From Candidatus Sumerlaeia bacterium (GTDB lineage Bacteria > Sumerlaeota > Sumerlaeia > SLMS01 > JAHLLQ01): a DNA stretch of 64,000 bases. Numbering within the stretch: position 1 is the stretch's first letter; each line of letters opens with the position of its first letter. Positions 1-64,000 of the stretch are shown here, piece after piece. The translations under genes and the position numbers were made by a program. The stretch lies in contig JAHCAW010000019.1 in assembly GCA_019634695.1 (NCBI GenBank), positions 1 through 64,000 on the forward strand, given 5' to 3'. The notes under the pieces are model-generated. The model was given only the letters and a program-made list of their open reading frames with translations, was not told the origin of the DNA and ran no database searches.

Positions 1-1
1 A

Positions 2-241
2 CACTTCGGCTCGCTGACTGTCCTGAGCAACAACGCGCTCCTGGGCGACGTGAACGGCGACGGCCTCGTCACCCCGGCGGACGCGATGCTCGCTTTCGAG
101 TGCTGGATGAACGGCGTCTGCGCGACCGGCACCAACCCCCTCGCCGCCAACGTCTGCGACCCGGCCACCACGGGCATCACCCCGGCCGACGCGCAGGCGA
201 TCTTTGACGTCTATTTGGGTATTGTGCCGGCCTGCTTCTGA
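2..241 (+). CDS. C-terminal end of a secreted dockerin-type protein (partial)
   Basis: Only the last 79 codons are in the window; the gene starts upstream. The frame is open from base 2 to a TGA at 239-241. The visible tail holds a calcium-binding dockerin/EF-hand repeat, GDVNGDGLVTPADAM, followed by a hydrophobic helix. A second, weaker unit (CDPATTGITPADAQAIFDVY) lacks most of the DxNxDG loop. Paired repeats of this kind at the C terminus are known from dockerin I-like modules of secreted or cell-surface proteins. Outside true cellulosome makers they are common in planctomycete-like bacteria, where their partner is unknown. Two Cys residues flank the linker and could form a disulfide. What the rest of the protein does cannot be told from here. 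Confidence 0.8.
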   Translation, partial: HFGSLTVLSNNALLGDVNGDGLVTPADAMLAFECWMNGVCATGTNPLAANVCDPATTGITPADAQAIFDVYLGIVPACF

Positions 242-338
242 GCCGTGTTTCCGGGGCCGCCACCGGGGGGACTTGGCGTCGGTTTTGCTCTTGTCCGCCC
301 GGGGTATGGCCGGACTAGGGTGGCGGCAGGGGCATACG

Positions 339-1574
339 ATGCATCTGGGCGAAAGCGTTCGAGTCGGTCTCACCGAGATCCGCATGCACAAGATGCGGTC
401 CCTGCTGACGATGCTGGGGGTGATCTTCGGCATTGCGGCGGTGATCGCGACGTCGGCGATCGGGGCCGGGGCGGCCGAGGAGTTGAACCGCCAACTTGCC
501 GCACTGGGGACCAATACGGTGCGCGTGCGCGCCGTCCAGATCGAGGGGTCCGATCGGTTGGCGGCACAGAAGCGCTCCCCATGGGGGCTAACCCGCCAGG
601 ACGTGGGGGCCATTGACGAGATCGTCACGAGCGTCACGGCGACTGCTCCCCTGAAGAAGAGCACCGTGCGGGCCTTTGCCGACGGTCGGACGTTGCAGGC
701 CGAGATCTACGGCACGACAGCCGCCCTGCCGGCCATCGTGGGCTACCGCATGGCGCAGGGGCGGTTCCTGACGATGCTGGACAACGCCGAGGCCAAGCAG
801 GTCTGCGTGATCGGCGACGAGGTGCGTCGGACGGCCTTTCCGCTCACCGATCCGCTAGGCCAGCACCTGCGCATTGCCGGCCAGTACTACACGGTTGTCG
901 GGGTGCTGGCGCCGCGCAGCATCGGCGGGGAGACCGTGATCAAAGTCGGCAACGTGGACCGCAACGTCTACATTCCGCTCAACACGCTGTATCTGCGGCT
1001 GGGGACGGAGAACGATCCCCGGGCGGACCAGCTCGACGAGATCATCCTCAAGGTCGGTTCGGATCGTCACCTGCGCGAATCGTCCGCGATCATCGAGCGG
1101 CTGCTGCTGCGTCGGCACAAGGGCGTGCGGGACTTCGAAGTCCTTGTGCCCGAGGAGCTGATCCGCCAGCAGCAGGAGACCGAGTCGATCCTGGGCAACG
1201 TGCTCCTGTTCGTGGCGGGCATCTCGTTGCTGGTCGGCGGCATCGGCATCATGAACATCATGCTGGCGACGGTGACCCAGCGGACGCGCGAGATCGGTGT
1301 CCGGCGGGCCCTCGGGGCCACGCGCCAGGACATCCTCGGGCAGTTCATCATCGAGTCGCTTATCATCAGCTTGCTGGGCGGCATCCTAGGGCTGGCAACC
1401 GGGTACGGGCTGGCCTACCTGATCAAACTTTATGCCGAATGGGAAATGATCGTGCCGCTGAAGGCCGTCATCATCGCCACCGGGGTGTCCGGCGGCGTGG
1501 GGTTGCTCTTCGGTCTTTATCCGTCGATGAAGGCGGCCCGTCTGGACCCAATCGAGGCCTTGCGGACGGAGTAG
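339..1574 (+). CDS. ABC transporter permease, FtsX/MacB type
   Basis: A 411-residue membrane permease of the MacB/LolC-like FtsX superfamily. An N-terminal transmembrane helix (about residues 23-45, after MHKMRSLLTMLGV) is followed by a periplasmic MacB-type core domain (about 50-270). Three C-terminal helices carry the FtsX-domain signature GGIGIMNIMLATVTQRTREI and end in YPSMKAARLDPIEALRTE, typical of the family. Such permeases work with a MacB/LolD-type ATPase and use ATP for mechanotransmission in lipoprotein or peptide export. No ATPase gene is adjacent within the window, so the partner is upstream or elsewhere. The frame is open further upstream (to 204), but the ATG at 339 gives the normal MacB-like N terminus. 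The exact substrate is not predictable. Confidence 0.9.
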   Translation: MHLGESVRVGLTEIRMHKMRSLLTMLGVIFGIAAVIATSAIGAGAAEELNRQLAALGTNTVRVRAVQIEGSDRLAAQKRSPWGLTRQDVGAIDEIVTSVTATAPLKKSTVRAFADGRTLQAEIYGTTAALPAIVGYRMAQGRFLTMLDNAEAKQVCVIGDEVRRTAFPLTDPLGQHLRIAGQYYTVVGVLAPRSIGGETVIKVGNVDRNVYIPLNTLYLRLGTENDPRADQLDEIILKVGSDRHLRESSAIIERLLLRRHKGVRDFEVLVPEELIRQQQETESILGNVLLFVAGISLLVGGIGIMNIMLATVTQRTREIGVRRALGATRQDILGQFIIESLIISLLGGILGLATGYGLAYLIKLYAEWEMIVPLKAVIIATGVSGGVGLLFGLYPSMKAARLDPIEALRTE

Positions 1575-1639
1575 GGGCCCGTTCAGGATGACGCCGCATT
1601 GTGCAGGCGACATCCCACTGCCCGGACGGCTTCCCCGCG

Positions 1640-2779
1640 ATGGACTGGAAGGTCCCTCTCACCACCCTGACGATCGGCTTGGAGGAGGAAGCTGCTGCGC
1701 TGCGCGTGCTGCGGCGCGGCTGGCTGACGATGGGGCCGGAGGTCGAGGGCTTCGAGCAGGAGTTCGCCGAGGCAGTCGGCGCACGCTACGCGGTCGCCAC
1801 GGCCAACGCGACCGACGGTCTGGCGTTGTGCTACGACGCCGTCGGCGTCGGGGCCGGCGACGAGATCGTCATGCCGGCGCTGACGTTCGTCGCGGCGATG
1901 AACGTCGCGCTGCGCCGCAGCGCCGTTCCGATCCTCGTCGACATCACCAGCGAGGACGACCTGACGTTGTCGGTCGACGACCTCGCGGCCAAGATCACGC
2001 CGCGCACGGGACTGGTCGTGCCGATGCCCTACGGCGGTTTCGCGCCGGACATGGACCGCCTGATGGAAATCACGCGCCGCCACCAGCTCCCGGTGGTCGA
2101 GGACGCGTGCCATGCGATCCTGGGCACGCACAAGGGGCGCAAGCTGGGCACGTTCGGCGTGGCGGGCGTCTTCTCCTTCTTCGGCAACAAGAACATGACG
2201 ACCGGCGAGGGGGGCATGATCGTCACCGGCGACCCGGCCATCGCCCAGCGCTGTCGCCAGATGCGCAACCACGGGATCACGCGGGGCACTTATCACCGGC
2301 ACCAGCAGAGCTTCGACCAGTACGACGTACTGGTGGCGGGCCACAACTTCCGCATGTGCGAGCTGCGGGCGGCAATCGGGCGCGAGCAACTCCGCAAGGT
2401 CGGCGCGGCCAACCGGCGCCGCGGGGAGCTGGCAAGCCGAATTCGCGAAGGGATCACCGCGCGTGCTCCCGAGGTGCGCTTCCCGTTCACCGATCGCGAC
2501 CAAACCGCCAGCAGCCACCACCTGCTCGTCGCCATCCTGCCGCACGACGTGGATCGCCGCGACTTCATGCGCCGCATGACCGAACGCGGCATCCAGACCA
2601 GCATCCACTACATGCCGCTCCACCGCTTCACGCACACGACCGGTCTGTGGGACGAACCCCCGCACCTGCCGGTGCTCGAGTCGATCGAGCACCGGATGGT
2701 CTCCCTGCCGCTCGGGCCCGGGTTCACGGACGCCCAGGTGGATCTGGTCGTCGAAGGCACCGTCCAGTCGCTGCGCTGA
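1640..2779 (+). CDS. DegT/DnrJ/EryC1/StrS-family PLP aminotransferase
   Basis: A 379-residue fold-type I PLP enzyme that aminates keto-sugars attached to nucleotides. The N-terminal block RRGWLTMGPEVEGFE is typical. ANATDGLAL and MPALTFVAAMNVAL form the cofactor and substrate pocket. VVEDACHAILG holds the Asp that binds the pyridine N. The Schiff-base Lys is in FFGNKNMTTGEGGM, and the C-terminal SIHYMPLHRF is also standard. It likely serves a surface-polysaccharide or lipid A amino sugar. It could supply the amination step (GnnB-like) for the GnnA-like dehydrogenase at 10.2-11.3 kb, but it is not in that operon. I chose the ATG at 1640 because the protein then starts directly at the conserved N terminus; a GTG at 1601 in frame would add 13 residues. 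It converges with the next gene, leaving 5 bp between stops. Confidence 0.9.
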   Translation: MDWKVPLTTLTIGLEEEAAALRVLRRGWLTMGPEVEGFEQEFAEAVGARYAVATANATDGLALCYDAVGVGAGDEIVMPALTFVAAMNVALRRSAVPILVDITSEDDLTLSVDDLAAKITPRTGLVVPMPYGGFAPDMDRLMEITRRHQLPVVEDACHAILGTHKGRKLGTFGVAGVFSFFGNKNMTTGEGGMIVTGDPAIAQRCRQMRNHGITRGTYHRHQQSFDQYDVLVAGHNFRMCELRAAIGREQLRKVGAANRRRGELASRIREGITARAPEVRFPFTDRDQTASSHHLLVAILPHDVDRRDFMRRMTERGIQTSIHYMPLHRFTHTTGLWDEPPHLPVLESIEHRMVSLPLGPGFTDAQVDLVVEGTVQSLR

Positions 2780-2784
2780 GGGGC

Positions 2785-3924
2785 TCAGCGCCCCCCGTAG
2801 ATCACGCCGCCGGCGTGCTCGGCCCACAAACGATTCCAGCTCGCCTGGCCCTTGGGGTTCACGTGCACGCCATCGGGGCTCAGTTCGTCCTGGTGATCGC
2901 GGAACCAGCCATAGGCATCCACCATGCCGCGTCCATTCTCCCAATCGTAGAAGAGCGGGCAGTACTGCATGATGAGCGGGTCGAAGATGGAGGTGACGTA
3001 GGGCCCGGAGCCGTTCTCCTCGGGCGGGACACCCGGGCGGGTGGCGGTCTCGCGATACGCGCGATAGGACAGGCGCGAGAGGATCGGCGTCTTGCCGGCC
3101 TCCTGGATCAGCGTCAGGATGGCGACCAGCTCGTCGCGCAACTCCTCGGCTCCGTTGGGATACGGTCGGTCGCGCGAGACGTTGTTTCCGCCGATGTGGA
3201 TCGTCATGTAGCGGGCGTGGGGGTGCTCCTCGAGGAACCGCGGGACGTTCGCGAGCAGGTTGGTGGATGTCCAGCCGCCGACGGCCGTGTTGAAGAGCAC
3301 CGGATCGTAGCCCGGGAAGCGCTCGGTCACCATTGCATGGAAGACTTCCTGGCGCAGGCTCTGCGCCTGGATGCTGGCGCCCAGCGCCACCCAGTAGTCG
3401 TTCCTGCCCCCCGGGTCGAGTTCGTAGGCGCCAATATTGATAATCTTGAATTCGGCCGGGACGAGGGACTTGTCAATTCGCAGAATCTGGAGGCGCACCC
3501 ACGGCCCCTGGTTGGTCTCGACGATGGCCTTGTCCAGCCGCGTGCCGAGCCGGCGGGGATCGGCGAGCTGGACCCAGGTGCCGTCGAAGCCGTTAGTCGA
3601 ATCGTTCGAGACTTCGACGAGGATGCTGGCGTTGGTGGGCTGCTCGCGGTACTCGAAGGTCACCATGGCGGCGCCCTTGCGGCGCCCGGGCAGGCGCAGG
3701 GCGAACCACGGCTGGCCGGGGAAGCTCGCGTTCCACGTGCAGGACTGGCCCGCCTTCAGGGGCGCGAGGTCTTCGGCGTGCTTGGAGGCATGGATGGCCT
3801 CGGGGACCAGGCGCCAGTTCTTGCGCGGAGCCAGGGCAGCGGTGGCCTCCGCCGCACGATGGCGGGCGCAGCCGACGAAGATCGTCAGAATCAGAAGAAC
3901 GATGGCAAGACGCGACAGGCGCAT
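2785..3924 (-). CDS. SGNH/GDSL-type hydrolase lipoprotein
   Basis: A 379-residue lipoprotein. The signal peptide MRLSRLAIVLLILTIFVGCA ends in a lipobox with Cys at residue 19. An N-terminal beta-sandwich-like region (about 45-190) precedes an SGNH hydrolase domain. Block I is reduced to YWVALGASIQAQ, where Ser is the likely nucleophile. The block III Gly-Asn is in IHIGGNNVSRDR and block V is LSPDGVHVNPKGQ (Asp and His). This is the Ser-Gly-Asn-His set of esterases and deacetylases such as those acting on acetylated polysaccharides. It is probably anchored in the envelope. The substrate is unknown. It stands alone between convergent and tandem genes, and no obvious terminator was seen. Confidence 0.8.
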   Translation of the reverse strand: MRLSRLAIVLLILTIFVGCARHRAAEATAALAPRKNWRLVPEAIHASKHAEDLAPLKAGQSCTWNASFPGQPWFALRLPGRRKGAAMVTFEYREQPTNASILVEVSNDSTNGFDGTWVQLADPRRLGTRLDKAIVETNQGPWVRLQILRIDKSLVPAEFKIINIGAYELDPGGRNDYWVALGASIQAQSLRQEVFHAMVTERFPGYDPVLFNTAVGGWTSTNLLANVPRFLEEHPHARYMTIHIGGNNVSRDRPYPNGAEELRDELVAILTLIQEAGKTPILSRLSYRAYRETATRPGVPPEENGSGPYVTSIFDPLIMQYCPLFYDWENGRGMVDAYGWFRDHQDELSPDGVHVNPKGQASWNRLWAEHAGGVIYGGR

Positions 3925-4008
3925 GGGGGGCTCCCGGACGTGGATGAGCCACGCTGACGCCCCGCGGTCGGGGAGTCCAGCAGAAGATGAATGCTCGGGT
4001 GCTGTCGA

Positions 4009-5886
4009 TCAGTCGCCGAAGTCGGCCAGCAGAATGCGGTCCGGGCCGAGGTAGGTATGGCGGAAGCCCGGCGTGGCGAAGATTGCCGTGCCGGGGCTCT
4101 TGATGCGGTTGCCCGTCGAGGGGGCGATCTTGATGTCGCCGAACTGGCTGAGCTGCACGAGGTCCATCATCGCATCGCCGTTCACGTCGCCGGTGAGAAT
4201 GTGCCAGCCGAAGCCAAGCAGCGGCGCGTAGACGAGGTTCGTCTGGCCCCAGTTGCGCGGCTCGGTGAACCGATTGCCCTCCGAGATGCAGAACCAGACG
4301 ACGCCGTTGTTATCCAGGAAGCCGACGTCCATGCGGCCGTCGCCGTTGGGATCCGCAAGGAACACCGGCGTGGCCGAAGAGGGGCTGACGAGCGAGCCGT
4401 TATAGTAGCGGAAGAAGCCGGTGGCGCGCCATTGTTGCGAGGGCTGGAAGGTCTCGCCGTCGCTGAGGGCCACCCAGAGTTCTCCCTGCGGCGACACGTA
4501 GACCAGATCGGCGCGGCCGTCGCCGGTGACGTCGCCGAGGCCGGTCCAGTGTTCCTCGTTCGGGCGGTGCGTGAAGCCGGTGAAGCCCCACGATGTCGGC
4601 TCGTCGAATCCGATCCCGTTGGAAAGAGCCACGAGCACGCCGCCTGCCGGGGCGAGTTGCAGCAGGTCGTCGCGTCCGTCGCCATCGACATCGCCCGCGA
4701 AGACGCCCCAGCCGGCGTACTCGTCGAAGAGGAACTCGGCCTCCTGACGGACGGGAGCGGCGAAGGTGCGCGCGCCGCTGTTGAACGCGATCAGGATGTC
4801 GCCGTCGGCCTCGATGCCGACGATGTCGGCAAGCCCGTCGCCGTTGACGTCGGCCGTGAGCGTGGCGCGCTTGGCCAGCGTGTCGTAGCGCATGCCGGTG
4901 GCCTGCGCCCAGCGCGTCGCGGGCGCCAGCCCGGTCGAACGGGTGAGTGCCACGCGAATGTCGGACGTCTGATCCATGCCGGCGAAGTCAGGCTTGGGCC
5001 CGTTGTAGACCGGTTCGTCGCGCACGAGCAGGCGCGTGGCGCGGGCGCTCTGGCGTCCCGTGGAGTCGATGGCCAGAACGTCGAGCACGTTGGCGCCGAC
5101 CTCGAGGGGCGTGGTGAAGTTCCAGGTGCTCCAGTCGCCCGACTCGTTGACCGGCGTTCGCCAGGGCGCCAGCGCGGGATCGCCTCCCGGCGGCACGACG
5201 CGATAGAGCATCTCGGCGACAGTGCCCGCGAAGGGGACGGCGCTGCCGCGCACGGTGACATTCTGCGTGCGATTGGTCACCGTGCCGTCGAGCGGGGGAG
5301 AGGCGACCGTGACGACCGGCGACGGTGGAGCCTCGGCGGTGGTACGCACATGCAGCGACCAGCGATTAACGCCGCCCGTGTCGCCCGCGTACGCGTCCAC
5401 GGCGATCAGCTTCCACGTTCCGTTGGGAGCCTCTCCTTGCAGCGTTGTCAAGTCGCCGACGGGGCGATAGCGTCCCGTGAACGGGGCCTGACCGCGCGCG
5501 TGCGCGATCGACGTGGCGGCGGTGGCGTCAAACACGGTGCCGCCGAAGTTGCGGTCGCTGCCGGTGGCGGGCAGGCTGCGAACGAGCACCACCTGCGTGC
5601 CGGCCGGCGAGACGAGTGTCAGGCGCAGATCGCCGACGTATTCGTGGTCGATGCCGTTGTTGCGGTCGTGGAGATACGCCGTCGGCGGGCCGATGGGATC
5701 GAGCGAGACCTTGACGTCGGCGACGGTGCCGGTGAGTCCGGAGACGGCCAGAGGAATCTCGACGCCGATGGCGTCGCCGTCGGGGATCGGCACGCGTGGG
5801 CCTTCGTAGGTGAATACCGACGCGCCGGTCGCCGAGGCCAGCAGGCCGAGGAGTCCAACGAGGACCATGCGCGGTACGGGTGTCAT
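4009..5886 (-). CDS. Secreted protein with P-domain, Ig-like region and VCBS/FG-GAP repeats
   Basis: A 625-residue exported protein with a signal peptide (MTPVPRMVLVGLLGLLASATG). Residues about 27-185 resemble a proprotein-convertase P-domain: the YVGDLRLTLVSPAGTQVVLV strand and the closing NGTWKLIAVDAYAGDTGGVN. An Ig-like/PKD-type region follows (about 190-295, SPPLDGTVTNRTQNVTVRG). The C-terminal half is a set of about five VCBS/FG-GAP blades, each with a Ca-binding loop such as ADVNGDGLADIVG, GDVDGDGRDDLLQL and GDVTGDGRADLVYV. The last blade loop (GDVNGDAMMDLVQL) has lost one Gly. No catalytic domain is visible, so it is more likely a binding or adhesion protein than an enzyme. A P-domain usually accompanies a protease, and none is fused here. 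Confidence 0.82.
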   Translation of the reverse strand: MTPVPRMVLVGLLGLLASATGASVFTYEGPRVPIPDGDAIGVEIPLAVSGLTGTVADVKVSLDPIGPPTAYLHDRNNGIDHEYVGDLRLTLVSPAGTQVVLVRSLPATGSDRNFGGTVFDATAATSIAHARGQAPFTGRYRPVGDLTTLQGEAPNGTWKLIAVDAYAGDTGGVNRWSLHVRTTAEAPPSPVVTVASPPLDGTVTNRTQNVTVRGSAVPFAGTVAEMLYRVVPPGGDPALAPWRTPVNESGDWSTWNFTTPLEVGANVLDVLAIDSTGRQSARATRLLVRDEPVYNGPKPDFAGMDQTSDIRVALTRSTGLAPATRWAQATGMRYDTLAKRATLTADVNGDGLADIVGIEADGDILIAFNSGARTFAAPVRQEAEFLFDEYAGWGVFAGDVDGDGRDDLLQLAPAGGVLVALSNGIGFDEPTSWGFTGFTHRPNEEHWTGLGDVTGDGRADLVYVSPQGELWVALSDGETFQPSQQWRATGFFRYYNGSLVSPSSATPVFLADPNGDGRMDVGFLDNNGVVWFCISEGNRFTEPRNWGQTNLVYAPLLGFGWHILTGDVNGDAMMDLVQLSQFGDIKIAPSTGNRIKSPGTAIFATPGFRHTYLGPDRILLADFGD

Positions 5887-5952
5887 GGGGGCTCCTGCAC
5901 GTCAACCTGCCCGCATTGTGCCGACCGGCTGGCGGCCGTCAACGCCAAGCCG

Positions 5953-7437
5953 TCAGGGGCGCGACAACTCGTCCAGCAGCCCGGTCAGCAGCCGCCAGAA
6001 CTTGGCCACGGACCGCACGAAGACGCGCTCCTCGGGCGTATGGGCCTCCTCGATGCGTGGGCCGAAGGAAACCATCTCGATCCCCGGCACCTTGCTGCCG
6101 ATGATGCCGCACTCCAGGCCCCCGTGGATTACGGCGATGCGTGGGGGGGCGCCAAACAGCGACTCGTAGACCCGGCCGGCCGTTGCCAGCAGCGCCGAGT
6201 CGCGACGGGGCTCCCAGCCCGGGTAGCGATGCCATCCCTTGAACCGGGCGCTGCACAGGCCAGCTTGACGCTCGAGGTGCCCGAGCACCCCATCGAGCGC
6301 GGCGCGCTGGAGGCTGCGCACGGAAAGCTCGGTCTCGACGCGGCACCGGTCGCCGTCGGCGGTTGTCCGCAGCAGCGCCAGATTGCACGACGTCACCAGC
6401 ACGGACGGGTCCTGCTCGTCGCGGGCCAGCACCCCGTGCGGCAAGCCGGCCAGCCCTGTCGCGATCGCGTGACTGGTCTCGCCGTCCAAGGCACGGGCGG
6501 CTGTAATGTCGACCGGCTCGACGGTGACGCGCAGGCCGCTCGCGTGTGGCCCCAGCGACACCCGCGCCTCGTCCACCAGCGTCGTCGCATGGCGGCGCAG
6601 GAGATCGAGTACTTCGGGACTCGCGACCAGCACGGCGCGCGCCTCGCTCGGAATGGCGTTGATGCGACTGCCGCCGGTGATCTCGCACACGCGCAGCAAC
6701 CCCGCGGGAATCCGCGCGAGCAGCTTTGCCAGCAATTGGATCGCGTTGCCGCGCGGTTGGTGAATCTCCAGACCCGAGTGGCCGCCGCGCAGGCCGAGCA
6801 CGCGAACCTCGGCGGTCCGCTCATTGCCCGCCGCGGGTGCAGTCTCGCCCTCCCACGTCAACAACCCCGACGCGCCGCCCACGCAGCCCACGTAGAGGGC
6901 GTCATCCTCCTCGCTGTCGAGATTCAGCAGCAGGCGCCCGCGCAGCAGAGTCCCGTCCATTCCGTGCGCGCCGGTCATGCCCGACTCTTCGTTGACCGTG
7001 CAGAAGATTTCCAGCGGCCCATGGGCAACCGAGTCGTCCGTCGCAACCGCGAGCGCGGCCACCAACCCCAGGCCGTTGTCGGCTCCCAGCGTCGTGTCGT
7101 GTGCGGTCACGATCGGCTCGCCGGCGTGCTCGGCCACGCGCAGGCGAATCGGGTCGGTCTCGAAGTTGTGCGGCGAGCCCGGCGCCTTGATCGGCACCAT
7201 GTCCATGTGGGCTTGCAGGACGACGATGGGTGCGCCCTCGCGCCCCGCTGTGGCGGGCACGCGCAGCACCACGTTGCCCGCGCCGTCCGTCGCGGCTTCC
7301 CAGTTCCGCGCGCGGGCCGTCGCGAGCAGATGCTCACGCACGCCGGCCTCGTGGAATGACGGACGGGGAATGGCCGACAGCGCGGCGAAGTGCTGCCAGA
7401 GGATGGCGGGCTCGAGTCCGGCGAGTTCAGACGTCAT
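5953..7437 (-). CDS. pepD: Aminoacyl-histidine dipeptidase (M20C)
   Basis: A 494-residue cytosolic di-zinc dipeptidase of the M20C/PepD family that splits Xaa-His and other dipeptides. Metal-site motifs are in order: VLQAHMDMVP (His and Asp), TTLGADNGLGLV (bridging Asp), CTVNEESGMTGAHGM (catalytic Glu and ligand Glu), LLNLDSEEDDALYVGC and, near the C terminus, VIHGGLECGIIGSK (last His). The lid domain lies between about residues 210 and 400. The length matches the usual 480-500 residues. It runs in the same direction as the der-lpxB cluster, 36 bp downstream of der, and may be read from the same transcript. Confidence 0.95.
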   Translation of the reverse strand: MTSELAGLEPAILWQHFAALSAIPRPSFHEAGVREHLLATARARNWEAATDGAGNVVLRVPATAGREGAPIVVLQAHMDMVPIKAPGSPHNFETDPIRLRVAEHAGEPIVTAHDTTLGADNGLGLVAALAVATDDSVAHGPLEIFCTVNEESGMTGAHGMDGTLLRGRLLLNLDSEEDDALYVGCVGGASGLLTWEGETAPAAGNERTAEVRVLGLRGGHSGLEIHQPRGNAIQLLAKLLARIPAGLLRVCEITGGSRINAIPSEARAVLVASPEVLDLLRRHATTLVDEARVSLGPHASGLRVTVEPVDITAARALDGETSHAIATGLAGLPHGVLARDEQDPSVLVTSCNLALLRTTADGDRCRVETELSVRSLQRAALDGVLGHLERQAGLCSARFKGWHRYPGWEPRRDSALLATAGRVYESLFGAPPRIAVIHGGLECGIIGSKVPGIEMVSFGPRIEEAHTPEERVFVRSVAKFWRLLTGLLDELSRP

Positions 7438-7473
7438 GATGCGGAAGCTTCCAATGCGGGGGTTGGACGCGTG

Positions 7474-8913
7474 TCACGCTTCGTCGAAGACATCGGCCTC
7501 GAATTCGGCGTCGAAGTCCTCTTCGGGTGGCGGAACGGGAGCATGCTTGCGGCCGGGGCGGTCGTCGATGAATCCCTCGCGGTCGCCCGACTTGGCCCGA
7601 TAGCGGAAGCGCAGCGGCGTGGCATCGAGGCCGAGTTGCTTGCGGAACTGGTTCTGCAGGTAGCGCTCGTAGCTGAAGTGCACCAGTTCCGGGTCGTTGA
7701 CGAAGAACGTGAGAGACGGCGGGCAGTAGCCGGTCTGCGTGACGTACTTGATGCGGAACTGGCGGGCGCCGGTGACCGGTGGCGACAGGTAGGAGGTCGC
7801 CATCTTGAGGACGCGATTGAGCTCGGCGGTCTGGAACTCGCGCCGGTGCTGGCTGGCGCTGTGCCGGATCAGGTCCCAGAGCTTGTGCGCGCGCTGGCCC
7901 GTGCGGGCCGAGATCGTCACGATCGGCGCAAAGCGGAACGCCTTGAAGTCCTCCCGCACCTGCTTGATGTAGGTGCCGTACTTCTCGCGGTCGGGAATCT
8001 TGTCCCACTTGTTGAGCACCAGCACGAGGGCCTTGCCGGCTTCGACTGCATATCCCGCGATGTGCGTGTCCTGCGCCGTGATGCCCTCGGAAATGTCCAC
8101 GAGCAGCAGGGCCACGTCGGCGCGCTCGATGGCGGCGAACGACGAGTGCACCGACAGCTTCTCGGCGCCGCGTTCGATCTTGCCACGGCGCCGGATGCCC
8201 GCCGTGTCGATCAGCGTGAATTGCTCGCCGTCCACCTCGATGTCGGTGTCGATCGAGTCGCGCGTCGTACCGGGCACGTCGGAGGCGATCACACGGTTCT
8301 GGCCGAGCAGGCGATTGGTCAGTGTGGACTTTCCGACGTTCTGGCGACCGACGATTGCGACGCGGATCGGTCCGCCGCGACGGGGCGCCTCGTCTTCCGG
8401 GGTCTCCTCGAATCCCTCGGTCACCGCGTCGAGCAGGTCCAGAATGCCGCGGCCGTGCAGGGCGGACACGGGGAACACCTGGTCCAGACCGTGCACCGAG
8501 AAGTCCGCCCAGGCCTGCGTTTCCTTGGCATAGTTGTCGGCCTTGTTGACGGCGAGGAAGAAGGGCTTCCCCGACATGCGCAGGCGCTGGACGATCTCGG
8601 CATCGATCGGATCGTTGGGGATGCTCTCCTCGGTCAGGAAGATCACGCGGTCGGCCTCTTCGATGGCGATGAGGCTTTGCTCGCGCATGAGGTTGAGGAG
8701 GGGGGATTCGGTCGAGTCCTCATAGCCGCCGGTGTCGATCAGGATGAACGAGCGGTCGATGTAGCGTGCCCTGCCATAGTGGCGGTCGCGCGTCATGCCG
8801 GGGCGGTCGTGGACGAGCGCCTTGCGCTGGCCGAGCAGGCGGTTGAAGAGCGTCGACTTTCCGACGTTGGGTCGGCCGACGATGGCGACGATGGGCAGGC
8901 GATTTGGGGTCAT
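7474..8913 (-). CDS. der: Ribosome-assembly GTPase Der (EngA)
   Basis: A 479-residue double GTPase needed for 50S subunit maturation. The first G domain has the P-loop GRPNVGKS at residues 13-20, the G3 loop DTGG and the NKAD specificity motif. The second repeats this with GRQNVGKS (about 189-196), DTAGIRRRGKIERGAEK and NKWDKI. A C-terminal KH-like domain follows (about 360-450), and an acidic tail (PPPEEDFDAEFEADVFDEA) ends the protein. The stop of lpxB overlaps its start by four bases, so translation is probably coupled. It is highly conserved and the call is firm. Confidence 0.98.
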   Translation of the reverse strand: MTPNRLPIVAIVGRPNVGKSTLFNRLLGQRKALVHDRPGMTRDRHYGRARYIDRSFILIDTGGYEDSTESPLLNLMREQSLIAIEEADRVIFLTEESIPNDPIDAEIVQRLRMSGKPFFLAVNKADNYAKETQAWADFSVHGLDQVFPVSALHGRGILDLLDAVTEGFEETPEDEAPRRGGPIRVAIVGRQNVGKSTLTNRLLGQNRVIASDVPGTTRDSIDTDIEVDGEQFTLIDTAGIRRRGKIERGAEKLSVHSSFAAIERADVALLLVDISEGITAQDTHIAGYAVEAGKALVLVLNKWDKIPDREKYGTYIKQVREDFKAFRFAPIVTISARTGQRAHKLWDLIRHSASQHRREFQTAELNRVLKMATSYLSPPVTGARQFRIKYVTQTGYCPPSLTFFVNDPELVHFSYERYLQNQFRKQLGLDATPLRFRYRAKSGDREGFIDDRPGRKHAPVPPPEEDFDAEFEADVFDEA

Positions 8914-10169
8914 TTGGGGCTTTTCCGATTCGCGGGGGAGAAGAGATCGTCGGCCGAATCGGGCAACGTGTCGGCAGGCGCTTGCTGTCCATTGGTGCGA
9001 TTGCGGGCGACAACTTCAAGGATCGCCTGCGCGGCGCGGTCGGAGGCTCCCTCGCCGCCGAGGCGTTCCTTGACTTCCTGCAAGTCCGCCACCATGCGGG
9101 CGTACTCCTCGCGGTTGGACAGGTAGTGGTGCGTCTTCTCCGCCAGATTGCGGGGGGTGAATTCGTCCTGGAGCAATTCGGGCACGATGCGGTCGCCCGC
9201 CACGATATTGGGCAGACCGATGTGGCCGATCGTGAAGACCTGCTTGCCGATCAGCCACGTCACCGAGTTGACGCGATAGACGATCAGCATGGGCGTGCCG
9301 AGGATGGCCGCCTCGAGCGTCGAGGTGCCCGACTTCACCCACGAGAAGTCGCAACTGCTGCGGATGCTGTAGCGCAGGCGCGGGGCGACGACGGGCGTGA
9401 AGTCCAGGGCGGCCTTGTCGATCGATTCGCGGATCATGTCGTCGCCGATCGTCGAAGCCTGCACGATGACGAACTGGGCGGAAGGGTCGATCTCGCGGTA
9501 GCGCTTGGCGCCCTCGAGCATGATCGGCAGGAACTGGGTGACTTCCTTCCGGCGACTGCCCGGCACCAGGCCGATCAGCGGCCGATTGGGATCGAGGCCG
9601 AACTCGGCGCACACCTGCTCGCGCGTCAGGTCCACCTTGATGACGTCGAACAGCGGATGCCCGACGTGCACGACGTCCACCCCCTCCTCCTTGTAGAGGT
9701 TCACCTCAAAGGGGAAGATGACGATCATGCGGTCGACGACGCGGGCCAGCGTGTAGAGGCGGCTGCGGTGCCAGGCCCAGATCTGGGGACTGATGTACCA
9801 CACCACCGGGATGCCCATCTTGCGGGCCTTCTGCGCGATGCGGATGTTGAACCCCGGGTAGTCGATCAGCACGAGCACGTCGGGGCGGAACTTCTCGAGG
9901 AAGTGGATCGTGTTGTAGAACAGGCGCCGGATTTCGGGGAAGTTGGTGATGACGCCGACGAAGCCGATGATGGCGAGGTCCTCGACGATGTTGGCCTTCA
10001 GTTTGACGCCGGCCTCCGCCATGCGCGGCCCGCCCAGGCCGTAGGCCCGGATGTCGGGGTCCTGGCGGAACAGGGCCTTGAAGAGGTTGCCGGCATGGAT
10101 ATCGCCGGAGTTTTCGCCCGCGATGGCGAACAGCTTGACGGGGCGGTCCTGGGATTCCGGCGGGGCCAA
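8910..10169 (-). CDS. lpxB: Lipid A disaccharide synthase
   Basis: A 419-residue GT19 glycosyltransferase that joins UDP-2,3-diacylglucosamine to lipid X (2,3-diacylglucosamine-1-phosphate) to make the lipid A disaccharide at the inner membrane. FAIAGENSGDIHAGNL near the N terminus, RAYGLGGPRMAEAGV, VLIDYPGFNIRIAQKA and WYISPQIWAWHRSR are diagnostic, as is VGHPLFDV followed by LVPGSRRKEV. The C terminus has the usual helical end. The start appears to be TTG (10,169); no better ATG exists before the conserved AIAGENSGD block. It implies that the organism makes lipid A. It is downstream of the Gfo/Idh oxidoreductase and overlaps der by four bases. Confidence 0.97.
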   Translation of the reverse strand: MAPPESQDRPVKLFAIAGENSGDIHAGNLFKALFRQDPDIRAYGLGGPRMAEAGVKLKANIVEDLAIIGFVGVITNFPEIRRLFYNTIHFLEKFRPDVLVLIDYPGFNIRIAQKARKMGIPVVWYISPQIWAWHRSRLYTLARVVDRMIVIFPFEVNLYKEEGVDVVHVGHPLFDVIKVDLTREQVCAEFGLDPNRPLIGLVPGSRRKEVTQFLPIMLEGAKRYREIDPSAQFVIVQASTIGDDMIRESIDKAALDFTPVVAPRLRYSIRSSCDFSWVKSGTSTLEAAILGTPMLIVYRVNSVTWLIGKQVFTIGHIGLPNIVAGDRIVPELLQDEFTPRNLAEKTHHYLSNREEYARMVADLQEVKERLGGEGASDRAAQAILEVVARNRTNGQQAPADTLPDSADDLFSPANRKSPK

Positions 10170-10224
10170 GGGACAGGGTCCGGGTCGGGGGGATCGCGAC
10201 GTGCGGGCGTTCGTGCGCGGGGCG

Positions 10225-11250
10225 CTACTCCGGCGCCAGGCTCGACTCGCGCAGGCGCTGGGTCAGGTCCACCAGCTTCTCGTTGTTGAACATCGGCACG
10301 CGCTGCTCGCGGATCATCTCGGTGATGCGGATGACGACGTCGAGCGCGGCGGTGGCCTGCTCGCCGGTGGTCTGCGGCGTGCGCCCGGCGCGGATGCACT
10401 CGAGGAAGTGCTCGAGTTCGAGCTTGAGCGGCTCCTTGCGCTGCACGCGGATCTTCTTCGTCTGGATGAAGCAGGGCAGCTCGCCCGGCCGCACGATGCG
10501 CTTCTTGAAGCGCTCGTGGATCTCCATCGTCTGCTTCTGGTAGTCGAGCGAGATGTAGGCGTTGTCCTGGAAGACGCGCAGCTTGCGCATCGGCTTGGGC
10601 GTCACGCGCGAGCAGGTCACGTTGGCGATGCAGCCGCTCTGGAAGCGGATGCGGGCGTTGGCGATGTCTTCCTTGTCCGTCAGGATCGGGACGCCCGTCG
10701 CCTCGATGCGGTCGATCGGCGAGTTCACGATTCGCAGGATGATGTCGATGTCGTGGATCATCAGGTCCATCACGACGCCGATGTCCTTCACGCGCGGATC
10801 GAACGGCCCCAGCCGGTGGCACTCGATGAACAGCGGCGTGGTCAGGAACTCCTTGAAGCGCTGCACGCCGACGTTGAAGTGCTCGATGTGTCCGACCTGC
10901 AACACGAGCCCGTTGCGGGACGCCACCGCCGACAGCCGCGCCGCGTCCTGCACCGACGTCGTGATCGGCTTCTCAACCAGGCAGTGAATCCCGTTCTCGA
11001 GGAACGCCTCGGCGATCTCGAAGTGCGTCACCGTCGGCGTGGCGATGCTCACCGCATCCACCTTGCCGATCAGGTCCGTGTACTTCTTCGTCGCCTTCGC
11101 CCCCCACGCCTTCGCGATCTTGCGCCCCTGATGCCCGTCGGCATCGCAGACGTAGATCAACTCGGCGTTCTCGCTCTGGGCGTAATTGCGGGCGTGGTGC
11201 TGCCCCAGATGACCGACTCCCACCACGCCAACACGAAGTTTCTCAGACAT
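10225..11250 (-). CDS. Gfo/Idh/MocA oxidoreductase, probably GnnA-like
   Basis: A 341-residue NAD(P)-dependent oxidoreductase. The Rossmann motif VGVVGVGHLGQHHARNY opens the protein. The EKP motif (CLVEKPITTSV) and the C-terminal substrate domain with DLMIHDIDIILRIV follow the family plan. Its position directly upstream of lpxB fits the GnnA-type enzyme that oxidises the 3-OH of UDP-GlcNAc before transamination, giving a 3-amino sugar for amide-linked acyl chains in lipid A. The GnnB aminotransferase is not in this cluster; the nearest DegT enzyme is at 1.6-2.8 kb. The family and the lpxB link are clear; the GnnA assignment is inference from context. Confidence 0.85.
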   Translation of the reverse strand: MSEKLRVGVVGVGHLGQHHARNYAQSENAELIYVCDADGHQGRKIAKAWGAKATKKYTDLIGKVDAVSIATPTVTHFEIAEAFLENGIHCLVEKPITTSVQDAARLSAVASRNGLVLQVGHIEHFNVGVQRFKEFLTTPLFIECHRLGPFDPRVKDIGVVMDLMIHDIDIILRIVNSPIDRIEATGVPILTDKEDIANARIRFQSGCIANVTCSRVTPKPMRKLRVFQDNAYISLDYQKQTMEIHERFKKRIVRPGELPCFIQTKKIRVQRKEPLKLELEHFLECIRAGRTPQTTGEQATAALDVVIRITEMIREQRVPMFNNEKLVDLTQRLRESSLAPE

Positions 11251-11320
11251 TCAAGTGGCCCTCTTTCGGCCGCGCCGGCAGGCGACCCCCCGAGCCGACG
11301 CCAGACAATTCCCTGTAACG

Positions 11321-12238
11321 CTAGGTCAGGTGCGCCAGGACCGCAACCACGGTTACGATCCACAGGAACACCGTCGCAAGCAGCGGTTTATCCTGCAACA
11401 GCACCAACTCCGGCGCCCCGCCCTCCTGTTGCTGGCAGGCCAACCACAGGTACCGGAACATTCCATACACCACGAACGGCATCGTCAAGACCAGCAAGTA
11501 CGGGCTGTCCGTCGTGGCACCCGATTCGGCCACGCGGGCGAACTGCCCCTGCGTGGCCCACAGCGCATAGCTGAAAAGCGTTCCAGCCGTCACCACCGCC
11601 AGCACGAGGTCCAGATACGCCGGCGAGTACTCGCCCAGCACCCGGCGATGCGAGGCCGCCTCGTCGCCGAGCGTCAGCAGTTCGGCGCGGCGCTTGGCCG
11701 TCGCAAGGAACAGAGCCAGGAACAACGTCGTCAGCAGGAAGTACGAGGTCACCTCGACCGGACTGGCCGGATCGAAGCGGATCACCTCGATGCCCGCCAG
11801 CGCCCGCAGCACAAAGCCGACTGCCAGAATCAGAATGTCCAGCACCGGCACATGCTTGAGATGCCACGAGTAGGTCGCCGTCAGGACAAGGTAGGCCAGC
11901 GCGAGCCAGAAGAAGGGCATCGGCAGCCAGAGCAGACTGGCGCCGAGCGAGATCACCGCGAGCGCCACCGCCCCCACGCCCGCTGCGCGTGGCGAGATGC
12001 GGCCCGACGCAATCGGGCGCAGGCGCTTGCGCGGGTGCTCGCGGTCCTGTGCCAGGTCCGAAATGTCGTTGTGGATGTAGACGACTCCGCTCAGCGCGCA
12101 GAAGACCGCGAAGCCCGCCAGCGCGTGCAGCAGCGAGGCCGGATCGCTCCAGCGCCGCGCGAACACCAGCCCCGCCAGCAGCAGCAGGTTCTTGACCCAC
12201 TGCTTCGGACGAAGGCTGAGCAGAAACGCGATAACCAT
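11321..12238 (-). CDS. UbiA-family prenyltransferase, decaprenyl-phosphate phosphoribosyltransferase-like
   Basis: A 305-residue integral membrane protein with about nine helices. LRPKQWVKNLLLLAGLVF at the N terminus and NDISDLAQDREHPRKRLRPI are the hallmark of DPPR-synthase-like UbiA proteins, which transfer 5-phosphoribose from PRPP to polyprenyl phosphate. The second Asp-rich site follows TYSWHLKHVPVLDILIL. In mycobacteria this starts the decaprenyl-phosphoryl-arabinose pathway; in Gram-negatives it may feed an arabinose- or ribose-containing glycan. No DprE1/DprE2 homologue is in the window. The start is the ATG at 12,238, seven bases after the rimM stop; the frame is open further upstream but that part is a shadow of rimM. 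Confidence 0.88.
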   Translation of the reverse strand: MVIAFLLSLRPKQWVKNLLLLAGLVFARRWSDPASLLHALAGFAVFCALSGVVYIHNDISDLAQDREHPRKRLRPIASGRISPRAAGVGAVALAVISLGASLLWLPMPFFWLALAYLVLTATYSWHLKHVPVLDILILAVGFVLRALAGIEVIRFDPASPVEVTSYFLLTTLFLALFLATAKRRAELLTLGDEAASHRRVLGEYSPAYLDLVLAVVTAGTLFSYALWATQGQFARVAESGATTDSPYLLVLTMPFVVYGMFRYLWLACQQQEGGAPELVLLQDKPLLATVFLWIVTVVAVLAHLT

Positions 12239-12245
12239 TCGAAAA

Positions 12246-12797
12246 TCAGTCCACCAGACCCTCGGGGATGCGCACCGTCGCGACCCGGCGCGCAGGGTCC
12301 AATTCGGGCACGAACTGCGGCAACAGCGGCAGGAGCACCTCTTGCCCCGGAGCGGCTTCCAGATCGAGCACGAGGTAGTCGTGCGCCGTGCCCTCGCGCG
12401 CCGTCCGCACCGTGCCCAGCCGCGCGCCCGAATCCGCATCGCGGACTTCGAGGCCCTCGAGGTCGTGGATGTAGAACGAATCCGGCGGCGCGGGCCAGAG
12501 TTGATCGGACGGCACGACGAGTTCGCCGGTCGTCAACGCCTCGGCCGCCGTGCGGTCGTCGATGCCCTCGAAGCGGGCATGCACCGTCCCGCCGGAAACC
12601 CACATCTCGTCCACCCGGTACGGCCCCAGCAGGCGCCGACCCAGACGGACGTGATAGGATTCCACGGGGGCGTCGACCAACTCCTCGGCGCTGCGCGTCA
12701 ACGGCTTGAGCCGCAACGTTCCCCGCAGGCCGTGGGGGCGCATCACCTGGGCGACAACCACCCAGGCTTGCCCCGCATCCTGGCCCGATTCGGTCAA
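12246..12797 (-). CDS. rimM: 16S rRNA processing factor RimM
   Basis: A 183-residue ribosome maturation factor for the head of the 30S subunit. It has the usual two beta-barrel domains: an N-terminal one beginning VVVAQVMRPHGLRGTLRLKP and a PRC-barrel with DLEGLEVRDADSGARLGTV. The end VLLPLLPQFVPELDPARRVA is also typical. The start is TTG (12,797), five bases from the khpA stop, as no ATG precedes the conserved region. It lies between khpA and a prenyltransferase, where trmD would normally follow. Confidence 0.95.
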   Translation of the reverse strand: MTESGQDAGQAWVVVAQVMRPHGLRGTLRLKPLTRSAEELVDAPVESYHVRLGRRLLGPYRVDEMWVSGGTVHARFEGIDDRTAAEALTTGELVVPSDQLWPAPPDSFYIHDLEGLEVRDADSGARLGTVRTAREGTAHDYLVLDLEAAPGQEVLLPLLPQFVPELDPARRVATVRIPEGLVD

Positions 12798-12801
12798 GGG
12801 A

Positions 12802-13050
12802 TCACTCCACGATTTGCAGCAAGGACTTCTTGCGGTGCTTGGTGGCCGCGGCGCTCAGGATCTTGCGCAGCGCCTTGGCGGTCTGTCCACTCTTGCCGAT
12901 CACCTTGCCGACGTCCTCGGGGCACACGCGCAACTCGACGATGATGCTCGTGTCGCTCTCGATCGCCGTCACCGTGACCTTCTCGGGTTCGTCGACCAGA
13001 GCCTTGGCGATGTACTCCACCAGTGTCTGGAGGTTGGGTTCCTCGTACAT
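12802..13050 (-). CDS. khpA: KH-domain RNA-binding protein KhpA
   Basis: An 82-residue single-KH protein. MYEEPNLQTLVEYIAKALV is the family N terminus, and the RNA-binding GXXG loop is in VGKVIGKSGQTAKALRKIL. KhpA pairs with KhpB/Jag and binds many RNAs, with effects on cell size and division in Gram-positives. It sits in its usual place between rpsP and rimM. The reading frame extends upstream to 13,188, but that 46-residue extension is low-complexity and unlike the family, so the ATG at 13,050 is taken. Confidence 0.95.
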   Translation of the reverse strand: MYEEPNLQTLVEYIAKALVDEPEKVTVTAIESDTSIIVELRVCPEDVGKVIGKSGQTAKALRKILSAAATKHRKKSLLQIVE

Positions 13051-13196
13051 GTCGTTATCGTCTCCTGGAGCGGGAAAGCGCCGGGCCCGGGCACCGGCGT
13101 CGTCTACACGAACGGGACAGGCTGGGGGGATGAGGGAGGGACCCCGGGCACACACGCAAGAAAAAAGCTGCAGGGAAGTTGTGGACAACTTCCCCG

Positions 13197-13502
13197 TCAG
13201 CTCGGCTTCTGCGCCTCGCGAGCCTTGCGCGCCGCCAGCTTCTCCTCGTGGAAGCGACGCATGATGCCACGCTTGCGCAGCAGAGCGCGCACCGTTTCGG
13301 TCGGCTGGGCGCCGTTGTTCAGCCAGTAGAGCGCACGCTCCTCGTCGCAGACGATCTGCTCGGCCTCGGCCTTGTTCAACGGCTGGTAGCGGCCGATGAT
13401 CTCGATGAACTTGCCGTCGCGCGCGCGCCGCGAATCGGCCACGACAAGGCGGTAGTACGGGGCCTTCTTGCGGCCAACTCGGGTCAGGCGGATCTTCACC
13501 AT
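13197..13502 (-). CDS. rpsP: 30S ribosomal protein S16
   Basis: A 101-residue ribosomal protein. [20 protein letters not shown], the [13 protein letters not shown] strand and the [19 protein letters not shown] helix are diagnostic. The start is the ATG at 13,502; an in-frame ATG 14 codons upstream would add an unrelated leader. It lies 72 bp downstream of ffh and 146 bp upstream of khpA, so khpA may have its own start signals. Confidence 0.97.
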
Positions 13503-13541
13503 GGGGACTTCACTCCTTGTGGGGTTTGGATTTGGGTTCAA

Positions 13542-13560
13542 CAAGCTTGCATGAAGCTTG
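13542..13560. other. Small intergenic hairpin between ffh and rpsP
   Basis: The arms CAAGCTT and AAGCTTG pair perfectly around a 5-base loop in the 30-bp gap between ffh and the rpsP leader. There is no T-run, so a terminator role is doubtful. It may be an mRNA processing or stability element. Confidence 0.35.
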
Positions 13561-13574
13561 AAGGGTTCCGGGGT

Positions 13575-15110
13575 TCACTGGCGCCTCTTCTTGTTCCGGC
13601 GCTTGCGTTGATTGCGCGGCAGCGTCGCGGGGCGCGCCTGCATCTCGAGCTGCCGCATCTGCTTCATCTGCTTCATCTGCCGGCGGTACTCCTTGTACTC
13701 GCGCGAGCCCGGCGCGGGCATCTCGCCCATGCCCGGCATCGCCGCCGGATCCATCGACTCCTCGCCGTCGGGGGCACCTCCCTTGAAGGCCGCCCCGAGG
13801 CCCCCGCCGGCAAGCTGCTGCATCATGCCTCGCATCTGCTCGAACTGGCGCACCAGATCGTTCACCTGCTTGAGCGTGTGCCCCGAGCCGCGCGCGATGC
13901 GGTCGCGCCGCCGCCCGTCCTGGCGCACCAACTCCGGGTTCTCGCGCTCCTGCCGCGTCATGGACAGAATCATCGCCTGCACGCGACCGAACTCGCGGCT
14001 CAGCATGTCGTTGTCCACGTCACGCAGCATGTTGCCCACGCCCGGGATCATCCCCAACAGGCCCTTGAGCGAGCCCATCCGGTTGATCGTCTTCATCTGC
14101 TTGATGAAGTCGTTGTAGTTAAACTTCCCGGTTCCAAGCTTGTCGCGCAGGCTGGCGGCCTCGGTCTCGTCGATCGCCTCCTGCGCCTTCTCGACCAGCG
14201 AGGTCACGTCGCCCATGCCCAGAATGCGCTGGGCCACGCGGTCGGCGTGGAACTTCTCCAGATCGTCGGGCTTCTCGCCCACGCCGGCGAAGACGACCGG
14301 CTTGCCCGTCACCGCCTTGATCGACAGCGCCGCGCCGCCGCGCGCGTCGCCGTCCAGCTTCGTCAGGCAGACGCCGTCGATGCCGACCTGGTCGTTGAAC
14401 GTCCGGGCGGAGTTCACCGCGTCCTGGCCGGTCATCGCGTCGGCGACGAGGAAAGTATAGTCCGGATGCAGGCGGTCGCGGATCGCCCGCAACTCGTCCA
14501 TCTTCACTTCGTCGATGTGCAGCCGGCCCGCCGTGTCCACGATCAGGACGTCGCGGCCGCTCTTGCGCGCCTGCTCGCGGGCCCGCTCGACGATCGTCGC
14601 CGGCTCGGTCTCCGTGCCCATCTCGAAAACCGGCACCGCCAGCCCGGCGCCGACCTGCTTGAGCTGCTCGATGGCCGCCGGCCGGTAGATGTCGCAAGCC
14701 ACCAGCATCGGCTTGCAGCCCGTCTTCTCCAGCCAGCGCGCCAGCTTGCCGCAGAACGTCGTCTTGCCCGCGCCCTGCAAGCCCAGCATCATGATGATCG
14801 AAGTCTTGCCCGGCTCGACCGCGAACGGCCGGTCCGCCTCCGACTCGCCCCCGATCATCCGCACCAGTTCCTGGTGCACGATGTAGAACAACTGCTGCGC
14901 CGGGTTGACTCCCTTGACGATCTCCTGCCCGACCGCCCGCTCGCGCACCGCCGCGACGAAGTCCTTCACGATCAGGTAGTTGACGTCGGCCTCCAGCAGC
15001 GCCATGCGCACCTCGCGCATCGCCTCCTGGATGTTGTCCTCCGTCAGGGTCTTCTGACCCCGCAGCTTGCGGAAGACGCTCTCGAACTTGTCGCCCAGCG
15101 ATTGGAACAT
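13575..15110 (-). CDS. ffh: Signal recognition particle GTPase Ffh (SRP54)
   Basis: A 511-residue SRP GTPase for cotranslational membrane targeting. The N domain (1-95) is followed by the G domain, with P-loop GLQGAGKTT, DTAGRLHIDE and TKLDGDARGG. The M domain begins near residue 300, with RMGSLKGLLGMIPG and the RNA-binding SGHTLKQVNDLVRQFEQM. A Met-rich tail follows and ends in a basic RNRRQ-like cluster (RNQRKRRNKKRRQ), longer than in many homologues. It is linked to ylxM upstream and rpsP downstream, the classic arrangement. No SRP RNA gene was seen in the window. Confidence 0.98.
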   Translation of the reverse strand: MFQSLGDKFESVFRKLRGQKTLTEDNIQEAMREVRMALLEADVNYLIVKDFVAAVRERAVGQEIVKGVNPAQQLFYIVHQELVRMIGGESEADRPFAVEPGKTSIIMMLGLQGAGKTTFCGKLARWLEKTGCKPMLVACDIYRPAAIEQLKQVGAGLAVPVFEMGTETEPATIVERAREQARKSGRDVLIVDTAGRLHIDEVKMDELRAIRDRLHPDYTFLVADAMTGQDAVNSARTFNDQVGIDGVCLTKLDGDARGGAALSIKAVTGKPVVFAGVGEKPDDLEKFHADRVAQRILGMGDVTSLVEKAQEAIDETEAASLRDKLGTGKFNYNDFIKQMKTINRMGSLKGLLGMIPGVGNMLRDVDNDMLSREFGRVQAMILSMTRQERENPELVRQDGRRRDRIARGSGHTLKQVNDLVRQFEQMRGMMQQLAGGGLGAAFKGGAPDGEESMDPAAMPGMGEMPAPGSREYKEYRRQMKQMKQMRQLEMQARPATLPRNQRKRRNKKRRQ

Positions 15111-15158
15111 ATCGTCGTGCCCGGTATCGTCGGCCGCCGTGGCGCCCGCGGGGGTCCC

Positions 15159-15668
15159 TTACTCGGGAGGCAGCGCCTCCGCCAGATTCGTTGCCACCTC
15201 GCCCAACTCGCGCACCAGCCCCTCGGCGTTGTAGATGATGCCGCCGCTGCGGTGCAGCCGATCCTGCATGACGCGCAGACGCTCGACCGCCGTCCGGGCC
15301 GCCGCCGTCACCTCCGGCGCCGGCGGGGGAGTCGCCTGACCGACCGCCTCGTCGGCCGCGCGTCCGGCCGGCCCGCGCCCCGACTCCGTCTCCGCCCCCC
15401 GCACGACGCCCCGCCGCAGCAGCCCCAGCTTCGTCTCGTAGTCTTCCAGCGACCGCTCCGCGTGCTTGACTGCGTCATGCACCGCCTGCCGCGAAACCTG
15501 ATACATCCGCCCCACCTCGCCGAAAGACAGGTCCTCCTCGAAGTGCAACTGGACGAAGGTGCGCTGCCGTTCGGTCAGCAGCCCGCCATAGAGGTCCATC
15601 AACTGGCCGATGCGCACCACCTTGTCGAGGGGGTCGGCTTCGGGGCTGGAGCGGGTCGTCTCGTCCAT
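15159..15668 (-). CDS. ylxM: YlxM-like helix-turn-helix protein
   Basis: A 169-residue sigma-70 region 4-like protein. The conserved part is residues 15-90: GGLLTERQRTFVQLHFEEDL, then SFGEVGRMYQVSRQAVHDAV (the helix-turn-helix) and a coiled helix (KHAERSLEDYETKLGLL). YlxM proteins are encoded next to ffh and influence SRP GTPase activity. The C-terminal 75 residues, rich in Arg, Glu and Pro with a second helical segment, are longer than in typical 105-115-residue members. It starts the minus-strand ffh cluster. Confidence 0.85.
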   Translation of the reverse strand: MDETTRSSPEADPLDKVVRIGQLMDLYGGLLTERQRTFVQLHFEEDLSFGEVGRMYQVSRQAVHDAVKHAERSLEDYETKLGLLRRGVVRGAETESGRGPAGRAADEAVGQATPPPAPEVTAAARTAVERLRVMQDRLHRSGGIIYNAEGLVRELGEVATNLAEALPPE

Positions 15669-16327
15669 GGAGGTCCCTGCCTTCGTGGGGCTGCGTGGGC
15701 GTCAGCCAAAAAGGCTTTACGACAGGGGGGGAGCCCCCCCCGGCGGGTCAAGACGAAACGGCAGCCCATGGATGATCTCATACGACTTCGGGAAATTGAC
15801 AGCAAGGGCCGATCCGTTGACTGTGGCTTGGGCGCTTGGCGCGCCGAAGCTGAACAGCGAAGGCGGGTCTCGCCCAAGTTCGGGGGATCTCGCCAAGAGA
15901 AGGAGGCCCCAAGCCCAAGGCGGCGGCTGAGCAGGCATTCGAGCAGACCAATTCAAGCTCAAGAATCCCAACCATGCGCGTGGAGTGGCTGGACTTGGGC
16001 GAGACGCCCAAGCCACAGTTAACAGCCTCGCCACGCGACATGTTGCAGGACAACTGGCATCGGTTTTCCGAAACGCCATGGGCTCTCTGAGTGCTGTCGG
16101 CGATTCTCCGAAATCGTATCATGCGGTTCTTGGCGCTGAGGCTTGAAGTGAGCCCGGCACGAGCCACTGAGCAGAGCAGTCAGAGAATGCGCCCGCTCAA
16201 GGCAGGCACATGTAGGCCGCGTTGCGACCGATTCGGCCCGTCGCACTTTCGAGTCGGTGTTTTCGCCTTGCGACTCGGCGACTGCGCCGCATGATTGAGA
16301 GGAGACTCGGATTCGTGGGGGTAGCAG
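15669..16327. other. Intergenic region holding a repeat element
   Basis: 659 bp between divergent ylxM (minus) and a secreted-protein gene (plus). It contains a GC hairpin (six G, GAG, six C near 15,725-15,741) in the ylxM leader and repeat copy A at 15,778-16,122. Frames across the repeat are open on several strands but are repeat-derived and are not taken as genes. No clear promoter was identified; the plus-strand gene has a G-rich stretch just before its ATG. Confidence 0.6.
15778..16122 (-). repeat. MITE-like palindromic repeat, copy A
   Basis: The reverse complement of this stretch matches 58,397-58,703. Between GATGCCAGT (A: 16,061; B: 58,417) and CCACAGT (A: 15,820; B: 58,658), about 240 bp, I count about eight mismatches. 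Inside, a perfect 15-bp inverted repeat ACTGTGGCTTGGGCG lies at 15,820-15,834 and 16,005-16,019. A short hairpin CTTGGGCG-TCT-CGCCCAAG is nested at one end. The outer ends carry imperfect inverted repeats of the form ATACGAYTTCGG. No transposase is encoded. Palindromic core, terminal repeats and small size fit a non-autonomous (MITE-like) or REP-type element. No target duplication could be fixed. Confidence 0.8.
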
Positions 16328-17179
16328 ATGCGTCGTATCCTGGGAACATTCCTGGTTGGTCTGGTTGCACTGAGTGCGTCGGCCGAGGTGACGATTACTC
16401 CGACCGTTCTGGCCACCTACGACGTGCCCGATGGCGAGATCGTCGAGGAGGGGAGTTTCGATGCTTCGGGCAACCTGCTCCTGCGACTTCGCTCCAGTTC
16501 GACGGCGCACAGTCGCTTCAACCCGGACTTGGAGAGTTTCGAGGTTGTAGCCGGCTGGCTCTCGGGGTCGCCTTACTGGTGCGTCAGTTCGGACTTGGGA
16601 CTCGTCTCCAGCACCACGATCCACACGGGCTGGGCGGACTTCTGTCCTGACGCCAGTTTCCACGCAACCGGCTGGGGCGGGTCCGACTTTTCGTACGGCA
16701 CGTCGAGCTTCCTGAGCTACCATCGCGAGGTCTGGGGCGTCGCCAGCGGGCCCGGCGCCCAGCTTGTGGCGCTTGCCGGGCGCGTGGGAAACCCCTGCGA
16801 GCCTTCCGCTCCAACTCTCGAGGTGGCGCGCATCGTCGCGGGGCAGGACGACATGGCCGAGGAAACCGTGCTGACCGCACTGCAAGGCACGGGATCGGAG
16901 TGGGGCTTCTCACCGTACACCCAACTGGACTACGACAGCACCCATGAGTTCTACTGGGTTTGCTTCGACGATCCCGATGACAACCAGCGGTACTTCGTGG
17001 CGTTCGACGCATCGGGGGTGCGCAGGTGCCGGGTGCTGGCGCCGGGGGATTCCTCGCTGCTGGTTCACTGGAAGGACCGACAGTATTTCATCCTCGGCGA
17101 CAGCAGCATCCTGACGCTGGTCGAGCTGGACCTGAGCGCCTCCGTGCGGAGCTGGGTCTTGTTCGAAGAGGGCCGCTGA
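16328..17179 (+). CDS. Secreted protein of unknown function
   Basis: A 283-residue protein with a signal peptide (MRRILGTFLVGLVALSASA, cleavage likely after ASA). The mature part is rich in beta strands. It has four Cys in the central region (YWCVSSDLG, WADFCPDAS, VGNPCEPSA, YWVCFDDPDD), which could form disulfides. The pattern of Asp/Gly turns (DASGNLLLR, FDASGVRRC) suggests a beta-propeller-like or lectin-like fold, but I recognise no family. It precedes the MEMO gene by 147 bp on the same strand. Its role is unknown. Confidence 0.7.
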   Translation: MRRILGTFLVGLVALSASAEVTITPTVLATYDVPDGEIVEEGSFDASGNLLLRLRSSSTAHSRFNPDLESFEVVAGWLSGSPYWCVSSDLGLVSSTTIHTGWADFCPDASFHATGWGGSDFSYGTSSFLSYHREVWGVASGPGAQLVALAGRVGNPCEPSAPTLEVARIVAGQDDMAEETVLTALQGTGSEWGFSPYTQLDYDSTHEFYWVCFDDPDDNQRYFVAFDASGVRRCRVLAPGDSSLLVHWKDRQYFILGDSSILTLVELDLSASVRSWVLFEEGR

Positions 17180-17326
17180 CGCCCGGGCCCGGGCTGGGGC
17201 GGGCGCCGCACGGTTCGCGGGCGGGAAAAGTCCGGTTGCGCGGCATGCCACGGCCTCGCGAGAGTCGTTGCCGCCGCCCGGAGTTGCCTTCCGGGACACG
17301 TCCGTCCATTCCGGAGGCCCCACCGC

Positions 17327-18622
17327 GTGAGTCTGTTCGAACCGATCCCCCTCGATACGCCGGCGCTGCGGCCGCTGGAAATCATCCCGGTGGTGCACGA
17401 GGGGCGGCGATTGCTGCTCGTGCGCGACCCGCTCGGCGTGCTCGAGGGGCTTGCCGCGTTGCCGCCCGACGGGCTCACGCTGCTTGTCCTGCAAATGGCC
17501 GACGGCCAGACGCACGTGGACGAGATTGCCCGCGTGGCGCGCGAGAAGACCGGCTTCATTGTCACGACCGACAAGATTCGGCATCTGGTAGCGGAGCTGG
17601 ACCGCGCGGGGCTGCTGATGTCGGAGGGGTTCCTCCAGTTGTGGGAGCAGCGGCGCGCAAAGTTCCGCGAGCTGCCGAGCCGGCCCTCCGTCGTCTTCAA
17701 CTCCGACGACCGCTTGCTGCTCATTAAGGAGCTGGGCAACGAGATGCGCCGCCACTCGACGGCGCTCAACGGGCCGCCGCCGCGGCTGGACCTGCCGGCC
17801 ACCGGCCTGCGCGGCGTCCTCTCCCCCCATATCGATTACTTCCGCGGCGGACCGGTCTACTCGTGGGCTTACAAGGCCATCGCGGAGCACTCCCGCGCCC
17901 GCACGTTCATCATCCTCGGCACGCTGCACCAGCCCTCGACGCATCCGTTCATCGCGACCGACAAGCCCTTCGAGACCCCCTTCGGCAACGTCGAGGTGAA
18001 CACCGAGATGCTGGCCGAGCTGGAGACGGAGTTCGGCGGCGAGTTGTGGCGCGACGAATACCTGCACGGCGTCGAGCACACCGTCGAGTTGCAGGCCGTC
18101 TACCTCAAGCACGTCCTTAAGGACCGCCCATTCCGCATCGTGCCGATTCTGGTCGGGTCGTTCGACGAGTTCCTGATGGTCGATCCGCCCTGTCAGCCGA
18201 CGGAGGATGAAGAGGTGGCCGCGTTCGTCCGCGCGCTGCGGACGGTGCTGGAGCGCCACGGCGAGGACGTCGTCGTCATCGGCGGCGTGGACTTCTCGCA
18301 CTGCGGGCCGGAGTTCGGGGACGACCGGGCGAACACGCCGGAGGTGGAGACCGACATCCGCCGGCAGGACGAGACGATGCTGAAGACCATCGAGGCGGTG
18401 GACCCGGCGGGGTTCTTCGACTCGTTCCGGCCGACGCTGAACGCGCGCAAGGTCTGCTCGATCGGAGCGATCAGCTGTGTCCTTTCGGCCCTTGAGGGCC
18501 AGTGCACGGGCAAGGTGCTGGCGTATGACCAGGCCAACAGCGAGGACCGCACGTGCATGGTGTCGTTTGCGAGCGTGGCGTTCACCTCCAAGCAGGCGTC
18601 GCGAATCATTCTGGCCACCTGA
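17327..18622 (+). CDS. MEMO-family protein (AmmeMemoRadiSam system protein B)
   Basis: A 431-residue protein in two parts. Residues about 150-431 form a MEMO1/AmmB domain, a fold related to class III dioxygenases: LSPHIDYFRGGPVYSWAY, FIILGTLHQPSTHPF, VEHTVELQAVYLKHVL, VVIGGVDFSHCGPEFG and a closing AYDQANSEDRTCMVSFASV. The first 125 residues are an extra alpha-helical winged-helix/PqqD-like region (ADGQTHVDEIARVAREKTGF). MEMO proteins are usually found with an AMMECR1 protein and a radical SAM enzyme; neither is adjacent. The function in bacteria is not settled. The start is GTG at 17,327 behind CCGGAGG. Confidence 0.85.
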   Translation: MSLFEPIPLDTPALRPLEIIPVVHEGRRLLLVRDPLGVLEGLAALPPDGLTLLVLQMADGQTHVDEIARVAREKTGFIVTTDKIRHLVAELDRAGLLMSEGFLQLWEQRRAKFRELPSRPSVVFNSDDRLLLIKELGNEMRRHSTALNGPPPRLDLPATGLRGVLSPHIDYFRGGPVYSWAYKAIAEHSRARTFIILGTLHQPSTHPFIATDKPFETPFGNVEVNTEMLAELETEFGGELWRDEYLHGVEHTVELQAVYLKHVLKDRPFRIVPILVGSFDEFLMVDPPCQPTEDEEVAAFVRALRTVLERHGEDVVVIGGVDFSHCGPEFGDDRANTPEVETDIRRQDETMLKTIEAVDPAGFFDSFRPTLNARKVCSIGAISCVLSALEGQCTGKVLAYDQANSEDRTCMVSFASVAFTSKQASRIILAT

Positions 18623-18769
18623 GGCGCAAGGACTTGGCCGGGGCCGACTTGCGGGCCGGCGAGGCTCGGCGCGCGTCGGTCGATTTTGGTCCGGAATGGC
18701 TTGTTCCGGCACGGGTTTTTCTATTACGGAGACGGCGGGCCGGGAAACGGCCCCCCGGAGGAATGACAC

Positions 18770-19471
18770 GTGATCTTTGATCCGCTTTACATGGCTATCA
18801 TGATTTTCGCCCTTGTGGTGGGCGGGATCGCGCAGTTGCTGGTCAAGGGAGCCTTCTCGCGCTACAGCCGGGTGCCGGCGTCGTCGGGCTTGACGGGTGC
18901 GCAGGCGGCCCGGGAGATGTTGCGGTCGGCCGGGCTGGACGGAGTCCAGATCGAGCGCGTCAGCGGGTTCCTGTCGGACCACTACGATCCGTCGAAGAAG
19001 GTGATCCGGCTTTCGCCGGACGTGCACGACGGTCGCAGCGTGGCGGCGCTGGGCGTGGCCTGCCACGAGGCCGGCCACGCGATCCAGCACGCGCGCCGCT
19101 ACGCACCGTTGGTCGTGCGCAACGCGGCCGTGCCGCTGGCGGGCTTTGGGTCCAACTTCTCCTTCATCCTGATCATCGCCGGCCTGTTCATGATGGGCGC
19201 GCAGATGGCGCTGGGTTATCCGCTGGCGATGGCCGGCGTGATCTTCTTCGGTACGGTGGTGTTCTTCCAGGTGGTGAACCTGCCGGTGGAGTTCGACGCG
19301 TCGAACCGGGCGAAGACGCTGCTTCCGCAGTTGGGCCTGATCTCGGGTCCGCAGGAGCGCGCGGGCGTCAACGCGGTGCTGAACGCCGCGGCGCTGACCT
19401 ACGTGGCCGCCACGGTGGTGGCCCTGCTGCAACTGCTCTACTGGCTTTCGGTGATCAACCGCAGCCGCTGA
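18770..19471 (+). CDS. Membrane zinc metallopeptidase, YugP family
   Basis: A 233-residue membrane-bound peptidase of the neutral zinc metallopeptidase (YugP/DUF-type Zn_peptidase_2) family. A first helix (YMAIMIFALVVGGIAQLLV) is followed by a soluble part with SRVPASSGLTGAQAAREML and the SDHYDPSKKVIRLSPDVH signature. The zinc-binding helix is VACHEAGHAIQHA (HEAGH). Two hydrophobic hairpins come next, with NLPVEFDASNRAKTLL between helices. Length and order match the family. It starts with GTG at 18,770 after a GGAGG box. The substrate is unknown. Confidence 0.92.
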   Translation: MIFDPLYMAIMIFALVVGGIAQLLVKGAFSRYSRVPASSGLTGAQAAREMLRSAGLDGVQIERVSGFLSDHYDPSKKVIRLSPDVHDGRSVAALGVACHEAGHAIQHARRYAPLVVRNAAVPLAGFGSNFSFILIIAGLFMMGAQMALGYPLAMAGVIFFGTVVFFQVVNLPVEFDASNRAKTLLPQLGLISGPQERAGVNAVLNAAALTYVAATVVALLQLLYWLSVINRSR

Positions 19472-19502
19472 CGGATGGCGGTTGGCAGAGGCGGACACAG
19501 GG

Positions 19503-19538
19503 GGCCCGGCGTTGTCGAATCAGGGACAACGCCGGGCC
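19503..19538. terminator. Terminator-like hairpin after the zinc peptidase gene
   Basis: A perfect 14-bp stem (GGCCCGGCGTTGTC with GACAACGCCGGGCC) around an 8-base loop, followed by TCTTGATTT. It lies 30 bp after the stop and fits an intrinsic terminator with a weak T-run for the plus-strand unit. Confidence 0.75.
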
Positions 19539-19690
19539 TCTTGATTTGGGGAAGCACCCTACGGACGGGATGGACTTGATGGGGGAAAGGCTTGCCGGAC
19601 GGGGATCGGGGCCAACTCCCCTGTTGCGCAGCGCCGCCGGCTGACTGATGGCTTGCCGCATCCGGACGATTCCGCCTTCTGCCTCTGCCT

Positions 19691-20509
19691 ATGCCTCCCC
19701 CACGCCTGACTCTCGATGACGTTTCGCCCCCCGGGGAGGAGCTACGTCTGGTGGCGCAGTCGGTCTTCAACCTGTTTCCGTCGTGGGACGTGCGCGCGTT
19801 CGGCGAGGTGGATTCGACGAATGCGGAGGCGCGGCGCATCACCCTGACGATGGGGGGCGACGCGTGGCCGCGGGTGCTGCTGACGGACTTCCAGAGCGCC
19901 GGCCGGGGGCGGCATGGCCGCGCGTGGCAGGCCCCTGCGGGAACGTCGCTGCTGGTGACCGTGATGTTCCCGCTGGCGCTGGTGCGCTACACGCGGACGC
20001 TGATGCCGTTGGCGTACGCCTGTTGGCTCACCGAGGGGCTGGAGTCCCTGGGCGTCGCCGACGTGGCGGTCAAGTGGCCGAACGACGTGCTGGTGCGCGG
20101 ACAGAAGGTGGCCGGGATCCTGTGCGAGACAGCGGGCGAGGCGCTGGTGACCGGGTTGGGCGTCAATCTGACGCAGTCGCTCGTGGACCTGCCGGAGCGG
20201 GCCGCGCATGAGCCGCAGGCGACGTCGCTGGCGCTGGAGCTGAAGAGCGAATTCCCCGGTCGAATGGCGGCTTCGCTGTCGTTGCTCAATGCCGTGCTCG
20301 CCTCGATCGAGCACCCCCCCGACGCGGACTGGATCTTGCACACCTATCGGCGGCGGTGCCTGACGTTCGGGACGTCGGTCGCCTGTCGCAACGGCCGCCA
20401 GCAAACAGTGGCCGGCATCGCCCGCGACATCGACCCGAGCGGTGCCCTGCTGGTGGAAGTCGAAGGCGGCCGAACCGTCGCCGTCACCGAAGTGATCGAG
20501 CCCGTATGA
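19691..20509 (+). CDS. birA: Biotin-[acetyl-CoA-carboxylase] ligase
   Basis: A 272-residue biotin protein ligase that makes biotinyl-AMP and loads the BCCP subunit of acetyl-CoA carboxylase. The catalytic loop appears as QSAGRGRHGRAWQAPAG. VDSTNAEA, VKWPNDVLV with KVAGILCE, GLGVNL and the C-terminal SH3-like domain (GIARDIDPSGALLVEVEGG) complete it. There is no N-terminal DNA-binding domain, so it is a group I enzyme and not a bio repressor. It overlaps the next gene by four bases (ATGA), so the two are probably translationally coupled. Confidence 0.93.
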   Translation: MPPPRLTLDDVSPPGEELRLVAQSVFNLFPSWDVRAFGEVDSTNAEARRITLTMGGDAWPRVLLTDFQSAGRGRHGRAWQAPAGTSLLVTVMFPLALVRYTRTLMPLAYACWLTEGLESLGVADVAVKWPNDVLVRGQKVAGILCETAGEALVTGLGVNLTQSLVDLPERAAHEPQATSLALELKSEFPGRMAASLSLLNAVLASIEHPPDADWILHTYRRRCLTFGTSVACRNGRQQTVAGIARDIDPSGALLVEVEGGRTVAVTEVIEPV

Positions 20510-21867
20510 CCACCCGCATCCGCCTGCAACCAGTCACCCAACCCCGCCGGGGCGAGTTCGTTCTCCGGGCGCCGTGGCTGCTCGCGCTGGCGCTCGTGCT
20601 GCACGCGGCGGTGGCTTTCCCGCAGGGATACCAGGTTGGCGGCAGCGAACGCCTGCCCGACGAATTCCACGAGCAACTCGACGCGCACGTGGACCTCGTA
20701 CGCCTGGGCATCAACACCGACCGCCTGATGGGGGCGAATCTTCTGCCGGTGCCCTATGCTTCCGGGGTGCTGGATGTGGCGCGGGCTGTGCGGGAGGGCA
20801 GGACGGGCGGCGTGCTGCTGCACATGGATTCGTTCGTCGGCGACAACGTGCCGATCGGAATCGGGTACATGATGACCGATCCCGAGAAGCACAACACCGA
20901 CTGGTCGACGTTCTACGAGATCGGCAGCCTGACCGGCATTCTGACGACGACGCCGCTGGCGCTGCGCGCGCTCGAGCGCGGCGACCTCGCGATGGCCGAC
21001 ACCGTCGGGCAGCACGTGCCTGAACTGGCGCAATCGAACAAGGCGACGCTCACAGTGGGCGATCTGCTGCGCCATTCGAGCGGTTTGCCCTCGCGCAAGG
21101 AACTGCCGCACGACGTGCGCACGCGCGATGCCCTGCTGCGATGGCTGGCCGAGTTGCCGCTGGAGTTCCCCGGCGGCACGCAGGTTCGCCGCAGCGAGCT
21201 GAACTTTCTGCTGCTCGGCCTGGTGCTCGAAGGGCGCTACGGCATTCCCGTGCAGGAGTTCGCCGCGGAGCACTACTTCAAGCCGCTGGCGATGGCGAAC
21301 ACGACCGGTCGCCTGCCGGACCAGTTGCGATCCGGCTGCGCGCCGGGTCACTACTCGGAATGGCACGGGCGGATGGCGTGGGGCGAAGCGAGCGACCCGA
21401 CGGCGTTCATCCTCGGCGCGTCGGCCGGCAATGGCGGACTCGTCAGCAGCGCCGACGATCTGGACACCTTCGCCCGCACGATGATTCTCGGCTGGACGGT
21501 CGGCCTCGACGATCATGCGAGTTCGGAGACGATGCAGATGAGCACGCGCCCGCAGGCGGACCTGCCGGGCGGGGGAGACCAGGGTCTGGGTTGGGCGCTC
21601 GGTGGGCTGGGCGAGGGGAGCTTTGGATGGGAATGCCCGTGGACGGGCAGCGCCGTGTGGATTCATCCGCAGCGCCAGGTCTTTGTGATTCTACTGGCCA
21701 ACGCGCATCACCCGGACAACCACCCCGAGCGCTTCGATCCGATCCGCAACCGCCTGCTGCGCTGCCTGCGCGCGGCCATGCCACCGGTGCGCGACCAGGC
21801 GAGCGCGCCCAGCCCGGCAGCATGGGGCGGGGAACGCCGCATCGCCCAGGCACCGACGACCCGCTGA
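20506..21867 (+). CDS. Beta-lactamase-fold protein with degenerate active site
   Basis: A 453-residue protein with an N-terminal signal anchor (APWLLALALVLHAAVAF, about residues 22-38) and a class C beta-lactamase/DD-peptidase-like serine hydrolase fold. The fold-typical segments are YEIGSLTGILTT, ATLTVGDLLRHSSGLPSR, the helix SELNFLLLGLVLE and NGGLVSSADDLDTFARTM. The catalytic positions are changed: SxxK reads SLTG (residues 141-144), the Tyr-containing YxN loop reads RRSELN, and the late HxG/KTG triad region reads FGWECPWTG. It is therefore probably not a working serine hydrolase and may be a binding protein. It overlaps birA by four bases. The reading frame is open upstream of 20,506 but that is a birA shadow. 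Confidence 0.8.
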   Translation: MTTRIRLQPVTQPRRGEFVLRAPWLLALALVLHAAVAFPQGYQVGGSERLPDEFHEQLDAHVDLVRLGINTDRLMGANLLPVPYASGVLDVARAVREGRTGGVLLHMDSFVGDNVPIGIGYMMTDPEKHNTDWSTFYEIGSLTGILTTTPLALRALERGDLAMADTVGQHVPELAQSNKATLTVGDLLRHSSGLPSRKELPHDVRTRDALLRWLAELPLEFPGGTQVRRSELNFLLLGLVLEGRYGIPVQEFAAEHYFKPLAMANTTGRLPDQLRSGCAPGHYSEWHGRMAWGEASDPTAFILGASAGNGGLVSSADDLDTFARTMILGWTVGLDDHASSETMQMSTRPQADLPGGGDQGLGWALGGLGEGSFGWECPWTGSAVWIHPQRQVFVILLANAHHPDNHPERFDPIRNRLLRCLRAAMPPVRDQASAPSPAAWGGERRIAQAPTTR

Positions 21868-21950
21868 CGCAATCGACTTGCGGAAAAGGCTGGATGCCCG
21901 CCCGGCGCCGGCGCATGCTGGCGCCATCCTCGGACGGCGGGAGTCCCTTC

Positions 21951-22829
21951 ATGTACAGCATGACCGGCTATGGTTCGGCGACGCGCGATACGCGCTTCGG
22001 GCGCTTGCAGGTCGAGATGCGCGCGGTGAACAACCGATTCCTCGAGCTGGGATTCCGGCTGGGCACGACGTTCATCCATCTGGAGAGCGCCGCGCGGGGA
22101 CTGCTGCGCGAGCGACTGCGCCGCGGCAAGGTGGACGTTCAGGTTCGCTTCGAACCCTCCGAGGCGTTCGTCCCATCGGTGCGCGTGAACGTGGCGGTGT
22201 TGCGGTCGTTGGTGGATCAACTGGGAGCGGCGGGGCTTGCGAGCGACGGCGGCGTGCGGGCCGAGTCGTTGCTGACCTTGCCCGGCGTGCTGCTGAATGA
22301 AACCGATCCGGCCTCGACCGAGGAGTTGGACGCGGCAGTGCTGGAGTTGATCGGCGAAGCCGCCGCCAACCTGCTTGCCGACCGCGCACGCGAGGGCGAA
22401 GGCATCCGCGCGGCTTGTCGCGCGCATCAAGCCCGCATGGCCGAATGCGCCGCGGCCGTGGCCGCCACGCGCGACGATGTGGTCGCCAAGTATCGCGAGC
22501 GCCTGCACCAGCGCATCGAAGAACTGCTCGGGCCGAAGGCCGCCTCGCTGGACCCCGGCCGGCTCGAACAGGAAGTGACGATCTTCGCCGACAAGGCCGA
22601 CATCGCCGAGGAATGCCAGCGCCTGGGCGCGCACCTCGAGGCGCTGGGCGACCTGATCGAGAAGGACGGCGAGGCGCTCGGCCGCCAACTCGATTTCCTC
22701 TCGCAGGAAATCCTGCGCGAAATCAACACCACCGGCTCGAAATGCCGCGACCTCGACATCGCCCGCCAGGTGCTCGAACTCAAGAAGGAGTGCGAGTCCC
22801 TGAAGGAACAGATCGCCAACATTGAGTAG
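21951..22829 (+). CDS. yicC: YicC-family endoribonuclease
   Basis: A 292-residue protein of the YicC/YloC family, recently shown to be endoribonucleases that cleave small RNAs. MYSMTGYGSATRD is the invariant N terminus; VEMRAVNNRFLELGFRL and the helical middle follow. The conserved C-terminal part includes DIAEECQRLGAHLEALG, LDFLSQEILREINTTGSK and a final coiled helix. YicC is often next to gmk and rpoZ; here it is followed by no such gene in the window. A GGGAG box precedes the ATG at 21,951. The frame upstream to 21,141 is a shadow of the preceding gene. Confidence 0.95.
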   Translation: MYSMTGYGSATRDTRFGRLQVEMRAVNNRFLELGFRLGTTFIHLESAARGLLRERLRRGKVDVQVRFEPSEAFVPSVRVNVAVLRSLVDQLGAAGLASDGGVRAESLLTLPGVLLNETDPASTEELDAAVLELIGEAAANLLADRAREGEGIRAACRAHQARMAECAAAVAATRDDVVAKYRERLHQRIEELLGPKAASLDPGRLEQEVTIFADKADIAEECQRLGAHLEALGDLIEKDGEALGRQLDFLSQEILREINTTGSKCRDLDIARQVLELKKECESLKEQIANIE

Positions 22830-22994
22830 GTTGGCAGGGGGGCAGGCGCTCAATGCCTCCCGCGACATGATCGCGTTCTTGTGTGCTCCTGAACCGCCCG
22901 GAGAGACTTGCCGTTTCGGACGCCCGTCGCCCGAAGCACGAAGTGGTGGGACGAGTTTGCTTGGCTCACTTCGGAAGCGTGGGCCCACGCAGGG

Positions 22995-23023
22995 TTGACG
23001 ATCAGCTGACTGCGACGTACAAA
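22995..23023 (+). promoter_or_regulatory. Sigma-70-type promoter for the WD40 gene
   Basis: TTGACG at 22,995-23,000 and TACAAA at 23,018-23,023 are separated by exactly 17 bases. They match the housekeeping consensus at 5 and 4 of 6 positions. This lies about 92 bp upstream of the WD40 start, in an otherwise empty 285-bp gap. It is the best promoter found by eye; it is predicted only from sequence. Confidence 0.55.
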
Positions 23024-23114
23024 TTCCATTGGTCGTCGGGAGCTCATGGCAACAAGACTGCTGGTTCCCGATTCTCGACTGGGTGCCAACCGCATGGGGA
23101 GGGGGATATCCACC

Positions 23115-25085
23115 ATGAATCGGGCAATGAATTGGTGGGGGGCGGCTTGGGTTCTGCTGATTGCCCTGCTTGCCTTTGGGTATCCGGCTTCGGGACAGGG
23201 CCCGGCAAGTGAGGGATTGGGGGAGACCATTGGGTCCGGGGGGCCTGCACGAGAGGTGCCATCGATGAGCCTCTGGACCTCCGAGGCTGGTGGGGCCGCG
23301 TCTGCAGGGCGGCGCGCGCGACTCGCCTTCGGCGATGGGGCGCCGTCGGAGCCCCGCGGCGTGGCGAGACCCGCCGTTGGGGCGGCATTGGCGGGCGTGG
23401 GTGCAGTGTCGGGAGGCATGGAACCGCTTATGGAGTTCGGCTTGGGCCGGTTCTGGACCGCCGCCTATGCACCGGACGGATCGCTCGTTTCGCTCGGCCG
23501 GAGAGGGTTGTTTCGCTGGGATGCCGACGGCGCCAACCCGACCGAAGGCGTCCCGATCCAGTGGCCGGACGACTGGGATTGCCGGGGATGCCCCATGGTG
23601 GTCTCGCCTGACGGATCGCGAGTGCTGACGGTTGATGGCCCAGTCCGGTTGTGGAATGCCTCGACTGGGGAGTTGATCCACACCCTCGAGCACGACGGGC
23701 TCGTGGAATCCGTGGCCTTTTCGCCGGATGGCACGATGGTGCTGACAGGGTGCGACGATGGGATCGCCCGGCTGTGGAGCGCCTCGACCGGCGCGCTGAT
23801 CCGGACCATCGAGCACGACGACGGGGTGACCTCCGTGGCCTTTTCGCCCGACGGCACGCAGGTGCTGACAGGGTACGGCGAAGGGTCCGCCCGGTTGTGG
23901 AACGCCGCGACCGGGGCGTTGATCCGGACTTTCGAGCACACCGACCAAGTCACTTCCGTGGCCTTTTCGCCCGATGGCACACGGGTATTGACCGGCGGCG
24001 GTCGGTGGCCTGCGGTCAATAGCTCCGCCCAGTTATGGGATTCCGCGACCGGGGAGTTGATTCGGACCTTCGACCACGGCTGGTATCGTGTCACTTCAGT
24101 CGCCTTTTCGCCCGACGGCGCGCAGATACTGTCAACTGTCGATGGGGGCGTCCGGCTGTGGAACGCCTCTACGGGGGCGTCGATCCGCACGTTCGAGAGC
24201 CCGGGCACTTTCAAGTCCGTAGCGTTCTCGCCCGACGGATCACGGGTGCTGGGGGTCATAGCGGAGCCGCAAACAAAGTCGGTTCTGTGGGAAACGTCGT
24301 CAGGGGCTTTGATCGGCTGGCGGATCTTCCGCGATCACACTCATGCCGTAGAGGACGCAATCTTCTCGTCCGATGGCACGAGAGTCTTGACGGGTGGCGG
24401 TGGATGGAGTGAACACGGATACCCCTTTGGCTGCGCCCAACTGTGGAATCCATCGAGTGGGGCGTTGATCCGCACGTTCGAGCATGATCACCCCGTGTCT
24501 TCCGTGGCCTTTTCGCCTGACCGCACGCGGATTCTGACGGGTGGGGGTGGGATGGCTGAGGATCTCAGTAGCTACGGCTTCGCCGATGTATGGAACGCCT
24601 CGACTGGGGCGCATATTCGGTGGCTGAATAGCCAACGTTGGGCCACCTCCGTGGCCTATTCGTCCAATGGCACACGAATCCTGACGGGCAGCGGGGGGTG
24701 GCACGCCGACCGATACTTCGGCTATGTCCGGTTATGGAACGCATTCACCTGGGAGTTGATCCATAGCATCGAGCACGACGGCTTTGTGTTGTCTGTGGCA
24801 CTCTCGCCTGACGGCACCACGATGATGACGAGTGATGGCGCGGTCCGTCTGTGGAATGCCAAGACCGGGGCGTTCATCCACTCTTTCGAGCAGGACGATC
24901 TTGTGCAGTCCTTGGCCTTTTCGCCCGACGGCGATCGAGTGCTGACGGGCGGCGGACTGTGGGATCCGGATGAAGCGGTATACACCGCTGGCATGGCCCG
25001 GTTGTGGACCGCATCGACCGGGGCGTTGATCCGCACTTTCGAGCATGACGATGTTGTCAAGACCGTGGCCTTCTCGCCTAGGTAA
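23115..25085 (+). CDS. Exported WD40-repeat protein, truncated by an IS element
   Basis: A 656-residue exported protein. Signal peptide: MNRAMNWWGAAWVLLIALLA up to about residue 30, behind a GGGAGGGGG box. After a low-complexity linker there are eleven WD40-type units with the pattern RLWNASTGALIRTFEHDDxV then SVAFSPDGTxVLTGGG. Units 6, 8 and 9 are the most diverged. Strong DNA similarity between units suggests recent duplication. The last unit stops at KTVAFSPR, right after which the IS begins (25,081): Arg and TAA come from the IS end. The natural C terminus is missing and no continuation is found beyond the IS. Beta-propeller function is unknown. The upstream ATG at 23,046 is less likely. 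Confidence 0.85.
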   Translation: MNRAMNWWGAAWVLLIALLAFGYPASGQGPASEGLGETIGSGGPAREVPSMSLWTSEAGGAASAGRRARLAFGDGAPSEPRGVARPAVGAALAGVGAVSGGMEPLMEFGLGRFWTAAYAPDGSLVSLGRRGLFRWDADGANPTEGVPIQWPDDWDCRGCPMVVSPDGSRVLTVDGPVRLWNASTGELIHTLEHDGLVESVAFSPDGTMVLTGCDDGIARLWSASTGALIRTIEHDDGVTSVAFSPDGTQVLTGYGEGSARLWNAATGALIRTFEHTDQVTSVAFSPDGTRVLTGGGRWPAVNSSAQLWDSATGELIRTFDHGWYRVTSVAFSPDGAQILSTVDGGVRLWNASTGASIRTFESPGTFKSVAFSPDGSRVLGVIAEPQTKSVLWETSSGALIGWRIFRDHTHAVEDAIFSSDGTRVLTGGGGWSEHGYPFGCAQLWNPSSGALIRTFEHDHPVSSVAFSPDRTRILTGGGGMAEDLSSYGFADVWNASTGAHIRWLNSQRWATSVAYSSNGTRILTGSGGWHADRYFGYVRLWNAFTWELIHSIEHDGFVLSVALSPDGTTMMTSDGAVRLWNAKTGAFIHSFEQDDLVQSLAFSPDGDRVLTGGGLWDPDEAVYTAGMARLWTASTGALIRTFEHDDVVKTVAFSPR

Positions 25086-26457
25086 AGCTCAGGTACATGG
25101 TGCCCCCTTGTTTGGGGGCCGTGGTGTGCAGGACAGGTGGTTGCGTTGTTGGGGCGGAACCCAAGGCCCGGCGTTGGCGCGGTGGGTGGACGCGGCCTTC
25201 TCCCCCCGGCGGAGCGGAGGGCTGGCCGCGCCGGCAGGCGCGGCCAGGCCGCAGCGCAGCCGGGGGGAGAAGGGGAAAAACAAGTAGGCACCGGAAGGCG
25301 TTCGGCCAAGGTTGATCTCGCCAAAGACAACCCCCGCCCGAACAAGGAACCCTGCCGATGCCCGCCACATACTGCCGCATCGCCCTGTCGAAGGATCAAG
25401 AGTTGAAGTTCGACGAACGCCTCAAGATGGTCCGCTACGCCGACGAGCACGGCGCCAAGCCCGCCGCCATGGCCTTCGGCTGCCAGCCTCGCATCGTCCG
25501 CAAGTGGCTCCGGCGATGGCGCGAAGACAACCACTCCCGTGCCTCGCTCATGGACCGCTCGCGCGCCCCCAAGACTTGCCCCCACAAGACGCCCCCGCAC
25601 ATCGAGCAACGCGTCCTGCGCGAACGCGACAAGGCCCCTTGCTTGGGCGCCCGACGCCTCAAGGAGTTCTGCGACCTGCCTGCCAGCGAAGGCGCCATTG
25701 CCCGCATCCTGCGCCAGAACGGCCGCACCCAGCCCCGCAAGAAGAAGTACCAGAAGAAGCGCGACATGCGCGCCGTCAAGGCACGCCTGAAAGCCTTCGA
25801 GCAGCTCCAGATCGACACCAAGTACCTCAACGACATCCCCTACTACATCGAACAGATGCTGCGCCACGGCAACCTGCCGCGCTTCCAGTACACCGCCCGC
25901 GACGTCAAGACCGGCGCCACCTTCCTCGGCTTCGCCAGCGAACTCTCCCAAGCCCACGCCTGCTGCTTCATCGCCGCCGTCCTGGCCCACCTGCGCCGGT
26001 GCCGCCAGCGCCCCGTCCTCGTCCAGACCGACAACGGCTCCGAATACAGCGGCCTCGAACGCGCCACCAAGAACGATCGCGGCTTCAGCCACGTCGTGCG
26101 CGACCTCTTCGGCCTGACACACCGCTTCATCCCACCCGGCATGAAGAACCACCAGGCCGACGTCGAAACCCTGCACGAACGCATCGAGGCCGAATTCCTC
26201 GACCTCGAAGGCTTCGCCTCGCGCCCTCACTTCTTCGACAAGGCCAGCGCCTGGCAACTGTGGTGGAACACCACCCGCAAGAACGGCTACAAGGGCCGCC
26301 GCACCCCCGACCAAATCCTGCTCGAAGAACAGCCCGCCGCCGGACCCGAAGTCTGGCTCCTGCCGGCCCTCGACCTCGACCACCTCCTCGAACAACGAGC
26401 ACAACCCGCCCTCAAGGACGAAACCGGTCCGAGGGGGTACTATGTTCCTGCTTTACC
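25081..26457 (+). mobile_element. Insertion sequence with rve-type DDE transposase (IS481/IS3-like)
   Basis: About 1.38 kb, bounded by imperfect inverted ends: GGTAAAGCTCAGGTACATGG on the left (25,081) and, in reverse complement, GGTAAAGCAGGAACATAGTA on the right (ending 26,457), both followed by CCCCC; the arms differ by a two-base gap and about three changes. It carries one transposase gene and a long hairpin upstream of it. The flanking bases (GCCTA left, CGCAA right) give no visible target duplication, which fits a later deletion at one side. It cuts the WD40 gene on the left. Confidence 0.85.
25196..25273. repeat. Long hairpin inside the IS, upstream of the transposase
   Basis: The outer arms CCTTCTCCCCCCGGC and GCCGGGGGGAGAAGG are exact complements, and the inner arms CTGGCCGCGCC and GGCGCGGCCAG are too, leaving small bulges and a tiny loop. 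It occupies about 78 bp of the 270-bp leader. Possible roles are limiting outside transcription into the transposase or acting as a separate palindromic repeat. Confidence 0.65.
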
Positions 26458-26821
26458 CGCAAGCGAGGGGGGAGTGGGATCGCGCTACTGGATGACGACG
26501 CCGTCGGACTTGGCGGGCGGGACGCGGCCGTGCAGGGTCAGGTCCCACTCGGAGGTGATGCCGTTGGAGTTGTTGGGCACGAAGAAGATGCGGTCGCCGG
26601 TGCGGAGGCGAATCGGAGGATCAAACGTGAAATGCTGGGTGCCAAAGCCCGGCGTGGCGAGGAACAGGAAGTTCTTGTTTTCGGCGGCGGCGGTGGCGAT
26701 CTGGACGCCGCCGGGATCGGCAACGCCGGTGCCGAAGATGCCGTTGGCCAGCGTGATCGAGGTGACGTCGATCTGCGCTGCGACGACGACGGTGTACAGG
26801 CCGTTGCTGTTGCTGTTGTAG
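25358..26821 (+). CDS. IS transposase with rve/DDE core, frame open past the IS end
   Basis: The IS encodes about 366 residues up to 26,457; the frame then stays open through the right inverted repeat until 26,821, antisense to the next gene. An N-terminal helix-turn-helix (MAFGCQPRIVRKWLRRWRED) precedes a second HTH-like part (ASEGAIARILRQNGRTQPRK). The integrase core has the catalytic Asp in EQLQIDTKYL, the second Asp in VLVQTDNGSEYSG and the Glu in VETLHERIEAEF. This is an rve-superfamily DDE recombinase; IS481 or IS3 affiliation is by resemblance. The core looks intact, so the protein could be active. The added tail after residue 366 is probably a by-product of the insertion. Confidence 0.85.
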   Translation: MPATYCRIALSKDQELKFDERLKMVRYADEHGAKPAAMAFGCQPRIVRKWLRRWREDNHSRASLMDRSRAPKTCPHKTPPHIEQRVLRERDKAPCLGARRLKEFCDLPASEGAIARILRQNGRTQPRKKKYQKKRDMRAVKARLKAFEQLQIDTKYLNDIPYYIEQMLRHGNLPRFQYTARDVKTGATFLGFASELSQAHACCFIAAVLAHLRRCRQRPVLVQTDNGSEYSGLERATKNDRGFSHVVRDLFGLTHRFIPPGMKNHQADVETLHERIEAEFLDLEGFASRPHFFDKASAWQLWWNTTRKNGYKGRRTPDQILLEEQPAAGPEVWLLPALDLDHLLEQRAQPALKDETGPRGYYVPALPASEGGVGSRYWMTTPSDLAGGTRPCRVRSHSEVMPLELLGTKKMRSPVRRRIGGSNVKCWVPKPGVARNRKFLFSAAAVAIWTPPGSATPVPKMPLASVIEVTSICAATTTVYRPLLLLL

Positions 26822-26997
26822 ATGATCTGGATGGTGCGGGCGTCGCCGCGATCAATCACCGTGTTGCTGGTGACGGCCTTGACGTCGACGGCTTCGTCGG
26901 CGTTCGAGGCGGCGCGTCCGAGCGGATTCGCCAGCACGCCGACGGCGGCGCCTGCGACAACGAGCAGGAGGAGAACGGACAGGCGACGGCGGGTCAT
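26485..26997 (-). CDS. Small exported protein of unknown function
   Basis: A 170-residue protein with an N-terminal signal anchor (MTRRRLSVLLLLVVAGAAVG). The mature part is an all-beta domain with RGDARTIQIIYNSNSNGLYT, TSITLANGIFGTGVADPGG and ATPGFGTQHFTFDPP. No family is recognised. The ATG at 26,997 is used because the frame upstream only overlaps sucD. It lies 28 bp beyond the right end of the IS and is on the opposite strand to the transposase. It sits 13 bp after the sucD stop and may be cotranscribed with it. Confidence 0.7.
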   Translation of the reverse strand: MTRRRLSVLLLLVVAGAAVGVLANPLGRAASNADEAVDVKAVTSNTVIDRGDARTIQIIYNSNSNGLYTVVVAAQIDVTSITLANGIFGTGVADPGGVQIATAAAENKNFLFLATPGFGTQHFTFDPPIRLRTGDRIFFVPNNSNGITSEWDLTLHGRVPPAKSDGVVIQ

Positions 26998-27010
26998 GAC
27001 GGGATGCGCC

Positions 27011-27895
27011 TCAGGCAACGGTGACGCCGAGGAGTTCCTTGAGGATGCCGGGAATCTGGCCGGGCAGGCGGGCGGTGCGCACGCCATTGGCTTCGAAGAC
27101 GGCAAGCTTTTCTTGGGCAGTGCCTTCGCCGCCACTGATGATGGCGCCGGCGTGGCCCATGCGTTTGCCCGGAGGGGCGGTCAGGCCGGCGACGAATCCG
27201 ACGACCGGCTTCTTCATGCGCTCGCGGGCGAAGCGCGCGGCGTCCTGCTCGTCCGTGCCGCCGATCTCGCCGATCACGACGACGGCGTCCGTCCCCGGAT
27301 CGTTTTCGAACAGCTCGAGCAGATCGACAAACGTGCTGCCGATGATCGGGTCGCCGCCGATGCCGACGCAGGTGCTCTGGCCGAGGCCGGCCGATGTCAG
27401 CTCCCAGACGACTTCGTAGGTCAGCGTGCCCGAGCGCGAGATCAGGCCGATGTTGCCCTTCTTGTGGATGTGGCCGGGCATGATGCCGATCTTGGCCAGT
27501 CCGGGGCTGATGACGCCCGGGCAGTTGGGACCGACGAAGCGGGCGCCCAGCCGCTTGGCCTCGTGATAGACCGTCATCATCTGGGAGGTGGGGATGCCCT
27601 CGGTGATGATGATGACAAGCGGGATGCCGGCTTCCATGGATTCCAGGGCGGCGTCGGCGGCGAAGGCGGGCGGGACGTAGATGATCGAGACGTTGGCGCC
27701 GGTGTCGCGCACGGCCTGCTCGACGGTGTTGAAGACCGGCACGGTCTCAAGCGTCGTCTGGCCTCCCTTGCCGGGGGTCACGCCGGCCACGACGTTCGTG
27801 CCGTAGTTGATCATCTGCTGGCCATGGAACTGGCCCTCGCGACCCGTGATTCCCTGAATGAGCAAGCGTGTGTTCTGATCGACCAGAATCGGCAT
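27011..27895 (-). CDS. sucD: Succinyl-CoA synthetase alpha subunit
   Basis: A 294-residue subunit of the TCA-cycle enzyme that makes ATP or GTP from succinyl-CoA. The CoA-binding part has [19 protein letters not shown] and [29 protein letters not shown] and [13 protein letters not shown] follow, and the phosphorylated His is in [19 protein letters not shown]. The length is normal. The beta-subunit gene sucC, usually directly upstream, is missing: the upstream 399 bp hold no gene and the neighbour is on the other strand. It must be encoded elsewhere. Confidence 0.97.
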
Positions 27896-28082
27896 GCGGT
27901 GCGGTTTCCTTTGCGAAGGCTCAGCCTCGCCCGTGGCCCCCAGGCCGGGTGCCTCTCAGGCGCGCCGACAACGAGCGTGCGCCTTGATGGCGGCCCGGGC
28001 CGGATGGGGTCAAGGCGGAAGCGGCGCGACCGGATGGGTCGATTGGAACTGGATGGGACCGATCTGCTGAGGCCTGTCCGGA

Positions 28083-28161
28083 GCCGGGAATCCTGTCGGA
28101 CAAGTCGGACCGGCCCGAGAAGTCCGAGTCGTCCGAGAGTTCGATCCGTCCGATTCCCGGC
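28083..28161. other. Structured intergenic segment between sucD and the bacilliredoxin gene
   Basis: Arms GCCGGGAATC (28,083) and GATTCCCGGC (ending 28,161) are exact complements, and between them lie two GTCGGAC and two GTCCGAG blocks that can pair in turn. This gives a branched fold of about 80 nt. Just upstream are three near-copies of CCGGATGGG. The rest of the 399-bp divergent gap (27,896-28,294) shows no gene. It could be a structured leader, an untranslated RNA or a REP-type sequence. Confidence 0.4.
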
Positions 28162-28294
28162 GAAACGTGCCCGGGGGCCAAGTTCCGGTTGGCCTGCTCC
28201 GGGGCAGGGTGGCATGAAAGCCGCATTCTGGGCGGTTGGCGCGTGTGCTTAGGGCACGCGCGACGTCACTTCACGAGAACAGGACGCGGACTTC

Positions 28295-28714
28295 ATGATG
28301 TACGACCCGATGCTGGTGCAGCCGATGCGTGAGGAAGTCACGGAGGTCGGCTTCCAGGAGTTGCTGACGGCCGAGGATGTGGACCGGGAGCTGGGAGCGG
28401 CCAAGGGGACGGCGCTGGTGTTCGTCAATTCGGTGTGCGGATGCGCGGCGGGCGGGGCCCGTCCGGCGCTGCGGATGGCACTGGCCGGCTCGGCCAAGCG
28501 CCCCGACAAGCTGCTGACCGTCTTCGCGGGCATGGAGCGCGAGGCGGTGACGCGGGCACGCGAGTACTTCGTGGGCTATCCGCCGAGTTCGCCGGCGATG
28601 GGGCTGCTGAAGGACGGCGAGCTGGTGTTCATGCTGGAGCGCCACCACATCGAGGGCCAGATGCCCGAGGCGATCGCCGGGGGGCTGAAGGCGGCCTTCG
28701 CGGAGTATTGCTGA
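28295..28714 (+). CDS. BrxA/BrxB-family bacilliredoxin
   Basis: A 139-residue thioredoxin-fold protein. The family signature MYDPMLVQPMREEVTEVGF opens it and the CXC active site is in FVNSVCGCAAGGARP. The downstream GYPPSSPAMGLLKDGELV and HHIEGQMPEAIAGGL also match. Bacilliredoxins remove bacillithiol (or another low-molecular thiol) from proteins after oxidative stress in Firmicutes; in a diderm the partner thiol is unknown. A Gly follows the second Cys where BrxA/B homologues vary. It is transcribed divergently from sucD and ends before a strong hairpin. Confidence 0.9.
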   Translation: MMYDPMLVQPMREEVTEVGFQELLTAEDVDRELGAAKGTALVFVNSVCGCAAGGARPALRMALAGSAKRPDKLLTVFAGMEREAVTRAREYFVGYPPSSPAMGLLKDGELVFMLERHHIEGQMPEAIAGGLKAAFAEYC

Positions 28715-28744
28715 TCCGGACGTTACGGGTCTGCTGGAACAACT

Positions 28745-28772
28745 CGCGCCCCCCGAAGCCTCGGGGGGCGCG
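28745..28772. terminator. Terminator-like hairpin after the bacilliredoxin gene
   Basis: CGCGCCCCCCGA and TCGGGGGGCGCG pair perfectly over 12 bp with an AGCC loop, 30 bp past the stop. The T-run is missing (GTTGCG follows), so termination is likely but not proven. It lies between convergent genes and could serve both directions. Confidence 0.65.
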
Positions 28773-28868
28773 TTGCGTTGGAATCGATGAGAGGGGATGC
28801 ACCGCCCATGGCCCGCGTCCGGCACAGCGGCCGGAGGCGGGCAGGCGCGGCGCACGGGTTGGGACGCG

Positions 28869-29249
28869 TCAGAAGCTGATGCTGCCCTGGTAGCGGGGCT
28901 CGGCATCGGCCGGTGCCGGGGCTGCCGCAGCGCCGCCGGTGGTGGCGCTCAGGGAGCCGGCGGCCGGGGTCGTGCCGGTGGCACCGGTCTTGGGAGCCTC
29001 GACGTTGATGTTGAAATCGATGGCCGAGATGGCCGCGGCGACGGACTGGAGCGCGGCGGCGATCTCGCGATTGGCGGCGGCGACCTGAGCGGTGGCCTCG
29101 GCGACGGCGGCGGTCGGGTCGGCCGAGCGCAAGTCGTACGCCGGCTGGCGACCGGTCGGCTGGGCGACGAGATTCAGGGCGAGCAACACGGCGATCACCA
29201 CGAGCAACAGGGTGGTGTAGGATCGCGGGTCGAGTTTGGGTCCGAACAT
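28869..29249 (-). CDS. Small membrane-anchored protein of unknown function
   Basis: A 126-residue protein with one transmembrane helix (YTTLLLVVIAVLLALNLVAQ, about residues 11-30). A helical part (VAEATAQVAAANREIAAALQ, likely coiled coil) and an Ala/Gly/Thr-rich tail that ends in RYQGSISF follow. The start is the ATG at 29,249; the longer frame has an unlikely leader. No family is recognised. It is convergent with the bacilliredoxin gene. The coiled-coil and Ala-rich tail would fit a role in the periplasm. Confidence 0.65.
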   Translation of the reverse strand: MFGPKLDPRSYTTLLLVVIAVLLALNLVAQPTGRQPAYDLRSADPTAAVAEATAQVAAANREIAAALQSVAAAISAIDFNINVEAPKTGATGTTPAAGSLSATTGGAAAAPAPADAEPRYQGSISF

Positions 29250-29441
29250 GGTGGGCCTCCGGCGTGGCGGGATTTCGGTCAGTAGGCGTGTCAGTCCACT
29301 GCAAGCAGGGTGGGGGAAGGGGACAGAAGGCGTCAAGGCCCACGGCGCGGGGGTGGCGGTTTCCCCGTGACACGACGCGGGGAGGGGTCCGAGGGTGGGA
29401 ATTCTTGGGCCAATGCCGTTGAGGGGTCACGGACACCAGCG

Positions 29442-31766
29442 ATGCAGGATCGGATGCCACCGGGATTCGAGGCGGTCGGCGCGCTCGGCAAGGGCGCGAT
29501 GGGCCGCGTCTATAAAGCGTGGCAGCCCAAGCTTCAACGCCACGTGGCCATCAAGACGTGCAACATCGCCGAGTCGCGCGAGCGCGGGCAGGACCCCGGC
29601 CGCCTCGAGGACGAGGCGCTGACCATCGCCCGCCTCAGCCACCCCAACATCGTGGCCCTCTTCGACGTCTTCCGCGACGAGGAGGCGATTCACCTCGTCA
29701 TGGAGTTGCTCGACGGCCAGCCGCTGTCGCGGCTGCTCAACCCGATGGTGGACGTGTCGGAGTTGGGCGAGCTGGCGGCCGTGCTGGACCGCGAGGCATC
29801 CGAGATCCTCCCCACGCGACCGCGCATCGTGGCGGACCGCTGGCTGTGCGAGATCGGCATCGCCGTGGCCCGCGCGCTCGACTACGCGCACTCGCGCGGC
29901 GTGCTCCACCGCGACGTCAAGCCCGGCAACATCGTCGTCACCAACGACCACCACATCAAGCTGCTGGACTTCTCCATCGCGCGCGATGCGGACAAGTCCG
30001 GCGGCGGGCGCACGGCCACTGGCACCATCTTCGGCACCGTCGCCTATATGTCCCCCGAGCAGGTGCTGGGGCAGCAACTCGATGGCCGCACCGACATCTA
30101 TTCCCTCGGCTGCACGCTGTTCCACTGCGCCACCGGGCGCGTTCCCTACGACGACCCGAACGACATCACGGTGTGCATGAACCATGTGAACGCCGAGGTG
30201 CCGGACCCGCGGTTGCTCAACCCGATGCTGCGGGACAGCATTGGGCGCGTGATCCTGAGGTGCATGGCAAAACGCCCCGAGGACCGGTTCGAGTCGCCCG
30301 GCATCGTCGCGGCGATGCTGGGATCGGTGCTGCGCGGCGACACGGTCAGCATCTCGCTCGACCATGTGTTCAAGCAGCACCTGCCGCCGCCGGTGCAGAG
30401 CACCCCGTCCGACAAGCCGGCGGCCGAGACGGTGAACATGTCGGCGCCGACGGCGCGCGTGAGTTCGAAGGAAGTGGGCAAGGTTTCGCTGCCGCCGCTG
30501 GACGACACCGGGGAGCGGCAGGCGCCGCCGGTCGCGCGGCGCGGAGCGACGACACTCGATGGACTGGCAGAGAAGTCGCGGCGCTCGCCAACGCCGTCGA
30601 GCCCGCAGCCGGTGTCGCAGGTCTTTGCCGAGCCGGCAATGTCCGATGGAGATGAGTACGACCTCGAGTCGCTGCCGTCGGTGCGCGAGACGCTGGATTC
30701 GACGGTCGCCATACCGCGCCAGAGGCCCGCGCCGAATCGTCGGAAGTTCGTGCTCGGCGGTGTCGCCGGCGCGATCGTGTTGCTCATCCTGATCGTCGTG
30801 TTCGCGCGGTCGGGCGGCGACAAGGAGCAACCGGAAGACACCCCGGGAGTCGTCGCGCGGCCCACGCCCACGCCAACGGCGACACCGATCCCAACCGCCA
30901 CGCCCGAAGGCGCGCTGCCGACAGCCACCCCCGACGGCGAAGTGGCAGTGGCGATCACGCCGACACCGACGCCGCGGCCCACGCCAACACCGACGCCGAT
31001 GCCGCTGCCGGCGTTGCCCGAGGTGCAGCCCAATGTGCTGCGATTCCGCGTGCCACTGGCAGAAGGTGTTGAACTGACGATGCGCGAGTTGCCCGCGGGC
31101 GGGTTCGTGATGGGTTCACCAGGCGAGGAGTTCGGCCGCACCGAGGAGGAGGGGCCGCGCACGACGGTGCGCTTCGCCTATCCGTTCTACATGAGCGAGA
31201 CCGAGATCACGCGCGGACAGTGGCACACCGTGATGGGCACGGGGGCGACGCCGGGCGAAGAGAACCTGCCGGTGGACAACGTCTCGTGGGAGCAGGCGAT
31301 GGCGTTCTGTCGGCGCCTGACCGAGCGCACGGGGATCACCTTCACGCTGCCGACGGAGGCGCAGTGGGAGTACGCGTGTCGCGCGGGCAGCACGACGCCG
31401 TTCACGTTCGGGCCGATCCTGACATCCGAAATCGCGAACATCGACGGCACGCGACCCTATCCGCGCGCCGCGCCAAGCGAGAAGCGCAACGCGGTGGCGC
31501 CGGTGCGATCCTATCCACCCAACGCGTGGGGACTGCACGAGATGCACGGCAACGTGCGCGAGTGGGTGCGCGACACGTGGACGCCGCGCCTGCCCGGGCG
31601 GGAGGCGACGAATCCGGTGACCTTTTCGGCGACGGAGACGCGGCGCGTCTTGCGGGGAGGCAGCCACCAGGACGATGCGGTCGGGGCGCGCAGCGCGGTG
31701 CGCCGGCCGGCCGAGGCGGGACGGGCGATTTCGACGGCCGGCTTCCGCGTCGTGGCGGAACTCTGA
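29442..31766 (+). CDS. Ser/Thr protein kinase fused to a formylglycine-generating-enzyme-type domain
   Basis: A 774-residue single-pass protein. The Hanks-type kinase domain occupies residues 1 to about 300: GALGKGAMGRVYKA, Lys38 in VAIK, HRDVKPGN (156-163) and, instead of the usual DFG, DFS at 176-178. The APE region reads MSPEQV. A Ser/Thr/Pro-rich linker leads to a transmembrane helix (FVLGGVAGAIVLLILIVVF, about 436-455). A TPTPTATP-rich stalk outside follows, then a C-terminal FGE-sulfatase/SUMF1 domain (about 530-774): FVMGSPGEEFG, LPTEAQWEYACRAG, GLHEMHGNVREWV and RRVLRGGSHQDD. Kinase inside, FGE-like sensor or enzyme outside: this architecture is known from planctomycetes. It opens a dense plus-strand run. 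Confidence 0.93.
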   Translation: MQDRMPPGFEAVGALGKGAMGRVYKAWQPKLQRHVAIKTCNIAESRERGQDPGRLEDEALTIARLSHPNIVALFDVFRDEEAIHLVMELLDGQPLSRLLNPMVDVSELGELAAVLDREASEILPTRPRIVADRWLCEIGIAVARALDYAHSRGVLHRDVKPGNIVVTNDHHIKLLDFSIARDADKSGGGRTATGTIFGTVAYMSPEQVLGQQLDGRTDIYSLGCTLFHCATGRVPYDDPNDITVCMNHVNAEVPDPRLLNPMLRDSIGRVILRCMAKRPEDRFESPGIVAAMLGSVLRGDTVSISLDHVFKQHLPPPVQSTPSDKPAAETVNMSAPTARVSSKEVGKVSLPPLDDTGERQAPPVARRGATTLDGLAEKSRRSPTPSSPQPVSQVFAEPAMSDGDEYDLESLPSVRETLDSTVAIPRQRPAPNRRKFVLGGVAGAIVLLILIVVFARSGGDKEQPEDTPGVVARPTPTPTATPIPTATPEGALPTATPDGEVAVAITPTPTPRPTPTPTPMPLPALPEVQPNVLRFRVPLAEGVELTMRELPAGGFVMGSPGEEFGRTEEEGPRTTVRFAYPFYMSETEITRGQWHTVMGTGATPGEENLPVDNVSWEQAMAFCRRLTERTGITFTLPTEAQWEYACRAGSTTPFTFGPILTSEIANIDGTRPYPRAAPSEKRNAVAPVRSYPPNAWGLHEMHGNVREWVRDTWTPRLPGREATNPVTFSATETRRVLRGGSHQDDAVGARSAVRRPAEAGRAISTAGFRVVAEL

Positions 31767-31783
31767 GAGCTGCCGAGGCCGGA

Positions 31784-33226
31784 ATGAACGATCCGCTGTC
31801 CGACAGCCAGTTGACCCCGATGCCGCGGCGCCTGCGGGTGCCCCCGGCTGGCCGCACGCCCGGGTGCGCAGTGCTGTGGCGGTCGGAGAGCGATGGCTGG
31901 TCGGCGCCGCCGCTGCACCTGCCCTGTCCGCTGCTGCTGCTGCGGGTGAATGCGCAGGGCACGCGGGTGCTGACGCCGGAAGGCGGACTCGTTGCCCATC
32001 ACGAGGACCGGGCCTTCACGCCGTTTCATTGGATCGAGGAGATCTTGGGGTCGCTGGGCGGTTCGGTGCGCGGCACGGAGCGGCGTCTGTTCCACTCGCC
32101 GGTGTTCCCACTGGCCATCGTGTGCGCGTCGTACGAATACGGGCGGTACTTTCATCCGCACGAGCACTGCTTCCCGCACCTCGAGCAGTCGGAAATGGAC
32201 GACCTGTTCGTGTCGTTCCATTCGACCGGTTTCGTCCTGAAGAACGACCAGTGGACATTGGTGGGACGTCCGCCGGGGCCGGAGACGCGGTGGCGGGGCT
32301 GGGCGGTGTCGGCGGCGCAGACGGAGTGGCCGCGGCCGCCGGCATTGTCGGCGGGTTCGTCGTCGCGTGCGGCGGTGGCGCTGCCGGGCGGCAAGGCGCA
32401 GGCCGCCGAGCCGTGCATGTCGCCGGAGGACTACCGCCGGGCGCTGGGCGTGATTCGCGGCCATCTGCGCGCGGGCGACATCTATCAGGCCAACATGACG
32501 GTGCGCTTCGACGGGCGGACGACGGCGTCGCCGGACCGCGTCTTCGCGGCGGGCATTCGTCAAGGGGGCGACCGATTCGCGGCGCTGGTGCGCGCGAGCG
32601 ACTGCTCGCACGTGTCGTTCTCGCCCGAGCTGCTGCTGCGCAAGTGGGGACGCAGCATCTGCACGCGGCCGATCAAGGGCACGCGATTCCGCACACCGAT
32701 GGAAGACGACCACGAGATCGAGGAGGATCTTGCCGCGTCGGGCAAGGACCGCGCCGAGCACATCATGATCGTGGACCTGGAGCGCAACGACCTTGGGCGG
32801 CTGTGCGAGTACGGCACGATCCGCGTGGATCCGCTGATGGCAATCACGCGCCACCCAACCCTGTTCCACCTGGAATCGACGGTGTGGGGCACGCTGCGCG
32901 CGCGCGTGGGCCTGCGCGACCTGTTCGCGGCGATGTTCCCGGGCGGCTCCGTGACGGGCGCGCCGAAGCGTCGCGCGCTGGAGATCATCGCCGAACTCGA
33001 GAACCGCCCGCGCGGGATCTACTGCGGTGCGATGGGATGGATCGACTGCCGCGGCGACGCAGAGTTGAACCTGCCCATCCGCACGGCGACGATGTACGAC
33101 GACGGGCACTACTCCTTCCACGGCGGCGGCGGCATCGTGGCCGACTCGCAGCCCGATCAGGAGTGGCGGGAACTGAACGACAAGATCGTGTTCATGCGCG
33201 AGGCATTCGCGCGCGCGTCCGGCTGA
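31784..33226 (+). CDS. pabB: Aminodeoxychorismate synthase component I
   Basis: A 480-residue chorismate-using enzyme that with PabA makes 4-amino-4-deoxychorismate for folate. The chorismate-binding core shows HLRAGDIYQANMTVRF, FSPELLLRK, TRPIKGTRFRT, AEHIMIVDLERNDLGRLCEY, FPGGSVTGAPKRRALEIIAE and GGGIVADSQPDQEWRELNDK. PIKGT with the Lys is typical of PabB. The N-terminal part (1-190) is only loosely similar to the family. Neither pabA nor pabC is nearby. Anthranilate synthase TrpE is the alternative, but PIKGT favours PabB. Confidence 0.85.
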   Translation: MNDPLSDSQLTPMPRRLRVPPAGRTPGCAVLWRSESDGWSAPPLHLPCPLLLLRVNAQGTRVLTPEGGLVAHHEDRAFTPFHWIEEILGSLGGSVRGTERRLFHSPVFPLAIVCASYEYGRYFHPHEHCFPHLEQSEMDDLFVSFHSTGFVLKNDQWTLVGRPPGPETRWRGWAVSAAQTEWPRPPALSAGSSSRAAVALPGGKAQAAEPCMSPEDYRRALGVIRGHLRAGDIYQANMTVRFDGRTTASPDRVFAAGIRQGGDRFAALVRASDCSHVSFSPELLLRKWGRSICTRPIKGTRFRTPMEDDHEIEEDLAASGKDRAEHIMIVDLERNDLGRLCEYGTIRVDPLMAITRHPTLFHLESTVWGTLRARVGLRDLFAAMFPGGSVTGAPKRRALEIIAELENRPRGIYCGAMGWIDCRGDAELNLPIRTATMYDDGHYSFHGGGGIVADSQPDQEWRELNDKIVFMREAFARASG

Positions 33227-33241
33227 GCGGAAGGCACACGC

Positions 33242-34396
33242 ATGTCCGAATCCATTGCGTTGGGGCGATCGGCGTTCGGGGCGTTTCGCCGCGCGTTGCG
33301 GCAGTGGTATGGCGCGAATTGCCGTGCGCTGCCGTGGCGGGAGACGCCGGACGCCTATGCCGTGTGGCTGTCCGAGGCGATGCTGCAGCAGACGACAGTG
33401 CGGACGGTCGAACCGCGCTGGCGGCGCTTCCTCGCGCGGTATCCGACCGTGCAGGCGCTGGCCGCGGCGCCGTTGGATGACGTCGTCGCGGAGTGGTCGG
33501 GACTGGGCTACTACGCACGTGCGCGGAATCTGCATGCGGCGGCGCAACGCGTCGTGGCGGACTTCGGCGGGCGCGTGCCGGATTCGTTCGAGGCGCTGCT
33601 GTCGTTGCCGGGCATGGGACGCTACACGGCGGCGGCGGTGGCATCGATCGCGTTCGGCGAGGCCGTCGCGGTGGTGGATGCGAATGTGGAGCGGGTGGTG
33701 GCGCGGCTGGACGCAATCGCGGATCCTGTGAGCCAGCCGGCGACGAAGCGGCGCCTGTGGGACCGCGCGCAGGAATTGCTGGATGCGACACACGCGGGCG
33801 AGTGGAACCAGGCGGTGATGGAACTCGGGGCGCTCGTGTGCCTGCCGCGGAACCCGCAGTGCGGCGCGTGCCCGGTGGCGCGATGGTGCGCGGGGCGGGC
33901 GACGGGCGAGCCGACGCGCTATCCGGTCAAGGCGCGGCCGGCGCCGCTGCGCGAGACGCGCGAGGTGGCGGTGGTGTTGCGACGCGGCGAGCGCGTGCTC
34001 GTGCTGCGCCGTCCGGCGGAGGGCTCGTTCGCGGGCATGTGGGAGCTGCCGCGCGGCGAGGCGCTGGAGGGCGAGCCGGCCCGCGACGCCGCCGCGCGCA
34101 TCGTGCGCGAGACGACCGGCCTCGACTGCGGTCCACGCGCGCTGCTGCTGCGCCTGAAGCATGTCGTGATGCGGCGGCGGATCGAGCTGCTCGTCTGGTC
34201 AGCCGAAAGCGACGGTGGACGCATCCGGCGTTCGCGCCACGAGGCGCACGAGTGGATCGCCCCGGACGAGTGGCTGACACGCCCGCTCTCCACCACGCAG
34301 CGCCAGATCGCGTTGTTCCTCAGGGACGGGCGCGCACCGAAGCGGAGCACTCCCCCGCCGGACACGGACGACGGCGACCTGTTCGGCGGCTCGTGA
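33242..34396 (+). CDS. mutY: A/G-specific adenine DNA glycosylase MutY
   Basis: A 384-residue base-excision repair enzyme removing adenine opposite 8-oxoG. The catalytic and HhH parts are LSEAMLQQTTVRTV, SLPGMGRYTAAAVASI and VVDANVERVVAR (catalytic Asp). The 4Fe-4S cluster Cys are in CLPRNPQCGACPVARWC. A NUDIX-like C-terminal domain for 8-oxoG follows (VLVLRRPAEGSFAGMWELPR). The length is usual. It is 15 bp after pabB. Confidence 0.96.
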   Translation: MSESIALGRSAFGAFRRALRQWYGANCRALPWRETPDAYAVWLSEAMLQQTTVRTVEPRWRRFLARYPTVQALAAAPLDDVVAEWSGLGYYARARNLHAAAQRVVADFGGRVPDSFEALLSLPGMGRYTAAAVASIAFGEAVAVVDANVERVVARLDAIADPVSQPATKRRLWDRAQELLDATHAGEWNQAVMELGALVCLPRNPQCGACPVARWCAGRATGEPTRYPVKARPAPLRETREVAVVLRRGERVLVLRRPAEGSFAGMWELPRGEALEGEPARDAAARIVRETTGLDCGPRALLLRLKHVVMRRRIELLVWSAESDGGRIRRSRHEAHEWIAPDEWLTRPLSTTQRQIALFLRDGRAPKRSTPPPDTDDGDLFGGS

Positions 34397-34481
34397 AGTC
34401 AATGGGCGACGAATCCAAAGGCACCTCGCGCGGCCTGCATCCCCCTTGACCCGAGCGTGCCGGCGGAAGCATGCCCTGCAT

Positions 34482-36509
34482 ATGTCTGAGAAGACCGTCA
34501 TCGGCGGTGCGGGCAATCCGGGCGTGGAGTGCTTCCACTTCCGGGAGGATTACCTGTTCTTCGGCCTGCTGGTCCGCCATGGTCTGTGCGCGCCGTCGGA
34601 CCACGCGGGGCTGGTGCGGGCGCAACGGGCGCACGAGCCTCCGATGCCGCTGGCCGAGTTGCTGGCGGAGAAATCGAACCTGTCGGACGAGAATCGGCGC
34701 GGCATTGAGGAGTTGCTGGGCGTGCTGGCGAATCCGAAACTGGCCGACCTGTTGCCGGCCGAGTTTTCCGGCCTGCGAACGCTGGTGCCGCGCCAGGAGG
34801 CAACGCAGCACGAGACGCCCGAATCGGCGCCGACGGTTGGGTTGCCGGACCCGGCCCACCGCAAGACCGAAACCGATCATGGCGACGAAGCGCGCACGCT
34901 GGCCGAGGACGAGTTCCTGGCCGGCCTGATGTCGGGCTCGTCCGGTTCCCTGGGCGGCGAGACGGCGTCGTATCTCTCCGAGGAGGAGATGACGCGCGTG
35001 GCGCGCGCCGCGCACAAGGGACAGTTGATCGGCGAACTGCTGCACGGGCACGTGGTGATCGACCGTTTGGGCGGCGGCGGACAGGGCGACGTGTATCTCG
35101 CCAAGCAGGTGTCGCTGAATCGATACGTGGCGCTGAAGAAGCTGGAAATCCCGCCGTATGCCTCGCCCGGCCAGTTCCTCGAAATGTTCCGCCGCGAGGC
35201 GCGGACTCTGGGCGCAATCAACCACGCCCGCATCGTGAAGGTGTACGAGATATTCGAGGAGGACGGGCTGGCCTGCTTCACGATGGAGTTCCTGAAGGGT
35301 CGGGCGCTGAACGACCTCGTGAAGGAAAGCGGCGACGGGATGCCGCTGGACGTGGTGGCGAACCTCGCATGCCAGGCGTGCAGCGCGTTGGGCCGGACGG
35401 CCGAGGACGGACTGGTGCACCGCGACATCAAGCCGGCCAACATGATGCTGGACGAGAACGGCGACTTGAAGATCGTGGACTTCGGTCTGGCGACGGCGGC
35501 GGCGGCGTTCAAGAAGCCGGGCGCCTTCTCGGGCACGCCGCACTATGCCTCGCCCGAGCAGGCGCGGCTGGACCCGCTGACGCCGGCGAGCGACCAATAC
35601 TCCCTGGGAGTGACGCTGTTCTATGCGCTGACCGGTCGCCTTCCCTTCGAGGCGACGACGGCGAGCGACATGCTCGACAAGCACATGAAGGAGACGCCGC
35701 CGGCGCCAAGTTCGCTGAATCCGCAGCTCCCTCCCTCGGTGGACCGCGTGCTGCTGCGGATGATGGAGAAGGACCCCGGGCGACGGTTTGCGAGCTTCGA
35801 CGATTGCTTCTCCGCATGGGAGGAGATCCTGCAAGCCGAGTCGCGCGGAGGCGCGGCGGCCACGAGCCAGTTGCTCGGCGACGCGCTGCTGCGCTTCGGC
35901 AAGAAGGAGCGGGATTCGATCCTGCGGCGCTCGATCTGGCTGACGCTGGCGTGGCTGCTGCTCGTGACGGGCACGGTGCTCGGGGAATATCGGCTGCGCA
36001 GTCGCGGGCTGGGCTGGTTCCTGGACTTCTGCGGCCTGTGGGGCACGGTGCTGCTGACGTTTTCGCTGGCCTGCATCTTCTATGTGGCGGTGGCGCGACG
36101 GCGGTGGGTGCCGATTGTGGGCAGCCTGCGGGCATGGCTGTACACGCACATTGCCACGGCCGTGCCGGCGGTGGCGATGCTGCTGGTGCATTCGGGCTAC
36201 TTTGTCCAGGACATGTTCTCGCGCTCGGTGCATTCGCGTCCCTGGCTGTCGGTGCTGATGGCTTCGACGTTGCTGGTGACGGCGATCAGCGGTTCGGTGG
36301 GCCTCGTGATCTTTCGGCAGTTGCGGCGGCGATTGCAGCTCGAGGGGCTCGAGTTGCGCGGCGTGCGGACAAGTCCGCGCGAGGCGATGCTGATGGTGCT
36401 GGGCGCGCGGTTCCTTGCGGGCTGGCGGCTGGTGCACTATCCGTTGGCGGTGTTCTTCATTCTGTTGTCGATCGCGCACATCCTGCACTGGCTGCGGTTC
36501 CGGGTCTGA
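34482..36509 (+). CDS. Ser/Thr kinase fused to a di-heme-b-like membrane domain
   Basis: A 675-residue protein. Residues 1-180 are a variable helical/acidic region with a Thr/Glu-rich linker. The kinase domain (about 190-450) looks active: LGGGGQGDVYLAK, Lys219 in VALKK, HRDIKPAN with Asp315, and DFG at 333-335. After residue 480 there are five predicted helices. TM3 has His556 and His570 (WLYTHIATA and AMLLVHSG) and TM5 has His652 and His666 (VHYPLAV and SIAHILHW). Both pairs are 14 residues apart, as expected for two stacked heme b groups ligated by two helices. The next gene is a c-type cytochrome 13 bp on. I infer a kinase controlled by quinol or cytochrome redox state. Heme binding is predicted, not shown. 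Start ATG 34,482; the frame opens at 34,446. Confidence 0.88.
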   Translation: MSEKTVIGGAGNPGVECFHFREDYLFFGLLVRHGLCAPSDHAGLVRAQRAHEPPMPLAELLAEKSNLSDENRRGIEELLGVLANPKLADLLPAEFSGLRTLVPRQEATQHETPESAPTVGLPDPAHRKTETDHGDEARTLAEDEFLAGLMSGSSGSLGGETASYLSEEEMTRVARAAHKGQLIGELLHGHVVIDRLGGGGQGDVYLAKQVSLNRYVALKKLEIPPYASPGQFLEMFRREARTLGAINHARIVKVYEIFEEDGLACFTMEFLKGRALNDLVKESGDGMPLDVVANLACQACSALGRTAEDGLVHRDIKPANMMLDENGDLKIVDFGLATAAAAFKKPGAFSGTPHYASPEQARLDPLTPASDQYSLGVTLFYALTGRLPFEATTASDMLDKHMKETPPAPSSLNPQLPPSVDRVLLRMMEKDPGRRFASFDDCFSAWEEILQAESRGGAAATSQLLGDALLRFGKKERDSILRRSIWLTLAWLLLVTGTVLGEYRLRSRGLGWFLDFCGLWGTVLLTFSLACIFYVAVARRRWVPIVGSLRAWLYTHIATAVPAVAMLLVHSGYFVQDMFSRSVHSRPWLSVLMASTLLVTAISGSVGLVIFRQLRRRLQLEGLELRGVRTSPREAMLMVLGARFLAGWRLVHYPLAVFFILLSIAHILHWLRFRV

Positions 36510-36522
36510 GGAGCGTGGAACG

Positions 36523-37083
36523 ATGGCTGCCGTATCGGAGAAGCAGGTTCCGCGGCTGCTGAGCATCGGGGCGATCGTGATCGGTGTGGCCGTGTCGGCG
36601 GCGCTGTTCGCCGCGGGGCTGCGGGAGCCGCGTGCGTTCGGCATGACGATGGCCGTGAACCATCATCTGGGCGGATACGCGCAAGGGGCCGAGCCGGTGA
36701 GTTGCCAGGCGTGCCATGTGCCGGTGGCGGGGCGACTGATGGCGACGCGGATGGACTGCTTCACCGGCGGCTGCCACATGGAGTTGCAGCCCGGCGTCGA
36801 GCGGCAACGGGCGATCGAGCACTACCTCGTGGGCAGGCAGGACTACGGCGACGCGGCGCAACGGGCGGAGTTCCACCTGATGCTGCACGCCGCGGCGGGC
36901 GACAGGAAGTGCGTCGACTGCCATGCCGAGCATCGCGCCTACGACCGCGTGTATCCCGAGGGATTCGAGCCGTACTACCTGTGGCTGCGAAGGCAGCCGC
37001 CCGCGGCGACGTCCGGCGTGTGGCGACGCGTGGGCGAGATCGACCTTGCCCGCCGAAGCGACGGGACGGACGACCCGGGTTGA
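36523..37083 (+). CDS. Membrane-anchored c-type cytochrome with three heme sites
   Basis: A 186-residue protein with an N-terminal anchor (RLLSIGAIVIGVAVSAALFA, about 11-30) and an extracytoplasmic part. Heme c sites: CQACH (61-65), CVDCH (130-134) and an unusual CX4CH, CFTGGCH (79-85). Extra His at 47, 48, 100, 118, 122 and 137 could give second axial ligands, as in NapC/NrfH-like or multiheme proteins, though no family is recognised. It starts 13 bp after the kinase stop behind a GAGGAG box, so the two are almost surely coexpressed. A role in passing electrons to or from the kinase heme domain is inferred from this. No ccm genes are in the window. Confidence 0.88.
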   Translation: MAAVSEKQVPRLLSIGAIVIGVAVSAALFAAGLREPRAFGMTMAVNHHLGGYAQGAEPVSCQACHVPVAGRLMATRMDCFTGGCHMELQPGVERQRAIEHYLVGRQDYGDAAQRAEFHLMLHAAAGDRKCVDCHAEHRAYDRVYPEGFEPYYLWLRRQPPAATSGVWRRVGEIDLARRSDGTDDPG

Positions 37084-37129
37084 GCCGCGTCCACCGACGC
37101 GCGCATCGCGTATCCGGAGACCGCTGACC

Positions 37130-38860
37130 ATGCCGACGCGCACGCACCTGCTGAAAGCCCTGGAGGAGATGGCCACGCTGCTCGAGTTGGCGGGCGCGAA
37201 CACGTTCAAGGTCGGAGCGTATTCGAAGGCCGTGCGCATCCTGGGCGACGAGACGATCGACATCGGGGCGCTCGTCGCGGCGGGAAAGCTGACCGATATC
37301 GACGGCATCGGCAAGGGCATCGCGGAGAAGGTGGTCGAGTTCTGGACGACCGGGCAGATCACCGAGCTGGACGAGTTGCGCGGGCAGTTCCCGCCCGGGC
37401 TCGTGGAGCTGACGGAGATTCCGGGCTTCGGCGCGAAGAAGGCGCGCGCGGTGTTCGACGAGTTGGGGATCGCAAGCGTCGCGGCGCTCGAGGAGGCGGC
37501 GCGCGACGGACGGCTCGAGAAGCTCAAGGGCTTTGCGAAGAAGACCGCGGAGAAGGTGCTCGAGGGGATCGCGCTGATGCGCAAGCACAGCGGGCGCTTC
37601 CGCATCGACGTCGCCTGGTCGGCGGCGCAGCCGATTCTGGAGGCGTTGCGCGCGCATCCGGCCGTCGAACGCGTCGAGGCCGCCGGCAGCCTGCGACGCT
37701 GGCGCGAAACCGCCAAGGACATCGACTTCGTGTGCGCGACGCCGCGGCCGGCCGATGTCATGGAGGCGTTCGTCACGATGCCGGGCGTCGAGTCCGTGAC
37801 CGGCAAGGGGGACACAAAGGCAAGCGTGCGGCTCGAGTCGGGCATGCAGGCGGACCTGCGCTGCGTCGAGCCGAGCCAGTTCGCCTATGCGCTCGCGCAC
37901 TTCACCGGCTCGAAAGAGCACAATGTGCGCTTGCGGCAGCGGGCGCTCGACCGCGGCCTGAAGCTGAACGAGTACGGCCTGTTCCCGGACGGGAGCGAGG
38001 AGTCACTGCCCGCTACGGCCGAGGAGGATATCCATCGCCACCTCGGACTAGCGTTCATCGCGCCGGAGCTGCGCGAGGACATGGGCGAGATCGAGGCCGC
38101 CGAGAAGGACGCGCTGCCGACGCTGCTGACCCGCAACGACATCGTGGGATTGATGCACCTGCACACGCCGGCCAGCGACGGCCAGCCCTCGTTGCAGGAC
38201 TACGCCGAGTGGGCCCACCGCCAAGGGATCGCATGGATGGGCATCGCGGACCACAGCCAGAGCGCCGCCTATGCGGGCGGCCTGAAGCCCGATGTCGTGC
38301 GCCGTCAGTGGTCGGAAATCGACGCGGTGAACGCCGAGTGGGGGCCGAAGGGCGTGCGGCTGCTGAAAGGCATCGAGTCGGACATCCTCGTGGACGGGGC
38401 GCTCGATTACGACGACGACGTGCTGGCCGGGTTCGACTTCATCGTCGCATCGGTGCACAGCCGATTCAACCTCTCAGAGGACGAGCAGACGGCGCGCATC
38501 CTCCGGGCCGTCGCGCACCCGCGCACGACGATCCTCGGGCACATGACCGGGCGCTTGCTGCTCAAGCGCGATGGCTATGCCGTGCGGCAGAAGGAGATCC
38601 TCGAGGCCTGCGCCCGCGCCGGAACGATCGTGGAAATCAACGCGAATCCGCACCGGCTGGACCTGGACTGGCGGCTGGTGCGCTTTGCGCTGGAGTCCGG
38701 GTGCCTGCTCTCCATCGGGCCGGACGCGCACGAAATCAGCGGCCTCGACGACCTGCGCTACGGCCTCGGCGTCGCGCGCAAGGGCTGGGCCACCGCCGAC
38801 CGCGTTGTGAACTGCTGGAGCGCGGAGAAGTTCCTGGAGTATGCGCGGGTGAAGAAATAG
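37130..38860 (+). CDS. polX: DNA polymerase/3'-5' exonuclease PolX
   Basis: A 576-residue family X polymerase with a PHP exonuclease domain, for gap filling in base-excision repair. Helix-hairpin-helix regions are near the N terminus (DIDGIGKGIAEKVVEF, ITEIPGFGAKKARAVF-like). The polymerase catalytic Asp are in GSLRRWRETAKDIDFV. The PHP domain (about 335-576) has LMHLHTPASDG, ADHSQSAAYAGGL, VASVHSRFN and SIGPDAHEISGL metal ligands. The length is normal. It follows the cytochrome gene by 46 bp. Its last 53 bp recur, decayed, at 39,401-39,452. Confidence 0.95.
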   Translation: MPTRTHLLKALEEMATLLELAGANTFKVGAYSKAVRILGDETIDIGALVAAGKLTDIDGIGKGIAEKVVEFWTTGQITELDELRGQFPPGLVELTEIPGFGAKKARAVFDELGIASVAALEEAARDGRLEKLKGFAKKTAEKVLEGIALMRKHSGRFRIDVAWSAAQPILEALRAHPAVERVEAAGSLRRWRETAKDIDFVCATPRPADVMEAFVTMPGVESVTGKGDTKASVRLESGMQADLRCVEPSQFAYALAHFTGSKEHNVRLRQRALDRGLKLNEYGLFPDGSEESLPATAEEDIHRHLGLAFIAPELREDMGEIEAAEKDALPTLLTRNDIVGLMHLHTPASDGQPSLQDYAEWAHRQGIAWMGIADHSQSAAYAGGLKPDVVRRQWSEIDAVNAEWGPKGVRLLKGIESDILVDGALDYDDDVLAGFDFIVASVHSRFNLSEDEQTARILRAVAHPRTTILGHMTGRLLLKRDGYAVRQKEILEACARAGTIVEINANPHRLDLDWRLVRFALESGCLLSIGPDAHEISGLDDLRYGLGVARKGWATADRVVNCWSAEKFLEYARVKK

Positions 38861-39191
38861 AGTTTCTCTCGCTCTTCAATCATCGACGCCCGATTGGCGA
38901 CCAAGAAGACATTTCCCCAGACTCCTTGTCGCGCCTGCAACGGCCCCACTGGAATGCCCGCCCTCAGCAAGCTTCAGCTCGCTCTTCCTTGCCCCCTGCT
39001 TCAGCAGGAGGGGATAATGGACAATATTTGTTGATGAGAGTACGCTTCAGCGTGCTTTCCAAGACAGGAGTTCAATCAGAATGAACAAGACCCCTAGGAG
39101 GCAAAGGTCGCGCAGGGAAGTCGCGCTGAAGCGTGCTTCAATAGATAAATCAGAATCCGAATCCCACCGGGTGAACCCGGGGGCAAAGAAG

Positions 39192-39209
39192 AGCGTGCTG
39201 AAGCACGCT
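39192..39209. repeat. REP-like hairpin
   Basis: Two 8-base arms, AGCGTGCT and AGCACGCT, are perfect complements with a GA loop. Inexact copies of half of it (GCTTCAGCGTGCT at about 39,045 and GCTGAAGCGTGCT at about 39,124) lie nearby in both orientations. Such units resemble repetitive extragenic palindromes. Confidence 0.5.
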
Positions 39210-39400
39210 GAGTGCTTCCCGGTCCCCTGGCCCCAATACAACTTCGGAAGATGGGCTTCAGCACCTCGAACGTGAGCGAGGCAGCGTGCCCACTCCCTCC
39301 CGTGCGTTTCGCCACTACCTACCCGTGCTTGGCATCCTTGCCGACTGTTACCAGTTCCCCGAGCTCGCACGAATCTACGGAGCGCTCCCGGATTGCATGA

Positions 39401-39452
39401 TGAACTGCTGGAGCACGGAGAAGTCCTGGAGTATGCGCGGGTGAAGGGATAG
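39401..39452 (+). repeat. Decayed duplicate of the polX 3' end
   Basis: 52 bp that match polX 38,808-38,860 apart from three substitutions and one missing T: both contain TGAACTGCTGGAG, CGGAGAAG and CCTGGAGTATGCGCGGGTGA and end in ATAG. The missing base shifts the frame. It marks the far side of a 540-bp insertion behind polX. Confidence 0.85.
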
Positions 39453-39499
39453 GACCAATCGGACGAAGGGGACCGATTGGGATGCAAGCTGGGTGCGAG

Positions 39500-42621
<3,122 letters not shown>

Positions 42622-42645
42622 CCGGGCGACGAAAGGATTGCGGGA

Positions 42646-43305
42646 GTGGCTTCCACGCGGGCGCTGAAGTGGGTGGTGCTGGCCGCGCCGGCGGAGTCGT
42701 CGGCGGGCCGGCTTTCGGGCGCGCGCCTGGCGGGTTGGCTGGCGCGGCGCGGGCACACGGTGGCGCTGGTGCACGCGCCGGTGGCGCCGTGGGAGTGGCG
42801 GCGGGCGGCGTGGCGGATGGCGCGCGAGTCGCCGCTGGGGTTCTGGCGTTCGGAGCGCCTGTTCGTGCTGGCGCCGCGGACATGGCTGCCGGTGCGCGGG
42901 CGCTGGCCCTTCGACGGCATCGCGGCGTGGCACGCGACGGAGTTGTTCTCGCGGCCGCGCACGTCGGAGGTTCTGCGCGAGGCGGGTTTCGATCACAGCG
43001 ACGCGGTTGTGCTCCATTGCCTTGGACTGGCGCCGCTGGTGGCGCAGGCACAGGCGCCGTGCATGGCGATGGTGGTGGATCGCTCGCGCGCGCAACTCGC
43101 CCACGAGGAGGGACGCACCGCCGTGCGCAAGGAGAAGCACCTGATGCAGGACGCCGACCTAGTGCTGTGCGTGACGGAACGCCATGCGCGACGCGCGCAG
43201 GCGGCCGGCGCGGAGCGAATCGGAGTGCTCGAGGCGCCGCCGGCGCGGCCCGAGGCGCAGTTTGCCGAAATCGAACGCCGCGTGCGCGCGGTGGTGGGAG
43301 CCTGA
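42646..43305 (+). CDS. Small GT-B-like protein of unknown function
   Basis: A 219-residue protein starting with GTG. It resembles only the N-terminal half of a GT-B glycosyltransferase: a first Rossmann strand WVVLAAPAESSAGRLSGARL, GWLARRGHTVALVHAP and a domain-closing DADLVLCVTERHARRAQAAG with a helix that usually leads into the C-terminal domain. The nucleotide-sugar-binding half is absent. It could be a broken glycosyltransferase, a half-protein that pairs with the enzyme at 44.9 kb, or something else. Its place between the prenyltransferase and murJ genes suggests an envelope role. Confidence 0.6.
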   Translation: MASTRALKWVVLAAPAESSAGRLSGARLAGWLARRGHTVALVHAPVAPWEWRRAAWRMARESPLGFWRSERLFVLAPRTWLPVRGRWPFDGIAAWHATELFSRPRTSEVLREAGFDHSDAVVLHCLGLAPLVAQAQAPCMAMVVDRSRAQLAHEEGRTAVRKEKHLMQDADLVLCVTERHARRAQAAGAERIGVLEAPPARPEAQFAEIERRVRAVVGA

Positions 43306-43309
43306 TGGG

Positions 43310-44881
43310 ATGAGCCGCCGGTCGCTGCTGCCGACATTGCGCTGGGCCGCGGGCGGGGTGCTCGTTGCGGGGTTGCTGTCGCGGGCGTTGGGGCTGCTGC
43401 GCGAAATGCTGATCGCGAACGCGTTCGGCGTGAGCGCGGAGCTGGACGCGCTGTACCTGGGATTGTCGCTGCCGTTGGCGCTCGTGGTGGGGGCGGGCGG
43501 CGGACTGTCGCGGGCGGTGGTGCCGGTGGCGGCAACACTGGCGGACAGTCGCTTTGCGGGCCTGATGCGTGCGGGCACGGCGCGGCTGGTGGGCGTGCTG
43601 GCGCCGCTGTCGGTGGTGTTGGCGGTGACGTGCGTGATCTGGGCGCCCTTGCTGGCGATCGGCCAGACGGAGTTGCCGCGCGGGACGCTGATCCTGTCGG
43701 CGGCGCTCGGGTCGCTGGCGATGCTGGGCGGTTCGCTGTCGGGTTTCTACGCGGGCTTGGTGAACGCGCGCGGCAAGCACGTGACGGCTTCATCGAATGC
43801 CCTAGTGTACAATGGCGTCGTGTGTCTGTGCGTGGCGTTCTTCCACGGGAAGCTGGGCATCCTGAGCCTGCTGGTGGGCATCTTCCTGGCGGAGTGGCTG
43901 CAACTGGCGGTGCACTGGCCGGTGCTGCAAGCGATCGTGCGGCGCGTGCGGCCGCAGGGTGATCCGGCGGACATCGGGATGGTGCAGACGTTGTTCTGGC
44001 CGGCGGCGGCGCTGGGCATCACAACGGGGCTGAACCTGTTGGTGGACCGCGCGTTCGCGACGATGACGCAAGCGGGTGGCGTTGCGGCGCTGACGTACGC
44101 GGACAAGCTGGTGACGCTGCCGGCAGGCTTGCTGGGCGCGGCGCTGGCCGCACCGTTGTTCACGCGCCTGAGCCGCTTCCATCAGGCGGATCGCCGCAAG
44201 GAGTTCCGCGCAACGCTGCTGCTGGGCGTGCGGATTCTGCTGCTGGCGGGAACGCCGGCGGCAGTGGTGCTGGCAGGAGCGGCCGAGCCGACAATCGGAC
44301 TCATCCTGCAGCGCGGCCGGTTCACGCTCGAGGGCGTCGAACTGTGCGGCATCGCGATGCGGGGCTATGCACCGGGCGTGCCGTTCCGGGCGATGACGGT
44401 GCTGCTGCTGGGCGCGGGGCTGGCGACGCGGCGGCCGTGGTGGATCGTGTGGGCCGTGCTCGCAACGGCGTTGCTGAACGGCGTGCTGGACTGGGTGCTG
44501 GTGCAGTCGATGGGATTGCTGGGCATTGCGCTGGCGACGTCGATTGTGGGGTTGGTGCGTTCGGCGGTGATGGTGGCGATCGTGGCGCCGGGGCTGCTGG
44601 GCGCGGCGGAGCTGTGGCGCTCGCTGGGCCGCGTGACGGCGTACGGCGTGGCGCTGTCGTTGCCATTGGCGGGATTGCATCTCGTGCCGGGGCTGATGAC
44701 GTCGGAGGCCGTCGGCGTGCGCCTGCTCGCCGTGGCGCTGGCGTGCGCGACGGCGTGCGTGGTGACGGCGGTGCTGTGGAAGCCGTTGCTGAAGAAGGAG
44801 TGGTCGTCGCTGTGGACGTTGCGCCGGCAGGTGGCGGAGGCGGCCGCGGGCCTGCAGCGCGAGGGGGCGACCAAGAAATGA
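43310..44881 (+). CDS. murJ: MurJ/MviN-family lipid II flippase
   Basis: A 523-residue protein with about 14 helices of the MOP (multidrug/oligosaccharidyl-lipid/polysaccharide) exporter fold. SRALGLLREMLIANAFGVSAELDAL is the typical MurJ first helix region (shown: residues around 22-46). LVDRAFATMTQAGGVAAL and LPAGLLGAALAAPLFTRLSR match the family. It flips lipid II across the inner membrane; a Wzx-like role for another glycan is possible. The start ATG at 43,310 is four bases after the previous stop. The stop overlaps the next start by four bases. Confidence 0.9.
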   Translation: MSRRSLLPTLRWAAGGVLVAGLLSRALGLLREMLIANAFGVSAELDALYLGLSLPLALVVGAGGGLSRAVVPVAATLADSRFAGLMRAGTARLVGVLAPLSVVLAVTCVIWAPLLAIGQTELPRGTLILSAALGSLAMLGGSLSGFYAGLVNARGKHVTASSNALVYNGVVCLCVAFFHGKLGILSLLVGIFLAEWLQLAVHWPVLQAIVRRVRPQGDPADIGMVQTLFWPAAALGITTGLNLLVDRAFATMTQAGGVAALTYADKLVTLPAGLLGAALAAPLFTRLSRFHQADRRKEFRATLLLGVRILLLAGTPAAVVLAGAAEPTIGLILQRGRFTLEGVELCGIAMRGYAPGVPFRAMTVLLLGAGLATRRPWWIVWAVLATALLNGVLDWVLVQSMGLLGIALATSIVGLVRSAVMVAIVAPGLLGAAELWRSLGRVTAYGVALSLPLAGLHLVPGLMTSEAVGVRLLAVALACATACVVTAVLWKPLLKKEWSSLWTLRRQVAEAAAGLQREGATKK

Positions 44882-46146
44882 GCGCACCGGCGACGGGCCC
44901 GAGCATTCTGGCGTTCGCGCCGGGTCCGTGGTGGGGCGCCGAGGTGGCGGGCTCGACACGCTATCATCTGTGGGAACTGGCGCGGCGCGGCTGGCAGGTG
45001 CTGTATGTCGAATCGCCGCAGCGCCTGCTGCGCCGCCGACGCAACTGGATCGCGGACGACCGATCCTTCGTGGCCTTTGGCGCGCCGTGGGTGCCGCCGT
45101 TCGCCGTGCGGCATTGCCCCCCGGGCGGACTGGGCGAGATGTGGCGCGGCCTCACCAGCCATTGCCTGGCGCGGCAGGCGGTGCTGCGCGCGGCCGAACG
45201 CAACCTGCGCCCTGCCGTCGTGTGGTACGGCGCGCCGTGGCACGGGCGCCTGCGCGCGATGATGCAGCGCACCTTCGCACCGCTCGACGCGCGGCTGGCG
45301 CTGGCGCCGCCGCCGCTCCATGTCTTCCATCTGTACGACGACCTTGCCGCAAGCCCGATCCTGTCGCCCAGGCGGCGCCGCCTGTTGGCCGAGTGGGAGC
45401 GTGCGCTCGTGCAGGAATGCGACGCGACACTATGCAGTTCGCAGCCGCAACTCGACGCGCGGGCACCCCACGCACGCAACGCGGTGCTCGTGCAGAACGC
45501 AGTGGCGGACGCGTTCATCGATGCCTGCGAGCGGCCCGTTCCCCTGCCGGAGCATGCCGTGCTCGTCGAACGGCTGACGTCGATTCCGGGGCCGCGACTG
45601 GTGTATGGCGGTGTCGTGGACCTGCGACTGGATGGCGGGTTGCTGCGGGAGACGCTCGGGCACTTTCCCGACGCGCATCTGGTCCTGCTCGGCAATGCAG
45701 GCGACACGCCGGATCGCGAGCTGAGAGACCTGATGGCGCACCACTCGCGCGTGCATCTGTTCGGTCGCACGCCGCACGCGGCCTATCCGGCGCTCTATGC
45801 GCACGCCGACGTGTTGCTGCTGCCGCATCGCGAGACGGCCTTCACGCGCGGCATGTACGCGGAGAAGCTGAACGAGTACCTTGCCGCGGGGCGCCCGATC
45901 GTCGGCTGGGGGCTGGCGGAGACGTGGCGGCTTGCGGCGGAGTCCGACGACGCGCGGGCGATTCGCGTGGCGACGGATATGCGCGAATGGCTCGACGCCC
46001 TGCGCGAGGCATTGGCCGACCGCGATCCCTCGGCCGTGCAGGCACGGCGGGTACTAGCCCGACGGCACACGTGGTCGATCGAATCGGAACGGCTGGACCA
46101 GATACTGCGCGGGTTGCTCGAGCGTCGCGATCAGGCGCCGGCCTGA
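44878..46146 (+). CDS. Glycosyltransferase, GT-B fold (GT4-like)
   Basis: A 422-residue glycosyltransferase with N-terminal ILAFAPGPWWGAEVAGSTRY and a C-terminal nucleotide-sugar-binding domain: GPRLVYGGVVDLRL, LVLLGNAGDTPDRELRDL, VHLFGRTPHAAYPALYAHAD, then LLLPHRETAFTRGMYAEKLN and EYLAAGRPIVGWGL. The EKLNEYLAAGRPIV stretch replaces the classic EX7E motif and suggests retaining GT4-like chemistry. The substrate is unknown. It is coupled to murJ (ATGA overlap), suggesting an envelope glycan. It converges with coaX and overlaps its end by 16 bp. Confidence 0.85.
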   Translation: MSAPATGPSILAFAPGPWWGAEVAGSTRYHLWELARRGWQVLYVESPQRLLRRRRNWIADDRSFVAFGAPWVPPFAVRHCPPGGLGEMWRGLTSHCLARQAVLRAAERNLRPAVVWYGAPWHGRLRAMMQRTFAPLDARLALAPPPLHVFHLYDDLAASPILSPRRRRLLAEWERALVQECDATLCSSQPQLDARAPHARNAVLVQNAVADAFIDACERPVPLPEHAVLVERLTSIPGPRLVYGGVVDLRLDGGLLRETLGHFPDAHLVLLGNAGDTPDRELRDLMAHHSRVHLFGRTPHAAYPALYAHADVLLLPHRETAFTRGMYAEKLNEYLAAGRPIVGWGLAETWRLAAESDDARAIRVATDMREWLDALREALADRDPSAVQARRVLARRHTWSIESERLDQILRGLLERRDQAPA

Positions 46147-46916
46147 CTGCTCCGGCGGTTGCGCTTCCAGATGAGCCAGGTGCCCTTGAGCGTCAGGTCG
46201 TCGTCGACGGCGTGCAGGCGCTTCATGTCGGGCGAGAGGACCCGCGCGAGGCCGCCCGTGGCGACGAGGCGAAGCTCGTAGCCGAGTTCCTGCTCGATGC
46301 GATGCGTGACGCCCTCGACGGCGTCGATGGAGCCGAAGAAGATGCCCGACTGCATGGCGTGAACGGTGGTGCGTCCGAGGGCGCCGGGGGGGCGCTCGAT
46401 GTTGATCTGGGGCAGCTTCGACGTGCGCATGTAGAGCGCGTCGGCGGTGGCTTCAAGGCCCGGCAGGATGACGCCACCGAGGTAGTCGCCCTCGCGCGAG
46501 ACGATGTCGAGCGTCGTCGCCGTGCCGTAATCGACGATGACGAGCGGGGCGCCGAACTCCGCAACGCCGGCGACCGCGTTCGCAAGTCGGTCCATGCCGA
46601 CCTCGAGCGGATTCGAGTAGGCGTTGCGGATGCCAAGGTCCATCGACGGATCGAGCAGCAACGGCTCGACGCCGGTGACGCGACGGACGGCGGCGGCCAT
46701 GGCGCGGTTGACGGCCGGCGCCACCGAGCAGATCGCGGCCCCCTGCCACTCCTCGCGCTTCACGTCCTCGATGCGCTCCATGAAGCGCAGCATGACGTGC
46801 AACTCGTCGGCGGTGCTGTTGCGGTGCGTGGTGAGCCGGCGATGCGTGAGCACCTTGCCGGCCTGCATCAGTCCGAGGGTCGTGTGCGTGTTGCCGATGT
46901 CGACTGCGAGGAACAT
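46131..46916 (-). CDS. coaX: Type III pantothenate kinase
   Basis: A 261-residue enzyme for the first step of CoA biosynthesis. ASKHA-fold motifs: DIGNTHTTLGLM (phosphate 1), NPLEVGMDRLANAVAG, VIVDYGTATTLDIVSREGDY (phosphate 2), GGVILPGLEATADALYMRTS and the adenosine part LVATGGLARVLSP. Type III enzymes lack feedback inhibition by CoA and need a monovalent cation. Length and order are normal. It overlaps the glycosyltransferase gene by 16 bp tail to tail. Confidence 0.96.
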   Translation of the reverse strand: MFLAVDIGNTHTTLGLMQAGKVLTHRRLTTHRNSTADELHVMLRFMERIEDVKREEWQGAAICSVAPAVNRAMAAAVRRVTGVEPLLLDPSMDLGIRNAYSNPLEVGMDRLANAVAGVAEFGAPLVIVDYGTATTLDIVSREGDYLGGVILPGLEATADALYMRTSKLPQINIERPPGALGRTTVHAMQSGIFFGSIDAVEGVTHRIEQELGYELRLVATGGLARVLSPDMKRLHAVDDDLTLKGTWLIWKRNRRSSQAGA

Positions 46917-46967
46917 GGGAGGGGGGCGTGGTTCGTGGTTCGAAAGTTGAGGTGCTGCCTGGGTGGC

Positions 46968-48956
46968 TCAGTGTGCGGGGAGAATGTACATGCCGCGGGG
47001 GGATTGTTCGCGGGCGGGGTTGTCGGGCTCGACCGCAACGATTCCGTTGAGGATCGTCAGGCGCGGGGCCGTGCCGGGGGGAGGGGAATCTTGCGCCAGG
47101 GCATCGGGAATGAGCACGATGTCGGCAAGGCTGCGGGGGCGCAGGACACCGCGGCGCGGCAGGGCGAGGCCGTGGGCGAGCAGCCAGGTGCAGTCGTGGA
47201 CGCGCGCGGCGAGATCCGCGCGGGCGGGAATCAGGTTGGCCGCGAGGAAGTCGGCGGCGGGTGCGGCAGACTCGAAAGCCGTGGGGGCGACGCCCAGGCG
47301 GGCGCTGCCGGGGGCCGCGCTGCATGTGACCTGTCGCGCCGGATCGGCGAGGAGGTCGCGCACGAGTGCCTCGAGACTGGCGACGTCGAGGGGCGCGGCG
47401 GCGGAGTCGGCGGCGGACAGGTGCAACCGCGTGGCACGCGGCGAAGCGCCGCCGACAAACCAGAGCCGCAGCGCAGCAATGCCGGCGAGTGCATCGGCGG
47501 GAAGTCCACACGCGGCGGCAACGCGCGCACGGCCCGCGTCGGCAAGGCGCAGTGACGGCGTGACGAAGCCGTGAAGCTCCGTCATGCCATGCAGCGCGGT
47601 GATGTCGTCGGGCGAGGCGACGCGCTCGAACGGCGCGACGTGAATCGGCGGCGGCGTGACGAGGCACTTCTCGACGAACGCACGACGCGAGGCCGCATCG
47701 GCGAAGGGCCCGAAGGCCAACGCCAACGTGGTGAAGCCCGCGGCCAGGAAGGGGCGCACCTGTTCGGCGGTGGGCAGGGCGTCGCCGGCGACAAGGTTCG
47801 GCGCCAGGCCAATCAGCCCGGGCACCAGGACTCCGCCGTCGAGATTCCACTGCACGGCGGCGTTCTCTTCCGAGAGGTCGCCGAGGTTCTTGACGTTGGA
47901 AACGTACTGGCGGTCGGCGTCGGTGCGGTAGTCCTGCAGTTCGGTCTGGAAGCCGAGATCGGAGCGGAAGAGAAGGCGCTCGCGCGAGTCGACGAGGCGC
48001 GGGCCGCGCAGGAGGCCGTCGAACTCGTGCGTGGCGATGTCGAAGGGAATGGCGTCGTAGGCGGGCGCGTCGAAGGGTTCGTCGGCGCCGATGGCGACGT
48101 AGTAGAGCGAGGCGAGCAGCGCGAGCGCATGCAGGCGAATGACGTGCTCCTCGCCCCCCTTGTCGGGATACCAACTGCCGGACTCGATGAGGACACAGGG
48201 CACGCCCCAGCGCATCATCGAGTCGCCGAAGGCGCGGTGCATGTAGAAGGCCTTGTAGACGCACATGGAGTCGATGGGCGTGACGGCCTGAAGGTCGCGA
48301 TGGATGCGGGCGATGATCGTCTTGGCGCGCAGGCGCACGTCGTTGTCGGCGTTGGTTTCGTCGAAGGGACCTGCCTGAAAGGCAAGGCTGACAAGGCCGG
48401 CGTCGGTGCGGCTTTCGCGGGCCTTGCGCGCGCACATGTCGTGCAGGTTGAAGGAGAACTCGGGGGCGAACTCGTCCTTGAGGCGCACGAGGGCCTGGGC
48501 CTCGGGCATGGCCAGGTGGGTGGCCTCGCGATTGAGGTCGATGCCGATGGCATTCTGGCGGGTGCACAGGTCCATGCCGTCGGGATTGACGTTGGCGAAT
48601 ACGAGGAGATCGAGCCGTTCGAGGATGGCGCGATATTCGGGGCGTTCGGGATGCGTGGCGAGTTCGTGCAGGACAAGGCAGAGGGCGGCGGTGCACTCGG
48701 TCTCGTCGCCGTGCTGGCGCGCCCAGACGAAGACGCGGCGGCGTCCGGTGCCGAAGCGGATGGTCTCCAGCGCGCGGCCCTGCACCGAGCGACCGATCTT
48801 CTGGCGCACGACGGGAACCGGCGCGCGCTGGCCGAAGGCCGTGAGGAAGTCGGAGACATCCTGCGAGCGCATGTCGAACCAGTCGCCGGACCAGGCGCGC
48901 GCGGAGTCGAGACGGGCGAAGGTCTCGGCGATCGGAAAGGCGGGGTGCTGGGTCAT
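46968..48956 (-). CDS. M14 metallocarboxypeptidase with an added amidohydrolase-like C-terminal region
   Basis: A 662-residue protein. The M14 domain (about 30-330) has the zinc motif WARQHGDETECTAALC (His82 and Glu85), substrate-binding NVNPDGMDLCTRQNAIGIDL with NREA, third ligand in FSFNLHDMCARKA and catalytic Glu in VLIESGSW. No signal peptide is seen, so it is probably cytosolic. The C-terminal 310 residues resemble a decayed amidohydrolase: VLVPGLIGLAPNLVAGDA near its start and, at the end, ADIVLIPDALAQD with PRLTILNGIVAVEP, the pattern of the small beta domain of that superfamily, but its metal-binding His are not evident. The role may be in peptide or amino-acid-conjugate turnover. Confidence 0.8.
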   Translation of the reverse strand: MTQHPAFPIAETFARLDSARAWSGDWFDMRSQDVSDFLTAFGQRAPVPVVRQKIGRSVQGRALETIRFGTGRRRVFVWARQHGDETECTAALCLVLHELATHPERPEYRAILERLDLLVFANVNPDGMDLCTRQNAIGIDLNREATHLAMPEAQALVRLKDEFAPEFSFNLHDMCARKARESRTDAGLVSLAFQAGPFDETNADNDVRLRAKTIIARIHRDLQAVTPIDSMCVYKAFYMHRAFGDSMMRWGVPCVLIESGSWYPDKGGEEHVIRLHALALLASLYYVAIGADEPFDAPAYDAIPFDIATHEFDGLLRGPRLVDSRERLLFRSDLGFQTELQDYRTDADRQYVSNVKNLGDLSEENAAVQWNLDGGVLVPGLIGLAPNLVAGDALPTAEQVRPFLAAGFTTLALAFGPFADAASRRAFVEKCLVTPPPIHVAPFERVASPDDITALHGMTELHGFVTPSLRLADAGRARVAAACGLPADALAGIAALRLWFVGGASPRATRLHLSAADSAAAPLDVASLEALVRDLLADPARQVTCSAAPGSARLGVAPTAFESAAPAADFLAANLIPARADLAARVHDCTWLLAHGLALPRRGVLRPRSLADIVLIPDALAQDSPPPGTAPRLTILNGIVAVEPDNPAREQSPRGMYILPAH

Positions 48957-48986
48957 GAAGGACAGTGGCCCGGAGAGGATTGGGTT

Positions 48987-49862
48987 CTAGATCTTGAGGC
49001 CGTCGGTGGTGGTGATGGCGCGGAAGCGCTCGATCAGGCGCAGGGTGATCGGCCCAGGACGTCCCTCGCCGATCAGGCGCGAGTCGACCACCCGCACGGG
49101 CACGACTTCGGCGGCCGTGCCAGTCAGGAAGCACTCGTCGGCGGTGTAGACCTCGTACTGGGTGATGGGCTCCTCGCGCACCTCGATGCCGTCGGCGCGC
49201 GCGAGTTCGATCACGGCGTCGCGCGTGATGCCCTTCAAGATGCCCATGTAGACGGGCGGCGTGACGAGGATTCCGTGGCGGGCGACGAAGACGTTGTCGG
49301 CGGTGGCCTCGAGCACGTAGCCCTCGCGCGAGAGCACGAGCCCCTCCTGCACGCCCGAGTTCACGGCGTTGATCTTGCCCATGATGTTGTTGAGGTAGTT
49401 GAGGCTCTTGATGCGCGGCGAGAAGGAATCGCTGGAGTAGCGGCGATGCGCCGTCGTGATGACGGTGAGGCCGTCGCGATAGTACTCGTCGGGATAGAGC
49501 CGCAGTTGCGCGGTGAAGACGAAGATCGTGGGGACGGGGCACTTGAAGGGCGAGAGGCCCACGGTGCCCGGGCCGCGCGTGACGACGGCGCGGATGTAGG
49601 AGTCGCGCAGCCCGTTGCGGCGGCAGGTCTCGGCAAGGATCTCCTCGAACTCGGCTTTCGAAATCGGGATCTTCATCGCGATCGCCTGCGCCGAATCGTA
49701 CAGGCGATCGAGATGCTCGCGGCAGCGGAAGATGTTGCCGTCGTAGAGCCGAATGCCCTCGAAGACGCCGTCGCCGTAGAGCACGCCGTGGTCGAAGACG
49801 CTGATCTTCGCCTCGGCCTCGGGCACGAACTGACCGTCGATGTAAACGACCTGCTGGCTCAT
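48987..49862 (-). CDS. ilvE: Branched-chain amino acid aminotransferase
   Basis: A 291-residue fold-type IV PLP aminotransferase. VFDHGVLYGDGVFEGIRLYDG is the family N terminus. The Schiff-base Lys is in PRIKSLNYLNNIMGKI, and EATADNVFVARHG, GITRDAVIELA and DECFLTGTAAEVVPV complete it. It makes Leu, Ile and Val from their keto acids; D-amino-acid or 4-amino-4-deoxychorismate lyase are less likely given the length and these motifs. The ATG at 49,862 is used; a GTG two codons upstream (49,868) is possible. It is 30 bp upstream of the M14 gene. Confidence 0.95.
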   Translation of the reverse strand: MSQQVVYIDGQFVPEAEAKISVFDHGVLYGDGVFEGIRLYDGNIFRCREHLDRLYDSAQAIAMKIPISKAEFEEILAETCRRNGLRDSYIRAVVTRGPGTVGLSPFKCPVPTIFVFTAQLRLYPDEYYRDGLTVITTAHRRYSSDSFSPRIKSLNYLNNIMGKINAVNSGVQEGLVLSREGYVLEATADNVFVARHGILVTPPVYMGILKGITRDAVIELARADGIEVREEPITQYEVYTADECFLTGTAAEVVPVRVVDSRLIGEGRPGPITLRLIERFRAITTTDGLKI

Positions 49863-50070
49863 CGTCACCGTCCGCCCCGCGGGCTAATGGACCCAAGCCC
49901 TCCCTGGCTCCGAGCGCCCCGCCTATCCCCCGCCCCGCAACCGCCGCAATCGAAAGGACGGGGCCGGCGCCGGCCCAACAGCACATCGCCGCAGGGCCGA
50001 AGAGCTCGCCCCCCACTCAAGGGCTTGAGTCGAAAACCAAAGTCGGCTTGGGTTCTCCAAGAGGCATTTC

Positions 50071-51228
50071 GTGAAGCGACTGTTTCCCGACTGGTTGCGC
50101 CGACTCGATCCGCTGCTCGCCGCGGAGGACACGAACCCGCTGTTCGAGGCGGTGCGCCGGCATGAGCTCCGTCGCCGCCGGCGTTTCGCTCCCGGCGCCG
50201 AGCAGATCGGCGAGATCACTTGGTTCGTCGGCGTGCAGCTCGGGCGCCTCATGCTGACGGTCGTGCTGCTGGTGCTGACGGTTGTCACGGTGGGCCTGAC
50301 CCGTCGGTGGTTGCAGCAGGTGGCGCGCGAGCTCAACAAGCCACACCGGCTGGCGGCCTCGCTGGTGCCGGCGCGGGTGGACCGCATCTTCGGGGGCCAT
50401 CGCTTCGCGGAACAGGTGGCGGTGGACTTGTGGCTGGCCGGGTTGACCGGACGCGAGGTGCTCGAGGCACTCTACCTCGAGCAGCGCCGCGAGTGGGTGC
50501 GGACCCTTGTGGTGATCTGGACGCTGATCGGGCTGGTGCTGGGTGTGGCGACGGTGACGGCGATGCTGTTTGACGTGCAGCCGGAGGGGCTCTGGCGGGC
50601 CGCCGTGCTGGTCACCGCGGCGTTCCTGCTGGACACGATCGCGCGGTTCGGCAAGCCGGGCCTGCGCACGCAGGAGACGATGCTCGACGGGCCGCTGCAT
50701 CAATGGGCGTCGGCGGTGATGCCCTTCCGGCCGGTGGAGCCGGCCGCCGCGTCGCCGTTGGGCTGGTGGGCGCGAGTGCGGGCGGCGGCAAAGGCGGTGC
50801 TCGGAACGGTGGCGACGTTGCTTCTTCTAGCGGCGTTTTACGTTTTCGCTCTGGGGTTGATGCGCGGGATTGCCTGGGCCTTTGAGGCGATGGGCGGTCC
50901 GGCCGTGGGGAAACTGGTTCCATGGTGCCTGCTGGCGGTTGCGGGAGCCATTGTCTGGGGGATCCGCCGGGGGAACGCCGACCCGTCTTCCGAGGATGAA
51001 CGCAAGGTGGTTGAGGAACGCTTCATCATTGCCGAGTATCAGTTCAACCTCTTCATGTCGGTAGTGGTGGTGAACGACGAGGATGGCTTCAAGTGGGCCG
51101 AGGCGGCGTATCCGGAGGGGTTCGCGTTGCACGACCGCGACCCCGAGGATGAGGAGGAGAAGCCGGCGGAGTCGCAGGCCGAGCCGGGATTGTCGTTGCG
51201 ACAGCCGCCGGGCGACGCCCAATCCTGA
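50071..51228 (+). CDS. Membrane protein of unknown function, paralogue of the 58.8-kb gene
   Basis: A 385-residue protein. It shares several motifs with the minus-strand protein at 58.8 kb: an N-terminal FPDWLRRLDPLLAAEDTN box and a DLWLAGLTGREVLEALYLE box. About six hydrophobic helices fall in four groups (GRLMLTVVLLVLTVVTVGL, TLVVIWTLIGLVLGVATVTA, AAVLVTAAFLLDTIA, VATLLLLAAFYVFALGL and PWCLLAVAGAIVWGI). The last 100 residues are soluble and acidic, with EYQFNLFMSVVVVN. No known family is recognised. The start is GTG at 50,071 behind AGAGGC. The following fabG is 25 bp on. Confidence 0.75.
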   Translation: MKRLFPDWLRRLDPLLAAEDTNPLFEAVRRHELRRRRRFAPGAEQIGEITWFVGVQLGRLMLTVVLLVLTVVTVGLTRRWLQQVARELNKPHRLAASLVPARVDRIFGGHRFAEQVAVDLWLAGLTGREVLEALYLEQRREWVRTLVVIWTLIGLVLGVATVTAMLFDVQPEGLWRAAVLVTAAFLLDTIARFGKPGLRTQETMLDGPLHQWASAVMPFRPVEPAAASPLGWWARVRAAAKAVLGTVATLLLLAAFYVFALGLMRGIAWAFEAMGGPAVGKLVPWCLLAVAGAIVWGIRRGNADPSSEDERKVVEERFIIAEYQFNLFMSVVVVNDEDGFKWAEAAYPEGFALHDRDPEDEEEKPAESQAEPGLSLRQPPGDAQS

Positions 51229-51253
51229 GTCAACTTTGCGTTGGAGGCATGCC

Positions 51254-51997
51254 ATGGCGGAACTGAGCGGAAAGGTCGCGCTGGTGACCGGTGCGGGGCA
51301 GGGCATCGGACGGGCGATCGCGCTGCACCTGGCGGCGATGGGCGCGGCGGTGCTGGTGAACGCGCGCGGCGAGACGACGACGGCTTCGACGGTCGAGGCG
51401 GTGACGGCGGCGGGCGGCAAGGCGATCGGCCTTGCGGGCGACGTGGCGGACCCGGCGGTCTGCACGGCGCTGGTGGACAAGGCGGTCAAGGATCTGGGCG
51501 GGCTGCACATTCTGGTCAACAACGCCGGCATCACGCGCGACGGGCTGATCATGCGGATGAAGGACGAGGACTGGGACGCGGTGCTGGACACGAACCTGAA
51601 GTCGGCGTTCCTGCTGTCGCGCGCGGCGTGCCGGCCGTTGATGAAGAATCGCTGGGGCCGGATCATCAACGTGACGTCGATCGTGGGCGTGATCGGCAAT
51701 CCGGGCCAGGCGAACTACTGCGCGTCGAAGGCGGGCATGATCGGGCTGACGAAGTCGCTGGCCAAGGAACTGGCCTCGCGCAACATCCAGGTCAACGCCG
51801 TGGCGCCGGGTTTCATCCAGACGCGCATGACGGACGAGCTGACGGAGGAGCAGAAGGGGGCGCTGCTGGGCCAGATACCGGCCGCCCGCTTCGGCCAACC
51901 CGAGGACATCGCGGGCGTGGTGGGCTTCCTGTGCAGCGAGGCGGCGTCGTACGTGACGGGCCAGGTGCTCGAGGTCGCGGGCGGGCTGGGGATGTGA
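51254..51997 (+). CDS. fabG: 3-oxoacyl-ACP reductase FabG
   Basis: A 247-residue SDR enzyme for the first reduction in fatty acid elongation. The cofactor motif is VTGAGQGIGRAIA; LVNNAGITRDGLIMRM is the FabG form of NNAG. The catalytic Ser is in NVTSIVGVIG and Tyr-Lys in YCASKAG. The end YVTGQVLEVAGGLGM is typical (more often VDGG). A GGAGG box precedes the ATG at 51,254. A strong terminator follows. A general SDR of similar sequence cannot be fully excluded. Confidence 0.93.
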   Translation: MAELSGKVALVTGAGQGIGRAIALHLAAMGAAVLVNARGETTTASTVEAVTAAGGKAIGLAGDVADPAVCTALVDKAVKDLGGLHILVNNAGITRDGLIMRMKDEDWDAVLDTNLKSAFLLSRAACRPLMKNRWGRIINVTSIVGVIGNPGQANYCASKAGMIGLTKSLAKELASRNIQVNAVAPGFIQTRMTDELTEEQKGALLGQIPAARFGQPEDIAGVVGFLCSEAASYVTGQVLEVAGGLGM

Positions 51998-52027
51998 CCC
52001 GGCCGCGCCGAAAGGACGGACCACAAG

Positions 52028-52060
52028 AAAGCCCCCGTGCGACGACCGCACGGGGGCTTT
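52028..52060. terminator. Strong intrinsic terminator after fabG
   Basis: AAAGCCCCCGTGCG and CGCACGGGGGCTTT pair perfectly over 14 bp with a five-base loop and end in TTT. The A and T ends let it work both ways, serving fabG and the convergent CBM9-like gene. Confidence 0.9.
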
Positions 52061-52083
52061 GGCTTGCAGGCTAGGGGGTGAGA

Positions 52084-52773
52084 TCAGTCAATCTGGAACA
52101 GGTCGAGTTCGACGGGGACGCTCAGGGGGCTGGACATGTCGTTCAGCACGTTGCGGGAGCTGGACATGTTCCAACTGGTGGCGGTGGTGTTTCCCGTTCC
52201 GTTCGGAATCTGGTCGAAGGCACCGTGCTCGCCCGCGTTGTCGCCCGAGACGAAGAAGGCAACACGAATGTCCTGAACGCCGCCGATTCCGAGAGTTGCC
52301 AGAGGCAAGCGCGCCTCGATGAAGCTCGAACTGACGTTGGACTCGGTAGCACCCAAGTCCGAGCCGGAGCCTGTGCTCCAATCCGAGCCATTCCAAGTGC
52401 GGAGTTCGCGCCAGCCGTTGTTGTTCTCGCCGCGCAGCACGAAGTTGGGGGCTTCCGGGTAGTTGAAATCGATCTGGCGTCCCCACGGCTCGGCGGTGTT
52501 GCCACCGGTTCCGGAGTCCGTGCTGATCGCGAAACCGAAGTTCTGCCACGAGGAATTCGCGCAGGCGGCGCCGAGATACAGATAAGTGGCGTCGTGGGTG
52601 ACGTACAGGGCCGTGGCATCCACGCCCGCCCATCCGTCGCTGCCCGGGTCCGTGGCGACCGGCGCCCCCCACACACCCTCGCCGTCGAATGTGCCGTCGA
52701 TCGTGGGGGTGCCGGCGAAGGCCACACCGGAAACTGCAAGGAATCCTGCGAAAGCACACAGCTTCTTCATCAT
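52084..52773 (-). CDS. Secreted CBM9-like protein
   Basis: A 229-residue secreted protein. Signal peptide MMKKLCAFAGFLAVSGVAFA. The mature part is one beta-sandwich domain that starts TPTIDGTFDGEGVWGAPVAT and has ALYVTHDATYLYLGAACANS, the form of family 9 carbohydrate-binding-like (DUF1083-type) domains, and a closing QDIRVAFFVSGDN. It has no linked catalytic domain. It likely binds sugars or acts as a surface protein. The start ATG at 52,773 is nine bases after AGGAGG, which decides it over the second ATG. It is opposite in direction to the amylase gene. Confidence 0.8.
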   Translation of the reverse strand: MMKKLCAFAGFLAVSGVAFAGTPTIDGTFDGEGVWGAPVATDPGSDGWAGVDATALYVTHDATYLYLGAACANSSWQNFGFAISTDSGTGGNTAEPWGRQIDFNYPEAPNFVLRGENNNGWRELRTWNGSDWSTGSGSDLGATESNVSSSFIEARLPLATLGIGGVQDIRVAFFVSGDNAGEHGAFDQIPNGTGNTTATSWNMSSSRNVLNDMSSPLSVPVELDLFQID

Positions 52774-53115
52774 GGTCTCGTACCTCCTGAATGTCCAGTG
52801 CCTGTGGCACCCGGTGCTTTGTCCCCGAATACTGAGTCCCGAGCAGCATCCATAAAACTTTGCTGGATACCGTGGCATGCCTCCAAGCGAGGATGACGGT
52901 GCGAGGATTGGCCGCTCCCATGCCGAAATCAAGGTGAATCGGAGGCCCGATTCTTCCACTCTGAACAACTTTTTATCACAAAACTACGACTCGCCGTGTC
53001 CGCTTTTCCCACGAAGCTCACAATTGACCTCCCCCTGCCGGTGGACCACCCTGCGCTCCTTCCTGCCGGTCCCCACCGTCAAAGCCGGCGACAGCCTGTC
53101 ATCCGGGAGTCCGCT
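52774..53115. other. Divergent intergenic region between the CBM9-like and amylase genes
   Basis: 342 bp that must hold the promoters of both genes. The AT-rich patch near 52,960-52,990 (ACTTTTTATCACAAAACTAC) is the only clear deviation from the G+C-rich background and may be where they sit, but no well-spaced -35/-10 pair was found. A TTGACC occurs at 53,024-53,029 without a good -10. The minus-strand AGGAGG is the ribosome site of the CBM9-like gene. Confidence 0.45.
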
Positions 53116-54717
53116 ATGATCAAGTCCAGCCTGCTGCCGCGGATCGGATTGCTTGCAGCGCTTCTGTTCGCTGTCTGCCCGTCGCCCGCCCAATCCCCGC
53201 ACGCCAACGTGCACGACCGCGCCCGGGCCGCCGAGTGGCAGGCGCGCGCGGAGGACTGGCGCAATGGCGCACTCGTGTATCAAGTGATCGTGGATCGCTT
53301 CGCCCCGCCCGCCGATCTCGACGCCAAACGCGATCTCTATCCCCCGCCCAAGCGCCTGCGCACCTGGGACGAAACGCCCGCCCGTGGCACCTACCTGTCC
53401 GAGGTCGAGGTCTGGAGTCACGAGATCGACTTCTGGGGCGGCGACCTGGCCAGTCTGACGACACGGCTCGACTACATCGCCGACCTTGGAATCGATGTCC
53501 TGTATCTCAACCCGATCCATCTGGCCTACACGAACCACAAGTACGACGCGCAGGACTACTTCGCCGTCTCGCCCGAGTACGGCACGCGCTCCGACGTGGG
53601 GGCGCTGGCCACGGCCGTGCACGACCGCGGCATGCGCCTGGTGCTCGACGGGGTGCTGAACCACATGGGGCGCTCGTCGCCGTGGTTTCGCGAGGCGCTG
53701 GAGGACGAGACGAGCCCGTGGCGCGCGTGGTACTTCATCGGGTCGGAGTGGCCGCTGGGCTATCGCGCCTGGGTGAACGTGCCGAACCTGCCGGAGGTGC
53801 GGCTGGAGAGCCCGGCCGTGCGCGCGCGCCTGTGGGGCGACGCGGACTCGGTCGTGCAGGGCTACCTGCGCGAGGGGGTCGACGGCTGGCGCCTCGACGT
53901 GGCGTTCGACATCGGCTTCGAGTACCTGCACGAGCTGACGCGCGCGGCGCAGACGGCGCGGCCCGGCTCCGTGGTGATCGGCGAGCTGTGGAACTATCCC
54001 GAGCAGTGGTTCCCGTCCGTCGACGGCGTGATGAACATGACGCTGCGCCAGTTGATCCTGCAGGTTGTGCAGGACGAGTTGAGCGGCGCGCTGTTCGGCC
54101 GGCACGTGGAGCGCATGGTGGCCGACGCGGGCATCGAGCCGATTCTGAAGTCCTGGCTCGTGCTGGACAACCACGACACGCCGCGGCTGGCGACGTCGCT
54201 GCCGGACGAGGCCCGGCGCCGCATGGCGCAGGTGCTCCAGTTCACGCTGCCGGGTTCGCCGTGCATCTACTACGGCGTCGAGTTGGGCATGTCGGGCGGC
54301 GACGATCCGGAGCAGCGCGGCCCGATGCGCTGGGACCTCGTCGCCGACGACAACGCGGAGTTGAACTGGATGCGGGGCCTGATCGCGCTGCGGCGCGAGA
54401 GCCCGGCGCTGCGGCATGGCGACTTCCGGCTGCTGGACAGCGAGCGTGCGCTGGCCTTCCTGCGCGTGACCGATCGCGCCGCCGAGACGGTGCTCGTCGT
54501 CGCCAACCCGACGAATGCACCGGTGCGCGAGGTGCTGCTCGTGCGCGACTCGAAGATGATGAGCTACACGATGTTCGACGATGCGCTCTCGGAGCGCGAG
54601 GCAATGGTGGTGTCGGGCACGATGACGCTGGAAATTCCGGCCGGCACGGCGATGGTGCTGCGCCCGCGCGTGGACCAGCAGACGATCGAGTACACGCCCT
54701 ACAAGCGCGTGCAGTAG
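53116..54717 (+). CDS. Exported alpha-amylase family (GH13) hydrolase
   Basis: A 533-residue exported enzyme with a signal peptide (RIGLLAALLFAVCPSPAQS, cleavage near 26). GH13 regions: I DGVLNH (178-183), II GWRLDVAF with nucleophile Asp261, III GELWNY with Glu290, IV LDNHDTPR with Asp354. The N-terminal VYQVIVDRFAPP is typical of neopullulanase or cyclomaltodextrinase-like members. A beta C-terminal domain ends the protein. It acts on alpha-glucans outside the cytoplasm, probably in the periplasm. The CBM9-like gene upstream could be involved in the same substrate use. Start ATG 53,116. Confidence 0.93.
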   Translation: MIKSSLLPRIGLLAALLFAVCPSPAQSPHANVHDRARAAEWQARAEDWRNGALVYQVIVDRFAPPADLDAKRDLYPPPKRLRTWDETPARGTYLSEVEVWSHEIDFWGGDLASLTTRLDYIADLGIDVLYLNPIHLAYTNHKYDAQDYFAVSPEYGTRSDVGALATAVHDRGMRLVLDGVLNHMGRSSPWFREALEDETSPWRAWYFIGSEWPLGYRAWVNVPNLPEVRLESPAVRARLWGDADSVVQGYLREGVDGWRLDVAFDIGFEYLHELTRAAQTARPGSVVIGELWNYPEQWFPSVDGVMNMTLRQLILQVVQDELSGALFGRHVERMVADAGIEPILKSWLVLDNHDTPRLATSLPDEARRRMAQVLQFTLPGSPCIYYGVELGMSGGDDPEQRGPMRWDLVADDNAELNWMRGLIALRRESPALRHGDFRLLDSERALAFLRVTDRAAETVLVVANPTNAPVREVLLVRDSKMMSYTMFDDALSEREAMVVSGTMTLEIPAGTAMVLRPRVDQQTIEYTPYKRVQ

Positions 54718-54744
54718 CCCGACAGAAGGAATGGAACCCTGCAC

Positions 54745-54990
54745 ATGAATATTCGCGTGATGTACTTTCAGGTGCTGCGACACAAGATCGGAATTCGGGA
54801 GGAATTCCTTGTGGCCGAGGGGCCGTTGACGGTTGCCGGCGCCATCGACCTGTTGGCCGCGCGGCACGAGGTGCTCGGGGCACTGCGCGACAGCCTGCTG
54901 GCCGCAATCAACGAGGAGTGGGCCTCCCCCGAGGCGCCCCTGCACGAGGGCGATACGCTGGCCCTGATGCCGCCGGTGAGTGGCGGTTGA
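54745..54990 (+). CDS. MoaD/ThiS-like ubiquitin-fold protein
   Basis: An 81-residue protein with the beta-grasp fold and the C-terminal Gly-Gly (MPPVSGG) that is adenylated and thiocarboxylated by a MoeB/ThiF partner. NIRVMYFQVLRHKIGIREE and EWASPEAPLHEGDTLALMPP are of the MoaD type. It probably serves molybdopterin synthase as the small subunit or a related sulfur carrier. No moaE or moeB is in the window. It is 27 bp downstream of the amylase gene and could be cotranscribed, though nothing links the two in function. Confidence 0.85.
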   Translation: MNIRVMYFQVLRHKIGIREEFLVAEGPLTVAGAIDLLAARHEVLGALRDSLLAAINEEWASPEAPLHEGDTLALMPPVSGG

Positions 54991-55287
54991 GACGTACGTA
55001 CAACCATTGTGTGCTGGGGACTTGCGCGCTATTGCGCCTGCGGCTCGTTAGAGCATGGCGGCGAAGGTGACCGGTTGCTCGCGCCAGTATCCACTCGGAA
55101 GTTTCTTGGTTTAATGACAGGCTTTTATTCTCCGCTGCATCGTCCTTCCCGGATTAAACGAGTTGACCATCGACTGGCGACGTGGCCGTATCATCCTATC
55201 TTGCCACGGTTCTCTGGGCCTGACGATGCCGACCCCATGGGCATCGCACAGGCAGGACACCAACAACGCGGAAGGAGACCCCCCGCC
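54991..55287. other. Intergenic region before the beta-helix gene
   Basis: 297 bp with a lower G+C patch around 55,090-55,190. TTGACC at about 55,162 and TATCAT at about 55,188 have a 20-base gap, too long for a good promoter. A GGAAGGAG box ahead of the ATG at 55,288 is the ribosome site. No RNA gene or terminator was recognised. Confidence 0.45.
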
Positions 55288-58200
55288 ATGAGGAAACTGC
55301 TTCTTCAGGACTGAGCCTGTCGGTGCTCGCATCGTCGGCTCATGCGGCAACCATCACGGTCGGCCAGACTGGCGCCGACCACACGACGATTGCGGCCGCG
55401 CTCGCGGTCGCCGTCGCGAACGACGTCGTCCAGATCATCGACGACGCCGTTTACGACGAGGCGATCAGCATCACCGTGCCGCTGACCCTGGAAGGCACGG
55501 GCTTGAACCGTCCGGTGATCGCGGCCCGCCCGGGCCCGACGCAGGTCACGGGCGACACGGGCGGCACCGACGGTCTGGTCGTCCAACTGACCACGCCCGG
55601 CAACGTCACGCTGCGCAACTTGATCATCATCCCGTCCAAGACGACCACCCCGACGGACGATCTGGTCCGCAGCGGCGGCACCAACGCGATCAACCTGCTG
55701 ATGGAAGACGTTGTCGTCACCTCCAACAACGGCGCCGACGCGCCGGTGACCACCACGGGCCTGACGGAGGTCGATCTGACCGGCGCCACCCAGACGGGCG
55801 ACGACGGCGTGTTCCTCACCGGGACGAACTCGACCTTCACGCTGCGCCGCACGGTGATCTCGCATCACGCCAACGCCGGCGCGGGCCGCGACGGCCTGGT
55901 CTGCTCGGGCGCCACCAACCAGTACTTCATCGAGGAAGGCTGCGTCTTCTCCTACATGGGCCGTCTGGGTATCCAGGCCAACGGCGGCACGTTCGACATC
56001 AACTCCGGCGCCGGCACACGGGTGCGCGTCATCGGCAACAAGGGCTTCGCGGGCATCTGGTACGCGGGCGCCCAGGCAACGACGCCGCGCGCGATCAACG
56101 GATGCGACATCGTCCACAACGTCGGCACGGTGGCCGCACAGGGCTGGGGCGTCGAGAACCAGAGCCGCGGCACCACGACCGGCACGTTCTCGAACATGCG
56201 CATCTGGGGCAACGGCGGCCAGGGCTTCCTGATCGGCTCCGTCGGCACCGCTGACACGGTGCTCAACAACGTGACCATCGGAGGAAACCAGCGCGCGGCT
56301 CTCGAAGTCGCCGCGGCGGTTTCGCCGGCCGTCAACGCCGGCAACATCACGATCAACGACAGCATCCTGGCCGGAAACGGCGATCTCCTGAGTGCCACCA
56401 ACGTGATCCGCCACAACGGCGCAGGCACGATGACGATCAACAACAGCGCCATCATCACCGAGGGTCGTCTGGCCTTCGCCACCCCGGTGATCGATGGGAC
56501 TGGCACCGTTGTCCAGAACAACGTCATCAACGGCGATCCGGAGTTCACCAGTGGCTCCTTCACGAACGCTGCGTTCCTTGAAGTGCGGAATCCGGCTTAT
56601 GTCGGAGCCGGCTCCGGCGCCTCCGATCTTGTCGGTGGCGGAAGCCTTGGCGCCGCAGAGCCCGTCTATGTTTGGGACGTCGCCGGCAGCGGCGACTTCC
56701 AGGCCCCCGCGAGCTGGAGCCCCGCACGCAACACGCCCGCGATCACCGACCGCCTCGTCTTCGACGGCATCGCAACTGCAGGCGCCATCACCGCGACCAA
56801 CCTGCCCGGCGGCGCGAGCACTCAGGAAATCGGCAGGCTGATCCTTCGCAATGGGGCTGACGTGACCATCACGACCGCTACGGAAGGTGCGCTGGCCCAA
56901 CCCAACCTGCGGCCCAACGAAGACGGCACCGTCGGCTATGGCATGTCCATTTCGGCGGACTCCAAGCTGACCTTCGGCGGCACTGTTGGTGTCATGATCC
57001 GTACCGGGTATCCGACGGGTCCGACAGTTCCTTCCGTCAAAGCCCGCGTCGACGGTAGCATCCGCTTCACCTCGTCGGCCGCTATGGCCGGCGTCGCTCA
57101 TCGGCTTGTTGCAAGCTCGATCGACGGCATCGTCTTCGAGGACGGTTCCTCGTTCGAGTTCGCCGCCCGCGGCGGCAGTTGGGGCTTCCCCTTCAGCAGC
57201 GTCGGCCGCGTGCGCTTCAACAACGGCTCGGCGTTCTACCAAGGTGGAACGGCAGCGGCCGTTTCCGAAGGCACCGGCTCGAATCCGTTCAACAACAATG
57301 ACGCCCGCATGTTCTGCGAACCCGACAGCCTCTTCTACAACTGGACGTCGGTGATCTCGACCAGTGGTGCGGCCTTCGGCCGCTCGTACGGCAACCTGAC
57401 CCTCGACAACCGCGGCGCCGCGGCCACTTGGGGCGGTGCGTCGCCTTGGGAGATCCAGGGCGACCTGCTCTTCAAGTCCACGATGGCAGCCGCTTATCAG
57501 TTCGCGGCCGCGGGCTCGACCGGCGATCCGCAGCTCACCGTTGGCGGTGACTGGACCATCGAAAACGGTGGCCGATACAACGACCTGTACACGGGCGCGA
57601 GCAACAGCATCCTGATCGCCGGCAACGTCGATTGGGCCGGCACCCTCATCAACATCGCCGCGGGCAGCACGCGCATCTACGGCTTCAACGGCACCGCGCC
57701 GCAGACCGTCTCGATCCCCGCAACCGTCACGCTCAACGGCATCTCGGTCGACAACGCCGCAGGCGTGACGATCACGGGCGACCTCAACGTCCGCAACGTC
57801 GTGAACATGATCAACGGCGACATCACCGGCAACCTGATCCTGGGCGCCACCGCCGTCGTGAACCGCAGCCTGAACGCCGCCGTCACCGGCGCGCGCACCC
57901 TGCCGATCGGCTCGACGCCGGTGACGTTCAACATCACCAGCGCCGGCACCGGCACGGGCACCGTCTCGGGTTCGACCACGGCGAGTGCGGGCGCCAGCCT
58001 GCCCGCCCTGACCACGGGCATCAACCGCACGTGGGACCTGACGGCCACCGGCATCTCGGGCTACACCGCGACGCTGACGTTTACCTACCTCGACGGCGAC
58101 CTTGGTGCCGCCAACGAAGCCTCGCTCCGCGCGGCCCGCTTCAATGGCTCCACTTGGGACGTCTTCCCGAGCTCGACCGTCGACACCGGCACCAACACGG

Positions 58201-58289
58201 TCACCGTCACCGGCGTCACCGAGCTGTCGACCTGGACGCTCGTCGACCAGTCGGCCAACGTCCGCGAGTGGTCGATCCTGAACCACTGA
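55288..58289 (+). CDS. Large secreted beta-helix-type protein with a frameshift in its signal peptide
   Basis: The ATG at 55,288, behind GGAAGGAG, reads MRKLLLQD then TGA. The main frame enters at about 55,308, so the predicted N terminus is MRKLLLQ plus GLSLSVLASSAHAATI, a good signal peptide with AHA cleavage. One missing G in CAGGA restores it. The 988-residue main frame (from GTG 55,323) is a repetitive right-handed beta-helix: NGTISINNS-like runs of TLRNLIIIP, NTFDINSGAGTRVRV, GGEnRRAALEVA-like units and late TVTLNGISVDNAAGVTITGD. It resembles polymorphic surface proteins and autotransporter passengers, but no beta-barrel or PEP-CTERM signal is seen. If the frameshift is real, export fails. 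Confidence 0.78.
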
Positions 58290-58319
58290 TCGCCGCAACC
58301 CCACAACCTCTCGACCCCC

Positions 58320-58347
58320 GCGGCCCCCGGAGCAATCCGGGGGCCGC
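58320..58347. terminator. Terminator-like hairpin after the beta-helix gene
   Basis: GCGGCCCCCGGA and TCCGGGGGCCGC pair perfectly over 12 bp with a GCAA tetraloop, followed by GTTCGTTTGG. It lies 30 bp past the stop. Confidence 0.8.
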
Positions 58348-58396
58348 GTTCGTTTGGTGAACACGGAACAAACGGAAGGAACGGAACTCCAGGGAG

Positions 58397-58703
58397 TGAT
58401 ACGGAATCGGCAGACTGATGCCAGTCGTCCTGCAACATGTCGCGTGGCGGGGCTGTTTACTGTGGCTTGGGCGTCTCGCCCAAGTTCAGCCACTCCACGC
58501 GCATGGCTGGGATTCTTGAGCTTGAACTGGTCTGCTCGAATGCCTGCTCAGCCGCCGGCTTGGGCTTGGAGCCTCCTTCTCTTGGCGAGATCCCCCGAAC
58601 TTGGGCGAGACCCGCCTTCGCTGTTCAGCTTCGGCGCGCCAAGCGCCCAAGCCACAGTTAAAGAATCCGACGCTGCAATCAATTTCCCGAAGTCGTATGA
58701 TAC
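58397..58703 (+). repeat. MITE-like palindromic repeat, copy B
   Basis: Inverted second copy of the element at 15,778-16,122. The 15-bp inverted repeat is at 58,459-58,473 and 58,644-58,658, and the core is 58,417-58,658. The outer ends carry TGATACGG and CGTATGA in the position of the terminal inverted repeats. It lies in the 481-bp gap between the terminator of the beta-helix gene and the end of the convergent membrane protein gene. Open frames through it, such as 58,437-58,661, arise from the repeat and are not taken as genes. Confidence 0.8.
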
Positions 58704-58770
58704 GGATTCAGGGCGATCATCGCGGCGCCGGAGGCCGATTGGGGTGCTTGCCCTCGGCGAGCGCGAACGC

Positions 58771-59838
58771 TCAGCGCCCCCCTTCTGTGGTACTCCCGAC
58801 CTCCTGTGGCGGAGCCGGCGGTGGCAGAGGCGGTGCGCCGTCGGGATCGTGGAACACGGCCGCGCGCATGAAGCGTTCCCATGCCGCGTCGGCTTGGGCC
58901 AGAAGGCGCTCGCGCGAATCGGCCTCCAGCCGCGACTGCCGGTGCCGAATGCCCGGAAGCAACACGGCCAGCAGGATGGCGAACGGAACGGCGATCCAAT
59001 CGCTCTGATGGCCGGTGATGAAAGTCTCCCACGAGTAGGGCGACCTGCTGTAGCGCGAATACGGGAAGAGCAACTCCACGCCAGCGGACAAGCAACCGTA
59101 GAGACAGAACCACAAGAAGATCACGCCTGCTACCGCTCCAAGGCCGTGCGTAACGGCGTCGCCGATCACCTCGGACCACTGCTTGTCGAAACGCCAACAC
59201 CGCATACGAGGCCAGAGGATGACAACGCGGCCGAGCATTGCCGCGACCACATGGACCAATCGAACGACTTGCTTCGCCGAAGCGGCCCACAGGCCGAGCA
59301 GCATCAGGTTGGGCAACGCGATTCGACCAACCGCCAGCAGATAGAACAGCGGAACCGCCAGAAGGAAGACAATGGCCATGCCGGTGACGAGAGCCCAACT
59401 GCGCTCGCGATGCTCGAGAAAGATGGCTTCGAGCACCTCGCGGCCGGAGAATCCCACCAGCCAGATGTCCGTGGCGGCCTGAGTCAGGCAGCAGCGGTAG
59501 CTGAAGATGCCGGAGACTGTTGCCGGCAGACGCGGTTCGGGATTCGGTCGTCGCTGGCGATGCCACGACAAGGGCAGCCAGAGGGCGAAGCAGGCGGGCG
59601 GAATCAGCGGCGCGATGCAGAAGAGGCACGAAAACAGAACGAAGGTGAAGCACAGAAGAACGCCCAGAAGAGCGAGGAAGATGGCCACGATGCGGCCAAG
59701 GATTCCCGGCAGCGAAGGCCGCTTCGACAGGCGCCGCGCACGGAAGAGTTGATAGAGAGTGTTGGAATCCTCGGTTGCGAGCCAGGGATCGGCGCGGCGC
59801 AGCCACCGGGGGAATGCAGGTTCCAGGTCGGGAGCCAT
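58771..59838 (-). CDS. Membrane protein of unknown function, paralogue of the 50.1-kb gene
   Basis: A 355-residue protein with about six helices, among them VAIFLALLGVLLCFTFVLF and VTGMAIVFLLAVPLFYLLA. It shares with the 50.1-kb protein the boxes FPRWLRRADPWLATEDSN at the N terminus and DIWLVGFSGREVLEAIFLE in the middle, with the helices in the same order, so the two are likely paralogues. The C-terminal domain is different: RQSRLEADSRERLLAQADAA then a Pro-rich end. No family is recognised. The start ATG at 59,838 matches the paralogue's N terminus; an upstream in-frame start at 59,895 is possible. Confidence 0.72.
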   Translation of the reverse strand: MAPDLEPAFPRWLRRADPWLATEDSNTLYQLFRARRLSKRPSLPGILGRIVAIFLALLGVLLCFTFVLFSCLFCIAPLIPPACFALWLPLSWHRQRRPNPEPRLPATVSGIFSYRCCLTQAATDIWLVGFSGREVLEAIFLEHRERSWALVTGMAIVFLLAVPLFYLLAVGRIALPNLMLLGLWAASAKQVVRLVHVVAAMLGRVVILWPRMRCWRFDKQWSEVIGDAVTHGLGAVAGVIFLWFCLYGCLSAGVELLFPYSRYSRSPYSWETFITGHQSDWIAVPFAILLAVLLPGIRHRQSRLEADSRERLLAQADAAWERFMRAAVFHDPDGAPPLPPPAPPQEVGSTTEGGR

Positions 59839-59988
59839 GCGTGGAAGTGTTGCCGGATCGCGTCCCGGCGCAACACGGAAGTGACATTGTGGCAAGTGGT
59901 GAGCGTCGTTCGAGCGGCGCCGGACTCAGGCTTGTTCGGAGCAGACCGGGACACGACGGTCAAGTCGGGGCGCCGCGTGGCGGGGCGT

Positions 59989-61491
59989 CTACTCGACGGC
60001 CCAGATGTCGGAGGCGTCGAGGCCGCCGGGGCGGAAGATGATGAGGTCCGACTCGGCAATGTCGCCGGCGAGGTTCTCCGAGACGGCGCGTGCGTAGTGG
60101 CGTGCCCCGGCGGTGAGTCCGGTGACGCGCACGATGTGTTGCTGGCCGCGGAGGCGATCCGGCGTGGCGACGAATGGGGTGTCCGGCGTGCGGCCGTATC
60201 GCACCGATCGCGTTGCCGGGTCGTCCGTCGCCCAGCGGATATCGACGGCCGAGGAAGAGACCGGCAGCACTTGCACGTTGGAGAGGACGGGCGGAGTCGG
60301 GTCGGCCCCGTGCGTCAGCGCCCAGTCGAGGAAGACGAACGCGCCCTCGATCTGTTCCTGCTGCGTGGGCAGGATGTACGTGCCGGGGACGACGAAGCCG
60401 CCCTCCGCGGCGGTGCGCGGCCGCACCTCCAGCGTCAGCGTCGGCACGCCGTAGACGGCGTGGAACGTGTCGTCCGTCACGCCGGCACCCGTGTAGCCCA
60501 ACGCCACGCCCCATGAACCCGGCACGAAGGTCTGGTTGTGCACCGGGCGCATGGCGTTCGCCATGCCGTTGACCAGCGGGCCCATCGTTTCGACGCCCGG
60601 CGCCACGGCCGTCGTCCACGCCCAACTGTGCATGATCAGGTTGCCGTAGGTGTGGTAGTTGATACAGCCGACCAGGCGCGTGCCGCGCGACTTGACCCAA
60701 TTGTCGAGGGCGATGTTCTCGGGCTCACTGAGCGGCGACGGTCCGCCCCAGGTCGCCGACGAGGTGCTCGTCGACGATGCCCAGCGATAGGGGAAGTTGC
60801 GGTTCAGATCCACGCCGAAGGTGCCGTTGCCGTTGTTGCGGCGATTCTTGCGCCACAGGCGGTCGTTCGTGTGCGTGAAGACGTAGCCATCGGGATTGGC
60901 GACGAGGATGACGTAGAGCTGCATCGAGTCGATGATCTGGGTGCTGCGCGTCTCGGTGCCGTAGTTGTCGAGCAGGTGGTCGACGATGCCGAGCAGGGTC
61001 ATGCCGGAGAGCCACTCGCGGGCGTGCTGGAGACTGAAGAGGAGAACTTCGGGCTCGTCGGTTTCGTCGAGGGCGACGTTGTCGCTGATCTTGAGCATCC
61101 AGAGTTCGCGGCCCTCGTGCGTCTGTCCGATGGTTGACAGCGACACACGGCCGGGATAGGCGGCCACGCGCGCCTGCATGGCAGCCTCGTATTCGGCGAA
61201 GGTCAGGTATCCGTCGACGGCCTTGGGGTCGAGAGGGGGAAGCGGGCGCTCGGTGAGCTTGAAGCCTTCGCGCTCGAGCGTCTCGTGCTCGCCGGACGAG
61301 ACATAGACGAGCGCGCGCCCGTCGCCGACCTCCCAGATGTCGAAGCCTTCGCGCACGAGGAAGTCGACCGCGCCGGGCCACTCGACGGGCACTTCGACGA
61401 GGCGGCCCGGGCTCTCGGCGACGGCTCCGCGCATCGTGATCGCGGTGAGAGCAATGCCAGCCAGCCAGCGGCGCGTTCGGTTCCACTTCAT
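59989..61491 (-). CDS. Secreted M14 zinc carboxypeptidase
   Basis: A 500-residue exported carboxypeptidase. Signal peptide: MKWNRTRRWLAGIALTAITM and GAVA. A propeptide-like region (about 30-90) precedes the M14 domain: SLQHAREWLSG (HxxE zinc ligands), VANPDGYVFTHTNDRLWRKN, FGVDLNRNFPYRW, CINYHTYGNLIMHSW (third His) and the catalytic Glu in VPTLTLEVRPR. A C-terminal fibronectin-like domain (about 400-490, PVLSNVQVLPVSSSAVDIRW) follows. It probably digests exogenous peptides. Start ATG 61,491; a second ATG at 61,506 would add five residues. Confidence 0.93.
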   Translation of the reverse strand: MKWNRTRRWLAGIALTAITMRGAVAESPGRLVEVPVEWPGAVDFLVREGFDIWEVGDGRALVYVSSGEHETLEREGFKLTERPLPPLDPKAVDGYLTFAEYEAAMQARVAAYPGRVSLSTIGQTHEGRELWMLKISDNVALDETDEPEVLLFSLQHAREWLSGMTLLGIVDHLLDNYGTETRSTQIIDSMQLYVILVANPDGYVFTHTNDRLWRKNRRNNGNGTFGVDLNRNFPYRWASSTSTSSATWGGPSPLSEPENIALDNWVKSRGTRLVGCINYHTYGNLIMHSWAWTTAVAPGVETMGPLVNGMANAMRPVHNQTFVPGSWGVALGYTGAGVTDDTFHAVYGVPTLTLEVRPRTAAEGGFVVPGTYILPTQQEQIEGAFVFLDWALTHGADPTPPVLSNVQVLPVSSSAVDIRWATDDPATRSVRYGRTPDTPFVATPDRLRGQQHIVRVTGLTAGARHYARAVSENLAGDIAESDLIIFRPGGLDASDIWAVE

Positions 61492-61575
61492 GTTCCGGGC
61501 CCCCATCGGCTGGATACCCGTCAGCGTGACGCCGGACGGCGTCCCGTGCAACCCGGAATGGCGAGGAGCGGTCGG

Positions 61576-62991
61576 CTAGGGGGTGCGCTGCGCCTCGCGC
61601 CACTTGCGGGCGGCGCGGGCACGGAAGCGCTGGAGGAGGTCGGCGCGGCAGTCCTCGAAGGCGATTGGCGCGGACGGCTCATATGCCTCGAGCTTCAGCA
61701 GCAGGTAGCCCTTGCCGGTTTCGATGGGGGGCGAGAGGGCGCCGGGCGCAAGGAGGCCGAGCTCGGTGTCGTACAAGGCGCTGGAAGGTTCCTGCAGCCA
61801 ACCGAGGCTGCCGTCGGCCGCGGCGGTGATGGCGGCGGAGTGCTCGCGTGCGGCCTGCTCGAAGGTCAGCTCGCCGTCGAGGATGCGCTGGCGCAGGGAG
61901 CGGGCCTCATCGCGAACGCGGCGGCGCACCTCCCAGTCCTCGCGGTCGGCCCCGGTGGTCCAGTCCGGCGCGGTGAGGAGAATCTCGCGGGCGAGTCGCC
62001 GCGGGCCACGGCGCGGCAGGGCGGCATCGTAGAGCGCGCGCAGGTCGGCCTCGTCGGGTTCGATCGTGGCAGCGTGGGCGATGGAGGCGGCTTCGGCTGC
62101 GAGGTGATTGCCGAGGAACGCGAGTTCCGCGTCGATGTCGGCGGCGGCGACAACGAGCGCGCGCTCGACCAGTTCGGACCAGTTGTCGGCGCTGTTCGTC
62201 CGAACATGCACGGCCAATCGCACGGCCAGCGCGCGGCACGCGGCGGCGCGCATTTCGGCCGGATCGAGCGCAGGCTCGACGGCAGGGAACTCCTGGCGCA
62301 CCCACAGGATGTTCCAGCCCGAGCGCGTGCGAAAGGGACCCGAGATCGTGCCGACGGGAGAGAGGGTCAGGTGGTCCTGAAACGTGGGGCCAAGGGTGGT
62401 TGGATCAACCACGCCCATGTGCCCGCCACGCGCACTGCTGGGGGCATCGCTCCACAGGCGTGCAATAGCCGCGAAGTTGTCGGGGGTGAGCTGATCGGCA
62501 AGCGCGTGGGCGCGCTTGCCGGCGGGCGAGTCGGGGTCGGCCTCGTTCGGGTCGGCGACGAAAAGATACCAGATATCGAGCCGGCGCGGGGAGCCTTCGG
62601 CGAGTCGCTGACGGGCGATCTCGTCGTCGAGCAATTCCGGTTCGAAGGGACAGGCCTGGTCGATGATGGCGACGGCCGCGCGGAGCTGGAGCTCGTCGCG
62701 GCGGGCGTCGATTCGTTGGGCGATTTGCTCGCGCGTGGCAGTGTCGAGTTCGGCCTGCCCGACAATGCGGGCGAGCAGCGCGCGATCCTGCTCGAAGCGC
62801 ATGGCGAGTTCGGCGGGCTCGAGGTTGTCGTAGCCGAGGACCTCTGTCCACTCGGCGGAACGAAGCCATGCGGGGGGAGCGGGCTCTGCTGCGGCTGTCA
62901 CGCACAGGAGCAGAAGCAAGACCGGGAGCAGAGGGCGAAGCCCCCCGCTCCCGGAAAGGGACGGCAGGTGATGCGATGGTCCTGCGATCAC
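61576..62991 (-). CDS. Periplasmic peptidyl-prolyl isomerase with two parvulin domains
   Basis: A 471-residue protein. It starts with GTG at 62,991, which overlaps the stop of the preceding gene in GTGA, so it is translationally coupled. A signal peptide follows (PLLPVLLLLLCVTAAAEP). The N-terminal helical part (about 40-130) resembles SurA-type chaperones. Two rotamase domains are seen: residues about 135-240 (RRLDIWYLFVADPNEADP, SSARGGHMGVVDPTTLGPTF, ISGPFRTRSGWNILWV) and about 345-450 (LAREILLTAPDWTTG, ADGSLGWLQE, LSPPIETGKGYLLLKLEAYE). It is likely an outer-membrane-protein folding factor. The frame is open upstream, but that is shadow of the LamG-like gene. Confidence 0.85.
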   Translation of the reverse strand: MIAGPSHHLPSLSGSGGLRPLLPVLLLLLCVTAAAEPAPPAWLRSAEWTEVLGYDNLEPAELAMRFEQDRALLARIVGQAELDTATREQIAQRIDARRDELQLRAAVAIIDQACPFEPELLDDEIARQRLAEGSPRRLDIWYLFVADPNEADPDSPAGKRAHALADQLTPDNFAAIARLWSDAPSSARGGHMGVVDPTTLGPTFQDHLTLSPVGTISGPFRTRSGWNILWVRQEFPAVEPALDPAEMRAAACRALAVRLAVHVRTNSADNWSELVERALVVAAADIDAELAFLGNHLAAEAASIAHAATIEPDEADLRALYDAALPRRGPRRLAREILLTAPDWTTGADREDWEVRRRVRDEARSLRQRILDGELTFEQAAREHSAAITAAADGSLGWLQEPSSALYDTELGLLAPGALSPPIETGKGYLLLKLEAYEPSAPIAFEDCRADLLQRFRARAARKWREAQRTP

Positions 62992-63776
62992 TCGTAGGCC
63001 ATCCAGTCGGTGACGTCGGCGGCCGCGGTGGAGATGGCGCTGAAGTCGTCGAAGTAGGTCGAGCGATCGCCAGCGGCGTCGTGATAGGTGAAGATGCCGA
63101 AGGTACCGGTCGGGTCGTGGGCCACCTTGATGGAACCAGTGGCGATGATCGGAGAACCGGTGGGGGGCGTCAGGGTGAGGGTGAAGTTCCGGGGAGTGGC
63201 CGTCTCGAAGGCGAGCTTGACCGTGTACCAGCCCTCGGTCGGAACGAGCGCGGGGGACGTGGTGCTGTCGAGCAGCAGGTCGGTGGTGAGGCCGCCGGTG
63301 GACGTCTGGACGCGCAGGCGCGGGCCGTTGGCGAGCACCGCGGTGTTCGTGTTGAACTGGAGGTGCAAACGTCCGTAACCTCCAACATTGCGATAGAAGA
63401 CGATGCCCATGTACCAGAAGGCGTCGAGTTCGCCGCTGGGGGCGTTGACGACGGGGCCGTAGACCTTGGTCTGGATCGTATAGGCGGTGTCTGTGGCTTC
63501 GCCGGCGAGGAACCAGCGCGTGCCGGCGCCCGGCGTCGTGGCTTGCAGGCGCCCGAAGAAGCCGTCGGTGTTGCCCGGAGGCGGATTGATGGTGACGCTG
63601 CGGTGATCGGTGTGCGTGGTCACCGTGGTGAGCACGCCGCCGGTGAACGTGTCGGCGTCGGACCAGCCAGCGTTCGGTCCGGTCGACCCGAAGGAGTCGC
63701 TGAAGGGCAGTGCGGCTGTGGCGACCGACGCGGCCCCAAGGAGCGCGAGGCCAAGAATGGCAGTGAGTTTCTTCAC
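62988..63776 (-). CDS. Secreted LamG/concanavalin-like protein
   Basis: A 262-residue exported protein (GTG start at 63,776; signal peptide KKLTAILGLALLGAASVATA). The rest is one beta-sandwich with ALPFSDSFGSTGPNAGW, DAFWYMGIVFYRNVGGYGRL, WYTVKLAFETATPRNFTLTL and a final GDRSTYFDDFSAIST, as in concanavalin A-like laminin-G folds. No catalytic site is visible. It is coupled to the parvulin chaperone downstream, which may help it fold. A GGGGAGGA box precedes its start. Confidence 0.8.
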   Translation of the reverse strand: MKKLTAILGLALLGAASVATAALPFSDSFGSTGPNAGWSDADTFTGGVLTTVTTHTDHRSVTINPPPGNTDGFFGRLQATTPGAGTRWFLAGEATDTAYTIQTKVYGPVVNAPSGELDAFWYMGIVFYRNVGGYGRLHLQFNTNTAVLANGPRLRVQTSTGGLTTDLLLDSTTSPALVPTEGWYTVKLAFETATPRNFTLTLTPPTGSPIIATGSIKVAHDPTGTFGIFTYHDAAGDRSTYFDDFSAISTAAADVTDWMAYE

Positions 63777-63932
63777 GGAAAATCCTCCCCGACGAATGGA
63801 TTACTGCGTCCTGCTGCAAGCGTTCTCCGCAGGCGCGGGGGCGAGGTCAACAATGCTTAGGGCGGGCGCCGGCAGGATTCTTCGACATGCCGGAATGCCT
63901 CACTGGGCATAACGGAATGTGCCGAAGACAAG

Positions 63933-63963
63933 TGCGGCGCCCGAGAATGAACCGGGCGCCGCA
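63933..63963. terminator. Terminator-like hairpin near the right edge
   Basis: TGCGGCGCCCG and CGGGCGCCGCA pair perfectly over 11 bp around a nine-base loop. It probably ends a minus-strand gene entering from the right: the reverse strand at 63,994-63,996 reads TAG, 30 bp away. That gene is not in the window, so this is a guess. Confidence 0.55.
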
Positions 63964-64000
63964 GGCGGGCATTCGAGTGCTTGTCGCGTCCGGCTAGAAC

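Follow-up and report, generated by a model that had tools for sequence, protein, structure and literature searches.

A Sumerlaeota Ser/Thr kinase with a di-heme-b-type membrane domain and an adjoining multi-heme cytochrome c: a putative redox-signalling unit

Could a bacterial Ser/Thr kinase take its signal from electrons that pass through its own membrane domain? The question is raised by two adjacent genes of a Candidatus Sumerlaeia bacterium from a little-known phylum (GTDB lineage Bacteria; Sumerlaeota; Sumerlaeia; SLMS01; JAHLLQ01), which lie in the stretch of DNA analysed here (assembly GCA_019634695.1, contig JAHCAW010000019.1, forward strand, positions 1 to 64,000; this whole stretch of 64,000 nucleotides is called the window). 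Translation of positions 34482-36506 gave a protein of 675 aa, P0001, with no internal stop. The gene of the predicted cytochrome c, P0002, starts 13 bp past the P0001 stop codon, behind a GAGGAG site, just as a preliminary description of the locus had it. The features are as follows.

34482..36509, plus strand: P0001, Ser/Thr kinase with a C-terminal di-heme-b-type membrane domain, 675 aa (translation, Pkinase match)
34482..35054, plus strand: predicted N-terminal cytosolic region of P0001, residues 1-191 (Pfam search, structure model)
35058..35792, plus strand: kinase catalytic domain, residues 193-437 (Pkinase profile, Foldseek match to PknB)
35925..36506, plus strand: five-helix membrane domain, about residues 482-675 (hydropathy, alignment, positive-inside rule)
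36147..36191, plus strand: candidate heme-ligand pair of TM3, H556-X13-H570 (invariant in 18/18 homologues)
36435..36479, plus strand: candidate heme-ligand pair of TM5, H652-X13-H666, following the invariant W648-R649 (invariant in 18/18 homologues)
36508..36513, plus strand: GAGGAG, ribosome-binding-site-like, overlapping the kinase stop codon TGA (sequence)
36523..37083, plus strand: P0002, predicted membrane-anchored tri-heme cytochrome c, 186 aa (heme motifs, hydrophobic N-terminus)

By its profile match and catalytic residues, P0001 is a Hanks-type Ser/Thr protein kinase. Residues 193-437 matched Pkinase (PF00069) with an E-value of 8.7e-45 and 153.6 bits against a cut-off of 31.7. Lys219, the HRD Asp315, and the DFG motif at 333-335, which the preliminary description had reported as retained, were all in place, and the catalytic set was intact: K219, E239, H313-R314-D315, N320, D333-F334-G335, and the glycines of the G-rich loop were invariant in all eight fusions of this kind that we found. 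The modelled P0001 matched PknB kinase structures in Foldseek searches (best E-value 5.4e-18). P0001 resembles PknB in kinase fold, in catalytic residues, and in being a single-chain transmembrane kinase; the two differ in what follows, since PknB carries extracellular PASTA sensor repeats after one TM helix, whereas the C-terminus of P0001 is a five-helix domain with candidate heme ligands. Against the NCBIfam model PknB_PASTA_kin, P0001 stayed below the cut-off (242.7 bits vs. 450), with the kinase part alone aligned. Residues 1-169 had no Pfam match, and residues 91-158, modelled with pLDDT below 50, are probably disordered. The window holds a second Ser/Thr kinase (29310-31766, plus strand), in which a proline/threonine-rich stretch is followed by a C-terminal formylglycine-generating-enzyme-like (FGE-sulfatase) domain.

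Hydropathy analysis revealed five membrane segments in the C-terminal part of P0001, starting near residues 484, 519, 557, 592, and 650. According to the positive-inside rule, the topology was predicted as N-in and C-out, loops 462-483, 538-555, and 611-649, the most positive ones, lying inside. H556 and H570 are located in TM3 and H652 and H666 in TM5, each pair forming an HX13H motif; the preliminary description, which had taken these residues for a two-heme cytochrome b pattern, gave their positions and 14-residue spacing correctly. The b domain was aligned across 18 homologues, comprising the eight kinase fusions and ten stand-alone proteins from other bacteria. All 18 domains had the four His, with a spacing of exactly 14 residues in both pairs, so the di-heme reading passed the check on conservation that had been set for it. 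No other His was invariant, and the pattern is therefore not due to chance. Just 11 columns of the alignment were invariant (G43, G46, the four His, S128, G129, G132, W173, and R174 in domain numbering), and the distance between the two His pairs ranged from 76 to 101.

Fourteen residues make about four helical turns, so each His pair would face one side of its helix; since TM3 and TM5 are both predicted to run outward, pairing is possible between H556 and H652 and between H570 and H666. We took an HX13H pair in each of two helices that run outward as the mark of a di-heme b domain and found this arrangement in all 18 homologues, helix direction being a topology prediction. Cytochrome b and the ferric reductase/NOX membrane domain follow the same principle of pairing His across two helices, and in the latter two hemes sit on His pairs in TM3 and TM5. 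Unlike ferric reductase/NOX, P0001 has no FAD/NADPH domain and five helices rather than six.

It might be supposed that the domains of P0001 work independently, as an ordinary transmembrane kinase in which a degenerate cytochrome b serves as a mere membrane anchor, given that bacterial kinases often have varied membrane parts and that more than 20 kinase-domain matches were found in this genome. However, an anchor needs neither four His kept invariant in fusions and stand-alone relatives alike nor a cytochrome c gene that always adjoins, and we regard this explanation as very improbable.

No family in Pfam or NCBIfam covered the membrane part of P0001. Of the earlier two-heme cytochrome b assignment, the ligand pattern and the predicted topology stood. 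The domain of the window, however, was covered by none of the curated profiles at a score above the cut-off, and it had no match to cytochrome b561/Ni_hydr_CYTB (PF01292), DUF4405 (PF14358), or Ferric_reduct (PF01794). Among the 18 family members, Ni_hydr_CYTB and DUF4405 were each listed at E<=1 for eight (best 1.7e-07 and 7.1e-06, respectively), and Ferric_reduct weakly matched five (best 0.0021, in a relative). These weak profile links place the b domain in the broad cytochrome b superfamily and do not assign it to a named family. AlphaFold modelling of the membrane part with seven sequences gave helices of uncertain packing (pLDDT 71, pTM 0.59). With this weak model, a Foldseek search of the PDB returned nothing significant, the top match being the NOX5 transmembrane domain (E=0.24, TM-score 0.2), and a PDB profile search with the 18 rows gave chance-level matches (adiponectin receptor, E=0.17).

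Outside Sumerlaeota, the b domain was detected in about 35 of the 386 genomes around G315, mostly as stand-alone proteins of about 190-350 aa. Of 14 loci inspected together with their flanks, 13 had a cytochrome c with at least eight heme sites directly next to the b-domain gene (or overlapping it in the gene calls), and one had it at a distance of about 1 kb; the neighbours of the ten stand-alone homologues in the 18-domain set were 8-10-heme cytochromes c. The pairing with a cytochrome c, proposed earlier for the window alone, is thus a general habit of the stand-alone relatives, and it was kept at all eight fusion loci. In L069:4898-7159 and L149:1960-4800, the domain is fused to an FAD/NAD(P) oxidoreductase and a 4Fe-4S module, and in L134:331-2310 and L139:244-2217 it shares one protein with cNMP-binding and 4Fe-4S domains; the latter two may represent a cyclic-nucleotide-controlled electron conduit. 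A C-terminal DUF547 follows the b domain in L131:1471-3192 (Pfam match) and L129 (similar sequence). Downstream of the L069 fusion lies a 23-heme cytochrome c. A 925-codon open frame with no Pfam match extends over the b-domain match at L142:541-3315. No kinase fusion was seen among the non-Sumerlaeota matches examined; the contig scan was run with tight patterns, which divergent cases would escape.

The FAD/Fe-S fusions and multi-heme neighbours suggest that the b domain moves electrons between the cytosolic/quinone side and the periplasm. Taken together, the invariant His, the multi-heme neighbours, and the FAD and cNMP fusions with 4Fe-4S make the domain very probably a transmembrane electron conduit.

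Of 40 Sumerlaeota genomes searched with the membrane-domain profile, eight had the fusion. These eight all belong to one order, which has 12 genomes; the named records were mostly Candidatus Sumerlaeota/Sumerlaeia MAGs. The genome search for the two-gene pair that had been proposed earlier found the pair at 8/8 fusion loci, with gaps between the genes of 13, 6, 10, 34, 9, 2, 3, and -4 bp. Direct searches with P0002 recovered a homologue in seven of the eight fusion genomes, always in the same place, and the eighth, the most divergent partner (G002), was assigned by position; none was found by direct search in the four fusion-free genomes of the order. No third gene was conserved at the loci, and beyond close sister genomes only the kinase-cytochrome pair was common. 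Likewise, no target or neighbouring response gene was conserved around the fusion loci. The genome of the window is a draft in 127 contigs, and the arrangement might stem from a frameshift, from chimeric assembly, or from a gene order that arose by chance in a single metagenome bin. This is refuted by eight separately assembled genomes that share the fusion and its neighbour, in single frames without stops, and we give such an artefact practically no weight.

In a tree with 33 other Sumerlaeota kinases, the eight fused kinase domains formed one clade (support 99/93) with two subclades, and a single fusion event therefore fits. L007, a kinase of the same genome that branches beside the fused clade, was considered as a further b-domain kinase and rejected, its membrane part having no HX13H pairs. 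The genome of the window belongs to family f1, yet its copy groups with those of family f2, and the sister species G001 has no fusion. This placement may result from transfer within the order, or else from differential loss. An empty site near mutY was sought in G001; the polX neighbour was unmatched there, and no insertion site was seen.

P0002 has an N-terminal hydrophobic stretch and heme sites at C61xxCH, C79x4CH, and C130xxCH. The three sites announced in the preliminary description are present, but the middle one is CX4CH and not CX2CH, invariantly in 8/8 homologues. All three sites and exactly three non-motif His (H48, H122, and H137) were invariant in the eight neighbours; these His are candidate distal ligands, and by motif count they suffice for bis-His ligation of three hemes. 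P0002 therefore has what we looked for in a multi-heme cytochrome c of class III-like kind, several CX2-4CH sites plus enough spare His. It stayed below the cut-offs of the Cytochrom_CIII (18.1 bits vs. 22.9) and NrfH (NrfH/NapC quinol dehydrogenase; 15.7 bits vs. 134.2) profiles. In the second subclade (G002, G003, and G004), the partners are longer and have five heme sites in all. Those of G003 and G002 end in a C-terminal thioredoxin-like stretch (weak match) with no evident CXXC motif. The second-subclade partner cytochromes, identified by heme sites and a weak thioredoxin-like match, are the following.

L027:6428-7711, minus strand: second-subclade partner cytochrome
L028:6541-7734, minus strand: second-subclade partner cytochrome
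L029:6532-7719, minus strand: second-subclade partner cytochrome

The ligands of both proteins bear on whether something other than respiratory electron flow is sensed, such as free heme, a heme ligand (O2, NO, or some other), or, acting outside-in through P0002, an electron donor or acceptor outside the cell. The C-terminal end of P0001 and P0002 are both predicted to face the periplasm, and outside-in flow could use the same parts. On the other hand, the two His pairs and the three spare invariant His of P0002 suggest six-coordinate hemes, which are poor gas binders, and sensing of this kind seems rather improbable to us.

A kinase fused to an electron-carrying domain, always beside the gene of an electron partner, probably converts respiratory state into a signal by phosphorylation. 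We assign a probability of about 0.6 to redox-controlled kinase activity, with the two genes forming a redox-signalling unit that conveys respiratory status to Ser/Thr phosphorylation. P0001 would be a transmembrane Hanks-type kinase whose membrane domain serves as a di-heme b electron conduit. Its N-terminus and kinase would lie inside, H556/H652 would hold the inner heme, and H570/H666 would hold the outer heme, on the side of the periplasm, to which the anchored tri-heme P0002 would also be exposed. Electrons would pass between the b hemes and P0002, coming from the quinol pool or, in the opposite direction, from a donor in the periplasm; since the kinase fusion has no electron-input module, a quinol donor is the likeliest. 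The TM bundle would shift with the redox state of the hemes or the flux through them. In the model, a helix of residues 474-507 links the juxtamembrane linker to TM1; this helix may act as a lever, through which the shift would be passed from the heme bundle to the kinase and alter kinase activity. Heme loading, His pairing, electron direction, coupling to kinase activity, and targets are the parts of this mechanism that we infer.

Control might also run in reverse: the b domain and P0002 would function together as a quinol:cytochrome c conduit. Cued by ATP or other cytosolic signals, the kinase would phosphorylate this conduit or neighbouring respiratory proteins and so regulate electron flow. 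The stand-alone relatives do resemble plain respiratory conduits, and other relatives bear regulatory domains (cNMP-binding with 4Fe-4S) that could steer electron flow and not read it. However, the cNMP fusions also bring 4Fe-4S electron input, which the kinase fusion does not have, and a three-heme partner is small for a respiratory conduit, though the other subclade has five. We consider reverse control unlikely, and return to a kinase that reads respiration. A cytochrome c assembly protein, NrfD-type membrane subunits, and COX1 are all encoded in the genome of the window; on contig 37, COX1 lies about 5 kb from one of the NrfD-type genes. In a survey, Sumerlaeota were described as facultative anaerobes, several subgroups of which have quinol-oxidising complexes and aa3 or bd oxidases (PMC8092238); a readout of respiratory state would therefore be useful to them.

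The open-access literature searched contained no description of a single-chain kinase-cytochrome b fusion accompanied by its own cytochrome c. The kinase fold, the di-heme b logic, pairs of b with multi-heme c, and control of a kinase by a cytochrome b complex are all of already known kinds. CbcL of Geobacter is a quinol:cytochrome c oxidoreductase made of cytochrome b and multi-heme cytochrome c. Mco of ANME archaea is a methanophenazine:cytochrome c oxidoreductase, likewise of cytochrome b plus multi-heme cytochrome c (PMC9012536). As in Mco and CbcL, a membrane cytochrome b stands next to (or is fused with) a multi-heme cytochrome c, with proposed transfer from quinol to the periplasm, a layout found in the stand-alone relatives of the b domain as well. 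Unlike their VhtC/HydC-like cytochromes b, the domain of P0001 is joined to a kinase, is only weakly linked to Ni_hydr_CYTB/DUF4405, and carries one HX13H pair in each of TM3 and TM5. The Ser/Thr kinase STT7/STN7 is reported to be switched by cytochrome b6f, a di-heme cytochrome b complex of an electron transport chain (PMC13287000); kinase and cytochrome b are there separate plastid proteins of unrelated origin, whereas P0001 holds kinase and b domain in one polypeptide. At somewhat less than even odds, we tentatively propose that P0001 is a kinase built on its own quinol:cytochrome c conduit, in which flow through the two b hemes gates Ser/Thr phosphorylation, as a bacterial single-chain counterpart of STT7-cytochrome b6f. 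The quinone-sensing histidine kinase ArcB, which reads the redox state of the quinone pool through cysteines (PMC3792059), shares the proposed readout; it differs in being a histidine kinase with no heme conduit of its own.

Sensor domains of bacterial Ser/Thr kinases are known in few cases, and if such a kinase does read out electron transfer directly, this kind of input would be new. Because of the fusion, an effect of heme redox state on kinase activity becomes testable with one purified protein. The b domain itself represents an uncurated, widespread di-heme b family joined to FAD/Fe-S, cNMP-binding, and kinase modules, and this family may serve as a set for studying unions of electron conduits with signalling.

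Follow-up and report, generated by a model that had tools for sequence, protein, structure and literature searches.

We analyzed a stretch of 64,000 nucleotides of DNA (the window), which makes up most of a 64,365-base contig in a metagenome-assembled genome of an uncultured Sumerlaeota bacterium, derived from environmental DNA (G000; 4.35 Mb in 127 contigs, 86% complete). A scan of genome contigs with the large protein brought up no relative; a scan with the Ffh protein gave 69 loci, and the two best of these, at 72% identity, are from Candidatus Sumerlaeia and Candidatus Sumerlaeota. The window carries a gene for a large protein whose beginning is written in two reading frames (Table 1). The ATG at 55288–55290 opens a frame of eight codons, MRKLLLQD, that ends with a TGA at 55312–55314, and the first-pass annotation, which had described a start with a good ribosome site and a stop after eight codons, is confirmed on this point. 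The second frame, whose register differs from that of the ATG by one step, is open from 55224 to 58289, that is, over 1021 codons from stop to stop without an internal stop. No good start lies within this large frame itself. Its earliest ATG, GTG or TTG codon is the GTG at 55323, which gives 988 amino acids and begins within the hydrophobic part of the signal peptide, and apart from it the frame holds only two near-start codons from 55224 to 55350, both CTG. Past the stop codon lies a terminator-like hairpin; four such hairpins were found on both strands of the region, against 1.7 expected, and this one has the longest stem.

Table 1 Features of the split gene, and proteins with the same type of C-terminal tail
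Feature	Position	Strand	Remarks
Ribosome-binding site, GGAAGGAG	55270–55277	+	10 nt before the ATG; from the sequence and a pattern scan
Gene start: ATG and eight codons (MRKLLLQD), positively charged n-region of the signal peptide, then TGA	55288–55314	+	
Second part of the signal peptide, read one step away in the other frame: hydrophobic part plus AHA cleavage motif	55308–55346	+	Upstream limit uncertain
N-terminal domain of beta-helix type, family of about 450 amino acids	55347–56700	+	End approximate; from family matches
C-terminal module, 40% identity to a gene on contig G000:C84	56676–58250	+	Query residues 452–976; boundaries approximate
C-terminal tail ANVREWSILNH and stop; type common to other exported proteins	58254–58289	+	
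Terminator-like hairpin past the stop codon	58319–58348	+	13 pairs
Tailed proteins in the window	58254–58289; 16328–17179; 52084–52968	+; +; -	Tail scan
Tailed proteins at other loci	L036, L042, L163, L179, L180, L181, L062, L068		
Tailed proteins at other loci (rest)	L070, L153, L158, L016, L022, L023, L026, L028		

All three features of a Sec export signal, as judged by eye, are present at this locus and are split over the two frames: the charged start is encoded in the frame of the ATG, and the hydrophobic core and the AxA cleavage motif are encoded in the large frame. From 31 homologous loci, we examined 20 5′ ends (that of the window and 19 others), chosen for their match to the N-terminal part of the protein. 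In 18 of the 19 others the signal peptide, again assessed by eye, lies in one frame, one of these starting with GTG; the 19th is truncated by the end of its contig. The cleavage site of the window protein, AHA/ATITV, aligns with that of a paralog in its own genome, ASA/ATLTV (the slash marks the cleavage). With two frames one step apart here and single-frame signal peptides in the relatives, the earlier proposal of a one-step break of frame within the signal peptide of a large exported protein holds. The exact place of the length change within the first eight codons cannot be fixed from the sequence, so that the position at CAGGA chosen by the first-pass annotation is one possibility only.

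We also considered how often such a start would be met by chance. A pattern consisting of an ATG, a ribosome site and a signal-peptide-like beginning, which we wrote ourselves once the site was known, occurs 40 times in 1,485,324 strand-bases of the genome. This corresponds to about 0.001 per 40 nt, a chance figure that is too high because the count takes in true gene starts. Since the pattern is so rare, a start at the right distance from the large frame is unlikely to have been placed there by accident, and the ATG start and the large frame probably form one split export gene.

Translation might instead start elsewhere, at GTG 55323 or at a CTG just upstream, in which case the eight codons would constitute a leader peptide and the protein would stay intracellular. 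GTG is a permitted start codon, and the one at 55323 lies in the large frame, but a protein begun there would start inside the signal peptide, have no positive charge and be deprived of the conserved export signal while bearing a C-terminal tail of the kind found on exported proteins. Moreover, the good ribosome site is that of ATG 55288. We thus regard a start elsewhere as very unlikely. A gene caller will probably place the start of the protein at GTG 55323 and miss its export.

It is also conceivable that programmed ribosomal frameshifting joins the two frames and makes the gene work in its present form. In favor of this, the frame past the break is conserved and undamaged, and a shift by one step would suffice. 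However, inspection of the eight codons revealed no X-XXY-YYZ heptamer, and 18 of the 19 other 5′ ends run in one continuous frame (the 19th being the one cut off). Since the relatives have a single frame, no conserved recoding is seen, and we consider programmed frameshifting extremely improbable.

The part of the gene downstream of the break is well preserved. Of 31 positions that do not vary across at least seven other members of the family, the window protein keeps 29, which is within the range of intact members. In the same comparison, near full-length members mostly keep 29 out of 29 to 33, two distant members keep 29 of 45 and 26 of 37, and a fragment (L010) keeps 12 of 29. As the large frame is free of stops and retains the invariant positions, its sequence does not give the impression of an old pseudogene. 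Elsewhere in the family, two of the four homologous matches in one relative (L007 and L024 in G013) hold one in-frame TGA each, which could be a break, an error or another reading of TGA.

The first-pass annotation had described the large frame as a 988-residue beta-helix protein. Its length stands, counted from GTG 55323, and the beta-helix assignment is supported by way of homologs only. Four of ten family members match the Pfam Beta_helix model at E ≤ 1 (best 2e-7); the window protein is not among them, and alone it matched no Pfam or NCBIfam model. The family profile gave a weak match over about 70 residues to pectinesterase chains (best E 3e-4), and a single-sequence fold of the window protein, with a pLDDT of 35, was useless. 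The family may be compared with right-handed beta-helix surface or secreted proteins on account of its Beta_helix matches and its pectinesterase-like profile match, whereas the window protein differs from them in matching no model by itself and in carrying a second module and a tail. The 988-residue protein joins its two modules in the region of 56676, and each module matches a separate gene of the same genome (on contigs C45 and C84). The first-part family of about 450 residues also occurs without the second module, both in the own-genome paralog and in a relative of the same genus (G001). We sought an orthologous start in the latter genome, which contains the amylase neighbor along with a gene homologous to the small tailed one at 52084–52968. 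The big gene is not adjacent to them, and there is therefore no orthologous start to compare.

Large surface proteins are known to be switched on and off, and the first-pass annotation had accordingly raised the possibility of a phase-variable allele. Phase variation would mean that the signal-peptide stretch changes its length at a high rate and that the protein is switched on and off, as in the case of Neisseria opa, for which phase variation via CTCTT repeats in the leader-peptide region is described (PMC3960869). The likeness consists in a frame change within the stretch encoding a surface protein's signal peptide, and the difference is that the window gene has no repeat tract. Both the kind of gene and the place are right, as switching would be expected to act at the beginning of a large surface-type protein. 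In addition, the ATG of one relative (L005) is followed directly by seven consecutive A, so that a slippery tract at such a position is not unknown in the family, and variation in the population is still conceivable given that a single genome is at hand. The site itself, however, has no tandem array over it, the best unit within the eight codons being CTTCTT in two copies. A run of six C at 55279–55284 lies between the ribosome site and the ATG, where a change of length would alter the spacing but not the frame. All repeats between 54990 and 55450, inverted ones included, are short or imperfect, and neither a hypermutable repeat tract nor an invertible segment was found at the site. The 5′ region gave one match in its own assembled genome (86% complete), with no second copy that could act as a silent copy for recombination, and the genomes searched include no second one of the same species. 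The phase-variable reading is therefore not borne out, there being neither a repeat tract at the site nor a second copy in the assembled genome, and we judge it most unlikely.

We then asked how often this assembly shows frame breaks. A frame-aware hidden Markov scan, the first version of which was run on 343 kb, covered 742,662 bases, including 525,876 bases of long open frames. It flagged 48 frame switches, 44 of which resembled gene boundaries in that the first frame stopped within 61 nt. The other four comprise two interior breaks of recognizable genes (L170 and L178) and two switches in L168. An interior flag was assigned to seven of the 48 switches; five of them, with a stop within 43 nt, were set aside as presumed gene ends, leaving L170 near 13487 and L178 near 5848. 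L170 (about 13136–14301 on contig G000:C2) is a glycosyltransferase gene split mid-gene, whose parts match the Pfam N- and C-terminal glycosyltransferase domains in different frames. L178 (about 4539–6454 on contig G000:C50) is a transposase-like gene with an apparent interior frame change; its first part matches a transposase DDE domain (E 6e-7), its second part matched no family, and on our own reading the two would represent one gene. The scan detected 50 of 80 simulated one-base deletions, and 31 of the 80 passed the interior filter, so that a few more breaks are to be expected. The two switches in L168 (contig G000:C1), at positions 283 and 917, are 634 bases apart and have far stops and short flanks; they possibly delimit a stretch that is read in another frame.

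With two other frame-split genes in 743 kb, such breaks form a background in this assembly that is low but real, and the break at 55288 therefore needs no special cause. That the other two affect a glycosyltransferase and a transposase-like gene indicates that breaks arise here without any logic of surface proteins. The window gene shares with the ordinary frame-broken genes and assembly errors of metagenome-assembled genomes one step of frame in a gene that is conserved and otherwise undamaged. We found no difference from them, its location in a signal peptide standing out only because a break is readily noticed there.

Taken together, the locus very probably represents a normal gene for an exported protein with one unprogrammed, recent change of length in the signal-peptide stretch, caused by a mutation or an assembly error. 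An ordinary event of this sort, and not a switch, is the most likely explanation. The gene would encode an exported, two-module protein of beta-helix type, and the length change, which we infer to be recent from the state of the downstream frame, would have hit the stretch that encodes the signal peptide. On the sequence as written, ribosomes would begin at ATG 55288 and halt after eight codons, so that the protein would presumably be neither made nor exported. As to the cause, an error of the metagenome assembly has close to an even chance, and a genuine mutation that abolished the function of the gene in the sampled cells is only slightly less likely. Both causes, which the first-pass annotation had also named, fit the sequence, and they are separable only with reads. 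The frame break itself carries little weight beyond annotation; if it is a true population variant, it would provide an example of the loss of a surface protein in an uncultured phylum.

The tail of the protein could matter more than the break. The tails come in two types, xVxxWx[LIM] and PVELDxF, with a few more residues after the motif, and the window protein, ending in ANVREWSILNH, belongs to the first. We scanned the 503 predicted genes in the examined stretches of G000 for xVxxWx[LIM] or VELDxF near the end and found ten tailed proteins. Nine of the ten begin with a signal peptide, the exception being the product of the broken gene; the tail type of that gene is thus otherwise found on signal-peptide proteins, which agrees with its being a gene for an exported protein. 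Expressed over all genes, the tail occurs in 9 of 123 with a signal peptide versus 1 of 380 others (Fisher p 2e-5). The corresponding counts in G001 are 6 of 67 versus 2 of 198 (p 0.004). They are weaker: two of the eight tailed proteins lack a signal peptide, and among the six that have it, one (L058, 6226–8760) looks like a false call. The p values are optimistic because the patterns were drawn up after tails had been seen under looser rules, and the window gene itself is among the matches; the rule for signal peptides was also our own. When every frame of at least 40 codons in the two genomes is counted, 55 of 13,386 tails match the patterns, and single matches are therefore not significant.

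What the tail does was approached by comparison with known sorting systems. The sorting-signal models of NCBIfam did not match any of ten tailed proteins compared with them. An identity as PEP-CTERM cargo of an exosortase is not supported, as no exosortase was found in G000 (86% complete) or in four relatives of its genus and family; the enzyme is present in 4 of the 39 genomes searched. The type IX marker SprA was detected in none of the 39 genomes, yet the same search was also silent in all 14 control genomes. Our literature search returned nothing that joins PVEL with C-terminal sorting or Sumerlaeota with a sorting signal, and the passages on secretion, surface proteins, adhesion and C-termini in a paper on Sumerlaeota (PMC8092238) contain nothing on such tails. 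We tentatively suggest, as a possibility that is still doubtful, that the tail is an unnamed sorting or anchoring tag of exported Sumerlaeota proteins, handled by a system other than exosortase and perhaps other than type IX, and that the broken gene keeps this tag while its N-terminal signal is broken. If so, some of the proteins that this candidate phylum exports may be recognizable by the tail, which may also point to an undescribed sorting route. The tail merits a study of its own.

Two further observations concern the ends and domains of these proteins. Among the tailed proteins compared with NCBIfam, L042 has a choice-of-anchor Q domain that scores above its NCBIfam cut-off. The own-genome paralog (ending in SNWLLYN) and a carboxypeptidase of the window (DIWAVE) have similar ends that fall outside the pattern. 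Tails like that of the window protein recur on homologs from other genomes of the class, with the endings SVSDWSIY, GVKDWKMY and AVADWSIY.
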